Shown here: positions 1-51,953 of the stretch, one piece after another
Layout: each line of letters opens with the position of its first letter
Numbering within the stretch: position 1 is the stretch's first letter
Assembly (NCBI GenBank): GCA_944321565.1
Contig: CALULT010000015.1
Span: 1-51,953, forward strand
DNA: 51,953 bases
DNA from: an uncultured Paraprevotella sp.
GTDB taxonomy: Bacteria > Bacteroidota > Bacteroidia > Bacteroidales > Bacteroidaceae
Direction: 5' to 3'
The notes under the pieces: generated by a model
Databases searched by the model: none
What the model saw: the letters and a program-made list of their open reading frames with translations, nothing else
What the model was told of the DNA's origin: nothing
Program-made: the position numbers and the translations under genes

Positions 1-428
1 ATATTGCCAATACGTTCTTCCGTGCAGGTGAGATTGAGGCATGGGGACGCGGCATTGAGCGTATCATCACGGCTTGCAAGAATGATGGTTTCTCCACGCC
101 GGAGTTCCGTTATGATGCTTCGGGTATATGGACAACCTTTAAGTTTGAGTATCCGGAGAGGGCAACTACCCAAAACGGACAAAACACTACCCAAAAGAAG
201 ACCATACAAAAGACCATACAAAAGACCATACAAAAGCTAACGGAGCAACAACAAGCCATACTGGTCTATCTGAATGAACACCCCAATGCCACACGAAAAG
301 AGTTATGTGAGAAGATTCCTGATGCGACAATGGGAGGTATCATTCACAACCTTTCCCGCCTTCAAGAACTTGGTTTGCTAAAACGTATAGGAGGCAGGAA
401 ACAAGGATACTGGCAAATTATAGAATAA
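1..428 (+). CDS. C-terminal part of AlbA_2/HATPase_c_4-type ATP-binding regulator (truncated by window edge)
   Basis: The reading frame is open from the first bases and ends at TAA 426-428, so only the last 141 residues are present. The opening residues (IANTFFRAGEIEAWGRGIER) match the C-terminal ATPase-like part of proteins often annotated as 'putative DNA-binding' or RecG-like, with an AlbA_2 domain normally upstream. A Gln/Thr/Lys linker follows (about residues 52-78), which contains a perfect 12-bp repeat. The last 60 residues look like a winged helix (NATRKELCEKIPDATMGGII, then a recognition-helix-like segment and a basic wing). Family members are common accessory genes on Bacteroidales mobile elements; a role in transcription or defence is inference. 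The next gene starts 6 bp downstream. Confidence 0.75.
   Translation, partial: IANTFFRAGEIEAWGRGIERIITACKNDGFSTPEFRYDASGIWTTFKFEYPERATTQNGQNTTQKKTIQKTIQKTIQKLTEQQQAILVYLNEHPNATRKELCEKIPDATMGGIIHNLSRLQELGLLKRIGGRKQGYWQIIE
201..236 (+). repeat. Three perfect 12-bp in-frame repeats in the linker of the ATP-binding gene
   Basis: The unit ACCATACAAAAG occurs three times back to back and encodes TIQK each time. It lies between the ATPase-like part and the winged helix, so copy number would alter linker length without changing the frame. The context suggests slippage-prone linker variation. Confidence 0.85.
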
Positions 429-434
429 AGAATT

Positions 435-611
435 ATGGATGATTTGGAAGAATTTGAAAGCTGGCACGAGGATTTAATGGCATGGGAGCGTTTTCAAGAT
501 GAGCTTGAAAGAATCAAGGGAGAAAATACCTTCGATGACTTGCACGGCTTTGAGGATAAAAGATTATCTTTGCAGCAGGAAACCTCCACGCAATCTGGCG
601 CAGAACGATAG
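435..611 (+). CDS. Small acidic hypothetical protein, 58 residues
   Basis: ATG at 435 lies 6 bp after the stop of the preceding gene and the frame ends at TAG 609-611. The product is highly charged and acidic (starts MDDLEEFESWHEDLMAWERF), with no signal peptide and no Cys. I do not recognise a family. The tight spacing suggests co-transcription with the ATP-binding gene. The stop codon coincides with the start of a tRNA-T-arm-like sequence, so the last codons may have been created by an integration junction. A strong terminator follows 31 bp downstream. Confidence 0.55.
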   Translation: MDDLEEFESWHEDLMAWERFQDELERIKGENTFDDLHGFEDKRLSLQQETSTQSGAER

Positions 612-632
612 TTCGATTCCTGGTGGCACAAC
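610..632 (+). other. tRNA 3'-end-like fragment, candidate attachment-site remnant
   Basis: The segment GTTCGATTCCTGGTGGCAC (611-629) has the layout of a tRNA T-loop (TTCGATTCC), T-stem 3' strand and acceptor 3' strand. The bases before it (GATAG) cannot pair as a T-stem with CCTGG, and no tRNA body lies upstream, so it is not a functional tRNA. Such a fragment is what an integrase crossover in a tRNA T-arm leaves at one end of an element. The original tRNA was not identified. Confidence 0.4.
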
Positions 633-641
633 TTGAAAATT

Positions 642-682
642 AGAGAGTTACAGCAATGTAGCTCTCTTTTTTATTGTTTTTA
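642..682 (+). terminator. Strong intrinsic terminator
   Basis: A 10-bp stem (AGAGAGTTAC 642-651 against GTAGCTCTCT 658-667, one G-T wobble) with a 6-base loop is followed at once by TTTTTTATTGTTTTT. It would end transcription of the two upstream plus-strand genes, or of a tRNA that formerly ended at 630. Confidence 0.88.
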
Positions 683-708
683 CCCCTTGTTTTAGCCCCG
701 ATATATGG

Positions 709-728
709 GGTCAGTCCGAAAACCCGGG
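709..728 (+). repeat. Extra solo end resembling the inverted repeat of the 214-bp element
   Basis: GGTCAGTCCGAAAACCCGGG closely resembles the left end of the 214-bp element that starts 80 bp downstream (GATCAGTCCGGAAAACGGG). It may be a nested or partial copy. No matching right end was found nearby. Confidence 0.4.
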
Positions 729-789
729 AAATCCATACAGGCTACGACTGTTACCCCATATCACCCTCCGCTTGCAACGCAAAAACAGG

Positions 790-1003
790 GGATCAGTCCG
801 GAAAACGGGTTGTATCGGCATGTCTTATCATTGGGGAAACCAAATCATATAGCTTACTTGGTTGTACGATTAGTAATCGTCCGCCTGTACGATTATAAAT
901 CGTCACGCTGTACGATTATAAATCGTGCAAAGAAGTCAGTTATATGCATCGGGGCATAAAGAGTACTGCATCGTCTTCCGCAACGGGTTTTTCAGACAGA
1001 TCC
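790..1003. repeat. 214-bp intergenic element, copy A1, with inverted-repeat ends and three phased palindromes
   Basis: The ends are imperfect 23-bp inverted repeats (790-812 and 981-1003). Inside are three copies of ACGATT-NNN-AATCGT at 866-880, 889-903 and 912-926, spaced exactly 23 bp apart. A second copy of identical length is at 20897-21110. The two copies share long tracts such as ATCGGCATGTCTTATCATTG. There is no coding capacity worth calling. It lies 8 bp beyond the stop codon of the acyl-CoA ligase gene and might also shape transcript ends. It resembles a MITE or REP-type element. Confidence 0.8.
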
Positions 1004-1011
1004 AAAACAGG

Positions 1012-2841
1012 TCATGCTTCAGGCGGAAGGATGTCCTCGGCATACATGGCATCAATTTCCGTGGCATAATTGCGGTTTACCACCGGACGCTTCACTTTCA
1101 GCGTATTGGTCAGTTCGCCCTTTTCCATACTGAACGGTTCGGGCAACAGCGTAATACGTTTCACTTGCTCATAATGGGCGAATTCCTGTTGCAAGGTGTC
1201 AATGCGGAACAAAATCATTTTGTTTATATCCGGATTGCGACACAAGTCAGCCCTGTCTGTGAACGGAATATGATGGCGGCGGGCAAAAGCCTCCAACAGT
1301 TCATATTCGGGCACAATTAATGCGGAAACGAACTTACGTTGGTCGGCAATCACCACGATTTGGTCGATGTAACGGTCCACCACCAACTTCGACTCTATCA
1401 TCTGTGGCGCGATATATTTCCCGTTAGAAGTCTTGAACAAATCCTTGATGCGGTCGGTCAGGAAAAGTTCCCCGTTTTTCAGATACCCCGCATCGCCCGT
1501 ATGGAACCATCCTTCGGCATCAATGGTATCCCGCGTGACACTCTCTTTATGGTAATAACCTTTAGTAATCGTCGAGCCACGCAAAAGAATCTCATTGTTA
1601 TCCCCGAACTTCAGCTGAAGGCCGTCAATAAGCCTTCCCACAGAACCGATGGTCTTATGTGCGCCAATATGGTCGCACGACACGGTGGCCGTGGACTCCG
1701 TCAGCCCGTAGCCCGCCACCATCTGGATACCTGCCGAATGCACGAACTCCTCCACGAGCGGCGGAATGGCTGCTCCAGCCGTGGGAAAGAAATTGGCTTT
1801 CTCCAGTCCCAACGTCTTTTTCAACAAGGCAATGACAGTCTTTTCAAAAAACGCATAACGCAGGCGCAAAGACACCGGAGGAATCAGCCCCCGCATGCGA
1901 TAGTCCACATTGTAAACCTTGCCCACCAGCAAGGCTTCGTGCATCAGCTTGCGCTGCACGGGATTGCTTTGGCGAATCCTTTCATGCACACCCGCATACA
2001 CCTTTTCCCAAAAACGGGGCACGGCGCACATGCACGTGGGATGCACCTCCTGCAAGGACTGCAAGATGTCGGCCGGACGCAGATTGACAGCCAGGCGCGC
2101 ACCTTCGGCTATGCAGAGATAAGACCACGCCCGTTCAAACACATGCGTGAAAGGAAGGAAGTTCAACACCACATCCTTCTCGCTCAACGGCAACACCTTG
2201 TCGTTGGCAATCAATGCATCATGATACATCCGGTGGGTCAGCATCACCCCCTTGCTTGCCCCCGTGGTCCCCGATGTATAAAGGATGTTAGCCAGGTCAT
2301 CCAGCCGTAAGGCGGCGGAACGGCGGTCGATTTCGTCCTGCACATGTAACCCGTCGGCCATCTGCAGGAACTCGTCGAAATACATCGAGACCTTGTCCTG
2401 CGGATTCTTCACCACCGTGCGGTCAAACATAATCAGCTTCTGCAAGGTGGGGCAATGCGGCATGCAACGGAAGGCAGTGTCATACTGGTACTGTTCACCC
2501 ACGAATACATAACGCACCTGCGCGTCGTTCACCATGTAAGTGACCTGGCTTTCGGAACTCGTCGCATAAAAAGGAATGGTCACCGCCCGGATGCCGTATG
2601 CCCCAAAGTCCACATACAGGCACTCCGGCTTGTTCTGCGAGAACACGGCCAAGTTTTCCTGCACACCTACCCCCAGGGCCAACAACGACGCGGACACACG
2701 GCGCACCACGGCCGAAAACTCGTCCCACGACACCGGCAACCATTCATTCCGCTCATAGTCGCGATAAGTCATCACTGTCTCGTCGCCGAAACGCGCCGCC
2801 TGGTCATGCACAAGGACTGAAAAAGGACTCGTATTTAACAT
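1012..2841 (-). CDS. Long-chain fatty acid-CoA ligase (AMP-forming)
   Basis: The 609-residue product is a full-length ANL-superfamily enzyme that would adenylate a long-chain fatty acid with ATP and transfer it to CoA at the membrane. The P-loop-like motif YTSGTTGASKG is at residues 188-198. The A5 motif GYGLTEST and the A7/A8 motifs GWFHTGDAGYLKNGELFLTD and the following DR-K region lie in the second half in the usual order. Length matches the roughly 600-residue bacterial FadD15/FAA1-like group. The start is an ATG 24 bp from a TATCTTTG -7 box. It is transcribed divergently from the M20 deacylase. Exact chain-length preference cannot be read from the sequence. Confidence 0.92.
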   Translation of the reverse strand: MLNTSPFSVLVHDQAARFGDETVMTYRDYERNEWLPVSWDEFSAVVRRVSASLLALGVGVQENLAVFSQNKPECLYVDFGAYGIRAVTIPFYATSSESQVTYMVNDAQVRYVFVGEQYQYDTAFRCMPHCPTLQKLIMFDRTVVKNPQDKVSMYFDEFLQMADGLHVQDEIDRRSAALRLDDLANILYTSGTTGASKGVMLTHRMYHDALIANDKVLPLSEKDVVLNFLPFTHVFERAWSYLCIAEGARLAVNLRPADILQSLQEVHPTCMCAVPRFWEKVYAGVHERIRQSNPVQRKLMHEALLVGKVYNVDYRMRGLIPPVSLRLRYAFFEKTVIALLKKTLGLEKANFFPTAGAAIPPLVEEFVHSAGIQMVAGYGLTESTATVSCDHIGAHKTIGSVGRLIDGLQLKFGDNNEILLRGSTITKGYYHKESVTRDTIDAEGWFHTGDAGYLKNGELFLTDRIKDLFKTSNGKYIAPQMIESKLVVDRYIDQIVVIADQRKFVSALIVPEYELLEAFARRHHIPFTDRADLCRNPDINKMILFRIDTLQQEFAHYEQVKRITLLPEPFSMEKGELTNTLKVKRPVVNRNYATEIDAMYAEDILPPEA

Positions 2842-2864
2842 AGCATTGACTTTTAAATCCTACA

Positions 2865-2872
2865 CAAAGATA
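2865..2872 (-). promoter_or_regulatory. Bacteroidetes -7 box for the acyl-CoA ligase gene
   Basis: On the minus strand the sequence reads TATCTTTG, a perfect TAnnTTTG, 23 bp upstream of the ATG. No TTTG sits at ideal -33 spacing, so the call rests on the -7 box. Confidence 0.6.
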
Positions 2873-2935
2873 AGGTTTTAATCCAAACAAACCCTAAGAT
2901 TCCCTCAAAATATTTAATTTTCCCGCAGAAAAGCC

Positions 2936-2943
2936 TAACTTTG
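2936..2943 (+). promoter_or_regulatory. Bacteroidetes -7 box for the M20 deacylase gene
   Basis: TAACTTTG fits TAnnTTTG and ends only 7 bp before the ATG at 2951. Transcription would start almost at the initiation codon, giving a leaderless or near-leaderless mRNA, unless the ATG at 2969 is used. Confidence 0.6.
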
Positions 2944-2950
2944 TGGAAAA

Positions 2951-4030
2951 ATGACCCAACACGACATCATGGACATTGCTAATTTGACCCAAGAAGCCAC
3001 CGGCCTGCTGGAAGCCATGGTCGGCATCCCGTCCGTCAGCCGGGAAGAAAAGGAAGTGGCCGACCTGCTGGAACATTTCATGCACGAACATAGGTTGCGC
3101 CCCCACCGGGCAGGCAACAACCTGTGGTGCATCGCGCCCGGCTTCGACACCAACCGCCCCACCCTTTTGCTGAACGCACATATCGACACCGTGAAGCCGG
3201 CTTCCAGCTGGACCAAAGACCCGTTCCGCCCTACTTGGGAAGACGGGCGGCTGTATGGCCTGGGCACCAACGACGACGGTGCCAGCGTGGTATGCCTCCT
3301 GCAGGCGTTCCGCACACTCTCTTGCAAGCCGCAGGCTTATAACATGGTTTACCTGGCTTCCTGCGAAGAAGAAGTGTCGGGCAAGAACGGCATTGAGATG
3401 GCACTCCCGATCCTGCCCCGCATCGACGTGGCTTTGGTGGGCGAACCGACTGGCATGCAGCCTGCCATTGCCGAGAAAGGACTGATGGTGCTCGATGTCA
3501 CGGAGCATGGCAAGTCTGGACATGCGGCCCGCGACGAAGGAGACAATGCGATATACAAGGCTCTCACAGACATGGAGTGGTTCCGCACCTTCCGTTTCCC
3601 GAAAACGTCCCCGCTCCTGGGCGACGTGAAAATGACGGTGACCATCATACAGGCCGGCACCCAACATAACGTCGTGCCCGACCGCTGTGTGTTCACCGTG
3701 GACGTGCGCAGCAACGAGAACTATTCCAACGAATCCATCTATGAAACCGTCCGTGCCCATGTGCAAGGCGAAGTGAAAGCCCGTTCGTTCCGCCTGAACT
3801 CCTCCCGCATCGACCCATGCCATCCGCTTGTGGCCCGCGCCCAGGCCATGGGGCGCACCCCTTTCGGCTCTCCCACGCTTTCCGACCAAGCCCTGATGCC
3901 TTTCCCTTCCTTGAAAATGGGTCCCGGCAGTTCTTCACGCTCCCACACCGCCGACGAATATGTCACCAAAGGCGAATTGCAGGAAGCCATCAGGCTGTAT
4001 CTCGACCTCTTGGACGGATTAACCTTTTGA
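2951..4030 (+). CDS. M20-family metallo-hydrolase, ArgE/DapE-like N-acyl amino acid deacylase
   Basis: The 359-residue product is a cytoplasmic dizinc amidohydrolase. Visible motifs are LLNAHIDTV (metal His77, Asp79), GTNDDGAS (bridging Asp near 108), CEEEVSG (catalytic Glu near 140-141), GEPTG (Glu165) and a C-terminal [10 protein letters not shown] metal His. Length is typical for the acetylornithine/succinylornithine deacetylase branch. Bacteroides make arginine through N-succinylated intermediates, so a desuccinylase role is plausible but is inference; DapE-type or peptidase activity is possible. ATG 2951 was chosen; ATG 2969 would remove six residues and leave a short leader. It stands alone, divergent from the acyl-CoA ligase. 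Confidence 0.85.
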
Positions 4031-4385
4031 AGCCGCAATAAAGGAGCAAGTCCAAAATCCTGAGGCTGCGAGAATCGCGCATTCATGCCCCCATGGCGGG
4101 ACTGATGGAAATATCGCAATCTCACACCATTACCGGATGACACATTGTCAATCCGCCTTGCCCCTCCGCTATCTTTTTGACTGGCCGGAAGGGAGTCTTG
4201 GCGCAAGAAACCAAGCCGGGCGAAAGCCCAAACCGGAATCCTGTGACAAAATGCTTCACGCGGCCTGCATGGAAAAAGCCGTCAAATAGCACGGAAGGGA
4301 CGGTTTGAAGCCCGCGAAAGGATGGACGGCATGTGCATACTCATCATCTTTCAATTCCGGAAACGATTTCTCGGGAAAATGCCAA

Positions 4386-4426
4386 AAACTGTTTTAAACT
4401 CACCATGCGATAAATTCAAAATAGTT
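4386..4426. repeat. Short hairpin of the AAACTGTTTTGAATTT family
   Basis: The left arm (AAACTGTTTTAAAC, 4386-4399) pairs imperfectly with the right arm (AAATTCAAAATAGTT, 4412-4426). The arms resemble the ends of the 193-bp element at 48211-48403. The hairpin sits exactly at the 3' end of the truncated gene remnant, suggesting that its insertion or formation cut the gene. Confidence 0.6.
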
Positions 4427-4555
4427 CTAAAAGGTTAACCCCGACCGTACCACATCGGGAGTACCACACGCTGTGAAGTCGTCAGGGATAAATATTGTCC
4501 CCTCCTTTGCCTGTTCCACAATATCGCACATCGTGTAAGAACTGTTTGCGCCCAT
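4427..4555 (-). pseudogene. Truncated N-terminal remnant, possibly DUF6088/AbiEi-like
   Basis: From ATG 4555 on the minus strand there are 42 codons reading MGANSSYTMCDIVEQAKEGT, then an IFIPDDF segment and GTPDVVRSGL. This pattern (short helix, GTIF-x-DDF, then a recognition-helix-like VRSGL) resembles the start of DUF6088 or AbiEi-type winged-helix proteins linked to type IV toxin-antitoxin systems. The frame stops at TAG 4427-4429, directly at a hairpin, and no winged-helix remainder follows. The family assignment is from memory of the pattern and is uncertain. A -7 box lies upstream. Confidence 0.4.
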
Positions 4556-4571
4556 AATCGCGATTTTGCCA

Positions 4572-4579
4572 CAAAAATA
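4572..4579 (-). promoter_or_regulatory. -7 box upstream of the truncated remnant
   Basis: On the minus strand it reads TATTTTTG, 17 bp before the ATG of the remnant. It lies inside a 10-bp-arm palindrome GCCACAAAAA...TTTTTGTGGC (4568-4593). Confidence 0.45.
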
Positions 4580-4593
4580 ATATTTTTTGTGGC

Positions 4594-4952
4594 TCAGTAG
4601 ATTTTTAGTGGGGGGTTAATAAATTCTGCACGGGCCGTAATGCTCCTTCTGTTCTCCATGCGGATGCCAAAACTGTCCCGCCTCGCAGGGGGACGAGCCC
4701 CGAAGGGGCGGAGGGGGTCTTACGCCCACGGGAACAACACCGGACGCATCTGCGGATAACATAAACGGGTCGGAAAAAGAGGAAAGTCACTCTTGTGCAT
4801 GGGAAACCCCTCCGGCCCTGCGGGCCACCTCCCCTACAAGGCGGAGGAGTTTTGCCTCCGGACGGACAAACCTTTGTTGCGATGGATCTCAAATCTGTCG
4901 CAGCATATCAGAGGGGTAGCATGAAACCGTTTCCCCACTGAATTTCTACTGA
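4594..4952. mobile_element. Inverted-repeat-bounded insertion with 11-bp direct flanks (MITE-like candidate)
   Basis: Imperfect 20-bp inverted repeats (TCAGTAGATTTTTAGTGGGG at 4594-4613 against 4933-4952, about 17 of 20 matching) enclose a 359-bp segment without a transposase. TTTTTTGTGGC occurs immediately left (4583-4593) and again 3 bp right of the element (4956-4966), as expected of a target-site duplication. The interior is the GC-rich repeat D1. Alternatively the repeats arose by local duplication. Confidence 0.5.
4673..4860. repeat. GC-rich intergenic repeat, family D, copy D1
   Basis: It begins CTGTCCCGCCTCGCAGGGGG, continues through a CCCCGAAGGGG hairpin and CACGGGAACAACACCGGACG, and ends with CCCTGCGGGCCACCTCCCCT and CGGAGGAGTTTTGCCTCCG. 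Related copies are at 11179-11407 (inverted, different middle) and 37462-37590 (first half only). Confidence 0.75.
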
Positions 4953-4996
4953 CCCTTTTTTGTGGCACTCCGTAATTCCACATGGAATTTATTTAA

Positions 4997-5052
4997 AAAC
5001 TGTTTTGAATTTATCGTGCGATGATTTTGAATGGGTATTCGAGACAGTTTTG
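4997..5052 (+). repeat. Half copy of the 193-bp nested-hairpin element (family F)
   Basis: AAACTGTTTTGAATTTATCG and the next ~35 bp match the left part of the element at 48211-48403 (GTGCGATGAT, then GAGxCAGTTTTG). No matching right end is present before the next repeat. Confidence 0.65.
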
Positions 5053-5111
5053 ATTAAGCGAGGCAAGGCAAGCAGTCTTGTCATACCGAGCGTGAGAAAC
5101 CTACTTTCCAA

Positions 5112-5201
5112 AAAGGATATACTTACTTGGCAAAGTAAGATATCTTATTTGCCCAAGTAAGATATCTTACTTTGCCATCGCAGTATATCTTACTTTAAAA
5201 G
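5112..5201. repeat. Palindromic AAGTAAGATATCTTACTT cluster, copy E1
   Basis: The region contains the perfect 18-bp palindrome AAGTAAGATATCTTACTT, a near copy, and further CAGTATATCTTACTTT and GGATATACTTACTT half-sites. A related cluster is at 42327-42412. It lies in the 3' flank of the EnvC-like gene, 15 bp past its stop, and could affect transcript ends. Confidence 0.75.
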
Positions 5202-5215
5202 GCCACCTCCCCCGC

Positions 5216-6502
5216 TCAGCGTCCTATCCAAACCTCCGGATTCAGTTTCTGCGTTTCCTTGCGGAGCTGGAAATGCAACACACAATGGCCGTTGCCGTCG
5301 TCTTCCACCTTGCCGAGGATGTCGCGGGCCTTAACTTCCTGCCCCTTGGCCACCCGCACGGAAGACAAGTTGCAATAGACGGAAATATAGCTGCCATGAC
5401 GCACCATGACATTCCTGGTGCCGCCAAACTGGAACACGGCCGACACGACACCGTCGAAAACAGAACGGGCCATGGCACCCGGACGACCCACATAGTTGGT
5501 GCCTTTGTTGTCGAGCTTCACGTTCTTCAGCCCCGGCACATTATAAACCCCGAAGCGGCTGCCCAACATGTAATTGCCCGTAATGGGCACGGGCAGACGC
5601 CCCTTGTTGCGCACGAAGCTGCCATTCAAAGCCTGGTCTTGCGGCGTAATCCATTTATACTCCGAGGGGATGGCACTTTCCTCCTGCTTCTTTCCGGAAG
5701 ACGTGGCCTTCGCTTTGCGCTGCCGGGCCGCCTTTTTCCGTGCTTCGGCCTCGGCACGCTTGCGTTCTTGCTCCACTTCCCAAGCTATCAGCTCGTCTAT
5801 TTTGCGGTCCAGCGCAGCCAACTGGCGGCGTTGTTCCTCCACTTCCTTTTCCAATACCTTCTGCCGCTTCTGCAGCCCGGCCACATTTTTCGTCTCCTCC
5901 TCGTGTTGCTGTTGCAAGAGCGCCTTCTGTTTTTCGCATTCGGCCACCAAGCGGTCATTTTCGGCCTTGACGGCCAACAATTTGTCCTTTCGCTTCAACA
6001 ACTCGTTACGCTTCTCCACGATGTGCTCGCCCAAGCGGTGCTGATAGTCGGCATATTCGCGGGCATAACGCGAACGGCGATACATTTGCGTCACCGTGTG
6101 GCTGGACAATATGAAAAGCAAGGGACTTCCGGCCGACCGGTTGACCCGTGCATAGCGCAACGCCTTCGCGTAATCCTCCTTTTTCTTTTCCAGGTCGCGT
6201 TCCGTGCGCTCCACCTCAGCCTGCAGCCGGCCGGCTTCTGCCGACAAGGCACGGATTTGCACCTCCATCGTGTCGATATAACGCTGGCGGTTTTCTATCT
6301 GGTTGGTAAGGATATGGATGTCGCGCATCTTGGAAGTCACGTCCTTCTCGGTGGACTTCAACTCCTTGCGCGAACGGTCCAGGTCTTTCTGCATCTCCTT
6401 TTTCTGCGACTGCAAGGTCTTCACCTTGCGGCCGGACTGCGCACCTGCCGCAAACACACCACAGACCCAAAGGGCAGCAAAAAGCCAGCACCGGAAACTC
6501 AT
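5216..6502 (-). CDS. EnvC/NlpD-like murein hydrolase activator with degenerate LytM domain
   Basis: The 428-residue protein has an N-terminal signal peptide (cleavage near GVFAAGA-Q), a long charged coiled coil (about residues 25-260) and a C-terminal M23/LytM-type domain (about 300-428). The zinc-binding first His of active M23 enzymes is not seen where expected (KGTNYVGRPG in place of an HxGxD block), while HGSYISVYCNLSSV and LHFQLRK are retained. That matches EnvC-type factors, which activate amidases and do not cut peptidoglycan themselves. It would act in the periplasm at the septum. It is last in the operon; its ATG overlaps the stop of the DUF4292 gene by 4 bp. Confidence 0.85.
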   Translation of the reverse strand: MSFRCWLFAALWVCGVFAAGAQSGRKVKTLQSQKKEMQKDLDRSRKELKSTEKDVTSKMRDIHILTNQIENRQRYIDTMEVQIRALSAEAGRLQAEVERTERDLEKKKEDYAKALRYARVNRSAGSPLLFILSSHTVTQMYRRSRYAREYADYQHRLGEHIVEKRNELLKRKDKLLAVKAENDRLVAECEKQKALLQQQHEEETKNVAGLQKRQKVLEKEVEEQRRQLAALDRKIDELIAWEVEQERKRAEAEARKKAARQRKAKATSSGKKQEESAIPSEYKWITPQDQALNGSFVRNKGRLPVPITGNYMLGSRFGVYNVPGLKNVKLDNKGTNYVGRPGAMARSVFDGVVSAVFQFGGTRNVMVRHGSYISVYCNLSSVRVAKGQEVKARDILGKVEDDGNGHCVLHFQLRKETQKLNPEVWIGR

Positions 6503-7338
6503 CGCAACAGTTTCTTTAAGATGTCATCCGGACTTACCTCCTGGTATCGCCCCCCCGGCTCCTTGGAAGGACTCACCTCTTTGGCATTCCACTTCAGATT
6601 GCCCAACGAAAACTGGGCGGTCAAGTCTTTTCCCGCACCCGTAAGCGACAACTGCATCTCGTCGGGGAAACTCTTCTGCTCCACGTTCGCGAAATGGCTG
6701 TAAGTCCAATTCAGCCTAGGCACGGAAACCTGTCCGCCCACCACAACGGACGTGTTGCGAATCAATCCCGTCAGCGCATCTACCACGAACTGGCACTGCA
6801 ACATGCCTTCCGCACGGGTGGTCAGGATGGTGCTTTCCTCGTTGCGCATGATGTCGAAATCTTCCGCCTGCCATGTCCCCCCTGTCCGCCCCGGCACAAA
6901 CAGGTCGCTCCAGAAAAGCGCCTGCAAGGAATAGAAGTCGATGCCGGCCTGCTGCAGGTAGGGCACTTCCGAATAGGCTGCTTTCACATACTGTCGCTCC
7001 GCGCGGTTGATCAGCATCATGTAGTCCGGCGTGAATTCCAGGCGTCCCACCTCCATGAAGCCAAGGGCAACCAAGGAGAGCTGTATCAGCTCGCCGCGCT
7101 TCAAGTTGCAATTACCTCCGACAGAAAATCCTTTTCCTCTCATGTATAACTTGAAACCGAGCTTTCCCGTCACGGTTCCTTCCTTCAGCCCCGTGACTGC
7201 CATTTTGTCCACCCATTCCCTGGCTTCCATGCCTTCTTGGGATTCCGTCACAGCCGCCTGGCGCGCGGAACGGCATGCCGTCCACACGCACAACATCATG
7301 GCCACACAGCCGCCCAAAGCCACTTTCCAAACGTTCAT
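6499..7338 (-). CDS. DUF4292-family lipoprotein-like protein
   Basis: The 279-residue product starts with a basic then hydrophobic segment ending at VWTAC, a possible but atypical lipobox (Trp at -3). The body is a LolB/LolA-like beta-rich fold by family knowledge of DUF4292, which is widespread in Bacteroidetes and of unproven function; outer-membrane lipoprotein handling has been suggested by fold. The frame overlaps the downstream EnvC-like gene (ATGA) and the upstream TPR gene by 4 bp, so translation is probably coupled. The recurrent order TPR - DUF4292 - EnvC suggests a shared envelope role. Confidence 0.8.
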   Translation of the reverse strand: MNVWKVALGGCVAMMLCVWTACRSARQAAVTESQEGMEAREWVDKMAVTGLKEGTVTGKLGFKLYMRGKGFSVGGNCNLKRGELIQLSLVALGFMEVGRLEFTPDYMMLINRAERQYVKAAYSEVPYLQQAGIDFYSLQALFWSDLFVPGRTGGTWQAEDFDIMRNEESTILTTRAEGMLQCQFVVDALTGLIRNTSVVVGGQVSVPRLNWTYSHFANVEQKSFPDEMQLSLTGAGKDLTAQFSLGNLKWNAKEVSPSKEPGGRYQEVSPDDILKKLLR

Positions 7339-9098
7339 TCAGCGATATATTTTTTCAACCGTATTTTCTGTTTCAACACCTTGGACAGGTCGTCCCCGCC
7401 CTTGGCTTCCGCCATCTTCCAATACTTCAGTGCGCCTTCCATGTCGCCCCAACAGGCATAAATGTCGCCCGCATGCTCCAGCACCCCGCCGGAAACATCC
7501 TCGTCGTGCTCGATGTCGCCCACCAACACCCGGTCGATATAAAGCTTGGCCTCCGCATAGCGTCCCTTAATGAACAAAATCCACGCATAAGTGTCGATGA
7601 AGGTCTTGTTGCCCGGTTCCGCCACGATGGTGCGGTGGCTCATCTCCTCGGCCTTGTCCAAGTCCCGTTTCTCCAATGAGAGGTAATAAGCATAGTTGTT
7701 CAGGCATCCCACATTGTCGGGATTATAAACCAGGCAGGAGTCATAGGCCATGAAGGCGGAGTCTGCCAGCCCGTTGCTATAATAAAGGTCGCCCATGATG
7801 GAATACATGTCCGACACGATGCCGCGGTCGGTGTCCGGCTTGATTTGCTTCACGCCTTTGCGGAACACGTCCAACGCCTTCTCCTGTTCGCCCAGCTGGT
7901 AGCTGGAAAATCCCAAATAGAAGTAATAAGGCAATTGGTCGGGATAATGGCTGATGCCTTGTGCGCAGATGTCGGCCACCTTGCGGTAGTCGTCCTCCCG
8001 CGCGGCCAGCTGCATCAGCTGGAACAAAGCCCCTTGGTTGTCGGGCTCAAGTTTCAGGATGCGCTCCAAGGCCGGTTCAAGCGCACCATCGATGTGCTTG
8101 AGTTGCAGGTATGAGGCATACAAAGTCAGCATGTCCACCGTCTCCGGCACGGCGGTAAAGATGCGGTCGAACACGCGCAGCACTTCCGTGCTGTCGGCAT
8201 GCGCGTTCTCTTTCTCCACGATGAAGTTACGCATCAGCACCACCCTTGCCCGTTCGTCCGTGGACTTCCCGTACAACAGGCCATCCAATTCTTTTTGGTA
8301 AAGCGAATCCTGCTTCGTCTGCTTGTAATAATCCAACATGGACATCCGCAAAGCCTGGTTCTCGGGTTCTTCCGCCCTCACTTCCTCATAAATAGCCAAA
8401 GCACGTTCTTGTTGCCCGGCCAGCAGGTATTGGTCGCCTATCAGTACCCTGTAGGACAAATCATTAGGATTTTCCTTCGCCAGGGCTTCCAATTCAGCGA
8501 AAGCCTTGTCGTCTTGTTTCAGCTCCCGATAGAGCCTGAACTTTTCCATGCTGATGGACATGTTCCGCCCTTCGAGTGTCTCAATGCGGTCGAGCGCACG
8601 GATGGCGTCTTGGTAATCTTCCCCGTCCATGTAAATGCGCACCAACTGTGCCAGCACGTCCGAACGCGCGGGGTTGCAACGCACCATGTCTTCGAGCACC
8701 GGCGCGGCCTTTTGGTTGTTACGGTGGCGCAAGTAGAACGAAGCCAACACTTCCTTATAATAGATATTGTCCGGCTCCAAAGCCGCGGCACACGACAGAT
8801 GCCGGTCGCATTGCGCCGAATCGCCCAAGGTCAGGTAATACAGTCCGAGGTCGTAAAGCACTTCCCCCGCATCGGGTTTGATGTCCAGGCAATGTTTATA
8901 CAAGGTGAAGGCATCGTCATAATGCCCGGCCAGTTTGTGCTTGACCGCCTCCAGATAATAATAGTCAAACCTGCGCTGCGCCTCATCCGGCAAACCTTGC
9001 GCCTGTCCGGCCGCCGTTGTCGTCCTGCAACCCGTGCAAAGCATCAAGGCGCACAGCGCGCCGCATATTCCTACGAAAAACTTCCTCACGCGTCTCAT
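7335..9098 (-). CDS. TPR-repeat lipoprotein
   Basis: The 587-residue product has an SPII signal with Cys24 (lipobox LCTGC) and then a continuous array of tetratricopeptide repeats, for example [39 protein letters not shown]-type units and a C-terminal [12 protein letters not shown] unit. It is probably tethered to a membrane as a protein-interaction scaffold. It overlaps the dut stop codon (ATGA at 9095-9098) and the start of the DUF4292 gene, placing it second in a four-gene operon. No catalytic domain is seen. Confidence 0.87.
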
Positions 9099-9529
9099 TT
9101 CTTTCCGGAATGTCCGAAACCGCCCATTCCCCTTTCCGTTTCATCCAAATTCTCCACCGCGACCCATTCGGCCTGCTCGCAGCGGGCCACCACCATTTGG
9201 GCTATCCGCTCCCCGTCGCAAATCTCAAAAGGCTCGCTCGAGAGGTTCACCAAGATGATGCAAATCTCCCCACGGTAGTCCGCATCTATCGTTCCCGGCG
9301 AATTCAACACCGTGATTCCCTTTTTCAACGCCAATCCGCTCCTTGGCCTGATTTGCGCCTCGGTGCCCTGCGGCAAAGCCACATAAAGCCCTGTCGGCAC
9401 CAAGCACCTTTCCAAGGGTTTCAACACTATCGGGTTCTCCAAATTGGCACGCAAATCCATCCCGGCGGAATCCGGCGTGGCATACTGCGGCAACGGATGG
9501 TGGGACTTGTTGATGACGCGTATTTCCAT
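9095..9529 (-). CDS. dut: Deoxyuridine 5'-triphosphate nucleotidohydrolase (dUTPase)
   Basis: The enzyme hydrolyses dUTP to dUMP and PPi as a trimer, keeping uracil out of DNA. Five dUTPase motifs are visible: [36 protein letters not shown] and the C-terminal [10 protein letters not shown] arm. The ATG at 9529 gives 144 residues, the usual size; an in-frame GTG at 9538 would add three residues but lies within the promoter box. It is first in the operon dut-TPR-DUF4292-envC. Its neighbour across the divergent promoter region is a dGTPase, so two dNTP-pool enzymes are paired. Confidence 0.95.
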
Positions 9530-9537
9530 TCTATTCA

Positions 9538-9545
9538 CAAAGTAT
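9538..9545 (-). promoter_or_regulatory. Probable -7 box of the dut operon
   Basis: On the minus strand it reads ATACTTTG, one mismatch from TAnnTTTG, 8 bp before the dut ATG. The inferred start of transcription is close to the initiation codon. Confidence 0.45.
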
Positions 9546-9629
9546 TATTTTTGAGGTACAAAAATAGCCAATTCTCCGAATATCGCCATTGATTTTCCCG
9601 GAAAAAGAGAGAATGTCAACCTTTTTAAT

Positions 9630-9637
9630 TACTTTTG
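9630..9637 (+). promoter_or_regulatory. -7 box of the dGTPase gene
   Basis: TACTTTTG fits TAnnTTTG and lies 22 bp upstream of the ATG at 9660. Confidence 0.6.
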
Positions 9638-9659
9638 CACAAAGACAACAAAGACAAAC

Positions 9660-11015
9660 ATGGAGTGGACACGGTTAATCTCCAACAAACGGTTGGGATT
9701 GGAAAAATATCATCAGGTGCGCAAAGACGACCGGACGGAGTTCCAGCGGGATTACGACCGCCTCATCTTTTCCGCCCCGTTCAGACGGTTGCAAAACAAG
9801 ACACAAGTGTTCCCGCTCCCGGGAAGCATTTTCGTACACAACCGTCTGACCCATAGCCTTGAGGTTTCGAGCGTGGGACGCTCGCTGGGCAACGACACGT
9901 CGCGGGCACTTATCCAAAAACATCCGGAGCTGGCAGGCAGCCATCTCACCGAAGCAGGCGCCATCGTGTCGGCCGCCTGCCTGGCGCACGACTTGGGCAA
10001 CCCGCCTTTCGGGCATTCGGGTGAACGCGCCATCGGGACATTCTTCAGCGAAGGCAAGGGGGAATGGCTGGCCACCTACCGCGACCCGAAGAACGGCGAC
10101 CGCCTCAGCGAAGCCGAATGGAACGACCTGATTCATTTCGAAGGAAACGCCAACGCCTTCCGCCTGCTGACCCATCATTTCCAAGGCCGGCGCGAAGGAG
10201 GTTTCGTCATGACCTACTCCACGCTGGCCTCCATCGTGAAATACCCGTTCTCGTCCAACCTGGCCGGTGCGCACCCGAAATTCGGCTTCTTCCAAAGCGA
10301 AATCCCCATCTACCAGCGCATAGCGGAAGAACTGGGCATCCCGCGGCAGCCCAGCAAGGAAGGCACTTACCGCTACGTGCGCCACCCCTTCGTCTATCTG
10401 GTGGAAGCCGCCGACGACATCTGCTACGAGATTATGGACATCGAAGACGCGCACAAACTGAAAATCCTGAACACGGACGAGACGCAAGAACTCCTCCTCG
10501 CCTTTTTCGACGAAGAAGGCCGACAGCATATCCGGCGCAACCTGAAACTTGTCAGCGACACCAACGAACAAATCGTTTATCTGCGTTCGTGCGTCATAGG
10601 TTGCCTGGAGAAAGAATGTGCAAGGGTTTTCGTGGAACACGAAGACGAAATACTGTCCGGCACGTTCCAAGGCACCCTCATCAGCCACATCGCCGAAATC
10701 CCCCGCCAGGCTTACAAGGCATGCGAGAAGATGGCCTATGCGAAGATTTACCGCAGCAAAGACGTGGTGGACATCGAGCTGGCCGGCTTCCAAGTCATCA
10801 GCACACTCCTCGACTTAATGACGGAAGCCGTGTGCAACCCGGAGAAAGCCTACTCCCAACTGCTCATCAACCGTGTGTCGCAACAATACGAAATCGGTGC
10901 CGAACGACTCTACGACCGCATGATGGCCGTACTCGACTACGTGTCGGGCATGACGGACGTTTATGCCCTCGACCTTTACCGGAAAATCAATGGGATGAGC
11001 CTGCCTATCGTATAA
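9660..11015 (+). CDS. dgt: dGTP triphosphohydrolase-like HD-domain protein
   Basis: The 451-residue protein has the dGTPase N-terminus (FSAPFRRLQNKTQV), the HD metal site (His65 in RLTHSLEV, His110-Asp111 in CLAHDLGNPPFGHSGE) and a later EAADDICYEIMDIEDAHK segment that supplies the last metal Asp. It would convert dGTP to deoxyguanosine and triphosphate in the cytoplasm. Length matches the Bacteroidetes dGTPase group. The ATG follows a TACTTTTG promoter box. It is single, divergent from dut and followed by an 800-bp repeat region. Substrate range among dNTPs cannot be judged from sequence. Confidence 0.9.
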   Translation: MEWTRLISNKRLGLEKYHQVRKDDRTEFQRDYDRLIFSAPFRRLQNKTQVFPLPGSIFVHNRLTHSLEVSSVGRSLGNDTSRALIQKHPELAGSHLTEAGAIVSAACLAHDLGNPPFGHSGERAIGTFFSEGKGEWLATYRDPKNGDRLSEAEWNDLIHFEGNANAFRLLTHHFQGRREGGFVMTYSTLASIVKYPFSSNLAGAHPKFGFFQSEIPIYQRIAEELGIPRQPSKEGTYRYVRHPFVYLVEAADDICYEIMDIEDAHKLKILNTDETQELLLAFFDEEGRQHIRRNLKLVSDTNEQIVYLRSCVIGCLEKECARVFVEHEDEILSGTFQGTLISHIAEIPRQAYKACEKMAYAKIYRSKDVVDIELAGFQVISTLLDLMTEAVCNPEKAYSQLLINRVSQQYEIGAERLYDRMMAVLDYVSGMTDVYALDLYRKINGMSLPIV

Positions 11016-11178
11016 GAAACGGTTTTGAATTTCTATAGCCGAACAAAAATGGTTTGCAAAAAATCTTCCTGCTTGCCGGGAAATAGTCCGAAAGGGAACT
11101 GTTCCTAATCTTGGGGATTTAACAACTGACGAATATTCTTTTGTAACCAAGTGCCATGCTTCCCGTCACTTGCCCGTG

Positions 11179-11407
11179 CGGAGAAAACTCCTCCGCCTTG
11201 CAGGGGAGGTGGCTCGAAGAGCCGGGGAGGGGTTTCCCACCCACGTATCATTCCGCAAGGGAAACAAAAGGGCCATTATGGCCGCCGCAAGGGAGACAAA
11301 AGGGTCGTTACGACCCCGCAAGGTGAACGGAAGGGGCGTTACGACCCCGTGGGTGTGAGACCCCCTCCGCCCCTTCGGGGCTCGTCCCCCTGCAAGGCGG
11401 GACAGTT
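11179..11407. repeat. GC-rich intergenic repeat, family D, copy D2 (inverted relative to D1)
   Basis: It starts CGGAGAAAACTCCTCCGCC with GCAGGGGAGGTGGC and ends CCCCTTCGGGGCTCGTCCCC and GCAAGGCGGGACAG, so it is the reverse complement of D1 at its two ends. The middle differs and carries three 32-bp units (next entry). Confidence 0.75.
11253..11348. repeat. Three 32-bp tandem units, each with its own palindrome
   Basis: Units begin CCGCAAGGG at 11253, 11285 and 11316. Each carries a palindrome: GGCCATTATGGCC (11271-11283), GGGTCGTTACGACCC (11302-11316) and GGGGCGTTACGACCCC (11333-11348). Between units 1 and 2 both arms changed together, so the pairing is kept while the sequence is not. Confidence 0.75.
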
Positions 11408-11589
11408 CATTTTTGGCGGCTTTGACTGCCTACATTCAGAAGTTTGTAAAAGCAGGAACTCTGTATTACTCAATTCCCTCAATTCGTTTTTCCAGATGGT
11501 TTAAATCCCCAAGAATGCGGGCTGTTCCAAGGAAAGGCTGTTCGTACGGACAGGGTGTGCATAGAGGATGCCCCCGCCGCACGGCATGA

Positions 11590-11709
11590 AAGTTTCAAGG
11601 CCTGGAACACCCAGTTCCAAGGCCTGAAACACCCAGTTCCAAAGCCCGGAACACCCAGTTCCAAGTGTCTGGAACGCCCTGTTTCAAGTGTCTGGAACTT
11701 TCATGCTTG
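11590..11709. repeat. 23-bp tandem array, family C, copy C1
   Basis: About five diverged units of the type GTTCCAAGGCCTGGAACACC(CAG) follow one another at a 23-bp period, each with GGAAC...GTTCC inverted arms. The array is bounded by inverted CATGAAAG/CTTTCATG. Copy C2 at 37596-37691 has the same unit length and bounding sequence, and both are followed by TTATTCCCAAAAGC. Confidence 0.8.
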
Positions 11710-11787
11710 GATGTTATTCCCAAAAGCACAAAAAGAAAAGCTGGAGGCACTTCTAACCAAGTTTCGTTGTGCTATTCGCAAACCATT

Positions 11788-11832
11788 TCTTCTTGACTAT
11801 AAAAAAAGAAAAAGGACGCGTCACCCGCGTCC
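11788..11832 (-). terminator. Intrinsic terminator of the glsA-glsB transcript
   Basis: On the minus strand, GGACGCG-GGTGA-CGCGTCC (11832 to 11814) is followed by TTTTTCTTTTTTT. The stem overlaps the last codons and stop of glsB. Confidence 0.78.
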
Positions 11833-12753
11833 CGAAAAAGTTTCAATGTGGCGTTTCCGCTTTTCCTCGCGGATTTCGTCCACGGCAATCAGGATTCCCG
11901 TTTCCTCCACATCGCCAAACTCGTCGTTGATGGCCGTGCCAAACATCTTCATGGTGGGCGAAAGCCCCATGTAGGCATTCACCAAAGGAGGGATGTTGTA
12001 ACCCAGCTTGCGGACTTCCGTGTTCAACACCTTATAGTCTTCCTTGAAATCGTCCGCCACGAAAAGTTTCTTGAGGTCTTCCGTGTCCGCCTCAAGCTGC
12101 AAGGGATGGTAAGGCACAATCAGCTTGTCCTTGTCCTCGAAATGTTTCTTGAGGAAATACAGGATCATGTCCCGCCCGAAGCTCGGATAAGACGGATACA
12201 TCGTCATCTTGCCGAAATAGTAACGCACATCGGGCACCAGCACGGTCAGCGCGCCCAACCCGTCCCACAGGTTGTCCAACGTGAACAGCCCTTTCGAACC
12301 GGCACGGGTACTTTGATATTCCAACGTCACGAACGACCGGCCCAGTTCTATCGTGTAGGGCATGTAGTCCTTCATGAAACGCTCGGAAAAATGGAACATG
12401 TGCGAAGTGGCCAGCACCGGTTGTCCGTCGGGCTTCACTTTCACCTTTGAACCCAACAAGTAACGGTAGCCTCCCAAAATCTCTTCCACCTCGGGATCCC
12501 AAACAATCAATTGCTTGTAAGGCTCCTCCATCATGTCGAAATCGTCCAAGTCAAGCGAAAGCCCCGTCCCGCCTCCGGAAGCCCGGAAAGCGATTTCACG
12601 CAGACGCCCGATTTCGCGGACCACATTGGGTGCATTCTGCCACGTGACCACATATATCTCGTTATGGCTTTTATTCGTATCACGCAACCGCTTGTCCGGT
12701 GTCAACTCGGCTTTCAGCAGTTCCCGGCTCACCGGAGCTATTATCTCTTCCAT
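11821..12753 (-). CDS. glsB: GlsB-type N-acyltransferase of glycine lipid synthesis (GNAT/OlsB-like)
   Basis: The 310-residue protein matches the hemolysin/OlsB-like acyltransferases that N-acylate an amino acid with a 3-hydroxy fatty acid. Recognisable stretches include NVVREIGRLREIAFRASGGG, DLDDFD, EEILGGYRYLLG and LGRSFVTLEYQ, then GLFTLDNLWDGLGALTV. In Bacteroides thetaiotaomicron glsB with adjacent glsA makes glycine lipids, the precursors of serine-glycine (flavo)lipids. Here glsA lies directly upstream (24 bp gap) on the same strand, supporting the same pathway at the inner membrane. The terminator stem covers its last codons. The amino acid substrate is taken from the Bacteroides precedent. 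Confidence 0.83.
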   Translation of the reverse strand: MEEIIAPVSRELLKAELTPDKRLRDTNKSHNEIYVVTWQNAPNVVREIGRLREIAFRASGGGTGLSLDLDDFDMMEEPYKQLIVWDPEVEEILGGYRYLLGSKVKVKPDGQPVLATSHMFHFSERFMKDYMPYTIELGRSFVTLEYQSTRAGSKGLFTLDNLWDGLGALTVLVPDVRYYFGKMTMYPSYPSFGRDMILYFLKKHFEDKDKLIVPYHPLQLEADTEDLKKLFVADDFKEDYKVLNTEVRKLGYNIPPLVNAYMGLSPTMKMFGTAINDEFGDVEETGILIAVDEIREEKRKRHIETFSGRG

Positions 12754-12777
12754 ATTGCTATTTTGTTTTTCTTCTCA

Positions 12778-13623
12778 TCACAACTTATACACTCGTTCCT
12801 TCACCTCCTGTGCCCATTGGTAGGCCGTCTTGGACTTGTCAAACGTAGTCCAAGGTATCGGTTCCCCGATAACCACCTTATACGTCCCGTGCTGGCTCCG
12901 ATACATCTCATCGGGCAGGAACAGCATGGCCAGATTGAATTTGAGATGCAAACGTTTGCACCATTCCGCAATCGTATAAAAGCGGTCTGAATTACGTCCG
13001 ATAAAATGAATCGGCACCACATCACGCTGCGTCGCCACGCTTTTGGCCACAAATGTCTTGTTCCACGGCAAGTCGCGTATGGAGCCGTCTTTCATCCGGC
13101 GCGAACAGATGCCTGCGGGAAACATGACAATCTGGCTGTCGGAACGGAATGCCTCTTCCACTATCCGCGGCAAGTTCCTCGCCTGGTGCCCCAATTTGTT
13201 GATCGGGATACATAGGGGCGCAAGCCCTTGCAGGTTCATCAGCAGATCGTTCACCAAATATTTGATGTTGCCTTGGTAATGCCTGCCAAGCACCATGCCC
13301 AAGGTCACTCCGTCTATCGCACCCAAGGGATGGTTGGACACGAACGTGTATTTGTGCGACAGGTCGGCGATATGCTCCATACCTTCCACTTCCACTTTCA
13401 CATCCAAATATTCCAGGCTATGCTCGCAGAAATCGACTCCCACATATCCCTCCTTCAAGAATTCGTTGATGAAATCCTGATGAATCAACCGCTTGAGACG
13501 GTTAACAAGAAAACGAGGGACGTATTTGGCTTTCTTCCCGGCACGGTCGCGCACCACTTTGTCCAAATCAATCAAAGCGGGACGACCCGGAACTTTTCCC
13601 TTCTGCAAATCTTCTTTACTCAT
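12778..13623 (-). CDS. glsA: GlsA-type O-acyltransferase of glycine lipid synthesis
   Basis: The 281-residue protein belongs to the PlsC-like (1-acylglycerol-3-phosphate acyltransferase) superfamily. The catalytic HX4D block is NHPLGAID and an acceptor-site block is FPAGICSR. In Bacteroides, GlsA adds the second, ester-linked acyl chain to the monoacyl glycine made by GlsB. The ATG at 13623 (MSKEDLQKGK) is preferred; an upstream in-frame TTG at 13650 would overlap the previous gene. It is likely co-transcribed with the small exported-protein gene upstream and glsB downstream. Confidence 0.82.
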   Translation of the reverse strand: MSKEDLQKGKVPGRPALIDLDKVVRDRAGKKAKYVPRFLVNRLKRLIHQDFINEFLKEGYVGVDFCEHSLEYLDVKVEVEGMEHIADLSHKYTFVSNHPLGAIDGVTLGMVLGRHYQGNIKYLVNDLLMNLQGLAPLCIPINKLGHQARNLPRIVEEAFRSDSQIVMFPAGICSRRMKDGSIRDLPWNKTFVAKSVATQRDVVPIHFIGRNSDRFYTIAEWCKRLHLKFNLAMLFLPDEMYRSQHGTYKVVIGEPIPWTTFDKSKTAYQWAQEVKERVYKL

Positions 13624-13636
13624 GTGCGGACAATCT

Positions 13637-14002
13637 TCAAGAAACGACAACCTTGGAATTATTAATGATGTAAGTCCCCTTCGGCAAACCGCTTATCCAA
13701 TTGGTTCCCTTATTCAGCCTGAACAAGCCATAGAACACACCATTACTTTTATACACCGGCAACATTTGCGAATGCTTGCTGGTGACCAGCAAGGCACTGC
13801 GCCGCACCTTGACTTCCACCGGATAAGTGGAAGACACGCACCGGTTCTTGTAAATATGGGTATATTCGGAAAAAGGTACTTTCTGTTCCACAGAGTCGGC
13901 ACTTACGGACATCGCCAAACGGCTTGTCGCCGAAATGGCGACAACATATCCCATCGTTAACAACATCCATAAACCTATCTTTTTCCTACTATTCTTAAAC
14001 AT
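13637..14002 (-). CDS. Small exported protein with a short sorting-like C-terminal tail
   Basis: The 121-residue product has a basic N-terminus and a hydrophobic segment (about residues 9-27) that would act as a signal peptide or anchor. It then has a short beta-rich part, and ends GLPKGTYIINNSKVVVS. That ending resembles the last strand of type IX secretion (T9SS type A) domains and the ends of two other proteins in this window. Function is unknown. It is 13 bp upstream of glsA and has its own -7 box, so it may lead the glsA-glsB transcript. Confidence 0.65.
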   Translation of the reverse strand: MFKNSRKKIGLWMLLTMGYVVAISATSRLAMSVSADSVEQKVPFSEYTHIYKNRCVSSTYPVEVKVRRSALLVTSKHSQMLPVYKSNGVFYGLFRLNKGTNWISGLPKGTYIINNSKVVVS

Positions 14003-14028
14003 TGAGCTTAGAATTAACTTCTATTTTA

Positions 14029-14036
14029 CAAAAATA
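14029..14036 (-). promoter_or_regulatory. -7 box for the small exported protein - glsA - glsB unit
   Basis: On the minus strand TATTTTTG, a perfect TAnnTTTG, lies 26 bp upstream of the ATG at 14002. Confidence 0.55.
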
Positions 14037-14177
14037 GGATGAAACTGTCAGTCCCCAAGACAAACGCACCACCTTTTAAGAAATATTAAAAAACAAAAGG
14101 CTAAAATCTTTGCAGATAAGACATTTTTCTTTCATGCAGTCTCTCGTAGCAGAAACACGTTGTTCATACAAATCCGC

Positions 14178-14209
14178 CCGGATGTCCGGAATTGCTTCCC
14201 GACATCCGG
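14178..14209 (-). terminator. Hairpin downstream of yqeY, possible end of the division-cluster transcript
   Basis: CCGGATGTC and GACATCCGG form a perfect 9-bp stem with a 14-base loop, 22 bp past the yqeY stop. The following T-rich tract on the minus strand is weak, so this could be a processing or partial terminator. Confidence 0.45.
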
Positions 14210-14231
14210 CAGACTGTTGTCCCGCGTTGTG

Positions 14232-14681
14232 TCAAGCCAACAGTTGTTTCACCAACGCACTGATGGCTTTCCCTTCGGCCTTCCCGGCCAACTGCTTTGT
14301 CGCCACACCCATCACCTTGCCCATGTCTTTGGCACTCGTTGCCCCAACGGCTTCAATGATGGCTTTCACTTCTTTCTCCAATTGTTCCGGAGAAAGCGGC
14401 TGGGGCAGATAACGGTTGATGACTTCCACCTGTGCCAGTTCCTCATCGGCCAAATCCTGCCGCCCCTGCTCCACATAGAGCGCGGCCGTGTCTTTGCCTT
14501 GTTTGGCCAATTTGGCCAAGATTTTCAAGGCGGCCTCGTCGCTCAACTCATCGTTGGCGCCCGGTGCAGTCTTGGCTTCAATGAAAACCTTCTTGATGTT
14601 GCGCAAAGCTTCCAAGGCCATTTTGTCCTTGGCTTTCATCGCTGCAATGATATCCTTGCTGACTTGTTCAAAAAGTGTCAT
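14232..14681 (-). CDS. yqeY: GatB/YqeY-domain protein
   Basis: The 149-residue product is a stand-alone YqeY domain, predominantly helical, with the typical start (TLFEQVSKDIIAAMKAKDKM) and end (KDMGKVMGVATKQLAGKAEG). YqeY resembles the tRNA-binding tail domain of GatB, but the free-standing protein has no settled function. It lies 41 bp after ftsZ on the same strand, so it is probably the last gene of the division-cluster transcript. A hairpin follows. Confidence 0.9.
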   Translation of the reverse strand: MTLFEQVSKDIIAAMKAKDKMALEALRNIKKVFIEAKTAPGANDELSDEAALKILAKLAKQGKDTAALYVEQGRQDLADEELAQVEVINRYLPQPLSPEQLEKEVKAIIEAVGATSAKDMGKVMGVATKQLAGKAEGKAISALVKQLLA

Positions 14682-14722
14682 TCCTTTCTCTCCTTTCCTA
14701 TATATATTATGGTGTCTATAGT

Positions 14723-16054
14723 TTAAAACACAATCATTGACTTTTCCTCATCGCCTTTTCCGGACGGCGCTTCGCCCACTGTCTTCTCCGCCCCGGAAGT
14801 CTTTCCCTTTATGGCTGCCAGGACTTCTTTGCTGCGCTTATAAGTGGGCGTATTCTCCACTTCGGAAATCACATCGTCATTGTCCAAGTCGTCTTCCCCG
14901 AACACATAAAGATGATGGGGGCGTTTGATGACTCCCTGCTTCATGTCGTGCGCGTAAAACTCAATGCGGCGATTGGCCTTCTTCAGGGCATTTTCTTCCT
15001 TTTGCGCCCGCTTTTCCTCGTCCTCTTCTTCGTTCTTGGCATCCATGCCCGGCACGTTTTTCAGGCCAAAGCCTGTAGCCAGCACCGTGATTTTGACTTT
15101 CTGCCCCAATTCCGCATCCGTGGCCAATCCGAACTTCGTTTCCACGTCATCACCGAACTTGCTCATGAATTCGTGTACCTCGTTCATTTCCTCCATGGTC
15201 AGCTGCGCGCTCTCTTCTTCCTTGCAGAAAGAAATGTTGAGCAAGACTTTCTTCGACTTGAAGATGTCGTTGTTGTTCAACAACGGGGAGTTCAGGGCGT
15301 CTTCTATGGCCTGCCTTACACGGCCTTCACCTTCACCGTATCCCGTACTCATGATAGCCACACCGCCATCTTTCAGCACAGTGGTCACATCCTGGAAGTC
15401 CAAGTTGACGATGCCATGCACCGTGATAATCTCGGCAATGCTCTTTGCGGCTACCGAAAGGGTGTCGTCGGCCTTGGCAAAGGCATTCAACACGGTCAGT
15501 TCGTTGAAAATCTCGCGCAGGCGTTCGTTGTTGATGACCAACAAGGCATCCACATGCTTGGAGATTTCCTCCACCCCGTCCAATGCCTGGTCTATCTTTT
15601 TCAACCCCTCGAAACGGAACGGTATGGTCACGATGCCCACAGTCAGGATACCCATCTCCTTCGCACATTGCGCAATGACAGGTGCCGCACCGGTGCCGGT
15701 TCCTCCGCCCATACCGGCCGTGATAAACACCATGCGCGTCCCGTCCTGCAACTGCTCCTTGATGGCATCCAGGCTTTCCAAAGCCGCCTGACGGCCACGT
15801 TCCGGACGGTTTCCGGCACCCAAGCCGTCTTTTCCCAACTGCAAATGGGTAGGAATCGGGGAATCTTTCAGGGCCTGGCTGTCCGTATTGCACAACATGA
15901 ACGTCACATTGTGGATACCCTCCTTATACATGTGGTTGACGGCATTGCCTCCTCCTCCGCCCACACCGATTACCTTTATATATATTTCCGGATTTGCCTT
16001 AGGCATATTAAACCGGATGCCGTTATCTTCTTGCGTCATATTTTCCTGTTCCAT
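14723..16054 (-). CDS. ftsZ: Cell division protein FtsZ
   Basis: The 443-residue tubulin homologue polymerises with GTP into the septal ring. The nucleotide site is complete: GVGGGGGNAVNHM (about 30-42), the signature GMGGGTGTGAAP (114-125) and NNERL near the T6/T7 region. The GTPase core ends near residue 335; a long charged linker and a Bacteroidetes-type tail follow, with ENTPTYKRS near residue 400 and a final MIVF. ATG 16054 is directly next to the ftsA stop. FtsA, FtsQ and wall-synthesis genes are upstream in order; yqeY is downstream. Confidence 0.97.
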   Translation of the reverse strand: MEQENMTQEDNGIRFNMPKANPEIYIKVIGVGGGGGNAVNHMYKEGIHNVTFMLCNTDSQALKDSPIPTHLQLGKDGLGAGNRPERGRQAALESLDAIKEQLQDGTRMVFITAGMGGGTGTGAAPVIAQCAKEMGILTVGIVTIPFRFEGLKKIDQALDGVEEISKHVDALLVINNERLREIFNELTVLNAFAKADDTLSVAAKSIAEIITVHGIVNLDFQDVTTVLKDGGVAIMSTGYGEGEGRVRQAIEDALNSPLLNNNDIFKSKKVLLNISFCKEEESAQLTMEEMNEVHEFMSKFGDDVETKFGLATDAELGQKVKITVLATGFGLKNVPGMDAKNEEEDEEKRAQKEENALKKANRRIEFYAHDMKQGVIKRPHHLYVFGEDDLDNDDVISEVENTPTYKRSKEVLAAIKGKTSGAEKTVGEAPSGKGDEEKSMIVF

Positions 16055-17419
16055 TTATTCTTCCGTTATGGTTTTCGTCACTTTCTCAAGCCATTCCTTG
16101 ATTCTGCTTTTCTTGCGGGGTTTTGGCTTCTCTTCGTGTTCTTCCCTTTCCTTATCTCCCCCTTGCGACTCATCAACTCTTGCCTTGTCACCTCCGGCCG
16201 GCACATTACCCGGCTCTTGGCCTGCAGGTTCTTCCGTTTCGGGTTCCACGGCCACGCACTGTTTCGATGAAGTGCAATCACGGTTTCCGGCGTTTAATAA
16301 CGACAACAGCACGTTCAGCGAGCCGTCCCTTGTAATCGTGTCTGCAAACGCCGTATGCAAATCCAAGGGCACCACCCGCACGAAGCGCATCTTCTCAGCC
16401 TTAAGCTTGGCCGAAATAGCTTGGTCTATATGTTGCACGTTAGCCGCCGCACCCGACACCACGACACCCGCCAACAGCTTATCCTGAAAACCACTGTTAC
16501 GGATTTGGGCAGCCACGTTACTCAAAATCTCTTCTTCGCGGGCTTCCACGATTTCCACCAACACACGCTCCTCAATGGTGCGCCCGTTATTGGTCAGCAC
16601 ATTCTTCGTCAAGTCTTCCGCCCCCGCCTCGGAATAAGCCGATCCATATTTCAGTTTCAACTTTTCGGCCTCATCATCCTCCACTTGTTGGCTACAGATA
16701 TCTTGCGTGATGCTCTGCCCGCCCAAAGGAATCACGGCCAAATGCCTCAACAGGTTGCTCTTATAGACAGCTACGGTCGTCGTACCATAGCCAAAGTCCA
16801 CAAGGACACATCCCGAACGGCGTTCCATGTCGGTCAACACACAGTCGGCCAATGCCATCGGAGCGATGAATATGCCTGCCACTTCCAATCCGCAAGCTTC
16901 CACACACTGGAGGATATATTCCTTTACTTCCGTCCGGGCGATAATGTTCAGGAACGTGCCTTCAATCTGGCTTCCCAACACACCCACGGGTTCTGTGGTC
17001 ACATCTAATCCCACACGGTATTCCTGCGGCACCACGTCCAATATCTCGTATCCAGGATAAGCGGTTCCCATGTTCGACTTCAGAAGGGATTCCACGATTT
17101 CCTGCGAAATAACCGTTTTGGTGGCAAACTGACGACCCACCGTGTTCTTCCGGCTCTGCAACGACTGTCCTCCGATGCCCACAAACACACGGTCCACCTG
17201 CAAGTCCAATGCCGCCTCCATTTTTTCGATGATTCCCTTCAGGCACACCACCATTTTGTCTATGTTATACACCTTGCCCTTGCGGATGCAATTCCGGGCG
17301 TCTGCTTGCTCCACATCCAGCACCTGGACGCTGCCGTCCGTATTCTTGTATCCGGCTACGCCCCTTATCTTGGACGAACCGAACTCTATCGCCACGATGA
17401 TTTCTTTTTCCACAGCCAT
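16055..17419 (-). CDS. ftsA: Cell division protein FtsA
   Basis: This actin-like ATPase tethers FtsZ to the membrane. The phosphate-1 motif IVAIEFGSSKI is at the start and VDFGYGTTTVAVY is the second nucleotide motif. ATG 17419 (MAVEKEIIVAIEF) starts one base after the ftsQ stop and gives 454 residues. An upstream ATG at 17458 would overlap ftsQ by 38 bp and is not favoured. The C-terminus has a long charged linker (about 380-430) and ends in an amphipathic helix (RIKEWLEKVTKTITEE) that fits the membrane-targeting sequence. The gene order ftsQ-ftsA-ftsZ is the usual one. Confidence 0.95.
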   Translation of the reverse strand: MAVEKEIIVAIEFGSSKIRGVAGYKNTDGSVQVLDVEQADARNCIRKGKVYNIDKMVVCLKGIIEKMEAALDLQVDRVFVGIGGQSLQSRKNTVGRQFATKTVISQEIVESLLKSNMGTAYPGYEILDVVPQEYRVGLDVTTEPVGVLGSQIEGTFLNIIARTEVKEYILQCVEACGLEVAGIFIAPMALADCVLTDMERRSGCVLVDFGYGTTTVAVYKSNLLRHLAVIPLGGQSITQDICSQQVEDDEAEKLKLKYGSAYSEAGAEDLTKNVLTNNGRTIEERVLVEIVEAREEEILSNVAAQIRNSGFQDKLLAGVVVSGAAANVQHIDQAISAKLKAEKMRFVRVVPLDLHTAFADTITRDGSLNVLLSLLNAGNRDCTSSKQCVAVEPETEEPAGQEPGNVPAGGDKARVDESQGGDKEREEHEEKPKPRKKSRIKEWLEKVTKTITEE

Positions 17420-17420
17420 A

Positions 17421-18158
17421 TCATTTCTTGTTTTTCTTGCAAATAATTTGATTGTCATACTCCAGGCATATTGTGGAATACTTATTCCATCCCACCTTGT
17501 TCAGCCCTTCGGTATAAAACAGCTTCATCCGTTTGAGTTTGTCCTCCACATTCGTAGGCTCTCCCAACAAAATAATGTGTTCGCCCACCCGCGGCACCAA
17601 CTCCACCTTGCCATCTTCCGCCACGTGGATTTGCTGAATCTGATGACTCCAAAAAGGATTGTCCTGGATGAACCGCCCCAATCGCAACAGGTTTTTACGG
17701 GCATATTGCGGCGTGATGTGTCCCGTAGCTACCACCAAGTCGGCATAATATGAAGACTTGGGCATCTGCTTGCCCGAACGGTCAATATAGTAATTGCTTC
17801 CGTCTGATGCCATGACATGCAACACCGGCAGGCGTTGGCTGACGTGTACACACACCTTGCCACCCGGTGTCTTATAGGCCGTTGCTTCCTTGATATACGG
17901 ATTCTTGCGCAACACATTTTCAATCTGAGCCAAGCTCACGTCGCCCATCCGCCGTCCTGTCGGGTCGCACTTCTTGCTTTCCAACAGCCGGATGACCTCG
18001 CCCGAACGTATAAATCCCGTCTGCAGGCTGTCTTCCACCACGACTTCCACTCCGCTACACCTCTCCTCGTCCTTCGACGGGTTCAGCACCGTGACGGCAG
18101 CCACAAGATAGCATCCCAGGCAGAGCAACAACACTATGACACCTATTTTCTTTATCAT
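17421..18158 (-). CDS. ftsQ: Cell division protein FtsQ
   Basis: The 245-residue single-pass membrane protein has a short cytoplasmic N-terminus, a membrane segment (IGVIVLLLCLGCYLVAAVTV, 5-24) and a periplasmic POTRA-like and beta domain (VVVEDSL, RKNPYIKEATAYKTPGG). It links the Z-ring to septal synthesis. Its ATG overlaps the murC stop (ATGA), and ftsA starts right after its stop. Sequence conservation in this family is low, so position in the cluster carries much of the assignment. Confidence 0.9.
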   Translation of the reverse strand: MIKKIGVIVLLLCLGCYLVAAVTVLNPSKDEERCSGVEVVVEDSLQTGFIRSGEVIRLLESKKCDPTGRRMGDVSLAQIENVLRKNPYIKEATAYKTPGGKVCVHVSQRLPVLHVMASDGSNYYIDRSGKQMPKSSYYADLVVATGHITPQYARKNLLRLGRFIQDNPFWSHQIQQIHVAEDGKVELVPRVGEHIILLGEPTNVEDKLKRMKLFYTEGLNKVGWNKYSTICLEYDNQIICKKNKK

Positions 18159-19531
18159 CTCGTTTTCAGTATTTCCGTAATTTGAGGAGCATAAGCTTCA
18201 ATGTCACCAGCCCCCAACAGGATAAACACATCCGCCTCCGAACGGCGTACCATGCCAGGCACGTCTTCCTTTTGGCACAACACCTTTTGCACCGAAGGCG
18301 CAAGATTGTCGTATATCAGGCGGCTCGTCACGCCCGGAATAGGTTCTTCGCGCGCAGGATAGATATCCGTCAACACCACCTCGTCCGCCAACGAAAGACT
18401 TTCGGCAAACTCCTTGTAGAAATCCCTCGTGCGGGTGTAAAGATGGGGCTGGAATATCGCCATGATGCGCTTGCCACGGTACAGTTCGCGCACCGACAGG
18501 ATGCTTTGGCGTATCTCTGCCGGATGGTGGGCATAATCCGTAAGGAAAACGGCCTCTTCGCTCTTCAGTTGGAAGTCGAAGCGCCTATCCACACCTCGGA
18601 ACGAGGCCATTCCCCGTCGTATCTCATCGGACGTCGCACCCGCAATCTGCGCCAAAGCCATGGCCGCGATGCCATTTTCGATGTTCACGCTCACCGGTAC
18701 GCCAAGCTGTATGCCGGAAATGTTTCCCATGGGCGACACGAAGTCAAAAGTGATTTCCCCGTCACCGATGCGGATATGCTCTGCATGGAAGTCACCATTG
18801 TCACGGCCATAAAGATAGACCGTCACACCTTCCTGCACGTCAGGCTGCATTTCCAATCCTTCGTGCAGGACCAAGTATCCCCCCGGACGAATCAGTGAAG
18901 AATATTTCCTGAAACTTTCCAAATAGGCCGCCTTCGACCCGTAAATGTCCAAATGGTCGGGGTCTGTGGCCGTGATGACCGACGCGTATGGAGTCAGCCA
19001 ATGGAATGAGCGGTCGAACTCATCGGCTTCGATGACCACATAGTCGCTCGAGGCAGAAAGGATGTAATTCGTCCCGTAGTTTTTGGAAATCCCACCCAAG
19101 AACGCGTTGCAGTCCAAGTGGCTTTCATGCAAGAGGTGCGCCGCCATTGTGGAAGTTGTCGTTTTTCCGTGGGTTCCCGCCACGCAAAGTCCCTTGTGTG
19201 CCCGCGTCAAAACACCCAACACCTGTGCCCGCTTTTCCACCTCGAAACCGTTTTCCTTAAAGAACACCAGTTCCCTATGCTCTGCCGGGATGGCAGGCGT
19301 ATAAACCACCAGGCAACCGCCCTTGTCCTTACATTCCGCAGGAACCTGTTCCACAGATTCCTCGTAATGAATGTGTGCCCCTTCCGTCTCCAAATGGCGG
19401 GTGAGGTCGGAAGGCGTCCGGTCGTAACCGGCCACAAACACACCTTTATGCAAGAAATAGCGGGCAATCGCACTCATGCCAATACCCCCTATCCCGATGA
19501 AATATACGGATTTAATATTTTGGATTTCCAT
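18155..19531 (-). CDS. murC: UDP-N-acetylmuramate--L-alanine ligase
   Basis: The 458-residue Mur ligase adds L-Ala to UDP-MurNAc with ATP in the cytoplasm. The Rossmann motif GIGGIGMSAIARYF is at the N-terminus, the ATP loop GTHGKTTT at 119-126, and EADEFDRSFHWL and DYAHHPAEI are further family motifs. Full length. The stop overlaps the ftsQ start by 4 bp, and murG ends 3 bp upstream, so murG-murC-ftsQ-ftsA-ftsZ form a tightly packed block. Confidence 0.97.
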   Translation of the reverse strand: MEIQNIKSVYFIGIGGIGMSAIARYFLHKGVFVAGYDRTPSDLTRHLETEGAHIHYEESVEQVPAECKDKGGCLVVYTPAIPAEHRELVFFKENGFEVEKRAQVLGVLTRAHKGLCVAGTHGKTTTSTMAAHLLHESHLDCNAFLGGISKNYGTNYILSASSDYVVIEADEFDRSFHWLTPYASVITATDPDHLDIYGSKAAYLESFRKYSSLIRPGGYLVLHEGLEMQPDVQEGVTVYLYGRDNGDFHAEHIRIGDGEITFDFVSPMGNISGIQLGVPVSVNIENGIAAMALAQIAGATSDEIRRGMASFRGVDRRFDFQLKSEEAVFLTDYAHHPAEIRQSILSVRELYRGKRIMAIFQPHLYTRTRDFYKEFAESLSLADEVVLTDIYPAREEPIPGVTSRLIYDNLAPSVQKVLCQKEDVPGMVRRSEADVFILLGAGDIEAYAPQITEILKTR

Positions 19532-19534
19532 TCC

Positions 19535-20662
19535 TTACTTTTTCCTTTCCCTATAAGTTTCGGCCAAACGGCAAACTTCCTCCGCAATGCGGTCGGCAGC
19601 ATCCGCAAAAGCCAATTTCCGGATATGTTGTGACAACGTGGCCAAGCGGTTTTCATCCTTCACGGCCTGCAAGGCCAGCGGAACCAATTTGTCCACCGCC
19701 TCCGCATCCTTCACATAAAGTGCGGCATCCTTGTCCACCAATGCCAAGGCGTTCTTTGTCTGATGGTCTTCCGCCACATTAGGAGAAGGCACCAATATCA
19801 CAGGCTTACCCAACAAGCAAAGTTCAGAGATGCTGCTGGCACCCGCCCTCGAAATCACGAGGTCGGCTGCCGCATACGCCTCTTCCATCTTCGCGATGAA
19901 ATCCGTCACGAAGAGGTTCGCCGGCTTGCCTTCCAGCTTCAACGTCTCCTGGATACCGGCATAATAATATCCGCCTGTCTGCCAAATGAACTGCACATCG
20001 GAAGCCGCAATCGTTTTCAGGCTCTCCAACATACTTTCGTTCAACGTCCGCGCCCCCAAGCTTCCCCCGATGAGCAACACGGTCTTCCGTCCCGGCAACA
20101 AGCCGAAAGCGGCCAAAGCCTCATCATGGTTTTCCGCATGTTGCAACAACCCCTGGCGCACGGGATTCCCCGTCAACAGGATTTTATCCTTCGGGAAAAA
20201 ACGCTCCATGCCATCGTATGCCACACAAATCCGGTCGGCACCTTTGGCCAACAGCTTGTTGGTCACGCCGGCATACGAGTTTTGTTCCTGGATAAGCGTG
20301 GGAATACCTTCTGCCTGTGCCACGTTCAAGGTCGGGCCACTGGCATATCCGCCTACGCCCACCACGGCCATCGGCTTGAAATCACGGATGATTTTCCGGG
20401 CCATACGCCGGCTCTTCCAAATTTTGAAAAGCACAGCCACATTCTTCAACAAATGTTTCCGGTCGAACCCGCAGATAGGCAACCCCTTAATGGGATAACC
20501 TGCCGCTGGCACCCGCTTCATTTCCATCCGTCCTTCAGCGCCAACAAACAGGATATCGGCCTCCGGATGCCTCTTTTTGATAGCATTCGCAATGGACACG
20601 GCCGGGAAAATATGTCCGCCCGTGCCTCCTCCGCTCACGATAATTCTAAGCTCTTCTTTCAT
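19535..20662 (-). CDS. murG: UDP-GlcNAc:undecaprenyl-PP-MurNAc-pentapeptide GlcNAc transferase
   Basis: The 375-residue GT28 enzyme makes lipid II from lipid I at the inner face of the membrane. The N-terminal loop GGGTGGHIFPA is at residues 11-21, and the UDP-GlcNAc site motifs RAGASSISEL and PSPNVAEDHQTKNA are in the C-terminal half. ATG 20662 is used; an in-frame TTG at 20683 would coincide with a promoter-like box. Unlike its neighbours, murG does not abut the gene before it: 629 bp separate it from ftsW, with a 214-bp repeat element in that gap. Confidence 0.96.
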   Translation of the reverse strand: MKEELRIIVSGGGTGGHIFPAVSIANAIKKRHPEADILFVGAEGRMEMKRVPAAGYPIKGLPICGFDRKHLLKNVAVLFKIWKSRRMARKIIRDFKPMAVVGVGGYASGPTLNVAQAEGIPTLIQEQNSYAGVTNKLLAKGADRICVAYDGMERFFPKDKILLTGNPVRQGLLQHAENHDEALAAFGLLPGRKTVLLIGGSLGARTLNESMLESLKTIAASDVQFIWQTGGYYYAGIQETLKLEGKPANLFVTDFIAKMEEAYAAADLVISRAGASSISELCLLGKPVILVPSPNVAEDHQTKNALALVDKDAALYVKDAEAVDKLVPLALQAVKDENRLATLSQHIRKLAFADAADRIAEEVCRLAETYRERKK

Positions 20663-20680
20663 GAGGCTTGATTTTATCAG

Positions 20681-20688
20681 CAAAAATA
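20681..20688 (-). promoter_or_regulatory. Possible internal promoter for the murG-ftsZ block
   Basis: On the minus strand TATTTTTG (TAnnTTTG) lies 18 bp before the murG ATG. It would let the downstream half of the cluster be transcribed despite the inserted element. Confidence 0.5.
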
Positions 20689-20896
20689 GTAATAAAATCG
20701 GGATTTAGACACTTTTTTCTCCTCTATTTTACTAAGAGCAATAAAGAACTATTACATTTCGAAAACTTTTCGCACCGCAAAACTACAGACAAACGACAAA
20801 AAGAATCCACGGATATTGCATCGAACTGCCCCGTATCCTTTCCCCAAAAACAATTCTTGTCCATAGAAAAACTTTATCCCAAAGGGGAGAAATCCA

Positions 20897-21110
20897 GAAT
20901 CAGTCCGGAAAGCCGGTTGCATCGGCATGTCTTATCATTGGGGAAACCAGGTCATATAGCTTACTTGGTTGTACGATTATAAATCGTCCGCCTGTACGAT
21001 TATGAATCGTCACGCAGTACGATTATAAATCGTGCAAGGAAGTCAGTGATATGCACCGGGGCATAAAGCCCCCTGCATCGTTTCCCGAAACCGGTTTTCC
21101 AGACTAATCC
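20897..21110. repeat. 214-bp intergenic element, copy A2, inside the division cluster
   Basis: Same length and design as A1 (790-1003). Ends: GAATCAGTCCGGAAAGCCGG at left and, reversed, GGATTAGTCTGGAAAACCGG at right. Palindromes ACGATT-NNN-AATCGT sit at 20973-20987, 20996-21010 and 21019-21033, again at a 23-bp period. Arms are identical in all six palindromes of the two copies, while the three central bases vary (AGT, ATA, ATG). It has no coding capacity. Confidence 0.82.
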
Positions 21111-21291
21111 AGAAATCCCCTATCCCTAATCAGGGGATACCGTTTTTCGCCGCAAACAACAAAAAATTGTGAACCGACAGGACTTTATCAAGGAAAAACT
21201 CCCTGAAGTCCTATTGTCCACTCTCCCGTACAAACAAATGCCATTAAAACGCGACACACCGCGCCCCTACTGCAAATGAATGGAATTTGAA

Positions 21292-22542
21292 TTACTCAAA
21301 AGCTTCCGCCATTTGCTCTGAGTTTTCGTTCTCTGCTTCCACTTTGTCCGCCTCGCCAGACCGCTTCTTTTTGGCCGACCGGCTCACGCTCAAAATTATT
21401 CCCAAATATACACAATTGATGACCGTCGAAGTTCCTCCTTTGCTAATTAAAGGCAAAGGCTGCCCCGTCACGGGAAAGACCCCCACGGCCACGGCCATAT
21501 TGATAAGTGCCTGGGTGACCAACATCAATGAAAGCCCCATGACCAAAAAAGCCGGGAAATTGCGCTCGCATCGGCTGGCAATACGCGCAGACCGGAATAG
21601 CAACACGATGTAGAGGAACATCACGAAAGCACCTCCGGCCAATCCTAGTTCCTCTATCACAATGGCATAGATGAAATCGGAAAACGATTGTGGAAGGAAA
21701 TCGCGTTCCACGGAATTTCCGGGGCCTTTTCCCACCACATTGCAAGTGGCGATGGCTATCTTGGCATGAGTCACCTGCGGATTTGCAGAAATGTTGTATT
21801 CTGCCGGATCGTCAGGTGCCGGGCCATGGTCGCGCACACGGTCGGCCCACGTGGGCACACGATGCAACAAAGGCAACTCACCGACAGTCTTCAAAGTGGA
21901 TGAAGGGGCATAGGCCAGGAATACGAATAATGCCGCACCTGCCACGGTCAACCCTCCCAAAAGGGAGCCCAACTGTTTCCAAGGCACACCGCCTACGAAC
22001 ATCATAATCAGCACGACTAAAAATGTCATAGCTGCCGTGGAGAAATTTTCGGGGACAATCAGTCCGCATATTAGCACCGCCATAATCATAATCCACTTGA
22101 ACGCCCGCCATTGGGCACCTTTTTCATCACGCATGCTGGCCAAAATCATAGCCACAGTCGTAATCAACACGCCCTTGGCAAGTTCAGAAGGTTGGAAACC
22201 CACTCCGGCCACTTCCAGCCACCGGCTGGCATTGTTCACCTTTTCCGTGAACATGGCGACAACCAAGAACACCACCGAGACCGGAATGCCCAACAATGGA
22301 ATGAGCTTGAAATAACGGCAGGGAATCTTGTGGATCAACAACGTGGCTATCACGCCAATCACGAAATAAGAGCCGTGCTGCAAGATGGGTTTCCAGTAAT
22401 ACCCCGTCTTGTAACTCATGTTGCTGGAAGCACTATACACCTCGATGATGGAAACTAAGCCAAGAAAGAACAAAATCATCCATATCACTTTGTCGCCCTC
22501 AAAAAGCTTCCACTTCCTTAATACTTTTGCTGCTGTGACCAT
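21292..22542 (-). CDS. ftsW: Septal peptidoglycan polymerase FtsW (SEDS family)
   Basis: The 416-residue polytopic membrane protein has about ten hydrophobic segments and the SEDS signatures GVGFQPSELAK, GKGPGNSVERDFLPQSFSDF and GQPLPLISKGG. It polymerises glycan strands from lipid II at the septum together with the class B PBP FtsI, encoded five genes upstream. The C-terminus ends in an acidic tail. It lies 15 bp after murD on the same strand, followed by the 629-bp gap before murG. Confidence 0.95.
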   Translation of the reverse strand: MVTAAKVLRKWKLFEGDKVIWMILFFLGLVSIIEVYSASSNMSYKTGYYWKPILQHGSYFVIGVIATLLIHKIPCRYFKLIPLLGIPVSVVFLVVAMFTEKVNNASRWLEVAGVGFQPSELAKGVLITTVAMILASMRDEKGAQWRAFKWIMIMAVLICGLIVPENFSTAAMTFLVVLIMMFVGGVPWKQLGSLLGGLTVAGAALFVFLAYAPSSTLKTVGELPLLHRVPTWADRVRDHGPAPDDPAEYNISANPQVTHAKIAIATCNVVGKGPGNSVERDFLPQSFSDFIYAIVIEELGLAGGAFVMFLYIVLLFRSARIASRCERNFPAFLVMGLSLMLVTQALINMAVAVGVFPVTGQPLPLISKGGTSTVINCVYLGIILSVSRSAKKKRSGEADKVEAENENSEQMAEAFE

Positions 22543-22557
22543 GCCGAAATTTCTTTT

Positions 22558-23892
22558 TTATAAAGCCCGGACGAGCGATTTGAACTGTTCGCCACGGTCT
22601 TCCATGTTCTTGAAAAGGTCAAAACTGGCACAACAAGGGCTCAACAACACCGTGTCGCCCGGCCGGGCCATCCGCACACAAGCCTCCACGCAGTCTTTCA
22701 TGCTGTGCGTGTCAGCCACAGGTATGCCGAAGCTGTCGAAAAATTCATGCAGCTTCTTGTTGTCGGCACCGAGATAAACCAGCCCCGCGCATTTCTGCCG
22801 CACCAAGTCGGCAATAGCCCGGTAGTCATTACCTTTATCTTTCCCACCGAGTATCAACACGACAGGAGTCTTCATGCTATCCAACGCATACCAGCAGGCA
22901 TCCACATTGGTGGCTTTGGAGTCGTTCACGAACTCCACACCACGCACATTGGCTACTTTCTCCAACCGATGCTCCACCCCCTTGAAGTCTCCCAATCCTT
23001 CGCGAATAATCTCGTCGGGCACACCGGCCAAACGCGCCACAATGCCTGCCGCCAAGGAATTATACAAATTGTGTTTGCCCGAAAGCGACAAGGCTTCCTC
23101 GGGCATACGGAACATCCCGTCCACGTCCAGCACATATTCCCCACCAGCCACATAACCAGCCATGCCATCCTCCTGCAAAATGGAGAAAGGGCACCGGCGG
23201 GCATGGATATCATATTTCCCCAACTCGCCCGCCACGATTGGATCGTCCGCCCAATAAACAAAAGCATCCCCCGCTTCCTGGTTCTGCAAGATACGCATTT
23301 TGGCATCTACATAATTCTGCATGCAGAAACCGTAGCGGTCCAAATGGTCGGGCGTGATGTTGAGCAACACACCGATATGTGCGCGGAACTTGTACATGTT
23401 ATCCAACTGGAAGCTGCTCAGCTCGATGACATACCAGTCGTAATCCTTCTCGGCCACCTGCAGGGCAAGGCTCTGCCCGATGTTTCCGGCCAGTCCCACA
23501 TTATAGCCCGCCTTCCGCAGGATATGGTATATCAAGGAGGTCGTCGTAGTCTTGCCGTTGCTCCCCGTGATGCAAATCATTTTGGCATCGGTGTAGCGTC
23601 CGGCAAATTCGATTTCCGAGATAATGGGAATGCCTGCTTCCCTGGCCTTCACCACCATCGGCGCGTCTTCGGGAATGCCCGGGCTCTTCACCACCTCGTC
23701 CGCAGCCAAGATTTTCGCTTCCGTGTGCCCGCCGTCCTCCCAGGCGACACCATAACGGTCGAGCATGTCCACATAACGGGGCTTGATTTTCCCGGCATCG
23801 GAAACAAACACCTCGAAACCTTTCTTCAGGGCCAGCACCGCAGCACCCACGCCGCTCTCCGCCGCCCCTAGAATCACCATTTTCTTCCCCAT
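22558..23892 (-). CDS. murD: UDP-N-acetylmuramoyl-L-alanine--D-glutamate ligase
   Basis: The 444-residue Mur ligase adds D-Glu to UDP-MurNAc-L-Ala. The N-terminal domain starts VILGAAESGVGAAVLA (6-21), the ATP loop GSNGKTTTT is at 110-118, and KSPGIP, ELSSFQLD and NDSKATN are typical MurD blocks. Length is normal. It lies 4 bp after mraY and 15 bp before ftsW. Confidence 0.97.
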   Translation of the reverse strand: MGKKMVILGAAESGVGAAVLALKKGFEVFVSDAGKIKPRYVDMLDRYGVAWEDGGHTEAKILAADEVVKSPGIPEDAPMVVKAREAGIPIISEIEFAGRYTDAKMICITGSNGKTTTTSLIYHILRKAGYNVGLAGNIGQSLALQVAEKDYDWYVIELSSFQLDNMYKFRAHIGVLLNITPDHLDRYGFCMQNYVDAKMRILQNQEAGDAFVYWADDPIVAGELGKYDIHARRCPFSILQEDGMAGYVAGGEYVLDVDGMFRMPEEALSLSGKHNLYNSLAAGIVARLAGVPDEIIREGLGDFKGVEHRLEKVANVRGVEFVNDSKATNVDACWYALDSMKTPVVLILGGKDKGNDYRAIADLVRQKCAGLVYLGADNKKLHEFFDSFGIPVADTHSMKDCVEACVRMARPGDTVLLSPCCASFDLFKNMEDRGEQFKSLVRAL

Positions 23893-23896
23893 AAAG

Positions 23897-25162
23897 CTAT
23901 CTTATCTTTAAAGTAATTATCGTCATAGCGGCCAGAATAATCGTGATAATCCAAAACCGCACCGTGATTTTCGACTCCAGCCAGCAACCCTTGGGCCAGT
24001 TACACAACACTTTCACATCCGGTGCCAACTGTCCGGGACGCACACGGAACGCATCATGAATGGGAGCTCGCTTGAACACCCGCAACTTCAGGCCTTTCCG
24101 ATTGCCCCACTTGGCATAGTTCACTTGCAGAATCACGCTTAGGCTCTCCATTAGGAACACGAAACACATCAACGGGATGAGTAGCTCCTTGTGGATGATA
24201 ATAGCCGTCACCGCAATGATGCCACCAATGGACAAGCTTCCGGTGTCGCCCATGAATATCTGTGCCGGATAGGCATTATACCACAGGAAACCGACCAACG
24301 CTCCCACAAACGCGCAAATGAATATCACAAGCTCTTCAGACCCTGGTATATACATAATATTCAGATAACTGGCAAAGGCGATATGGCTCGACACATAGGC
24401 CAACACGCCCAACGCCACGCCGATGATGGCGGAGTTGCCTGCCGTCATGCCGTCCATACCGTCGTTCAGGTTCGACCCGTTGGACACGGCCACGACCACC
24501 AGTGTCGTCATCACCACGAAAAGGAACCACCCCGCAGCCGTCTTATACTTCCCGCAGAAACTCATCAGCTCGGCATAATCCAGGTTATTGTCCTTCACAA
24601 AAGGTATCGTGGTCTTGGTTGATTTCACCGCTTCGCTCTTGTGTACCACCACCTCGGACACACCCAGCTGCTGCGTGGTCACATTCTCGCGAATGACCGC
24701 ATCGGGACTGAGCCATAGTGTCAGCCCCACAAACAATCCCAACAACGTCTGTCCGGCTAGTTTGTATATTGGGCGAAGCCCGTCCTTGCTCACCTTCATT
24801 TTAATGTAATCGTCGGCAAACCCCAATGCCCCCAGCCACACGGTGGTGATGAGCATCAGAATCATATAGATATTGCGCAAGCGGCCAAGGAGCAGGCAAG
24901 GGACAATGATGGACAGGATGATGATGACACCCCCCATCGTAGGCACCCCTTTCTTTTCCACGCCGTAAGGATCAATAGACTTGTCCCGCTGCGCCTCGCT
25001 CACGTGGTGGCGTTTCATCCAGCGAATGAAGTACTGTCCGAACCACACTGAAATGGTCAGCGACAAAATCAGCGTCAACAGCGCACGGAAAGATATGTAA
25101 GTCCACACATGCGAACCGGGAATCCCGAATTCGCCCAAGAATCTAAACAGATAGTATAACAT
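23897..25162 (-). CDS. mraY: Phospho-N-acetylmuramoyl-pentapeptide transferase
   Basis: The 421-residue membrane enzyme transfers phospho-MurNAc-pentapeptide to undecaprenyl phosphate, making lipid I. Landmarks are KKGVPTMGG (about 70-78), the catalytic Asp pair in FADDYIK (115-121), NGSNLNDGMDGM and the final APIHDAF. A roughly 50-residue insertion after the second Asp block (about 155-205) makes it longer than the E. coli enzyme, a known feature of Bacteroidetes MraY. It sits between murE and murD. Confidence 0.96.
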   Translation of the reverse strand: MLYYLFRFLGEFGIPGSHVWTYISFRALLTLILSLTISVWFGQYFIRWMKRHHVSEAQRDKSIDPYGVEKKGVPTMGGVIIILSIIVPCLLLGRLRNIYMILMLITTVWLGALGFADDYIKMKVSKDGLRPIYKLAGQTLLGLFVGLTLWLSPDAVIRENVTTQQLGVSEVVVHKSEAVKSTKTTIPFVKDNNLDYAELMSFCGKYKTAAGWFLFVVMTTLVVVAVSNGSNLNDGMDGMTAGNSAIIGVALGVLAYVSSHIAFASYLNIMYIPGSEELVIFICAFVGALVGFLWYNAYPAQIFMGDTGSLSIGGIIAVTAIIIHKELLIPLMCFVFLMESLSVILQVNYAKWGNRKGLKLRVFKRAPIHDAFRVRPGQLAPDVKVLCNWPKGCWLESKITVRFWIITIILAAMTIITLKIR

Positions 25163-25173
25163 GACGCAGGGAT

Positions 25174-26625
25174 TTAAATGCCAAATGCCTCACGAACCAC
25201 CTCGTGATCGTCGAAATGATGCTTCACGCCTTTCACCTCCTGATAGTCCTCATGTCCTTTTCCGGCCACCAACACCACATCACCCGGTTGTGCCATCATG
25301 CAGGCCGTGCGGATAGCCTCCTTGCGGTCGGCAAGGGAAATCACCTTGCGCATCTGTTCCCGGTTCAAGCCCGCCAACATGTCATTGATAATCGCCTGAG
25401 GTTCCTCAAAACGCGGATTGTCGCTCGTGATGACCACCTTGTCGCTGCCTTTCACCGCCTCTTGCGCCATGAGCGGGCGTTTGCCTTTGTCGCGGTTGCC
25501 GCCCGCACCACACACGGTAATCACATTTCCACGCTGTTTCAATATTTCGTTGATAGTGGAAAGCACGTTGGCCAGCGCATCCGGCGTGTGAGCATAGTCG
25601 ATAATGGCCGTTACGCCCTCACAGGAACGAATGGTCTCGAAACGTCCGTTCACGGGATGCAAGGCACTCAGGCTCACCAATACTTCCTCTGGTTGGCGTC
25701 CCATGCACAAAGCCGCGCCATACACGGCCAACAAGTTGGACACATTGAAACGCCCGATAAAAGACACGCTCACCTCTCGCCCGTCAATATCCAAGCACAT
25801 GCCTTCGAACGACTCTTCCAACACCTTTGCCTTAAAATCTGCGGCAGCGCGCAACGAATAAGTCTTGACATCGGCCTTGGTATTCTGTACCATCACCATC
25901 CCGTTCTTGTCATCTGCATTGGTCACGGCAAAAGCACCTTTAGGCAAGCTGTCGAAGAAAGCTTTCTTTGCATCACGGTAGTTCTCAAAAGTCTTGTGGT
26001 AATCCAAATGGTCGCGCGTGAGATTCGTGAAGATGCCACCGGCAAACTTCAATCCTGCAATGCGATGTTGTGCGATGGCATGGGAACTGACTTCCATGAA
26101 AGCGTATTTGCAACCTTCGTCCGCCATCTGTCCTAACAGACGGTTCAGCGTGACAGGATCGGGCGTGGTATGTTCGGTGGGAAGAGGACGGCCGTCAATG
26201 TAATTGCACACCGTGGAACAAAGCCCGCACTTGTAACCGAAACTCCGGAACACCTTATATAATAAGGTGGCCACAGTGGTTTTCCCGTTCGTGCCTGTCA
26301 CCCCGACCAAATCCATTTTCGACGTCGGGTCGCCATAAAACACTGTCGCCAGGCGGCCAACCGCGCTTTCGGAATCAACCGTCTGCACGTATGTCACCCC
26401 CTCGGACAATGTTTCAGGCCATGCCTCACACACCACGGCCACCGCACCTTGCGCCACCGCCTTGCCGATATAAGCATGTCCGTCGGCTTGTGTTCCTTTG
26501 ACGGCCACAAACAAGTCGCCCTGCTCCACGAGCCGCGAATCCATGTTCACCCCCGTAATGTCCCGTTCCGTATCTCCTTCGATGCGCACCGCGCGCACGC
26601 CCTCCAGCAGTTCTTTCAGCTTCAT
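25174..26625 (-). CDS. murE: UDP-MurNAc-tripeptide synthetase (meso-diaminopimelate type)
   Basis: The 483-residue ligase adds the third stem residue. The ATP loop GTNGKTT is at 111-117 and the residue-selective motif reads DNPR (402-405), the sequence associated with meso-diaminopimelate rather than L-lysine. ATG 26625 is preferred over GTG 26631 and is preceded by AAAGGAAG. It starts 14 bp after the ftsI stop. No murF lies next to it, so the D-Ala-D-Ala-adding ligase must be encoded elsewhere. Confidence 0.96.
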
Positions 26626-26639
26626 CTTCACGCTTCCTT

Positions 26640-28802
26640 TTATCTTCTTAGTTTAATATGTATCGTCTGTCCTTTCTTATATTTCGAATGGGGCGGCAAG
26701 CTTTGCGACACCACGCGCCCCACACCTTCGATGCGCACACGCAGGCCGCGGCTCTCCAACAGGAACACGGCATCTTTCGCTCCCATGCCTTTCACGTCGG
26801 GCACGATTTCCATGGGCGTGTTGTTCGAAATGAGCGCCACGCTGTTGCCGCTGTTCTCGGCTTTCCCCCACACGATTTTCCCGTCTTCCTCCGTGTCCCA
26901 ATCCTGCCGGAAGGGGATGCCCAGTTCTTCCAGCACCTGTTCCGTCGCGTCCATGTTCCCGTCCAACACATCGGGCACGAACACCGACATCGAATCCGAA
27001 GCCTCCGACACGTCGCGATAGACTCCCTTGGCCATCACCCGTTGGGCAATCTCGCTGAACACAGGCCCGCAATGCCCGCCACCCGAAGCAGGAAGCCCAG
27101 ACTTTTGGATGGCCACGATACAACTGTATTTAGGATGGTCCGAGGGATAGTAGCCACAAAAACTAATCAAATATTTCATCCGCCCGCCATGGTAGCCTTT
27201 CGCACCTTGGGCCACCTGCGCCGTACCTGTCTTTCCGGACACCTTGAAATTCCTACAGCCGGCCTTCTTCCCCAGTCCTTTGCTGACCACCAGTTCCAAA
27301 ATTTCCTGAATGTCCTTCAATGTCTTGGGGGAACAGATTTGCTCCTTGAGCACCTCTACCGGAAACTCACGCACCACTTCACCGTTTCTACGCACGGCAC
27401 GGACAAAACGCGGCTTCACCATTTTTCCGCCATTGGCAATAGCATTATAGAAAGTAAGCGTGGCTATCGGAGGTATCTGCGTCTCATAACCTATGCTCAT
27501 CCAAGGCAAAGCTGTTTTCGACCAGTTGCTACCGTCCGGTTTCGGACGGCGCACCCTAGGCTCCCCGCTTCCCACCAAGGGAAGATTAAGCGGGATGCCC
27601 ACACCTTCACGATAGAGGCCGTCCACGAACTTTTCGGGATGTTCCTTGTAATTGTCATCAATCAGGCGGCTCACACCGACATTGGACGAATACATCAACA
27701 CCTCGGGCACACTGATGCGCCCGTAACCGCCGCGCCGCCAGTTGTGGTCGCGCATCACGCGTCCGTGCATTTCCCACTGCCCGTTTCCGGTATCCACAAA
27801 ATCATCCTTAGTGATTTTCCCATCCTCTAAAGCCACCATGATAGAAGCCGTCTTAAAGGTAGAACCTGGTTCCATCAGGTCGGACACGGCATTGTTCTTC
27901 ACCTCACGGTATTCCCCGTCGGCACATTTCGTCATGTTCACAATGGCCTTCACGTCGCCCGTGGCCACTTCCATGAGCACCACCACACCCACATCGCCAT
28001 CAAGGTTCTTCAACTGTTTCAAGATTGCCTTCTCGGCCGCATCCTGCATGGACACGTCAATAGTGGTCTCAATGTCATACCCGTCCACCGGAGGCGCATC
28101 GACCAAGTTTAACCACTTGTTACGCACCTTTGCCCGATGGGAAGTGCCAGGCGTACCGCGCAAGATGGAATCGTATGACAATTCCAATCCATAACGGGCA
28201 GAATCCTTACTGGCATACAACGCGCCCAAGGTACGGGTTGCCAACGACCCATAGGGTTTCTTGCGTTGGTTAAACTCCTCGGCATAAAAACCTCCTTTAA
28301 AAGGCGATTCGCGGAACAAAGGAAGCTTCTTGCATTCCTTGTATTGAATATAAGAAATGCGACGGTCATAAATCTGCCAGTTTCTCCGTTTCAATTTCCG
28401 GCCGCGTTGGAGCCGTTTCTTAAAATAGCCTGCCGATTTATCAGGAAATATCTTGTGCAACCCCGAGCAGATGGAGTCCATCTTCACCTCCAGCATGCTG
28501 TCGCGCCATGCCTGCAGTTCCTGCTTCACCTCAGGATCCTTGTCGTAGGCAATATAATCCATGTAAATCTTGTATTCCGGCAACGAGCTGGCCATGATTT
28601 GCCCGTCAGCCGAAAGGATATTGCCGCGCTTGGCGGGAATAGGCACGTTCTCCCGCACCAGCTTGCGGCTCACCTGCGTCCAATATTCGCTTTCCGCGAA
28701 CATCAAGTAGGCCGCATTACCCAAGATGTACAAGCCTCCGAGCCCCATCAACACGATAACCACGAAGAAACGGGGCATTATATTTTTATTATCGAAATTC
28801 AT
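26640..28802 (-). CDS. ftsI: Septal class B penicillin-binding protein FtsI (PBP3) with C-terminal PASTA domain
   Basis: The 720-residue transpeptidase cross-links septal peptidoglycan. It has an N-terminal membrane segment (about 11-33), a dimerisation domain, and a transpeptidase domain with the three active-site motifs: STFK (Ser314-Lys317), SSN (372-374) and KTG (524-526). A PASTA-type module ends the protein ([20 protein letters not shown]). Its ATG overlaps the ftsL stop (ATGA). It partners FtsW. Confidence 0.95.
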
Positions 28803-29317
28803 TCTTCCTCCTCATTTTGGGCGTTAATCAGGAAAGGCGGCTCCTTGGGTATCTCCAGCACACTGTCGGGGGTCGTTCTCAGATTCTCTTCCACTTGGCT
28901 TTGCCGCGTCTTCACGGTCAGTTCACTCGAACGGGTCAGGGCACGGTATTTCGCCTCGGTCAGTTCCGTCTTCAACCGCTCGATTTCAATGATTTCCTGT
29001 TCCGAAGAATAACGGTTGGTGATATAGACAATCGCAAAAAACGTACACAATACGATCAACCCCATCTGTCGGCGCAGCCAGCCTCCCGTAAGGATATCTC
29101 CACCCAGTATTTCGCGCAACGACACATTGGGGCGTTCCTCCACGCCTTCATTTTGCGTGAATGCCTTGATGGGCGACAAAGCTGTGCCCGGCGAACTGGC
29201 CTCTTCTTCCACCATCCCACCATCCGCAGCCTCGCACGTCTCTTCTTGGTTTTCTTCCACCACCTTGACTTCCTGCCGTTCGTTCTCCGTCATTTCGCCA
29301 TCCTTGCTTTTCTCCAT
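28799..29317 (-). CDS. ftsL: FtsL-like divisome protein with long acidic cytoplasmic N-terminus
   Basis: The 172-residue product has a long charged, Glu-rich N-terminal region (about 1-84), one membrane segment (MGLIVLCTFFAIVYITNRY, about 85-103) and a periplasmic coiled coil (EQEIIEIERLKTELTEAKYR). Bitopic topology, size and location between rsmH and ftsI identify it as the FtsL equivalent; sequence similarity in this family is weak. The N-terminal extension is longer than in proteobacterial FtsL. It overlaps ftsI by 4 bp and follows rsmH after 29 bp. Confidence 0.85.
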   Translation of the reverse strand: MEKSKDGEMTENERQEVKVVEENQEETCEAADGGMVEEEASSPGTALSPIKAFTQNEGVEERPNVSLREILGGDILTGGWLRRQMGLIVLCTFFAIVYITNRYSSEQEIIEIERLKTELTEAKYRALTRSSELTVKTRQSQVEENLRTTPDSVLEIPKEPPFLINAQNEEEE

Positions 29318-29346
29318 GACTGGTACCTCTTGTGCCTTTTCTTTTC

Positions 29347-30255
29347 CTATTTCTTTTCCGCGATGCGCAATTTCGCACTCCGACTGCGCGGGTTTTCAGC
29401 TTGTTCTGCCTCATCCGGCACGATGACTTTGTTGTTGACAGCCCTGAAAGGACAATCCACATTGCCATAAAAATCTTCCACACGCCGTCCTTCCACATTC
29501 CCTGTCTTGATGAGATTCTTCACCATGCGGTCTTCCAGCGAATGATAAGACAACACAACCAGACGTCCGCCCGGGCGCAACAAATCCGCCACCGCCGAAA
29601 GCATCTCGCGCAACGCATCCATCTCTTTGTTCACTTCTATACGCAAGGCTTGGAACGCCTTGGCCAGGTCTTTCTTTTCCCTGTCGCGCCCCATCAATGG
29701 TTTCACGGCCTCCACGAAATCTTCCGTGGTTTCTATCCGTCCGGCAGCACGTGCCTTCACTAAACACGCAGCCAGCTTGCGGGCATTTTTCAATTCTCCA
29801 TACAAATAAAAAATATCAGCCAACCGCTCCTCGGCATATTCGTTCACCACATCGGCCGCCGTCAACCTTCCCGACCGGTTCATCCGCATGTCCAACCGCC
29901 CCTCGAAACGGAAAGAAAAGCCCCTCTCCCCATCATCGAAATGATGGCTCGAAACGCCTAAATCCGCCAACACACCATCCAACTGCTCCACACCGTAATA
30001 GCGCATCCAATTCCTCAAATAACGGAAATTGCTGCGCACGAAAGTGAAACGTCCATCGGGAATTGCATTGCGCAATGCGTCTGCATCTTGGTCGAAACCA
30101 TACAGATGTCCGCCCCCACCTAAATGCGACAGGATTTCACGGCTGTGCCCTCCGCCACCAAAAGTCAGGTCGGCATACACCCCGTCCGGCTTGACTTGCA
30201 AACCGTCCACACAAGCTTTCAGCAACACCGGCACATGATAAACCGCTTCGTCCAT
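29347..30255 (-). CDS. rsmH: 16S rRNA (cytosine(1402)-N4)-methyltransferase
   Basis: The 302-residue methyltransferase (formerly MraW) methylates C1402 of 16S rRNA with SAM. The start YHVPVLL and SAM site DLTFGGGGHS (29-38) are characteristic, as is the late segment RPGGRLVVLSYHSLEDRMVK. ATG 30255 is used; an upstream TTG at 30336 would precede the promoter box. It is the first gene of the division cluster here. The MraZ gene usually found just before it is absent: the neighbouring upstream gene is a divergent cyclophilin. Confidence 0.95.
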   Translation of the reverse strand: MDEAVYHVPVLLKACVDGLQVKPDGVYADLTFGGGGHSREILSHLGGGGHLYGFDQDADALRNAIPDGRFTFVRSNFRYLRNWMRYYGVEQLDGVLADLGVSSHHFDDGERGFSFRFEGRLDMRMNRSGRLTAADVVNEYAEERLADIFYLYGELKNARKLAACLVKARAAGRIETTEDFVEAVKPLMGRDREKKDLAKAFQALRIEVNKEMDALREMLSAVADLLRPGGRLVVLSYHSLEDRMVKNLIKTGNVEGRRVEDFYGNVDCPFRAVNNKVIVPDEAEQAENPRSRSAKLRIAEKK

Positions 30256-30280
30256 GGATTTCACATTTATTAATTGGGAA

Positions 30281-30288
30281 CAAAGATA
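30281..30288 (-). promoter_or_regulatory. -7 box of the division-cluster operon (rsmH promoter)
   Basis: On the minus strand TATCTTTG, a perfect TAnnTTTG, lies 25 bp before the rsmH ATG. No clear TTTG is seen at -33. Confidence 0.6.
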
Positions 30289-30454
30289 CGAATTTCCACA
30301 AGCTTCACATCTTTTTATTAAGGATTTATTTTTCAACAGCCTGTTAATAAGAGCGACGGGGAAGAAAAAGAAGAAAAATCGCCCTAAAAAGAGGATGCCC
30401 GCTTCGTTGACAACATTCTTTTTACTATATTTACCATCTCAAACAACGATTTCT

Positions 30455-31186
30455 ATGAAAAAAATCCTTTTATTGGCCATCCTCGCCATGTTTACGGTGG
30501 TTTTCGTAGAAGGGAAAACACGCGAAAAACGTTCGGTCGTGAGGCTTGAAACCTCGGCCGGCAACATCCGTATCGCCCTCAGCGATGACACACCTGCCCA
30601 TCGGGACAACTTCTTGAAGCTTGCTGCCACCGGATTCTATGACGGGACACTCTTCCACCGGGTCATTAAAGACTTCATGATCCAAGGCGGCGACCCGGAA
30701 TCCAAAGGCGCACCAAGAGACAGTGTGCTGGGTGAAGGCTCACCGGGCTACCTCCTACCACCGGAAATAGACTTGCCTTACCAATACCACCTGCGTGGCG
30801 CCGTGGCCATGGCCCGGGAAGGCGACGAGGTGAACCCCGACCGCCTGAGCAACGGCTCGCAATTCTACATTGTCTGGGGGAAGAAACTTTCCATCAAAGA
30901 GCTAGACGCCATAGCGGCACAAGTGAAAGAAGCCACCGACGGAACGGCACAACTCACCCGCGACATGAAGCTGGAATATCTTGACCGTGGAGGCGCACCG
31001 CACCTGGACGGGCAATACACCGTCTTCGGCGAAGTCATTGAAGGAATGGATGTGGTGGAACGCATACAAGCCATGGCAACCGATAACCACGACCGTCCGC
31101 TGGAAGACGTGGTGATACGCCACGCCGTAGTGGAACAAAAATCCAAAAAGGCGGAAGCTGCAGGACAGAGAAAGAGAAGAATCTGA
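30455..31186 (+). CDS. Periplasmic/exported cyclophilin-type peptidyl-prolyl isomerase
   Basis: The 243-residue product has a signal peptide (MKKILLLAILAMFTVVFVEG) and a cyclophilin domain (VRLETSAGNIRIALSDDTPA, FHRVIKDFMIQGGDPESKGA, SNGSQFYIVWG, YTVFGEVIEGMDVVE). The Arg and Gln of FHRVIKDFMIQGGD and the Phe of QFYI fit the active site. It would catalyse proline isomerisation during folding outside the cytoplasm. The start was taken at ATG 30455, the first codon giving a signal peptide. It is divergent from rsmH, and a lipoprotein gene follows 62 bp downstream. Confidence 0.92.
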   Translation: MKKILLLAILAMFTVVFVEGKTREKRSVVRLETSAGNIRIALSDDTPAHRDNFLKLAATGFYDGTLFHRVIKDFMIQGGDPESKGAPRDSVLGEGSPGYLLPPEIDLPYQYHLRGAVAMAREGDEVNPDRLSNGSQFYIVWGKKLSIKELDAIAAQVKEATDGTAQLTRDMKLEYLDRGGAPHLDGQYTVFGEVIEGMDVVERIQAMATDNHDRPLEDVVIRHAVVEQKSKKAEAAGQRKRRI

Positions 31187-31248
31187 CGGGATGGTTACGA
31201 CGGAATGGAAAACGAATCAAAAACACCTAACCTTAAAATAGATTGGAT

Positions 31249-32517
31249 ATGAAAAAGTTAAACTATTTATGGACTTTGCTCTTCGCTGTTGTCATGAGCG
31301 TGGGGCTGGCGGCATGCGATGAAGACGATGAGAACGTCAACGCACCGCAAGAATTGTATGGCACGTGGTACTATTACGGCGACGCCATCACCTTTAACCC
31401 GGACGGAACCGGAACGTGGGCCTATTCAGACGGCGAAAGGGAAACTTATTCCTATTCTTATGACGCAGGAAACGGCGTCCTTATCATCTCCGCGTATGGC
31501 GAAACGGAACAATTACGGATTGTTTCGCTGACCTCCGACACGTTAGTCTTAGAGGATTCCTATGGAGACACCATGACTTTGAGGCGCAACATCTCGGATG
31601 GTGACTTGGATCCGGACTACGGTGAACAAGGAGGCGGCGAGACAGCACCTCCGGCAGGAGATGAGGATTTCGACATGTCGGCACCATCGGACTTGCTTCC
31701 CGTGGCAGACCTTTATCCGGAAATCAGCGGGAAATACCAGGTTTCCAACACGGAAAGCGGAATCAGCTCCATCGAAATGATGGGCAACGGACATTACTTG
31801 CTCCGGAAAGCTCCGACTTACTATTCCAAGAAAATGAATGCCGCAAAAAAGGAAGCACTCACAAAAGGCATCTACCATGACACATCCATCGAAACGGAAG
31901 ATTTGATTTATGGCTGCTTCACGAAACTGAGCGACATGCAATACGAACTGGACGGTTTTGGAACTTTGCAAGTGGCAAGGCGCGATGCGCAGAACGTTGT
32001 GGTGGACATCGTTTTGACGGACTACACAGGCACATCCATAGAGTTGAACGTCAACTTGGAAGAAACGGTCGGTGAACTGATGACGGGCAATACGGCTCTT
32101 CTCTGCGGACGTTTTTGGCAGTTGGTGAAAGACCAATGCACAGTATGGGTGAACGACAAATTGGGCTTTAATGGCATCTACTATGCAGAAGAAGACAGGG
32201 TTTCCGTATTGGTCAACGACATAATGGCCAGTCCTGATTACTTCTTTGACTTTGGAGATGAAACGACCATGGAAGCCTTCTTCTCGCCGTTTGGCACCGC
32301 AGTATTTTTCAACCGCGACGGAAGCGCAGGGGTCAGCCTTTGGCGTTGGGGGAACGAAAGCGAAGGAACCATCTACATGTATGACGTGTATGAAGGTACC
32401 GAAGAAGGAGGAAACTCGCAACTCGCTTTTTCTGAAGACCGCATGACCATCACGAGCTCTTATAGCTACAATGGGCAGTCGGAATCGTATGTCACACTGT
32501 GCAAAGCTTTGGACTGA
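31249..32517 (+). CDS. Lipoprotein with N-terminal lipocalin-like domain
   Basis: The 422-residue protein has an SPII signal peptide (lipobox LAAC, then DEDDEN, an acidic tract like the surface-export signal of Bacteroidetes lipoproteins). Residues about 35-115 (ELYGTWYYYGDAITFNPDGT...) have the GxW and beta-strand pattern of lipocalin-like domains common in Bacteroides. The remaining 300 residues are not recognised. The ATG at 31249 is used rather than the TTG two codons earlier. It may be co-transcribed with the cyclophilin and ends at a strong bidirectional terminator. Confidence 0.8.
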   Translation: MKKLNYLWTLLFAVVMSVGLAACDEDDENVNAPQELYGTWYYYGDAITFNPDGTGTWAYSDGERETYSYSYDAGNGVLIISAYGETEQLRIVSLTSDTLVLEDSYGDTMTLRRNISDGDLDPDYGEQGGGETAPPAGDEDFDMSAPSDLLPVADLYPEISGKYQVSNTESGISSIEMMGNGHYLLRKAPTYYSKKMNAAKKEALTKGIYHDTSIETEDLIYGCFTKLSDMQYELDGFGTLQVARRDAQNVVVDIVLTDYTGTSIELNVNLEETVGELMTGNTALLCGRFWQLVKDQCTVWVNDKLGFNGIYYAEEDRVSVLVNDIMASPDYFFDFGDETTMEAFFSPFGTAVFFNRDGSAGVSLWRWGNESEGTIYMYDVYEGTEEGGNSQLAFSEDRMTITSSYSYNGQSESYVTLCKALD

Positions 32518-32560
32518 CAACACGGACACCCCCTGGAAGCGCAACCATCGCTCCATGAAC

Positions 32561-32603
32561 TAGAATGTCCCCAAAAGCAGGAATTACTTTTGGGGACATT
32601 CTA
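32561..32603. terminator. Bidirectional terminator between the lipoprotein gene and gyrB
   Basis: A perfect 17-bp stem (left arm 561-577 containing GAATGTCCCCAAAAG, right arm 587-603) with a 9-base loop lies between two convergent genes. A's on the left and T's on the right inside the stem make it usable in both directions. Confidence 0.8.
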
Positions 32604-32653
32604 TAACAATATTGGTTGTGCGCAATCTTTTCCGCACGTTTTCCAATGGCAAT

Positions 32654-34621
32654 TTACGCGTCAATCTCCGCGTATGTGGCATTTTGTTCGATGAACTCAC
32701 GACGCGGCCCCACGTCTTCACCCATGAGCATGGAGAACACATAGTCGGCTCCGGCGGCATCCTCGATGGTCACTTGTTTCAGCAAGCGCGTTTCCGGGTT
32801 CATGGTGGTTTCCCACAGTTGTTCCGGATTCATCTCGCCCAAACCTTTGTAACGTTGGATAGTCACGCCCTGTTCCGTGCCGTTGTTGTAGTCGCGCAGG
32901 AAACGCAGGCGGTCTTCTTCACGATAGCAATATTCCTCAATCTTGCCTTTCTTGCAACGGTAGAGCGGCGGGGTGGCGATGTAGAGATGTCCTTTCTGGA
33001 TGAGTTCGGGCATGTAGCGGTAGAACAGCGTCATCAGCAGGGTGTCGATGTGCGAGCCATCGACATCGGCATCGGTCATGATAATGACTTTGTAATAACG
33101 AAGCTTCTCGTAGTTGGCTTCCTTGCTGTCCTCACCCAGCCCGAAACGAACCCCGAGTGCCTGTATGATATTGTTCACCTCTTCGTGCTCAAAGGCCTTA
33201 TGCCACATGACACGTTCCACGTTGAAAATCTTACCACGGATGGGCAGTATGGCCTGGTACTGACGGCTGCGCCCCTGTTTGGCAGAACCGCCGGCCGAGT
33301 CTCCCTCGACGATGAACAATTCGCAGTTGGCAGGATCCTTATCCGAACAGTCGGCCAATTTGCCCGGCATGCCGCCACCCGACATAGGGCTTTTGCGCTG
33401 CACGCTTTCGCGGGCTTTCCGTGCGGCCACGCGGGCTGTGGCAGCCAAAAGGACCTTATCGACAATCAGCTTGGCCTCCTTGGGGTGTTCCTCCAAATAA
33501 TTAGTAAGTGCTTCTCCCACGGCTTGTTGCACGGCACCCATCACCTCGTTGTTGCCTAGCTTCGTCTTAGTCTGTCCTTCAAACTGCGGCTCGGCCACTT
33601 TGATAGAAATGACGGCAGTAAGCCCTTCGCGGAAGTCTTCCCCGGAAATTTCCACCTTATTTTTCTCCAGTTTCTCCAATTCCTTGGGATATTCGTCCTC
33701 CGCATATTTTTTCAAGGTGCGGGTGAGCGCCATACGGAAACCGGCCAAGTGTGTGCCCCCTTCGATGGTGTTGATGTTGTTCACATAAGAATGGATGTTC
33801 TCCGTGTAGCCCGTGTTATACATGATGGCCACTTCGATGGGCACTCCCTGCTTCTCCGTATTCAGGTAAATCACATCATCAAACAAGTGGATGCGGCTGG
33901 AATCAATGTAGCGCACAAACTCCTTCAGGCCGTCTTCGCTGTGGAACACTTCACGTCGCGGCTTTCCCTCCTCGTCTTTCTCGCGCATGTCGGTCAACGT
34001 GATAGTGATGCCGGCATTCAGGAAAGCCAGTTCGCGCATGCGGTTGGCAAGGATGTCATATTTGTAAGTGGTCGTAATGAAGATGTTGCCATCCGGCCAA
34101 AATTGCTGGCGTGTGCCCCGCAGTTCCGTCTCGCCCACTACCTTGACTGGATAGAGCGGTTTGCCGCATTCATATTCCTGTTGGTAAATCTTGCCGTTGC
34201 GGAACACCTGTGAAATCATGTGGGTGGAAAGCGCGTTCACACACGACACGCCCACGCCGTGCAGTCCGCCGGACACCTTATAGGAGCCTTTGTCGAACTT
34301 ACCGCCCGCGTGAAGCACGGTCATGACCACTTCGAGAGCCGACTTGTGCTCTTTCTCGTGCATATCGACGGGAATACCGCGGCCGTTGTCCTGCACGGTG
34401 ATGGAATTATCTTCGTTGATGGTGACTTCAATGTGGGTACAATATCCGGCAAGGGCTTCATCAATGGAATTGTCCACCGTTTCATACACCAAGTGGTGCA
34501 AACCCTTTTCGCTGATGTCGCCGATATACATGGCCGGACGCTTGCGCACAGCTTCCAAACCTTCAAGGACCTGGATGCTGCTGGCCGAATAATTAGAACC
34601 TTTGATTTCTTCTTCTGACAT
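32654..34621 (-). CDS. gyrB: DNA gyrase subunit B
   Basis: The 655-residue ATPase subunit of the type II topoisomerase introduces negative supercoils together with GyrA. ATP-site motifs are ETVDNSIDEA (47-56), DNGRGIP (78-84), HAGGKFD (104-110) and GGLHGVG (118-124). The Toprim motifs are EGDSAGGS (439-446) and TDADVDGSH (516-524). The start is ATG 34621 (MSEEEIKGSNYSASSIQVLE); an upstream GTG at 34759 would run through the promoter. Length is the short GyrB type without the E. coli insertion. gyrA is not in the window. Confidence 0.97.
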   Translation of the reverse strand: MSEEEIKGSNYSASSIQVLEGLEAVRKRPAMYIGDISEKGLHHLVYETVDNSIDEALAGYCTHIEVTINEDNSITVQDNGRGIPVDMHEKEHKSALEVVMTVLHAGGKFDKGSYKVSGGLHGVGVSCVNALSTHMISQVFRNGKIYQQEYECGKPLYPVKVVGETELRGTRQQFWPDGNIFITTTYKYDILANRMRELAFLNAGITITLTDMREKDEEGKPRREVFHSEDGLKEFVRYIDSSRIHLFDDVIYLNTEKQGVPIEVAIMYNTGYTENIHSYVNNINTIEGGTHLAGFRMALTRTLKKYAEDEYPKELEKLEKNKVEISGEDFREGLTAVISIKVAEPQFEGQTKTKLGNNEVMGAVQQAVGEALTNYLEEHPKEAKLIVDKVLLAATARVAARKARESVQRKSPMSGGGMPGKLADCSDKDPANCELFIVEGDSAGGSAKQGRSRQYQAILPIRGKIFNVERVMWHKAFEHEEVNNIIQALGVRFGLGEDSKEANYEKLRYYKVIIMTDADVDGSHIDTLLMTLFYRYMPELIQKGHLYIATPPLYRCKKGKIEEYCYREEDRLRFLRDYNNGTEQGVTIQRYKGLGEMNPEQLWETTMNPETRLLKQVTIEDAAGADYVFSMLMGEDVGPRREFIEQNATYAEIDA

Positions 34622-34648
34622 GGTTTTTGAGCATTCACAATTAACGCA

Positions 34649-34656
34649 CAAATATA
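34649..34656 (-). promoter_or_regulatory. -7 box of gyrB
   Basis: On the minus strand TATATTTG (TAnnTTTG) lies 27 bp before the gyrB ATG. Confidence 0.6.
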
Positions 34657-34743
34657 CGGAAAAAAAACGTGTCTGGAAAGAGAAGCTGATGGAAAAACGA
34701 GCCACCTCCCTCTCCTTTTGGAGAGCGGCATAAAAATAAGACA

Positions 34744-34771
34744 TGAGCTGAACTTTCACAAGCCCAGCTCA
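34744..34771 (-). terminator. Hairpin downstream of rpsT
   Basis: TGAGCTG and CAGCTCA form a 7-bp stem with a 14-base loop, 29 bp past the rpsT stop. The following tract on the minus strand is TGTCTTATTTTTA, moderately T-rich. Confidence 0.5.
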
Positions 34772-34800
34772 CATTATAACCTAAAACTTAAACTATAAAA

Positions 34801-35055
34801 TTAACCCAATTTATTGATATAGACAGCAAGTTTAGACTTCAAATTGGCAGCCTTATTCTTATGGATAATGTGCACCTTAGCCAACTTGTCCAACATCTTC
34901 TGTACGCTGGGATACATAGCCTCAGCCTCCTGCTTGTCTGTCATGGCACGAAGCTTGCGCACAGCGTTACGCATGGTCTTCGCGTAATATCTGTTGTGGA
35001 GCCGTCTCTTCTCCGCTTGTCTGATTCTTTTTAATGCCGATTTGTGATTTGCCAT
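34801..35055 (-). CDS. rpsT: 30S ribosomal protein S20
   Basis: The 84-residue, strongly basic, helical protein is a full-length S20 ([20 protein letters not shown], then [13 protein letters not shown]), a primary 16S rRNA binder in the body of the 30S subunit. It lies 30 bp downstream of tRNA-Glu on the same strand with no visible terminator between them, so both probably come from one strong promoter at about 35238-35267. Confidence 0.97.
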
Positions 35056-35085
35056 CTCAATGTTTATCTAATTCGTTCAACTTAG

Positions 35086-35157
35086 TAGTCCCTAGGAGAG
35101 TCGAACTCCTCTTTAGAGAATGAAAATCTCTCGTCCTAACCGATAGACGAAGGGACC
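35086..35157 (-). tRNA. tRNA-Glu (anticodon TTC)
   Basis: On the minus strand the gene starts GGTCCCTTCGTCTATCGGTT and ends with T-loop TTCGACTCTCC and acceptor strand AGGGACT plus discriminator A. Acceptor, D, anticodon (GAGAG-ATTTTCAT-TCTCT region) and T stems all pair. The anticodon TTC gives glutamate. CCA is not encoded, as is usual in Bacteroidetes. Confidence 0.96.
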
Positions 35158-35237
35158 ATACCTTTTGGCTTTCGCCGTTTGTTTTTGAATGACAGCCTTT
35201 TATTTGTCTTTTGGGCTGTATTTTTGTTTTTGCGTTG

Positions 35238-35267
35238 CAAAGGTAGCGTTTTTCTTCGAACCAGCAA
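35238..35267 (-). promoter_or_regulatory. Strong promoter for tRNA-Glu and rpsT
   Basis: On the minus strand TTTG (35267-35264), an 18-bp spacer and TACCTTTG (35245-35238) make a near-ideal Bacteroidetes -33/-7 promoter. The predicted start is about 75 bp before the tRNA. Confidence 0.8.
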
Positions 35268-35369
35268 AACATTCTTGCAAAAAACTTGCAAAAAAAGTGC
35301 GTTTATGCGTTTTTAAGCGGATATTCACCCGTTTTTTCCTAATTTTATCCCCAAAAGGAAAGGGAAAGG

Positions 35370-36095
35370 ATGCAAGAAAAAGCGAGGGGAGTGGTACTGA
35401 GGTTGCTGAAATACAGCGACAGCGCATCGGTGGCAGACGTTTACACCGACACGCGGGGCACGGTGTCTTTCATCGTGCGCATCCCCAAGTCGCGAAAAGC
35501 GGCTGTCAAGACTGTGTTTTTCCGTCCTCTCTCTATTTTGGAGCTCGACTTCGAGTTCCGCCCGAAAGCATCCCTGCAACACGTCCGCGACGTACGTTTC
35601 GCATACGCCTACCGCTCATTGCCCTACGATGCCCGCAAGGCTGCCATAGCCCTGTTCTTGGCCGAAGTGCTCTCGCGCGTGTTGAAACATGAAGCTTCGG
35701 GGGGCCCGCTGTTCGAATATGTGGACTATTCCCTGCAGTGGCTGGACGCCGCCTCGCATGGTTTCGCCAATTTCCATCTCGTATTCCTCACGCGGCTCAC
35801 CCGCTTCCTGGGCTTCTATCCCAATGTGGAAGGATGGCACGAAGGCGACTATTTCGACATGGTGAATGCCTGTTTCGTTCCCGTCCGCCCGTTCCGCCAT
35901 GCCTGCCTGGAACCGCGCGAAGCCGCGCTCATCCCTTTGTTCATGCGGATGAACTACGATTCCATGCGCCTTTTTGCCATGAACCGCAAGGAACGCGACC
36001 GCTATGCCGAAGTGCTGGAGACCTACTACCGGCTGCACGTCCCCGAATTCCCCGAATTGAAATCATTGGACGTATTAAAAGAAGTTTTTGCCTGA
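35370..36095 (+). CDS. recO: DNA repair protein RecO
   Basis: The 241-residue protein has the RecO start (an OB-fold, QEKARGVVLRLLKYSDSASV) and the helical C-terminal part (HLVFLTRLTRFLGFYPN). RecO loads RecA onto SSB-coated single-stranded DNA within the RecFOR pathway. The zinc-finger cysteines of some RecO proteins are not present, as in other Bacteroidetes. ATG 35370 follows AAAGGGAAAGG. It is divergent from tRNA-Glu; an AraC-type gene follows on the same strand with its own promoter box. Confidence 0.9.
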   Translation: MQEKARGVVLRLLKYSDSASVADVYTDTRGTVSFIVRIPKSRKAAVKTVFFRPLSILELDFEFRPKASLQHVRDVRFAYAYRSLPYDARKAAIALFLAEVLSRVLKHEASGGPLFEYVDYSLQWLDAASHGFANFHLVFLTRLTRFLGFYPNVEGWHEGDYFDMVNACFVPVRPFRHACLEPREAALIPLFMRMNYDSMRLFAMNRKERDRYAEVLETYYRLHVPEFPELKSLDVLKEVFA

Positions 36096-36111
36096 TTCCG
36101 GATTTTTTTCT

Positions 36112-36119
36112 TAACTTTG
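36112..36119 (+). promoter_or_regulatory. -7 box of the membrane AraC-type gene
   Basis: TAACTTTG fits TAnnTTTG and ends 6 bp before the ATG at 36126, implying a leaderless or near-leaderless mRNA. Confidence 0.55.
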
Positions 36120-36125
36120 CCTGCC

Positions 36126-37232
36126 ATGGAACAAATCGCTTTCGTTTCCCTCGTCGTGCTCGCCACTATCCACCTGATGATGGCCGCCGTGTTGTCGCTT
36201 TATTCCCGCTACAAGGTGCAGTACCTTTCATTGGCATGGATCATGGGCATTTTTGGCGCGCTCTGTTGCCTGGGCATCCCCTTTGCGTCTTTTCTCAAGT
36301 TCGAAAACATCGGCTTGTTCCATCCTTTCATGTTGCTGGCTTTGGTGGTCACGTCTTTCCTGCAGGGCATCTACCCCTTGGGCATCACCATGCCGGGCTA
36401 CCTGCAATGGGGACGGATGTGGCGTTATGCTTCTCCCGCCATACTCCTTATTATATTATATATAGCAACATTGTTACTGGGAAACCGCCCAAAGGTCATC
36501 TTGTCCTATGCGGAATTTGCCGACCGCTGGTGGGGCGCGGACATGTTGTTCCGCCTGGCCGGTTTTTGGCTTTCCGTCTATTATGTGGTGAATATCCTGC
36601 GCCTGCCCCGTTTGTTGGCAAAAAATGCTGAAATCCCGCGTTATGTGAAAGGCTATGTGACGGCCATGGGATTCACCCTGATATTCTACGTGGTGGCAAC
36701 CGCTGTGTTCAACGTCACCTTGCTGCTAGTCTATTTCTATCTGTTCTGCCTGTTGAACATGTACCTGTTCTTCCGCACGTTGGAGACGATGGCCATACAT
36801 CTGCCCAAGCCGGAGATGATGGAGGTGACCGAAGCACCCGCTGAAAAAAACGTCGCGGAGAATGAAGAGGAAGACTTCAACGAAGCCAACCTGCGACGTT
36901 TCGAACGGGTGGAATATTTCATGCAGCACGACCGCGAATGGGAGGAAAGTTCCTTCGGACGCAATCGCCTGTGTGAAGCCACGGGCATCAACCGCCACCT
37001 GCTGCTGCAATGCCTGCGCAGCCAAGGCTATAACAACGTACACGACTACATCAATTCCTACCGCATTGATGCATTGAAACGAGGTGTCTCCATGGGCAGG
37101 ATTTCGACCGTGGCCGATTGTGTCGGAGTGGGATTCGGGACTGCAAAAACAGCCCGCAATTGTTTCGAACGCATGGAAGGCATCTCGCTCGACGATTACT
37201 TGCAACGGAAATTAGGGAACCGGAAATCATAA
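36126..37232 (+). CDS. Membrane-anchored AraC-type helix-turn-helix protein
   Basis: The 368-residue product begins with six or seven hydrophobic segments (about residues 1-220). A charged linker follows (about 225-265), then a C-terminal AraC-type domain: NRLCEATGINRHLLLQCLRS, NVHDYINSYRIDALKRG and ISTVADCVGVGFGTAKTARN, which correspond to the two helix-turn-helix units. It could sense a membrane or external signal and bind DNA from the membrane; target genes are unknown. ATG 36126 (MEQIAF) is used. Long flanking repeat elements follow it. Similar polytopic AraC proteins occur in Bacteroidales. Confidence 0.8.
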   Translation: MEQIAFVSLVVLATIHLMMAAVLSLYSRYKVQYLSLAWIMGIFGALCCLGIPFASFLKFENIGLFHPFMLLALVVTSFLQGIYPLGITMPGYLQWGRMWRYASPAILLIILYIATLLLGNRPKVILSYAEFADRWWGADMLFRLAGFWLSVYYVVNILRLPRLLAKNAEIPRYVKGYVTAMGFTLIFYVVATAVFNVTLLLVYFYLFCLLNMYLFFRTLETMAIHLPKPEMMEVTEAPAEKNVAENEEEDFNEANLRRFERVEYFMQHDREWEESSFGRNRLCEATGINRHLLLQCLRSQGYNNVHDYINSYRIDALKRGVSMGRISTVADCVGVGFGTAKTARNCFERMEGISLDDYLQRKLGNRKS

Positions 37233-37272
37233 GCCGGCCGGAAACAAAGCCTGCAAGAATGAACAGTCCCCA

Positions 37273-37454
37273 CGCTGATACGCTGCGACGGATTTGCAAT
37301 CCGGCGCAATGGGGAATGCGGATTTCCGAATCCGCAAGCCCGAAAGGGCTTTCCGAAAAACATATACGAGAGGCATATATTAAATAGGTATATTTTTTTC
37401 GGATTGCAAATCCTGATACTCCAGTGCGTGGGATTGCAAATCCCACGCGGCAGG
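37273..37454 (+). repeat. 182-bp multi-hairpin element, copy B1
   Basis: The element is a string of palindromes: CGGATTTGCAATCCGG, GCGGATTTCCGAATCCGC, AAGCCCGAAAGGGCTT, GGATTGCAAATCC and CGTGGGATTGCAAATCCCACG-type stems (each given in part). Copy B2, 449 bp downstream, differs by about two bases in 182. Confidence 0.85.
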
Positions 37455-37461
37455 AATGAAC

Positions 37462-37590
37462 AGTCCCGCCTCGCAGGGGGACGAGCCCCAAAGGGGCGGA
37501 GGGGGTCTCACACCCACGGGAACAACACCGGACGCATCCACGGACAACATAAACGGGGCGGAAAAAGGGAAAAAAAACACCCCCGCCTCG
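37462..37590 (+). repeat. GC-rich intergenic repeat, family D, copy D3 (partial)
   Basis: It starts CAGTCCCGCCTCGCAGGGGG and follows D1 through CACGGGAACAACACCGGACG to GGAAAAAGGG. The second half seen in D1 is missing and array C2 begins instead. Confidence 0.75.
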
Positions 37591-37595
37591 CAGCA

Positions 37596-37691
37596 TGAAA
37601 GTTTCAGAGCCTGAAACACCCAGTTTCAAAGCCCGGAACACACAGTTTCAAAGCCCGGAACACACAGTTTCAAACGCTTGAAACTTTCATC
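37596..37691. repeat. 23-bp tandem array, family C, copy C2
   Basis: Units of the type GTTTCAAAGCCCGGAACACA(CAG) repeat at a 23-bp period, flanked by CATGAAAG and CTTTCAT as in C1. Two units are identical. TTATTCCCAAAAGC follows as at C1. Confidence 0.8.
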
Positions 37692-37721
37692 TTTGGACAT
37701 TATTCCCAAAAGCCACACCCC

Positions 37722-37903
37722 CGCTGATGCGCTGCGACGGATTTGCAATCCGGCGCAATGGGGAATACGGATTTCCGAATCCGCAAGCCCGAAAGGGCTT
37801 TCCGAAAAACATATACGAGAGGCATATATTAAATAGGTATATTTTTTTCGGATTGCAAATCCTGATACTCCAGTGCGTGGGATTGCAAATCCCACGCGGC
37901 AGG
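37722..37903 (+). repeat. 182-bp multi-hairpin element, copy B2
   Basis: Near-identical direct copy of B1 (about two differences), with the same five palindromes and the AAATAGGTATATTTTTTTC centre. Confidence 0.85.
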
Positions 37904-37924
37904 CTACAAGCAGAGTAGCCACAA

Positions 37925-37962
37925 AACCCAAAGCGGGCGGGAAACTCACGCTCCCCGCCCGC
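37925..37962 (-). terminator. GC-rich hairpin, terminator of the giant repeat-protein gene
   Basis: GCGGGCGGG (37933-37941) pairs perfectly with CCCGCCCGC (37954-37962). On the minus strand it is followed by TTTGGGTTTTG. It lies 40 bp past the stop of the 1298-residue gene. Confidence 0.6.
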
Positions 37963-38002
37963 CCAAGGTTTTAAAATGTATGATTTCAAAAAAACAGTTT
38001 CT

Positions 38003-41000
38003 TTACTTCACAGCCACTTTCTTGCCATTCACGATATAAATGCCACGTGGCAGGCCATTCAGGTCAGTAGCTGCCTCGCGCACCTTCACGCCGCTCAACG
38101 TATATACATCGAAGGGAGCGCCGGCCGTAGTGGCTTCCACTTCGTTGATGCCTGTGCCGTTCTCATTGAACGTCACGGCATACACATGCTGGTTGAGGTT
38201 CTCCTCGCTCCAGTCGTTACCCTTCACGGTGATGGTCAGCACCTTCTTTTCCTCATCGTAGCTCTGCTCGATGGTGGCGGCACGGCCATTGGAAGTGCAT
38301 TCCAGCTTCGTCTCGTCATACGTGGTACCGATTACTTCGAACGAATCCTCTCCGGCCACGAAGATGTCCTGCCCGTCATAGGTGAGCGTAGCCAACTCTG
38401 AGTTATAGATAATCTTCACGTCGTCCACAACGAGCGTATCGTTTGCAGAACCACCCGGCACGGGGTTCGTGGTGAAGGAAGCCAGCAAGAACTGTTTCTC
38501 GGGAGTCTCCGTGCCCGTGTATTCGAACGGGGCAGAGAAGCGCGTCCATTCCGTGCATTCTGGGATAAGGATGGCGGCAAGGGCAATCTTGTGAGACTCG
38601 TCTTCGGCAACCTCCGGATCGCGGTATTCATATTCGTCATGCAGGATGAACTGGCCGCGGCCGTTCTTACCCTCGTTGTCCGCACCGGCCTTGAACTTGG
38701 CAAAGACGGCCACAGAGTCGGGCGTTCCGGCGAAGGGCAGGCAATGTGTGCCTTCCGTGAGGTCGGAGAAGTTGTAGTTGGCTGCATCTGCAGGCGACAT
38801 GCTGCCCATGTTGATGCGTCCGGTCGTCAGGTTACCGTTGGCGTTGGCAATAAACAGGTTCTTAGATGTGAGCATCACGGCACTGCCGCCATTGTAGCCT
38901 TCCACCTTTTCGGGTGCGGGCGACATGGAAGCAAAGCTTGCCCATTGGCCGCCGGCCGAAGCGAAGGAGTTCCATCCATTGCCCGGCTCGTCATCGGAAG
39001 TCCATTCCGCTTCGAAGTCCGCGTTAGGAATCTGGTAAACCGGTTCAGCCAAGGGAACAGACTTCTTGGCGAAGGTCACGATGTAAACATGCTGGTTGAG
39101 GTTGTCCGCGCTCCAGTCTTCACCCTTCACGGTGATGGTCAGCACCTTCTTCTCTTCGTCGAAGCTCTGCTCCGTGGTTGCGGCGCGGCCGTTGGCCGTG
39201 TATGCCAGCAAGCTCTCGTCGAAGGTGTCGCTGTTCACCTCGAATGAGTCTTCACCGGCCACGAAGACATCCTCTCCGTCGTAAGTGAGCGTGGCCAATT
39301 CGGAATTATAGATGAAGAACACGCTGTCCACGACGAGTGTGTCGCCCGCAGATGCGCCCCGCACGGGATTCGTCGCGAAGGAAGCCAGCACGTATTGCAT
39401 CTCAGGAGCCTCCACGCCAGTATATTCGAACGGAGCCGAGAAGCGTGTCCATTCCTTGCTCTCAGGAATCAGGATGGAAGCCGAAGCCACCTTGTGTTCC
39501 TCATAACCTTCCCAGTTGGCAGCTTCAGGGTCGCGGTATTCATAAGCATCGTGCAAGAAGAACTGCCCTTGGCCGTTCTCGCTGCCGCCGGAGATGAACT
39601 TGGCGAAGACTGCCACGGAGTCGGGCGTACCGCCGAAAGGCTGGCTGTGCAACGGATTCTCGATTTCAGAGAAACTGTAGTTGGCCAATTCGTCCTGCGT
39701 CAGGCTACCCATATTGACCTTACCCGTAGTCAGAAGGCCGTTGACATTCCGGTCGTCCACAACCTCGGACACAAGCTGCACGGCAGAACCGCCACCAAGC
39801 CCTTCCACCTTCTTCGGTGCGGGGAAATTGTCGGCCTCATAGGCGAAGTTGCCTTCACCTGAGATGTAAGAGTTCCAGCCATTGCCCGGCTCGTTGTCGG
39901 CTTCCCAGTCTTCGAAGCTTGCATTGGCCAACTGGTAGCCGGCTTCCTGCACGAACGCGATTTCATACACATGCTCGTTGCGGTTCTCTTCCGTCCAGTC
40001 GTTGCCCTTCACGGTGATGACCAGCGTACGCGAATATTCGTCGTAGTCCGTCTCCACCGTGGCAGCACGTCCGTTGGAAGTATATGCCAGCTTGTCTTCG
40101 TAGTACAAGCCCTTCACCACATAATTGGCCTGTCCGGGGACGAAGATGTCTTGTCCGTCATAAGTGAGCGATGCGAGTTCGGAGTTATAGATGAAGCGCA
40201 CATCATCGATAATCAGTTCGTCGTTTGCAGAACCGCCCGGCACGGGGTTCGTAGTGAAAGAAGCCAGCATATATTGCTCATCGGCTTCCGTATCCGTATA
40301 TTCGAACGGAGCGGAGAAGCGCGTCCATTCCTCGCATTCGGGAATAAGGATGGAAGCGAGGGCTATCTTGTGTACCTCGTAACCTTCTTCATTAGAGGTC
40401 TCTGGGTCGCAGTAGCGGTATTCATCATGCAGGATGAACTGGCCGCGGCCGTTCTCGCTGCCACCGGAAGTAAACTTGGCGTAGCACTCCACGGAGTCGG
40501 GCAGGCCGGCAAAGAGGCAATTGTATGCGCCGTCCGTGAGGTCGGTGAAGTTGTAATTGGCTGCATCTGCAGGCGAAATGCTGCCCATGTTGATGCGTCC
40601 GGTCGTCAGGTTGCCGTTGGCATTGGCAATAAACAAGTTCTTAGAAGTAAGTTTAACGGCACTGCCACCATTGTAGCCTTCCACCTTTTCGGGTGCGGGC
40701 GATGCAGAAGCAAAGCTTGCCCATTGGCCGCCTGCCGAAGCGAAGGAGTTCCAGCCGTTGCCCGGCTCGCCCTCGGAAACCCATTCGGCCTCGAAGTCCG
40801 AGTTGGGGATCTGATACACCGCATGCTTGGCGAATTGCACCGTGTACACGTGCTGGTTGAGGTTGTCTTCGCTCCAGTCGTCGCCCTTCACGGTGATGGT
40901 CAACTTGCCCGTAATCTCGTTGTAGCTCGTTTCGATGCTGGCGCCGCGCCCGTTGGACGTGCATTCCAACTTGGCCTCGTCATAATAGGCATCCACCCGG

Positions 41001-41899
41001 AATGCCGTCTGCCCGGCCACGAAAACGTCCTGTCCGTCATAGGTGAGCGAGGCGAGTTCGGAGTTATAGACGAGCGATACATTGTCAACACACAATTCGT
41101 TGTCAACGCCAATGCTAGCCCGGTCTGCAAAATAATCATTGGCCGAAATAATGATGTTTAGCTTTTGAGGAGCACTTTCGGACATGTATTCAAAAGGAAT
41201 AGTCAATTCCGTCCATTCCTCTTGGTCACCTTCTATGTAATATTCCACTTTGGCTATGCACTCTGCCCCTTCTGTTTGGCTGACCTCTCCGCCAGTAGTT
41301 GTTTCAATCCCCAAAATATTCCTGTCACGGTCAACCATGTCCACTGTTTTAACAGTATTTTCCATAAATGCAGTATTTCCAGGGACACCAGCTTGCGTGT
41401 AGGTGCCTTTCCACAGGTAAGCAATGACAGAAGCCTTTTCAGTAGCATTCGCAGTACCATGTGCGCGCGTATAATACAACTTGATAGAATCTGGCTGGTA
41501 GCTGAAATCCAGCCCCCCAAAAGTTCCACCATCAGCATCATGTACAGGAAAGGGAATAGACACGGCTGTAGCCCACGTAGTACCCAAGCTGATATAAGCA
41601 GGTACGATTTCTGTTGCCATAAATGGATTGGCCGTATTTGTCAGCTTCACCGAATAATTCGGATCGGCGTCTCCTTGTCCGGTTGTGAGCATTTCTCCCA
41701 CTTGAGTGGCACCTGTTCCGTTTATACCACAAACATTGGATATTATCCAATTTGCGGGTTGTGTTCCCTTTTCCGTGGTGTTGCCAGCACTGTCCCACGG
41801 CTTACAAGGAGACCATTCCTGGTCAAAATCTCCATCTACCTGTTGGGCATTTGCGGCAAACGCCAACAGCGTAAATGCAAAAGTAAACAATTTCCTCAT
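38003..41899 (-). CDS. Giant secreted protein with four PCMD-like modules and a sorting-like tail
   Basis: The 1298-residue product has a signal peptide (cleavage near AANA-QQ). PCMD-like (putative carbohydrate metabolism domain) jelly-roll modules lie at about 22-277, 362-570, 655-863 and 953-1164. Each is followed by a short beta module starting YNSELA(S/T)LTYDG at residues 278, 571, 864 and 1165 and containing TITVKGxDW and NQHVY. The periods of 293, 293 and 301 residues show tandem duplication. It ends VYTLSGVKVREA...LPRGIYIVNGKKVAVK, like a short T9SS type A tail. Glycan binding or processing at the cell surface is inference from the domain name; no catalytic site is recognised. It stands alone between repeat clusters. 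Confidence 0.8.
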   Translation of the reverse strand: MRKLFTFAFTLLAFAANAQQVDGDFDQEWSPCKPWDSAGNTTEKGTQPANWIISNVCGINGTGATQVGEMLTTGQGDADPNYSVKLTNTANPFMATEIVPAYISLGTTWATAVSIPFPVHDADGGTFGGLDFSYQPDSIKLYYTRAHGTANATEKASVIAYLWKGTYTQAGVPGNTAFMENTVKTVDMVDRDRNILGIETTTGGEVSQTEGAECIAKVEYYIEGDQEEWTELTIPFEYMSESAPQKLNIIISANDYFADRASIGVDNELCVDNVSLVYNSELASLTYDGQDVFVAGQTAFRVDAYYDEAKLECTSNGRGASIETSYNEITGKLTITVKGDDWSEDNLNQHVYTVQFAKHAVYQIPNSDFEAEWVSEGEPGNGWNSFASAGGQWASFASASPAPEKVEGYNGGSAVKLTSKNLFIANANGNLTTGRINMGSISPADAANYNFTDLTDGAYNCLFAGLPDSVECYAKFTSGGSENGRGQFILHDEYRYCDPETSNEEGYEVHKIALASILIPECEEWTRFSAPFEYTDTEADEQYMLASFTTNPVPGGSANDELIIDDVRFIYNSELASLTYDGQDIFVPGQANYVVKGLYYEDKLAYTSNGRAATVETDYDEYSRTLVITVKGNDWTEENRNEHVYEIAFVQEAGYQLANASFEDWEADNEPGNGWNSYISGEGNFAYEADNFPAPKKVEGLGGGSAVQLVSEVVDDRNVNGLLTTGKVNMGSLTQDELANYSFSEIENPLHSQPFGGTPDSVAVFAKFISGGSENGQGQFFLHDAYEYRDPEAANWEGYEEHKVASASILIPESKEWTRFSAPFEYTGVEAPEMQYVLASFATNPVRGASAGDTLVVDSVFFIYNSELATLTYDGEDVFVAGEDSFEVNSDTFDESLLAYTANGRAATTEQSFDEEKKVLTITVKGEDWSADNLNQHVYIVTFAKKSVPLAEPVYQIPNADFEAEWTSDDEPGNGWNSFASAGGQWASFASMSPAPEKVEGYNGGSAVMLTSKNLFIANANGNLTTGRINMGSMSPADAANYNFSDLTEGTHCLPFAGTPDSVAVFAKFKAGADNEGKNGRGQFILHDEYEYRDPEVAEDESHKIALAAILIPECTEWTRFSAPFEYTGTETPEKQFLLASFTTNPVPGGSANDTLVVDDVKIIYNSELATLTYDGQDIFVAGEDSFEVIGTTYDETKLECTSNGRAATIEQSYDEEKKVLTITVKGNDWSEENLNQHVYAVTFNENGTGINEVEATTAGAPFDVYTLSGVKVREAATDLNGLPRGIYIVNGKKVAVK

Positions 41900-42075
41900 G
41901 TTTATTAATAAATTAGTGAATAAATGAATCCTATTTAATCGGGTACGAAATTAGGGAAACACGGTCAAACGGGAGGGAAATTCGGTACAAAAACGGTATT
42001 TCCTTACTTGTACCAAATTTTCCGACGCTTTCCATTATGTGCATTAAGCATTGAATATCAACAACATCTCACATT

Positions 42076-42242
42076 GCGTGGGATTTGCAATCCCACGCAA
42101 TGGAGTATCAGGATTTGTAATCCGAAAAAACAATTCCTATTTGCTGGCCATACGCACACCACGGTCATTGAAAGTCCTTGCGGACTTGCGGATTCGGAAA
42201 TCCGCAGCTCCTGTTGCACCGGATCGCAAATCCGTCGCAGCG
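42076..42242 (-). repeat. Diverged, inverted multi-hairpin element, copy B3
   Basis: In reverse orientation it shows the same string of palindromes as B1/B2 (GCGTGGGATTTGCAATCCCA, GCGGATTCGGAAATCCGC, CGGATCGCAAATCCG) with a different AT-rich centre and several changes that keep pairing. Confidence 0.75.
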
Positions 42243-42326
42243 TTTGTTTGCGTAACAACCCTTCTGTTTTCCATGCGGCGGCAAGCCGGATAGACGGTTA
42301 CCAAAAGATACTTACCGCCGAAAAAG

Positions 42327-42412
42327 AGGATATACTTACTTGACCAAGTAAGATATCTTCAAATGCCATCGAAGTATATCTTCTCTAGCGTTTGCAGTAT
42401 ATCTTACTTTGA
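42327..42412. repeat. Palindromic AAGTAAGATATC cluster, copy E2
   Basis: AGGATATACTTACTT, CAAGTAAGATATCTTC and CAGTATATCTTACTTTG match the order of elements in E1 (5112-5201), with one palindrome degraded. It lies 50 bp before the HigB-like reading frame. Confidence 0.7.
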
Positions 42413-42426
42413 ACAACAATTCCATG

Positions 42427-42457
42427 TTGCATGATAATAAAACTTTTGCTACCTTTG
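42427..42457 (+). promoter_or_regulatory. Promoter of the HigB/HigA-type module
   Basis: TTGC (42427-42430), a 19-bp spacer and TACCTTTG (42450-42457) fit the -33/-7 pattern. The -7 box ends 4 bp before the ATG at 42462. Confidence 0.6.
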
Positions 42458-42461
42458 TCCC

Positions 42462-42802
42462 ATGAGGCGAAAGATACTCACATACGGCGGCTATTTTGAA
42501 AGGTTCATATCCACCCTTACAGAAAAGAACTTAAGAAGTTGGATTATATCATCTCTTTATTGGAATCGGAAGATAGGCTACCGACCAAATTCATCAAGTT
42601 TTTACGCGATGGATTATATGAGTTGCGTATGGAATATGACAGTAACATCTACCGCGTGTTCTTCATCTTCGATGACGGACAAATTGTAGTACTATTCAAT
42701 GGGTTTCAAAAGAAAACACAGAAAACGCCATCGTCAGAAATTGACAAGGCTTTGAAAATAAAGGAAGCATATTATGGAGACAAACAATCATCAAACAAAT
42801 GA
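42462..42802 (+). pseudogene. RelE/HigB-like toxin with a -1 frameshift
   Basis: The first frame (ATG 42462) encodes RKILTYGGYFERFISTLTEK. From about 42522 the family sequence continues in another frame as EKELKKLDYIISLLESEDRL, then FIKFLRDGLYELRMEYDSNI, YRVFFIFDDGQIVVLFNGFQ and KKTQKTP, up to 42802. Joined, these give the roughly 110-residue phage-derived Gp49/HigB-type mRNA interferase pattern. One base appears lost in the AAAA run at 523-526. The toxin is therefore probably inactive, unless the change is a sequencing error or is bypassed by slippage. The antitoxin gene overlaps its 3' end. Confidence 0.75.
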
Positions 42803-43079
42803 CTACAGTGCCATATTGGCACAAAAATACGGTGAAGAAGGCACTCCCCAACGTGCGAAATTCAATGAGGAAGCATACGAATTCTATACTTCCCAAATAT
42901 TGCTTGACGCTAGAAAAGAGGCAAAAATGACGCAATCTGAACTTGCAGACAAACTGAATGTCACGAAATCCTATATTTCAAAGATTGAAAAAGGAGTCAT
43001 CACTCCCAGCGTAGCCACATTTTACCGTATTATGAACGCCTTGGGAATGAAAGTCGAGGTCGTAAAGCCTATTCTATAG
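42774..43079 (+). CDS. HigA-like XRE antitoxin
   Basis: The 101-residue protein has an N-terminal helical region and a Cro/C1-type helix-turn-helix (MTQSELADKLNVTKSYISKI, EKGVITPSVATFYRIMNALG). It would neutralise the HigB-like toxin and repress the module's promoter. Toxin-first order is typical of HigBA systems. It overlaps the toxin frame by 29 bp. The frame is intact even though the toxin is shifted, which suggests recent decay or a retained regulatory function. Confidence 0.88.
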   Translation: METNNHQTNDYSAILAQKYGEEGTPQRAKFNEEAYEFYTSQILLDARKEAKMTQSELADKLNVTKSYISKIEKGVITPSVATFYRIMNALGMKVEVVKPIL

Positions 43080-43186
43080 GCCCACACCACACACTACAGC
43101 GAAAATCCAGATCCGACGTGGACAATTTTATCTCCCCGGCAATAGATTTTTCTCCCGAAGAACACGGAAGATTCCGCTTAAATCGT

Positions 43187-43194
43187 TATTTTTG
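43187..43194 (+). promoter_or_regulatory. -7 box of the 43.2-kb beta-barrel gene
   Basis: TATTTTTG (TAnnTTTG) lies 50 bp before the ATG. The leader contains the small hairpin CCCGCCACGGCGGG. Confidence 0.5.
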
Positions 43195-43244
43195 TGAACT
43201 AATAAACGTGTACCCGCCACGGCGGGCTATAAATAAATAAAGTG

Positions 43245-43850
43245 ATGATGAAGAGAAATTTTTTGTGGATATGCATGTGCGCCCTTTTGTTGTGCGGGAC
43301 GACAAGGATGCAAGCCCAAGTTTGGGGCGGACAGCTGATCGTGCGTGGAGGTTTTTCCACGAATAACTTCAAAGGCGACCGTTCCCCGCAGATGGGACGG
43401 CTCCCGGGCTACAACTTCAGCCTGGATTTCAACAAAGCGTTCCGCAAAGGGAAAGGGGCGTATTGGAACACAGGTGTCATGTTCGGGACACGCGGTTATG
43501 ACATCGACTACCGACGGTCGCATACGAAGTTCCGCGCCCATAACTTCGGGATTCCCTTCACGTTGGGCTATCTGTACAAGGTGACGGACAACCTGGCCGT
43601 GGACGGGCGTTTCGGCACGTTCTTCAGCGTGGACATGGCCGGAAAGATGAGCGGACGCGACATCCATGACTTGAAGATTGGCGACATCGAGGACTACCAC
43701 CGCTGCGACGGCGGCATCCTGCTGGGCATGGGCGTGTGGTACAAACGCATCAACGTGGAATACACCTTCCGGCGGGGATTCGGTGCGTTGGTGGACAACG
43801 GGACTTCCGGTTCGGCTAACCACATGATTCGCTTAGGTTATGCTTTCTAA
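43245..43850 (+). CDS. Outer-membrane beta-barrel (porin-family-like) protein
   Basis: The 201-residue product has a signal peptide (about residues 1-24, ending near MQA-Q). Then come alternating beta-strand stretches typical of small 8-strand barrels (GGQLIVRGGFSTNNF, PGYNFSLDFNKAF, YWNTGVMFGTRGYDIDY, FGIPFTLGYLYKV), ending in a strand with C-terminal Phe (MIRLGYAF), the usual BAM signal. Ligand unknown. ATG 43245 is chosen; 43248 is equally possible. It converges on the calycin-like operon across a terminator. Confidence 0.8.
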   Translation: MMKRNFLWICMCALLLCGTTRMQAQVWGGQLIVRGGFSTNNFKGDRSPQMGRLPGYNFSLDFNKAFRKGKGAYWNTGVMFGTRGYDIDYRRSHTKFRAHNFGIPFTLGYLYKVTDNLAVDGRFGTFFSVDMAGKMSGRDIHDLKIGDIEDYHRCDGGILLGMGVWYKRINVEYTFRRGFGALVDNGTSGSANHMIRLGYAF

Positions 43851-43853
43851 GGC

Positions 43854-43884
43854 AAACAGCCTCGCCTGCGAGGCGGGGCTGTTT
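43854..43884. terminator. Bidirectional terminator between beta-barrel and calycin-like genes
   Basis: AAACAGCCTCGCC (43854-43866) pairs with GGCGGGGCTGTTT (43872-43884) with one wobble or mismatch and a 5-base loop, just after the stop of the plus-strand gene and 24 bp beyond the stop of the minus-strand gene. Confidence 0.75.
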
Positions 43885-43907
43885 GTGCACCATATATACC
43901 TTATTAT

Positions 43908-44531
43908 TTATTGCTTGATGACCTTCTTGCCATCCACAATGTAGATGCCGCGCTGCAATCCGTCGAGGGCGTTGGCTTTCCGCACGTTGCTTTTGGCCAA
44001 TGTGCCAAGGAGCGTGTACACGTCCACCAGCTTGTCCGGGTCGTCGGTTTTTGCGGACAGGACGGAAGAAGTGAAGTCGTCCGTGCCGAAGATGACATGG
44101 ATGGTTTGCCCCAACTTGACCATCTCAATGTCAATGGCGCAATAGAACTTGTCGTCCGAAAGTTTACCGGTCATCTCGATGGGCACGTCGCCCAGCATGG
44201 GGCCAATCCAAGAGAGCGAGTCGTTATCCCCTTTCGGGATATTGATGACTTGCGACACGCTGAAGCTGTCATAACTCCCTTCATCAGCCAGCTCAATGCC
44301 ATTCACATTGATATGGCCTACGTACATGTAATTTCCTCCCCCCGCGTCCAAGGTGAAGTTCAGCAAGCTGACATTCAGCGTCCCGTCATCCGCGGTTTCC
44401 ACGCCGATGGTAGTCTCCTGTCCCGGAGTAGAAACCCCGTTGATGGTCACCACGAGCTTGTCCGTGTAATCCTTGGCCGAAGCGAACAAAGCGCAGGCGG
44501 CCATGCAAAAGCTAAGTAAGATTTTCTTCAT
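43908..44531 (-). CDS. Calycin-like-domain secreted protein with sorting-like tail
   Basis: The 207-residue protein has a signal peptide (ending near LFASA-KD), then a calycin-like beta-barrel domain as seen in many Bacteroides secreted proteins (KLVVTINGV, TLNVSLLNFTLDAGGGNYM, VGHINVNGIELAD). The tail reads VDVYTLLGTLAKSNVRKANA and QRGIYIVDGKKVIKQ, like a short T9SS type A end. ATG 44531 is used. It is the third gene of an operon behind a PCMD protein and a beta-barrel protein. Function unknown. Confidence 0.78.
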   Translation of the reverse strand: MKKILLSFCMAACALFASAKDYTDKLVVTINGVSTPGQETTIGVETADDGTLNVSLLNFTLDAGGGNYMYVGHINVNGIELADEGSYDSFSVSQVINIPKGDNDSLSWIGPMLGDVPIEMTGKLSDDKFYCAIDIEMVKLGQTIHVIFGTDDFTSSVLSAKTDDPDKLVDVYTLLGTLAKSNVRKANALDGLQRGIYIVDGKKVIKQ

Positions 44532-44565
44532 ATCCAATCGTTATTATAGTTCGTTCTTTCCGGAA

Positions 44566-45384
44566 TTAATAGTAGTAGGCCACACCCAACGTGGCATAAA
44601 TGGGATACATGGGGAAGGTCACCGTTTGGAAATCGTCCTTGAACACGTCGCTCAGCCCCCAGTCGAGCAACCCGAACACGTTGAGGTGCTCCCGGACGCG
44701 GAAGTCCGCACAAAACTCCATGCCCCATGAACAGCTGCGCATGTCGTCGCTGAAATCATAAAAAGCAGGATTGTCGGCAGAGATGGTGATTTTCTGCCCT
44801 ACGGGCGAACCTTCGCGCAAGTAACCGTCGAACACATGTCCGTCGAAATCGCGGTAAATCCAATAACTGAAGTAAGGGCCGAGGTTGAATGTCCACCGTG
44901 CGCCCACGCGGTAAGTGGCCATGACGGGAATGGTGAACCCGCTCATGCGCGTCTCCGTGATGTCCGTGCCGGTGAAGTTGCCCGACACGATGTCTTCGCC
45001 CATGACGATGCTCATGCCGTAGTTCTTCACATTGGCCCCCGTGTGCATGCCCTGCATGAAGAAGCGCAGCCCGGCGGAGAGCCCCCAACGCATGTTGAAA
45101 TACTTATAACCATCTATGCCGAGGCTGAAGCCCCCCTTGGGAGAGAACTCGTTGATTTTCCGGATTTCGGCAGGCAAGGGAAGCGGAGAAGTGCCGCCAA
45201 TGACATAACCCGCACGGACAATGAAGCCCATTCCGTCGTGCTCCGACGTGGGACCCCACTTCGCATAGTTCGCCTCGCGGTTTTCCCGCCTTTCGTCCAT
45301 CAGCGATTTCATGCTCTCTTGCGCCTGCAGAAGACCTGCGGCAGAGAAGCAAAGCGTCATCAAGATATATTTCAGTCGTTTCAT
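44566..45384 (-). CDS. Outer-membrane beta-barrel protein
   Basis: The 272-residue product has a signal peptide (cleavage near GLLQA-Q), a charged linker (about 22-45) and a series of amphipathic strands (GMGFIVRAGYVIGG, GGFSLGIDGYKYFNMRWGLSAGLRF, RVGARWTFNLGPYFSYWIY). It ends YPIYATLGVAYYY, with an aromatic last residue as in barrel proteins. It lies 17 bp after the PCMD gene and 34 bp before the calycin-like gene on the same strand, so all three are probably one operon. Transport role or ligand cannot be told. Confidence 0.8.
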   Translation of the reverse strand: MKRLKYILMTLCFSAAGLLQAQESMKSLMDERRENREANYAKWGPTSEHDGMGFIVRAGYVIGGTSPLPLPAEIRKINEFSPKGGFSLGIDGYKYFNMRWGLSAGLRFFMQGMHTGANVKNYGMSIVMGEDIVSGNFTGTDITETRMSGFTIPVMATYRVGARWTFNLGPYFSYWIYRDFDGHVFDGYLREGSPVGQKITISADNPAFYDFSDDMRSCSWGMEFCADFRVREHLNVFGLLDWGLSDVFKDDFQTVTFPMYPIYATLGVAYYY

Positions 45385-45401
45385 TTCAAAACCGGTTTAT
45401 G

Positions 45402-46574
45402 TTATTCGTCCTCATCTTCACAAGTCACTTTCACTTCGTCCACCAGCAGGGTGCTGCCCACTGCCCCGCAGAAAGCCCCCCCTTCGATGCTGGAAGTGAA
45501 CACGACGGACAGGTTGTAGCCGTATGTTTTCAGCCGTTCCTCGTCTATTTCCTTGTAGTATTCGAACGGAATGTCGAAGTGCGTCCAGTTGTCAAAGTCG
45601 TGCACCCGGTCTGTCACGCGCGCCAAGGCCACGATGTTGGGATGGGTCAGCACGTTGTCGCCTTGCAACGTAAACGATTGCCCGTTTTCGTCCGTGTTTT
45701 CATAGAGCACGGCATACAAGTCCGGATCGTCCACCCAGCCTTCTTGTATGACGCCGGTGCGGTTTTGGAACTTCTCTCCGGGTTTGAACTTGTAATAGCC
45801 CTCAAAACGCAGGGGCTTTTTGTTGAATGGCAAGCCGAAGCGCGTGGCGGCCATGGCATCCTGCAAGGCATTGGCCACGTCGAAAGTGCCGATAAACAAG
45901 TTGCCGGCGGCAATACGCATGTTCATCATGACACCGAAAAGCCCCGTGTCGCGCGTTTCCAGCTTGACGCTATGCCCGCTGATGGATTCGTTTTCCCACG
46001 GAATAGTAGGAAACTCTTCGGGAGTCGCCGAAGATTTGCTGATGGCAAAGCCCGGATTTGCCGTGGCCCACATGTTAATCTCATTGCCTTGGTCGGAATA
46101 TTCGAACCATTCGCAATAACGTTCTAACGATTCCCAGCGGAAATTCTCGAAATCGTATGTAACTGTCAATGGCTGCACGGGAATGAACATGACATGATAG
46201 TTCCTTTGCCAAGCCCCGTCTTCCGAAGTGACGTGGTAATACACCCCACCCTGCGTGAAGTCGTGTGCGCTTCCGTTTTCCGGCGTGATAGTCGCCCCAG
46301 GTGTCAGGCGGAAGTTAATGGCGACATCCTTCAGCCTGTCCCATCCCTCATAGTTTTCATCCATGAATTCCTCCCGCAGGTAGAACACGATGGTGGTATC
46401 TGCCGATGGCACGTCTTGTACGGCTTCGGACGCGTTGAGAAGCCATGCTTCCGCATCATCCGTGACCACAACAGCTTGCTCGATGTCGCACTCTGCATTG
46501 AGCGGTTCGTCCTGAATGCAGGAAACAAGACCTAATATTGCGGCAAGGGAAAGCCCGAAAAAGATTTTTCTCAT
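45402..46574 (-). CDS. PCMD-domain lipoprotein
   Basis: The 390-residue protein has an SPII signal (lipobox LVSC at residues 16-19, then IQDEPLNAECD). An N-terminal Ig-like part (about 30-135) resembles the domains found before PCMD modules. A C-terminal PCMD domain follows (about 140-390; NMWATANPGFAISK, GHSVKLETRDT, RFEGYYKFKPGEKFQNR, FDIPFEYYKEID, LLVDEVKV). It is expected at the outer-membrane surface. It leads the operon with the beta-barrel and calycin-like genes. The domain name suggests carbohydrate binding, but this is unproven. Confidence 0.82.
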   Translation of the reverse strand: MRKIFFGLSLAAILGLVSCIQDEPLNAECDIEQAVVVTDDAEAWLLNASEAVQDVPSADTTIVFYLREEFMDENYEGWDRLKDVAINFRLTPGATITPENGSAHDFTQGGVYYHVTSEDGAWQRNYHVMFIPVQPLTVTYDFENFRWESLERYCEWFEYSDQGNEINMWATANPGFAISKSSATPEEFPTIPWENESISGHSVKLETRDTGLFGVMMNMRIAAGNLFIGTFDVANALQDAMAATRFGLPFNKKPLRFEGYYKFKPGEKFQNRTGVIQEGWVDDPDLYAVLYENTDENGQSFTLQGDNVLTHPNIVALARVTDRVHDFDNWTHFDIPFEYYKEIDEERLKTYGYNLSVVFTSSIEGGAFCGAVGSTLLVDEVKVTCEDEDE

Positions 46575-46600
46575 GTATGCGTTATTATATATAAACGTTG

Positions 46601-46608
46601 CAAAGGTA
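46601..46608 (-). promoter_or_regulatory. -7 box of the PCMD operon
   Basis: On the minus strand TACCTTTG, a perfect TAnnTTTG, lies 26 bp before the ATG at 46574. Confidence 0.65.
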
Positions 46609-46814
46609 GTGAAAAAGATTGGGAACGAAGGACAAAACGGTCAAAAGAATGCTTGTACCGTTATTTTCAGTGCCCAGCCGTACATCCACAAGAACAAAAA
46701 AACAGGAATTTCCCGATGGAATGGACAAAAACGACTACCTTTCGCCACATAAAGCAAAACGCGGCAGGGCACGTTGCCATGCCGGCGTCCGGAATTGTTT
46801 TACCCTGCTACATA

Positions 46815-47417
46815 TCATATATACCCCTGTGCCCGTAATTCCTCCACCGCACGCTCCAGCTCCGCATACCAAGCCTCTCCAAAGCGGCGCACCAACGGTT
46901 CCTTCAGGAAACGATAGACGGGAATGTCCAGCTGCCGGCCCTTCGCCACCGCCATCCGGCACACATCCCAGCGGTGATAGTTCAGGGCCACACAATCGCC
47001 CACTTGTTTAAGACGGATGGGATACAGATGACAGGACAAAGGTTTGTAGAAATGCGTCTTCCCCTCGCGGAAAGCCTTCTCAAGCGCACAGAAACAATGC
47101 CCCTGCGCGTCGTAGCAGGTGAACACGCAGTCTTTCCCATTAACAATACTTGTGACCAAGTCGCCCTCTTCGTCCGTATAGGCCACACCTTGGCGGTCGA
47201 TCACCGCCTTTGCCTCGCCTGACAACATCGGCCATACCTCCGGGAGGGCTTCTTCTATCTCCGCCACCTCGTCCAGCTCCACAGGTGCTCCCGCATCACC
47301 TTCCACGCAACAGGCTCCCCTGCAAGCCTCAAGGTCGCAACAAAATTTCTCCGTCAGGCAGTCGGTGGACACCAACGTGTCGTCAATCTGCACCACGGGA
47401 ATACACTTTTCACTCAT
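46815..47417 (-). CDS. DUF3109-family cysteine-rich protein
   Basis: The 200-residue protein has a cysteine cluster at its start (FCCDLEACRGACC, about 24-36) and further cysteines in CVFTCYDAQGHCFC, LSCHLYPIR and WDVCR. These are typical of DUF3109, related to YkgJ-type putative metal-binding proteins. A bound Zn or Fe-S cluster is plausible but untested. ATG 47417 has a strong Shine-Dalgarno-like TAAGGAGG. It lies 10 bp after ung and is probably co-transcribed with it. Confidence 0.85.
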   Translation of the reverse strand: MSEKCIPVVQIDDTLVSTDCLTEKFCCDLEACRGACCVEGDAGAPVELDEVAEIEEALPEVWPMLSGEAKAVIDRQGVAYTDEEGDLVTSIVNGKDCVFTCYDAQGHCFCALEKAFREGKTHFYKPLSCHLYPIRLKQVGDCVALNYHRWDVCRMAVAKGRQLDIPVYRFLKEPLVRRFGEAWYAELERAVEELRAQGYI

Positions 47418-47427
47418 CTTTTCCTCC

Positions 47428-48090
47428 TTACCATTTAATCGGGGTCTCCCCGTGTTGTTCCAAATAAGCGTTCGCCAAGCTGAAATGCCGGTTACCGAAA
47501 AAACCGTTGTAGGCCGACAAAGGCGACGGATGGGCAGAAGCCAGCACCAAATGGCGGCTACGGTCGATGAACGCTCCTTTCCGCTGTGCGTATGCCCCCC
47601 ACAAGATAAACACCAAGTGGTCGCGCTCCTCGGCCAATGCCCGGATGGCAGCGTCTGTGAACTCTTCCCAACCATGTCGTTGGTGCGACCCTGCCTGATG
47701 GGCACGCACGGTCAGCGTGGCATTGAGCAACAATACCCCCTGTTCCGCCCAACGGGTCAGGTTCCCGCTTTGGGGCACCGGAGTGCCCACATCGTCCCGG
47801 ATTTCCTTAAAGATATTCTGCAACGAAGGTGGAAAAGGCACCCCGTCGTTCACGGAAAAGCACAACCCGTGCGCCTGCCCCGGCCCGTGGTAAGGGTCTT
47901 GTCCGATGATGACCACCTTCACCTTGTCGAACGGACAAAGGTTGAAAGCGTTAAATATCAATTTACCTGGCGGATAACAAGTCGCCGTGCGGTACTCCTG
48001 GCGCACAAAGTCCGTCAAGGCCGCGAAATAGGGCTTCCCGAACTCTCCTGCCAGGCGTTGTTTCCAGCTTGGTTCTATCTGCACATTCAT
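47428..48090 (-). CDS. ung: Uracil-DNA glycosylase (family 1)
   Basis: The 220-residue enzyme removes uracil from DNA. The water-activating motif [14 protein letters not shown] is present, as are [17 protein letters not shown] and the DNA-intercalation loop [11 protein letters not shown] 48090 ([13 protein letters not shown]) is used, 22 bp from a promoter box; an in-frame ATG at 48162 lies upstream of that box. DUF3109 follows closely in the same transcript. Confidence 0.96.
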
Positions 48091-48111
48091 CACACTGCTT
48101 TTATCTAGGTG

Positions 48112-48119
48112 CAAAGATA
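48112..48119 (-). promoter_or_regulatory. -7 box of ung
   Basis: On the minus strand TATCTTTG (TAnnTTTG), 21 bp upstream of the ung ATG. Confidence 0.6.
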
Positions 48120-48210
48120 ATGCAAACCGAGTGCAGGACAAAAAAACTCGTTTGTTTTCCATGCCGAGGTGCGGCTTATCTTATGCCTTTTCGGGGAAAA
48201 TGGCATTTTA

Positions 48211-48403
48211 GAAACTGTTTTGAATTTATCGTGCGATGATTTGGGATGAGTTTTCGAGTCAGTTTTGCTTCCGTGATGAGGAAAATAGCGAGCTATCTGA
48301 CGAAGAACAGAAGCGAAACTGGCCGGAAAATCGCCCAAAGCACACACGAAAACGAGTACATCAAGCAGGAAAAAAACTTTTTGTAGAAATTCAAAACAGT
48401 TTC
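48211..48403. repeat. 193-bp nested inverted-repeat element (family F)
   Basis: The outer ends are perfect 17-bp inverted repeats (GAAACTGTTTTGAATTT at 48211-48227 and its complement at 48387-48403). An inner pair, CAGTTTTGCTTC against GAAGCGAAACTG (11 of 12), nests inside. The right end abuts the stop codon of the acyltransferase gene (48404). A half copy is at 4997-5052 and a small hairpin at 4386-4426. No coding function is supported. Confidence 0.8.
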
Positions 48404-49438
48404 TTAACCGCGTTTTTGCCGCCAGGCACGGGCTACGGGTTTCTCTACAACCGCCTGCAACAGGAAAGCCGCACACAAGGAGACCACAAAATACAGCGGA
48501 CCGCGCACCCACAGGCTGTCCGCCACGCTCCAACTGCCGGCACAAGCCTCACCGGCTAGGATACACAACTGGTGTACCATGTAGAAAGTAAAACTGACCT
48601 CGCCCAACCGGCAACACAATGGAGCGGAAAGCATCCGCGACAAGACACTGCCCGTAGTAGCTGAAAAAGCAAAAGCCAAAACCGTCAAAGCCGCCGGCAC
48701 ATAGAACAACAAAGCGTAACCCGCATTGGCCGGCACACGGGAATAGAGCACACAGGCCAAAACCGTCAGCCCCAAGCCCAGCATCTCGAAAACAACTGCA
48801 TGCCGCACACGGGAAAGCCACCCCCGCGCCATCGCCTCCTCATAGAAACGGAAACACCACATCCCCAACAGGAAGTCCCACAGCCGCGACAAGGGGAAGA
48901 TATAAAAAAACGCATTCCCGCACATTTCCGGAACAAGACACAAAGCCGCCACATAAAGCACCAAAAAACCGCAAGCCCACCATCCCACACATCCGGAAAA
49001 GGGAGAAACCGCACTCATCCTGCGCCAAACAAAAGGGAAAATGGCATAACAGAACAACAAATCGGACAGGCACCACGACACGGCGTTGCCGGAAAAATAG
49101 ACGGAAGCACTGGGAATCCAAGCTTGCAACAACGCCAGATTGGGCAGAAGCCAAAGCCCCCACACATCGGCCTGGTACAGGACTCCATGCACCACCATGG
49201 CCAGCAACAGGCACACCAAGTGCAGAGGGTAAAGGCGCACCAACCGCTTTTCCATGTAATGCCTGAATGAGAAGCCGGACGCAAATACCTTCCCTCCATA
49301 CCCCTTGGCCATGACGAAACCGCTCAGCACCAAAAAAAAGCTGACCCCGCAAGACCCACCGGCCTCGAAAACGCCCAAGTGGTGAAGGAAAATCACCACC
49401 GCGAACACGAAACGCAAAGACTGAAGTGAAAGAAACAT
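48404..49438 (-). CDS. Acyltransferase-3 family membrane protein (OafA/YrhL-like)
   Basis: The 344-residue protein has about ten membrane segments and the family start (LQSLRFVFAVVIFLHHLGVF, with the catalytic-type His in FLHH, then FFLVLSGFVMAKGYG with conserved SGF). Such enzymes O-acylate sugars of surface polysaccharides, LPS or peptidoglycan; the acceptor here is unknown. It starts at ATG 49438, just past the gpmI terminator, and ends exactly at the 193-bp inverted-repeat element. GC is somewhat uneven but not clearly foreign. Confidence 0.85.
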   Translation of the reverse strand: MFLSLQSLRFVFAVVIFLHHLGVFEAGGSCGVSFFLVLSGFVMAKGYGGKVFASGFSFRHYMEKRLVRLYPLHLVCLLLAMVVHGVLYQADVWGLWLLPNLALLQAWIPSASVYFSGNAVSWCLSDLLFCYAIFPFVWRRMSAVSPFSGCVGWWACGFLVLYVAALCLVPEMCGNAFFYIFPLSRLWDFLLGMWCFRFYEEAMARGWLSRVRHAVVFEMLGLGLTVLACVLYSRVPANAGYALLFYVPAALTVLAFAFSATTGSVLSRMLSAPLCCRLGEVSFTFYMVHQLCILAGEACAGSWSVADSLWVRGPLYFVVSLCAAFLLQAVVEKPVARAWRQKRG

Positions 49439-49445
49439 CGGTTAA

Positions 49446-49491
49446 ACAAAAAAAGGGCAAGTACCCGGCATCACGCCCGATAAACTTGCCC
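49446..49491 (-). terminator. Intrinsic terminator of gpmI
   Basis: On the minus strand GGGCAAGT pairs with ACTTGCCC (49491 to 49455, loop about 21 bases) and is followed by TTTTTTTGTTT, 22 bp past the gpmI stop. Confidence 0.78.
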
Positions 49492-49513
49492 ACAAACGTG
49501 ATAAAGAAAATAT

Positions 49514-51034
49514 TTAATCCTTAATTAAATCCTTACCTGTCATGTCGGCCGGCTGCGCCAAGCCCATGATGTGCAAAATGGACGGTGCCACGTCGGCCAA
49601 GATGCCATTCTCCACCTTGGCGTTCTTGTTCTCCGTCACGTAAATGAAAGGCACGGGATTCAACGAATGCGCCGTGTTCGGCGTACCGTCCTCGTTGACT
49701 GCGTGGTCGGCGTTACCGTGGTCGGCGATGATAATCACCTCGTAGTCGCCCATGGCCTTGGCCGTCTCAACCACTTCCTTCACGCATTCGTCCACGGCCT
49801 TCACCGCTTTCTCAATGGCTTCATATACCCCTGTGTGCCCCACCATGTCGCCGTTGGCGAAGTTCACCACGATGAAATCATATTTGTCTTCCTTGATGGC
49901 GGCCACCAGCTTGTCCTTCACTTCGTATGCGCTCATCTCGGGCTTCAGGTCGTAAGTGGCCACTTTGGGCGACGGCACCAAGATGCGATCCTCTCCTTCG
50001 AACGGAGCCTCGCGCCCGCCATTGAAGAAGAACGTCACATGAGCATATTTCTCCGTCTCGGCCGTATGCAATTGCTTCAGCCCTTTCTTGCTCAAGTATT
50101 CGCCCAAGGTGTCTTCCACATTTTCTTTCGGGAAAAGAATATGTACGCCCTTGAAGCTGGCATCATACGGCGTCATGCAATAATACTGCAAGCCCGGAAT
50201 GGTCTGCATGCCTTCTTCCGGCATGTCCTGCTGGGTGAGCACAATGGTCAGTTCCTTGGCACGGTCGTTGCGGTAGTTGAAGAAAATCACCACGTCGCCT
50301 TCCTTGATTGTACCATCCACGGTGGAATTGTTGATGGCCTTCACGAACTCGTCTGTCACGCCTTCATCGTATGATTCCTGCATGGCGGCCACCATGTCCG
50401 TAGCCTGTTTGCCCTCGCCCTTCACCAAGAGGTCGTAGGCTTCCTTCACACGCGCCCAACGTTTATCACGGTCCATGGCGTAGAAACGCCCGATGATGGA
50501 AGCGATGACGCAGCCCGTCTTCTCGCATTCGGCCTGCAACTGTTCGATGAAGCCCTTGCCGCTCTTCGGGTCGGTGTCGCGACCATCCATGAAGCAGTGC
50601 ACGTAGGTGTGCGCAATACCATATTCCTTGGAGATTTCACACAACTTGAACAGGTGGTCCAGCGAAGAATGCACCCCGCCCGTGGAGGTCAACCCCATCA
50701 GGTGGACGCTCTTCCCGTTCTTCTTGGCGTATTCGTAAGCCGACACGATTTCAGGATTCTTCAAGATGCTGCCGTCTGCACAAGCGCGGTTAATCTTCAC
50801 CAAGTCCTGATAAACGATGCGCCCCGCGCCGATATTCAAGTGCCCCACTTCGGAGTTACCCATCTGTCCGTCGGGCAAACCCACGTTCTCACCCGAAGCC
50901 AGCAGTTGCGACATCGGATAATTCTGTGCCAAATAGTCCATGTAGGGTGTGGGTGTGCAGAAAATCACATCGTCCTTGCCATGGTCTCCGATTCCCCATC
51001 CGTCGAGAATCATCAAGAGTGCTTTCTTTGCCAT
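49514..51034 (-). CDS. gpmI: 2,3-bisphosphoglycerate-independent phosphoglycerate mutase
   Basis: The 506-residue, metal-dependent glycolytic enzyme interconverts 3- and 2-phosphoglycerate. The N-terminal metal Asp (ILDGWGIG, Asp11) and catalytic Ser61 ([16 protein letters not shown]) are present. The C-terminal metal ligands are in [12 protein letters not shown] and [10 protein letters not shown]. Full length. It has a TAAATTTG promoter box and an intrinsic terminator, so it is a single-gene unit. The start ATG 51034 gives the canonical [14 protein letters not shown]. Confidence 0.97.
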
Positions 51035-51068
51035 AATACCTATATTTATATATACCTTATTTCTTGTG

Positions 51069-51076
51069 CAAATTTA
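51069..51076 (-). promoter_or_regulatory. -7 box of gpmI
   Basis: On the minus strand TAAATTTG (TAnnTTTG), 34 bp upstream of the ATG, just downstream of the rnhB stop. Confidence 0.6.
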
Positions 51077-51114
51077 CGAATAGTTTTCGAGAAAATCGTC
51101 CTGACCTGCCAAAT

Positions 51115-51738
51115 TCACAACTTTTCACCTCCGTCCGGCGGGAAAAGTTGCAGCTGCCCGTCGCCGAGAAGGTTATACGTCATGCGATGGTAGGGCGTCG
51201 TACCATACTGCCGGATAGCCTCACGGTGCGCCTTCGCCGGATAGCCTTTGTTGGAATCCCAATGATACATCGGATATTCCTCGTGCAGGCGGAGCATGTA
51301 ATCATCACGGTAGGTCTTGGCCAAGATAGAAGCTGCGGCAATGCTCATATACTTCCCGTCGCCCTTCACCACCGTCGTGCAGGGCAAGTCACGGTATGCG
51401 CGGAACCGGTTGCCGTCCACCAGCAGGGCCTGCGGACGCACTTCCAACTGGTCCAATGCACGGTGCATGGCCAAAAAAGAAGCGTTGAGGATATTGATTT
51501 CGTCGATTTCCCGTGGCGACACCACACCCACCGCCCAAGCTAGCGCATCGTGCTCAATCTCCGTGCGCAACCTGTAGCGCGCCTTCTCACTCAATTTCTT
51601 GGAGTCGTTGAGCCGTTCGTTGCGGTAATCTTTAGGCAGGATGACCGCTGCGGCAAACACCGCTCCCGCCAAGCATCCCCTTCCGGCCTCGTCCAGCCCC
51701 GCTTCCACAACATCAGGATTCAAATAGGGTAACAACAT
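51115..51738 (-). CDS. rnhB: Ribonuclease HII
   Basis: The 207-residue enzyme cuts 5' of ribonucleotides embedded in DNA. Catalytic Asp16 and Glu17 are in [18 protein letters not shown]; further acidic residues are in LLVDGNRF and [17 protein letters not shown]. Length and the C-terminal [20 protein letters not shown] block are typical. The ATG at 51738 lies only 4 bp from a TATATTTG box. Ung, Dut and dGTPase elsewhere in the window serve related DNA-quality roles. Upstream are 84-bp tandem repeats. Confidence 0.96.
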
Positions 51739-51742
51739 GGTG

Positions 51743-51750
51743 CAAATATA
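51743..51750 (-). promoter_or_regulatory. -7 box of rnhB
   Basis: On the minus strand TATATTTG (TAnnTTTG) ends 4 bp before the ATG, suggesting a leaderless mRNA. Confidence 0.55.
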
Positions 51751-51753
51751 GTG

Positions 51754-51953
51754 AAAGGTGAGAGACGAGGCAAGGAAAAGCGTGATTTTCCGTTGACTCG
51801 GCCGAACCGCATCCTATATTCGCGAAGCAAATATGCCAAAGGTGAGAGACGAGGCAAGGAAAAACGTGATTTTCCATTGACTCGGCCGAACCGCATCCTA
51901 TATTCGCGAAGCAAATATGCCAAAGGTGAGAGACGAGGCAAGGAAAAACGTGA
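51754..51953. repeat. 84-bp tandem repeats upstream of rnhB (about 2.4 copies, cut by window end)
   Basis: AAAGGTGAGAGACGAGGCAA recurs at 51754, 51838 and 51922, exactly 84 bp apart, with only one or two differences per unit. The unit includes a CGTGATTTTCC tract and ATATTCGCGAAGCAAATATG. The array continues past the window. It is in frame on the minus strand (84 = 28 codons), but composition and lack of a start make coding unlikely. Confidence 0.88.

Follow-up and report, generated by a model that had tools for sequence, protein, structure and literature searches.

Phased palindrome arrays on a MITE-like element of Paraprevotella as candidate sites for HU-HIG proteins of Bacteroidales

Two 214-bp elements, each carrying three short palindromes at an exact 23-bp phase, lie in a 51,953-nucleotide stretch of DNA (the window) from an uncultured Paraprevotella sp., and they raise the question of what kind of element this is and what its palindromes are for. 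The window is contig C15 of a draft genome of 3,036,363 bases in 105 contigs. An initial annotation, made from the window alone, had placed MITE-like units at 790–1003 and 20897–21110 and had suggested that their palindromes are a row of sites bound by a dimeric protein. Both elements were found, the target-site duplications setting the second at about 20896–21110. All six ACGATT-NNN-AATCGT palindromes are exact, with starts at 866, 889 and 912 and at 20973, 20996 and 21019, and their centres read AGT, ATA, ATA (copy 1) and ATA, ATG, ATA (copy 2), as had been described. The features are as follows.

707..734, + strand: stretch resembling an IS/MITE end, GGGGTCAGTCCGAAAACCCGGGAAATCC, like the printed IS ends; perhaps a remnant of such an end
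782..789, unstranded: left target-site duplication of copy 1, AAAACAGG
790..1003, + strand: MITE-like copy 1, 214 bp (genome blastn and exact 8-bp duplication on both sides)
790..813, + strand: left imperfect terminal inverted repeat of copy 1, of the type found in ISAon1-like IS ends
846..946, unstranded: imperfect inverted repeat surrounding the copy 1 array (49-nt arms, 73% complementary)
866..880, unstranded: copy 1 palindrome unit 1, ACGATTAGTAATCGT
889..903, unstranded: copy 1 palindrome unit 2, ACGATTATAAATCGT
912..926, unstranded: copy 1 palindrome unit 3, ACGATTATAAATCGT
980..1003, − strand: right imperfect terminal inverted repeat of copy 1
1004..1011, unstranded: right target-site duplication of copy 1, AAAACAGG
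20888..20895, unstranded: left target-site duplication of copy 2, AGAAATCC
about 20896..21110, + strand: MITE-like copy 2 (blastn and target-site duplication)
20973..20987, unstranded: copy 2 palindrome unit 1
20996..21010, unstranded: copy 2 palindrome unit 2
21019..21033, unstranded: copy 2 palindrome unit 3
21111..21118, unstranded: right target-site duplication of copy 2, AGAAATCC

Allowing up to two mismatches, eight palindrome matches were found in the window (the six exact ones and two elsewhere with two mismatches each), compared with a mean of 2.44 and a maximum of 5 in 100 shuffled windows. Copy 2 is flanked by a glycosyltransferase-28-domain gene (19535–20683, − strand), which is probably MurG-like, and by a gene with an FtsW/RodA/SpoVE domain (21292–22542, − strand). 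Two further observations concern the window itself: positions 602–635 resemble a tRNA 3′ end, perhaps a partial tRNA left behind by an integrated element, with no tRNA call there by ARAGORN or Rfam, and the right contig end (51761–51953) consists of direct repeats of ∼84 bp starting at 51761, 51845 and 51929.

The element is not limited to two copies. A blastn search of its own genome gave 23 rows at 18 distinct places (five rows being reverse-strand repeats), of which 11 are near full length, with identities of 71 to 100%. Among 60 relatives, including 17 congeners, one copy was found in one congener (G017), and a weak match in a genome of another genus (G018). The element is thus not a pair of copies in one strain, which would have spoken against the initial annotation, but its many copies were seen only in this one genome of the genus. 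The copies are short (214 bp) and count as non-coding, mechanically called ORFs overlapping copy 1. They contain between zero and three palindromes. Most near-full copies have the full three, whereas C3:108417 and C46 have two each, C70 has a single one and C3:19234 has none, some units in C46, C70 and C79 having a 2-base centre. Imperfect terminal inverted repeats of 20–24 nt were found at both ends of most near-full copies. Exact 8-bp target-site duplications flank three of the 11 copies tested (L001, L003 and L005); L004 has an 8-bp duplication with one mismatch at shifted borders and the other seven have none that is clear. At L021, L011 and further loci of this genome other repeats adjoin the element copies, for example AAGAAGATATGCTTACTTGG-like stretches.

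The end pattern CAGTCYGRAAANNNNGTTGC (up to two mismatches) occurs 54 times in the genome, compared with four times for the reversed control. The ends of contigs C1, C3, C13, C19, C64, C88 and C93 carry an end of this type running into an IS body, and in C9 an ORF that begins MKQWQVLRTVFPEV comes after an element-type end, so that the MITE ends match those of an IS that runs off several contigs. This ORF, the only long piece of an IS reading frame, fits the NCBIfam model ISAon1_upstream weakly (E = 0.066), and the model had no match when run against the genome; the other IS end, read outward, presumably resembles the C-terminus of ISAon1 transposases. A transposase with matching terminal repeats was to be looked for according to the initial annotation; ends common to an ISAon1-like IS were found, but an intact transposase was not seen. 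The MITE-like character of the unit is nevertheless largely established by the IS-shared ends, the 8-bp duplications in three of 11 copies and the many copies, and the 214-bp units would be MITE copies probably moved in trans by the ISAon1-like insertion sequence.

The palindrome arms are the most constrained part of this element. When nine near-full copies from the genome were aligned, 35 of the 36 arm columns were invariant and the mean pairwise diversity of the arms was 0.006, compared with 0.451 for the centres, 0.170 for the spacers and 0.161 for other internal columns; the arms, which might have varied as freely as the centres, clearly do not. When the palindrome layout was slid along the element, the real layout was the most conserved of 153 positions. 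All 31 exact palindromes in the genome lie inside element copies, and those with one mismatch occur at seven places, two in element copies and five elsewhere. As the arms are frozen while the centres are free, something keeps the arms in this genome. A purely selfish structure, in which the palindromes aid MITE transposition or are products of template switching and no protein of the host takes part, would account for the restriction of exact palindromes to MITE copies in this genome and for a unit number that varies from 0 to 3. A copying artefact, however, would not spare the arms while centres and spacers drift, and the distribution of the array in other genomes makes this explanation very improbable: among the listed stretches described below the flanks vary by genome, and many arrays are without ends like those of the window MITE.

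Many Bacteroidales have GATTANTAATC cores at a 23-bp phase, some genomes holding dozens. When named genomes were scanned for GATTNNNAATC cores in threes with 23-bp spacing, at least 114 stretches were obtained; 112 of the 114 listed come from Bacteroidales records (judged by titles; Gallipaludibacter was checked), and the other two, from Chloroheliaceae and Desulfobulbus, were dropped before arrays were counted. Among the 112 listed arrays, 82 have three units, 25 have four, two have five and three have six. In the 373 units scored (cores with up to two mismatches) positions left free by the search pattern were also conserved: position 5 is A and position 7 is T in 98%, the outer bases are likewise A and T in 98%, and only the very centre of the unit is free; the commonest unit among the listed arrays is A[AC]GATTANTAATC[GT]T. 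A two-unit pattern (up to one mismatch) was found in 17 of 399 genomes of the family, with counts of up to 102, compared with two of 399 genomes, once each, for the reversed pattern. Viral spread was considered and set aside, the viral collection having one stretch with two phased cores.

Numerous short palindromes in intergenic copies and clusters would also fit repeats of the REP/BIME type, mobilized by a REP-associated tyrosine transposase (RAYT). This origin is extremely improbable and was rejected: Y1_Tnp (PF01797) was found in four of 14 array genomes at E ≤ 0.001 (three over the cut-off) and was not found in the array-rich genomes G061, G062 and G066, and a fixed 23-bp phase with a free spacer is unlike REPs.

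A candidate protein was found beside the arrays. The 544 ORFs neighbouring arrays were clustered, giving five groups common to at least three genomes; one of these comprises six ORFs of ∼150 amino acids from six genomes, with the 5′ end facing the array at 24–135 bp, and no other group lies so near the array in all of its members. By Pfam the group is HU-HIG (PF18291), all four proteins scanned matching with E values of 7e-19 to 3e-22 and with 68.6–79.5 bits against the curated family cut-off of 26.2. HU-HIG proteins have an HU domain fused to a wHTH, Ig or glycine-rich motif. The only solved relative found was IHF-beta (8flj_F; sequence match, E = 0.0027), and HU-HIG genes are frequent among the gut Bacteroidales covered, with PF18291 profile matches numbering from 2 to 32 per genome in 17 genomes.

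At 100 HU-HIG-type loci in 13 genomes (98 PF18291 hits and two weak hits), a GATTNNNAATC array lies upstream, within about 600 bp, at nine loci and downstream at none, the DNA covered having a median of 597 bp upstream and 453 bp downstream. Eight of the nine belong to one subfamily (HU-HIG-P), with one such gene in each of G061, G062, G066, G067, G068, G069, G074 and G075 and with the units 74–206 bp before the start codon. One HU-HIG-P gene, that of Phocaeicola intestinalis at L137:1469–1918 (translation confirmed), has a three-unit array of its own. The array of L248, which lies 498–544 bp upstream and beyond an apparent reverse-strand ORF, was rejected as a promoter array. A subfamily profile was then searched against 68 genomes, and hits of at least 200 bits were obtained in six of 17 array-positive genomes (G080, G105, G189, G215, G262 and G339) and in two of 51 array-negative genomes (G290 and G331; G417 reached 199.8 bits), the latter having been picked from five of the seven array-positive genera. 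Only G189, G262 and G339 add independent cases, because the others form pairs of apparently the same or nearly the same genome (G061/G215, G062/G105 and G066/G080; G064/G018 is a further such pair). In the array-positive genomes an array lies upstream of all seven strong HU-HIG-P genes; that of G262 has decayed, with one of its three units still exact, that of G189 has two exact units and that of the second gene in G339 lies at −322 to −276, with ∼200 bp apparently inserted before the gene. Upstream of the genes in G290 and G331, a pair of AAGAT-N5-ATCTT units together with a weaker third one, phased at 23 bp, was recognized by eye, unflagged by the scan. In locus L378 of G339 an apparent insertion of ∼200 bp with AGCTGTTTTGAATTT-like ends separates the array from the HU-HIG gene, and a similar end lies beside the array in L092.

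The link is incomplete. The other 11 of the 17 array-positive genomes gave no subfamily-profile hit of at least 200 bits, including G018, where the two-unit pattern matches 28 times, and G086, where it matches 25 times. In the window genome seven PF18291 matches were found, none close to HU-HIG-P (best profile E = 1.5e-18), yet the arms are conserved there, which counts against an HU-HIG reading; they may be kept in Paraprevotella by an undetected binder or by selection during transposition.

The dispersed arrays mostly resemble the promoter array of the same genome. Dispersed units (promoter arrays excluded) were scored by outer base (A or C) and centre (A/T or G/C), and in seven of eight genomes they mostly fit the promoter type, which was assigned by eye. 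For G061, with a promoter type of A and A/T, 66 of 69 dispersed units agree on both features, as do 8/8 in G068 and 6/9 in G074. Dispersed units have C in 63/64 and G/C in 59/64 (G062), C in 31/42 (10 mixed) and A/T in 42/42 (G066), C in 40/40 and G/C in 39/40 (G067), and A in 3/6 (three mixed) and A/T in 6/6 (G069); among the loci retrieved for G075 there was no dispersed array. The two HU-HIG-P paralogues of G339 differ in their arrays, AAGATTATTAATCTT standing before one and ACGATTACTAATCGT before the other, and dispersed arrays of either type occur in this genome.

For other HU-HIG genes the 320 bp upstream were scanned, without reference to sequence, for palindromes repeated three times with a constant period between 15 and 35 bp. 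The 122 non-redundant regions without GATTANTAATC comprised 84 from the family search and 38 added for resemblance to HU-HIG-P. A score of at least 19 was reached by 21 of them (20 falling within the 84), compared with none of 1220 shuffles, two of 117 downstream regions and none of 436 upstream regions of other ORFs (Fisher p = 3e-15), these last being taken from array loci and including coding stretches; at this strict threshold 101 of the 122 have no array. At a score of at least 17 the counts were 54/122, compared with 68/1220 shuffles, 8/117 downstream regions and 38/436 other ORFs. The periods of the 21 high scorers were 22 bp (eight), 21 bp (seven), 23 bp (three), 33 bp (two) and 16 bp (one), so that 18 of them lie at 21–23 bp; the upstream arrays of L241 and L317 have a best period of 33 bp. 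Palindromes of these genes include AATCATTGCCGATGATT, TGGAATGTATATTCCA, TTGCACGTGCGTGCAA and AAAGGTATATACCTT, and they can differ between close relatives, for example L241 and L271. Half-site similarity tracks protein similarity when the GATTANTAATC group is included (rho = 0.22, p = 4e-4, 33 genes) but does not when it is left out (Mantel rho = 0.067, p = 0.13, 24 genes). At L232 (G061:C118) about five GAGTTGGGCAACTC-like palindromes at a 22-bp phase lie downstream of the HU-HIG gene and precede an ORF starting MYENVSEQRKQELNILKVW, which was not identified as HU-HIG.

These results bear on whether the arrays could be sites of a different regulator, for instance a classical transcription factor, with HU-HIG genes merely as frequent targets. 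The absence of a strong subfamily hit from the window genome and several array-positive genomes, the phased array before the L232-adjacent ORF and the failure of half-sites to track protein similarity outside the discovery group are all in keeping with such a regulator. The arrays of HU-HIG paralogues, however, differ in spelling at a similar phase and would therefore not be explained by one shared regulator, and the two paralogues of G339 pair with two site types; we consider another regulator unlikely.

The arrays might instead act as RNA hairpins, in leaders or intergenic transcripts, with an effect on termination, stability or translation, and the HU-like protein might bind them in that form. 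The element gives a good RNA fold (z = −5.9 for one strand and −4.9 for the other), and a TAnnTTTG-like box, which we take to be of the Bacteroides −7 type, lies within 80 bp before the array in 16 of 28 HU-HIG arrays (some of them from near-identical genomes), compared with 18% of random windows, so that many arrays are probably transcribed. Against a role as RNA, the arm sequence itself is kept beyond what pairing would need, and copy 2 lies between same-strand genes whose domains are of cell-wall type, where a strong terminator would hardly be expected. Orientation to genes is also unbiased: ORFs were called by a simple script, with 18 of the 112 listed arrays overlapping a called ORF and 10 at an edge, and the 84 between called ORFs comprise 27 convergent, 20 divergent and 37 co-directional cases, so that no promoter bias of dispersed arrays was seen among them. 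A known RNA family was rejected, Rfam giving three tRNAs only in 10 array loci, none of them on the array, and no match in window positions 1–22000. Taken together, a function as RNA is quite improbable and the arrays would act as DNA.

The reading that we prefer is that the arrays are probably self-regulatory operators for HU-HIG dimers, one type of which has spread over the genome and been taken up by a MITE. Each palindrome would be one site for an HU-HIG homodimer, with three or four dimers in a row, and the array of 23-bp-phased palindromes would be the cargo of the MITE. Where the system is intact, the HU-HIG gene would have such an array ahead of it or in its leader, through which it probably represses itself, and copies of the array would be spread over the chromosome; other HU-HIG paralogues would use their own, differently spelled phased arrays. 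The dispersed copies may serve chromosome organization, regulation or transposition. The original proposal of a site array for a dimeric protein on a MITE-like unit is thereby supported, the reading of the palindromes as putative binding sites being strongly favoured by comparison, namely by the frozen arms and free centres, the 23-bp core found across Bacteroidales and the position before one HU-HIG gene, the site type of which mostly agrees with the dispersed arrays.

Relatives of the window element occur in the Bacteroides MAG G067, where blast gave seven rows at six loci with 81–89% identity, covering the outer parts; G067 also has an HU-HIG-P gene with an array of the C, G/C type. The simplest history would be that the MITE acquired its array in a protein-bearing genome and later reached Paraprevotella. 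A broader proposal is made more tentatively, at somewhat less than even confidence: the HU-HIG proteins may be a large Bacteroidales family of site-specific HU-type proteins, in which each paralogue recognizes its own palindrome as a row of dimers at 21–23 bp and controls itself. Some paralogues would then have seeded dozens of arrays, forming a nucleoid system addressed by sequence, and mobile elements could capture these arrays and bring them into further genera.

HU-HIG shares a protein superfamily with IHF and HU by sequence. HU is largely unspecific and the IHF site is asymmetric, and we know of no phased palindrome arrays differing between paralogues for HU/IHF, the clades of which were reportedly analysed in a 2017 study by Burroughs and colleagues. 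Operator or iteron arrays are repeated sites adjoining the gene of a self-regulating DNA-binding protein; the present arrays likewise lie beside the gene of the presumed binder, but unlike them the same array type occurs at dozens of chromosomal places in some genomes and on a MITE. The BOX elements of Streptococcus have the structure boxA-boxBn-boxC and are similar in architecture, being MITE-like units in which the number of inner modules varies. Here, in contrast, the inner module is a 15-bp palindrome at an exact 23-bp phase, which is also found without the outer parts and before the gene of a DNA-binding protein. REP/BIME repeats with RAYT (PMC3733652) share dispersed, intergenic and sometimes clustered palindromes; the phase of the present arrays is fixed and RAYT is not consistently found with them. 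The GTAG/CGTC tags described in that paper are absent from the conserved array unit. In the open-licence PMC papers searched, no DNA target of the HU-HIG family was found, and nothing on topic for palindrome arrays of this kind.

That the array also occurs without the MITE and can be assigned a candidate protein family goes beyond what the single window could offer, and the combination of array and HU-HIG points to an undescribed protein-and-site system. A number of HU-HIG paralogues gain a concrete candidate site, with the simple prediction that protein X binds array X, and the function of this large uncharacterized family therefore becomes testable. The findings suggest a sequence-addressed HU-type nucleoid protein and, through the element relatives in Bacteroides, show a route by which such sites can reach another genus on a MITE.
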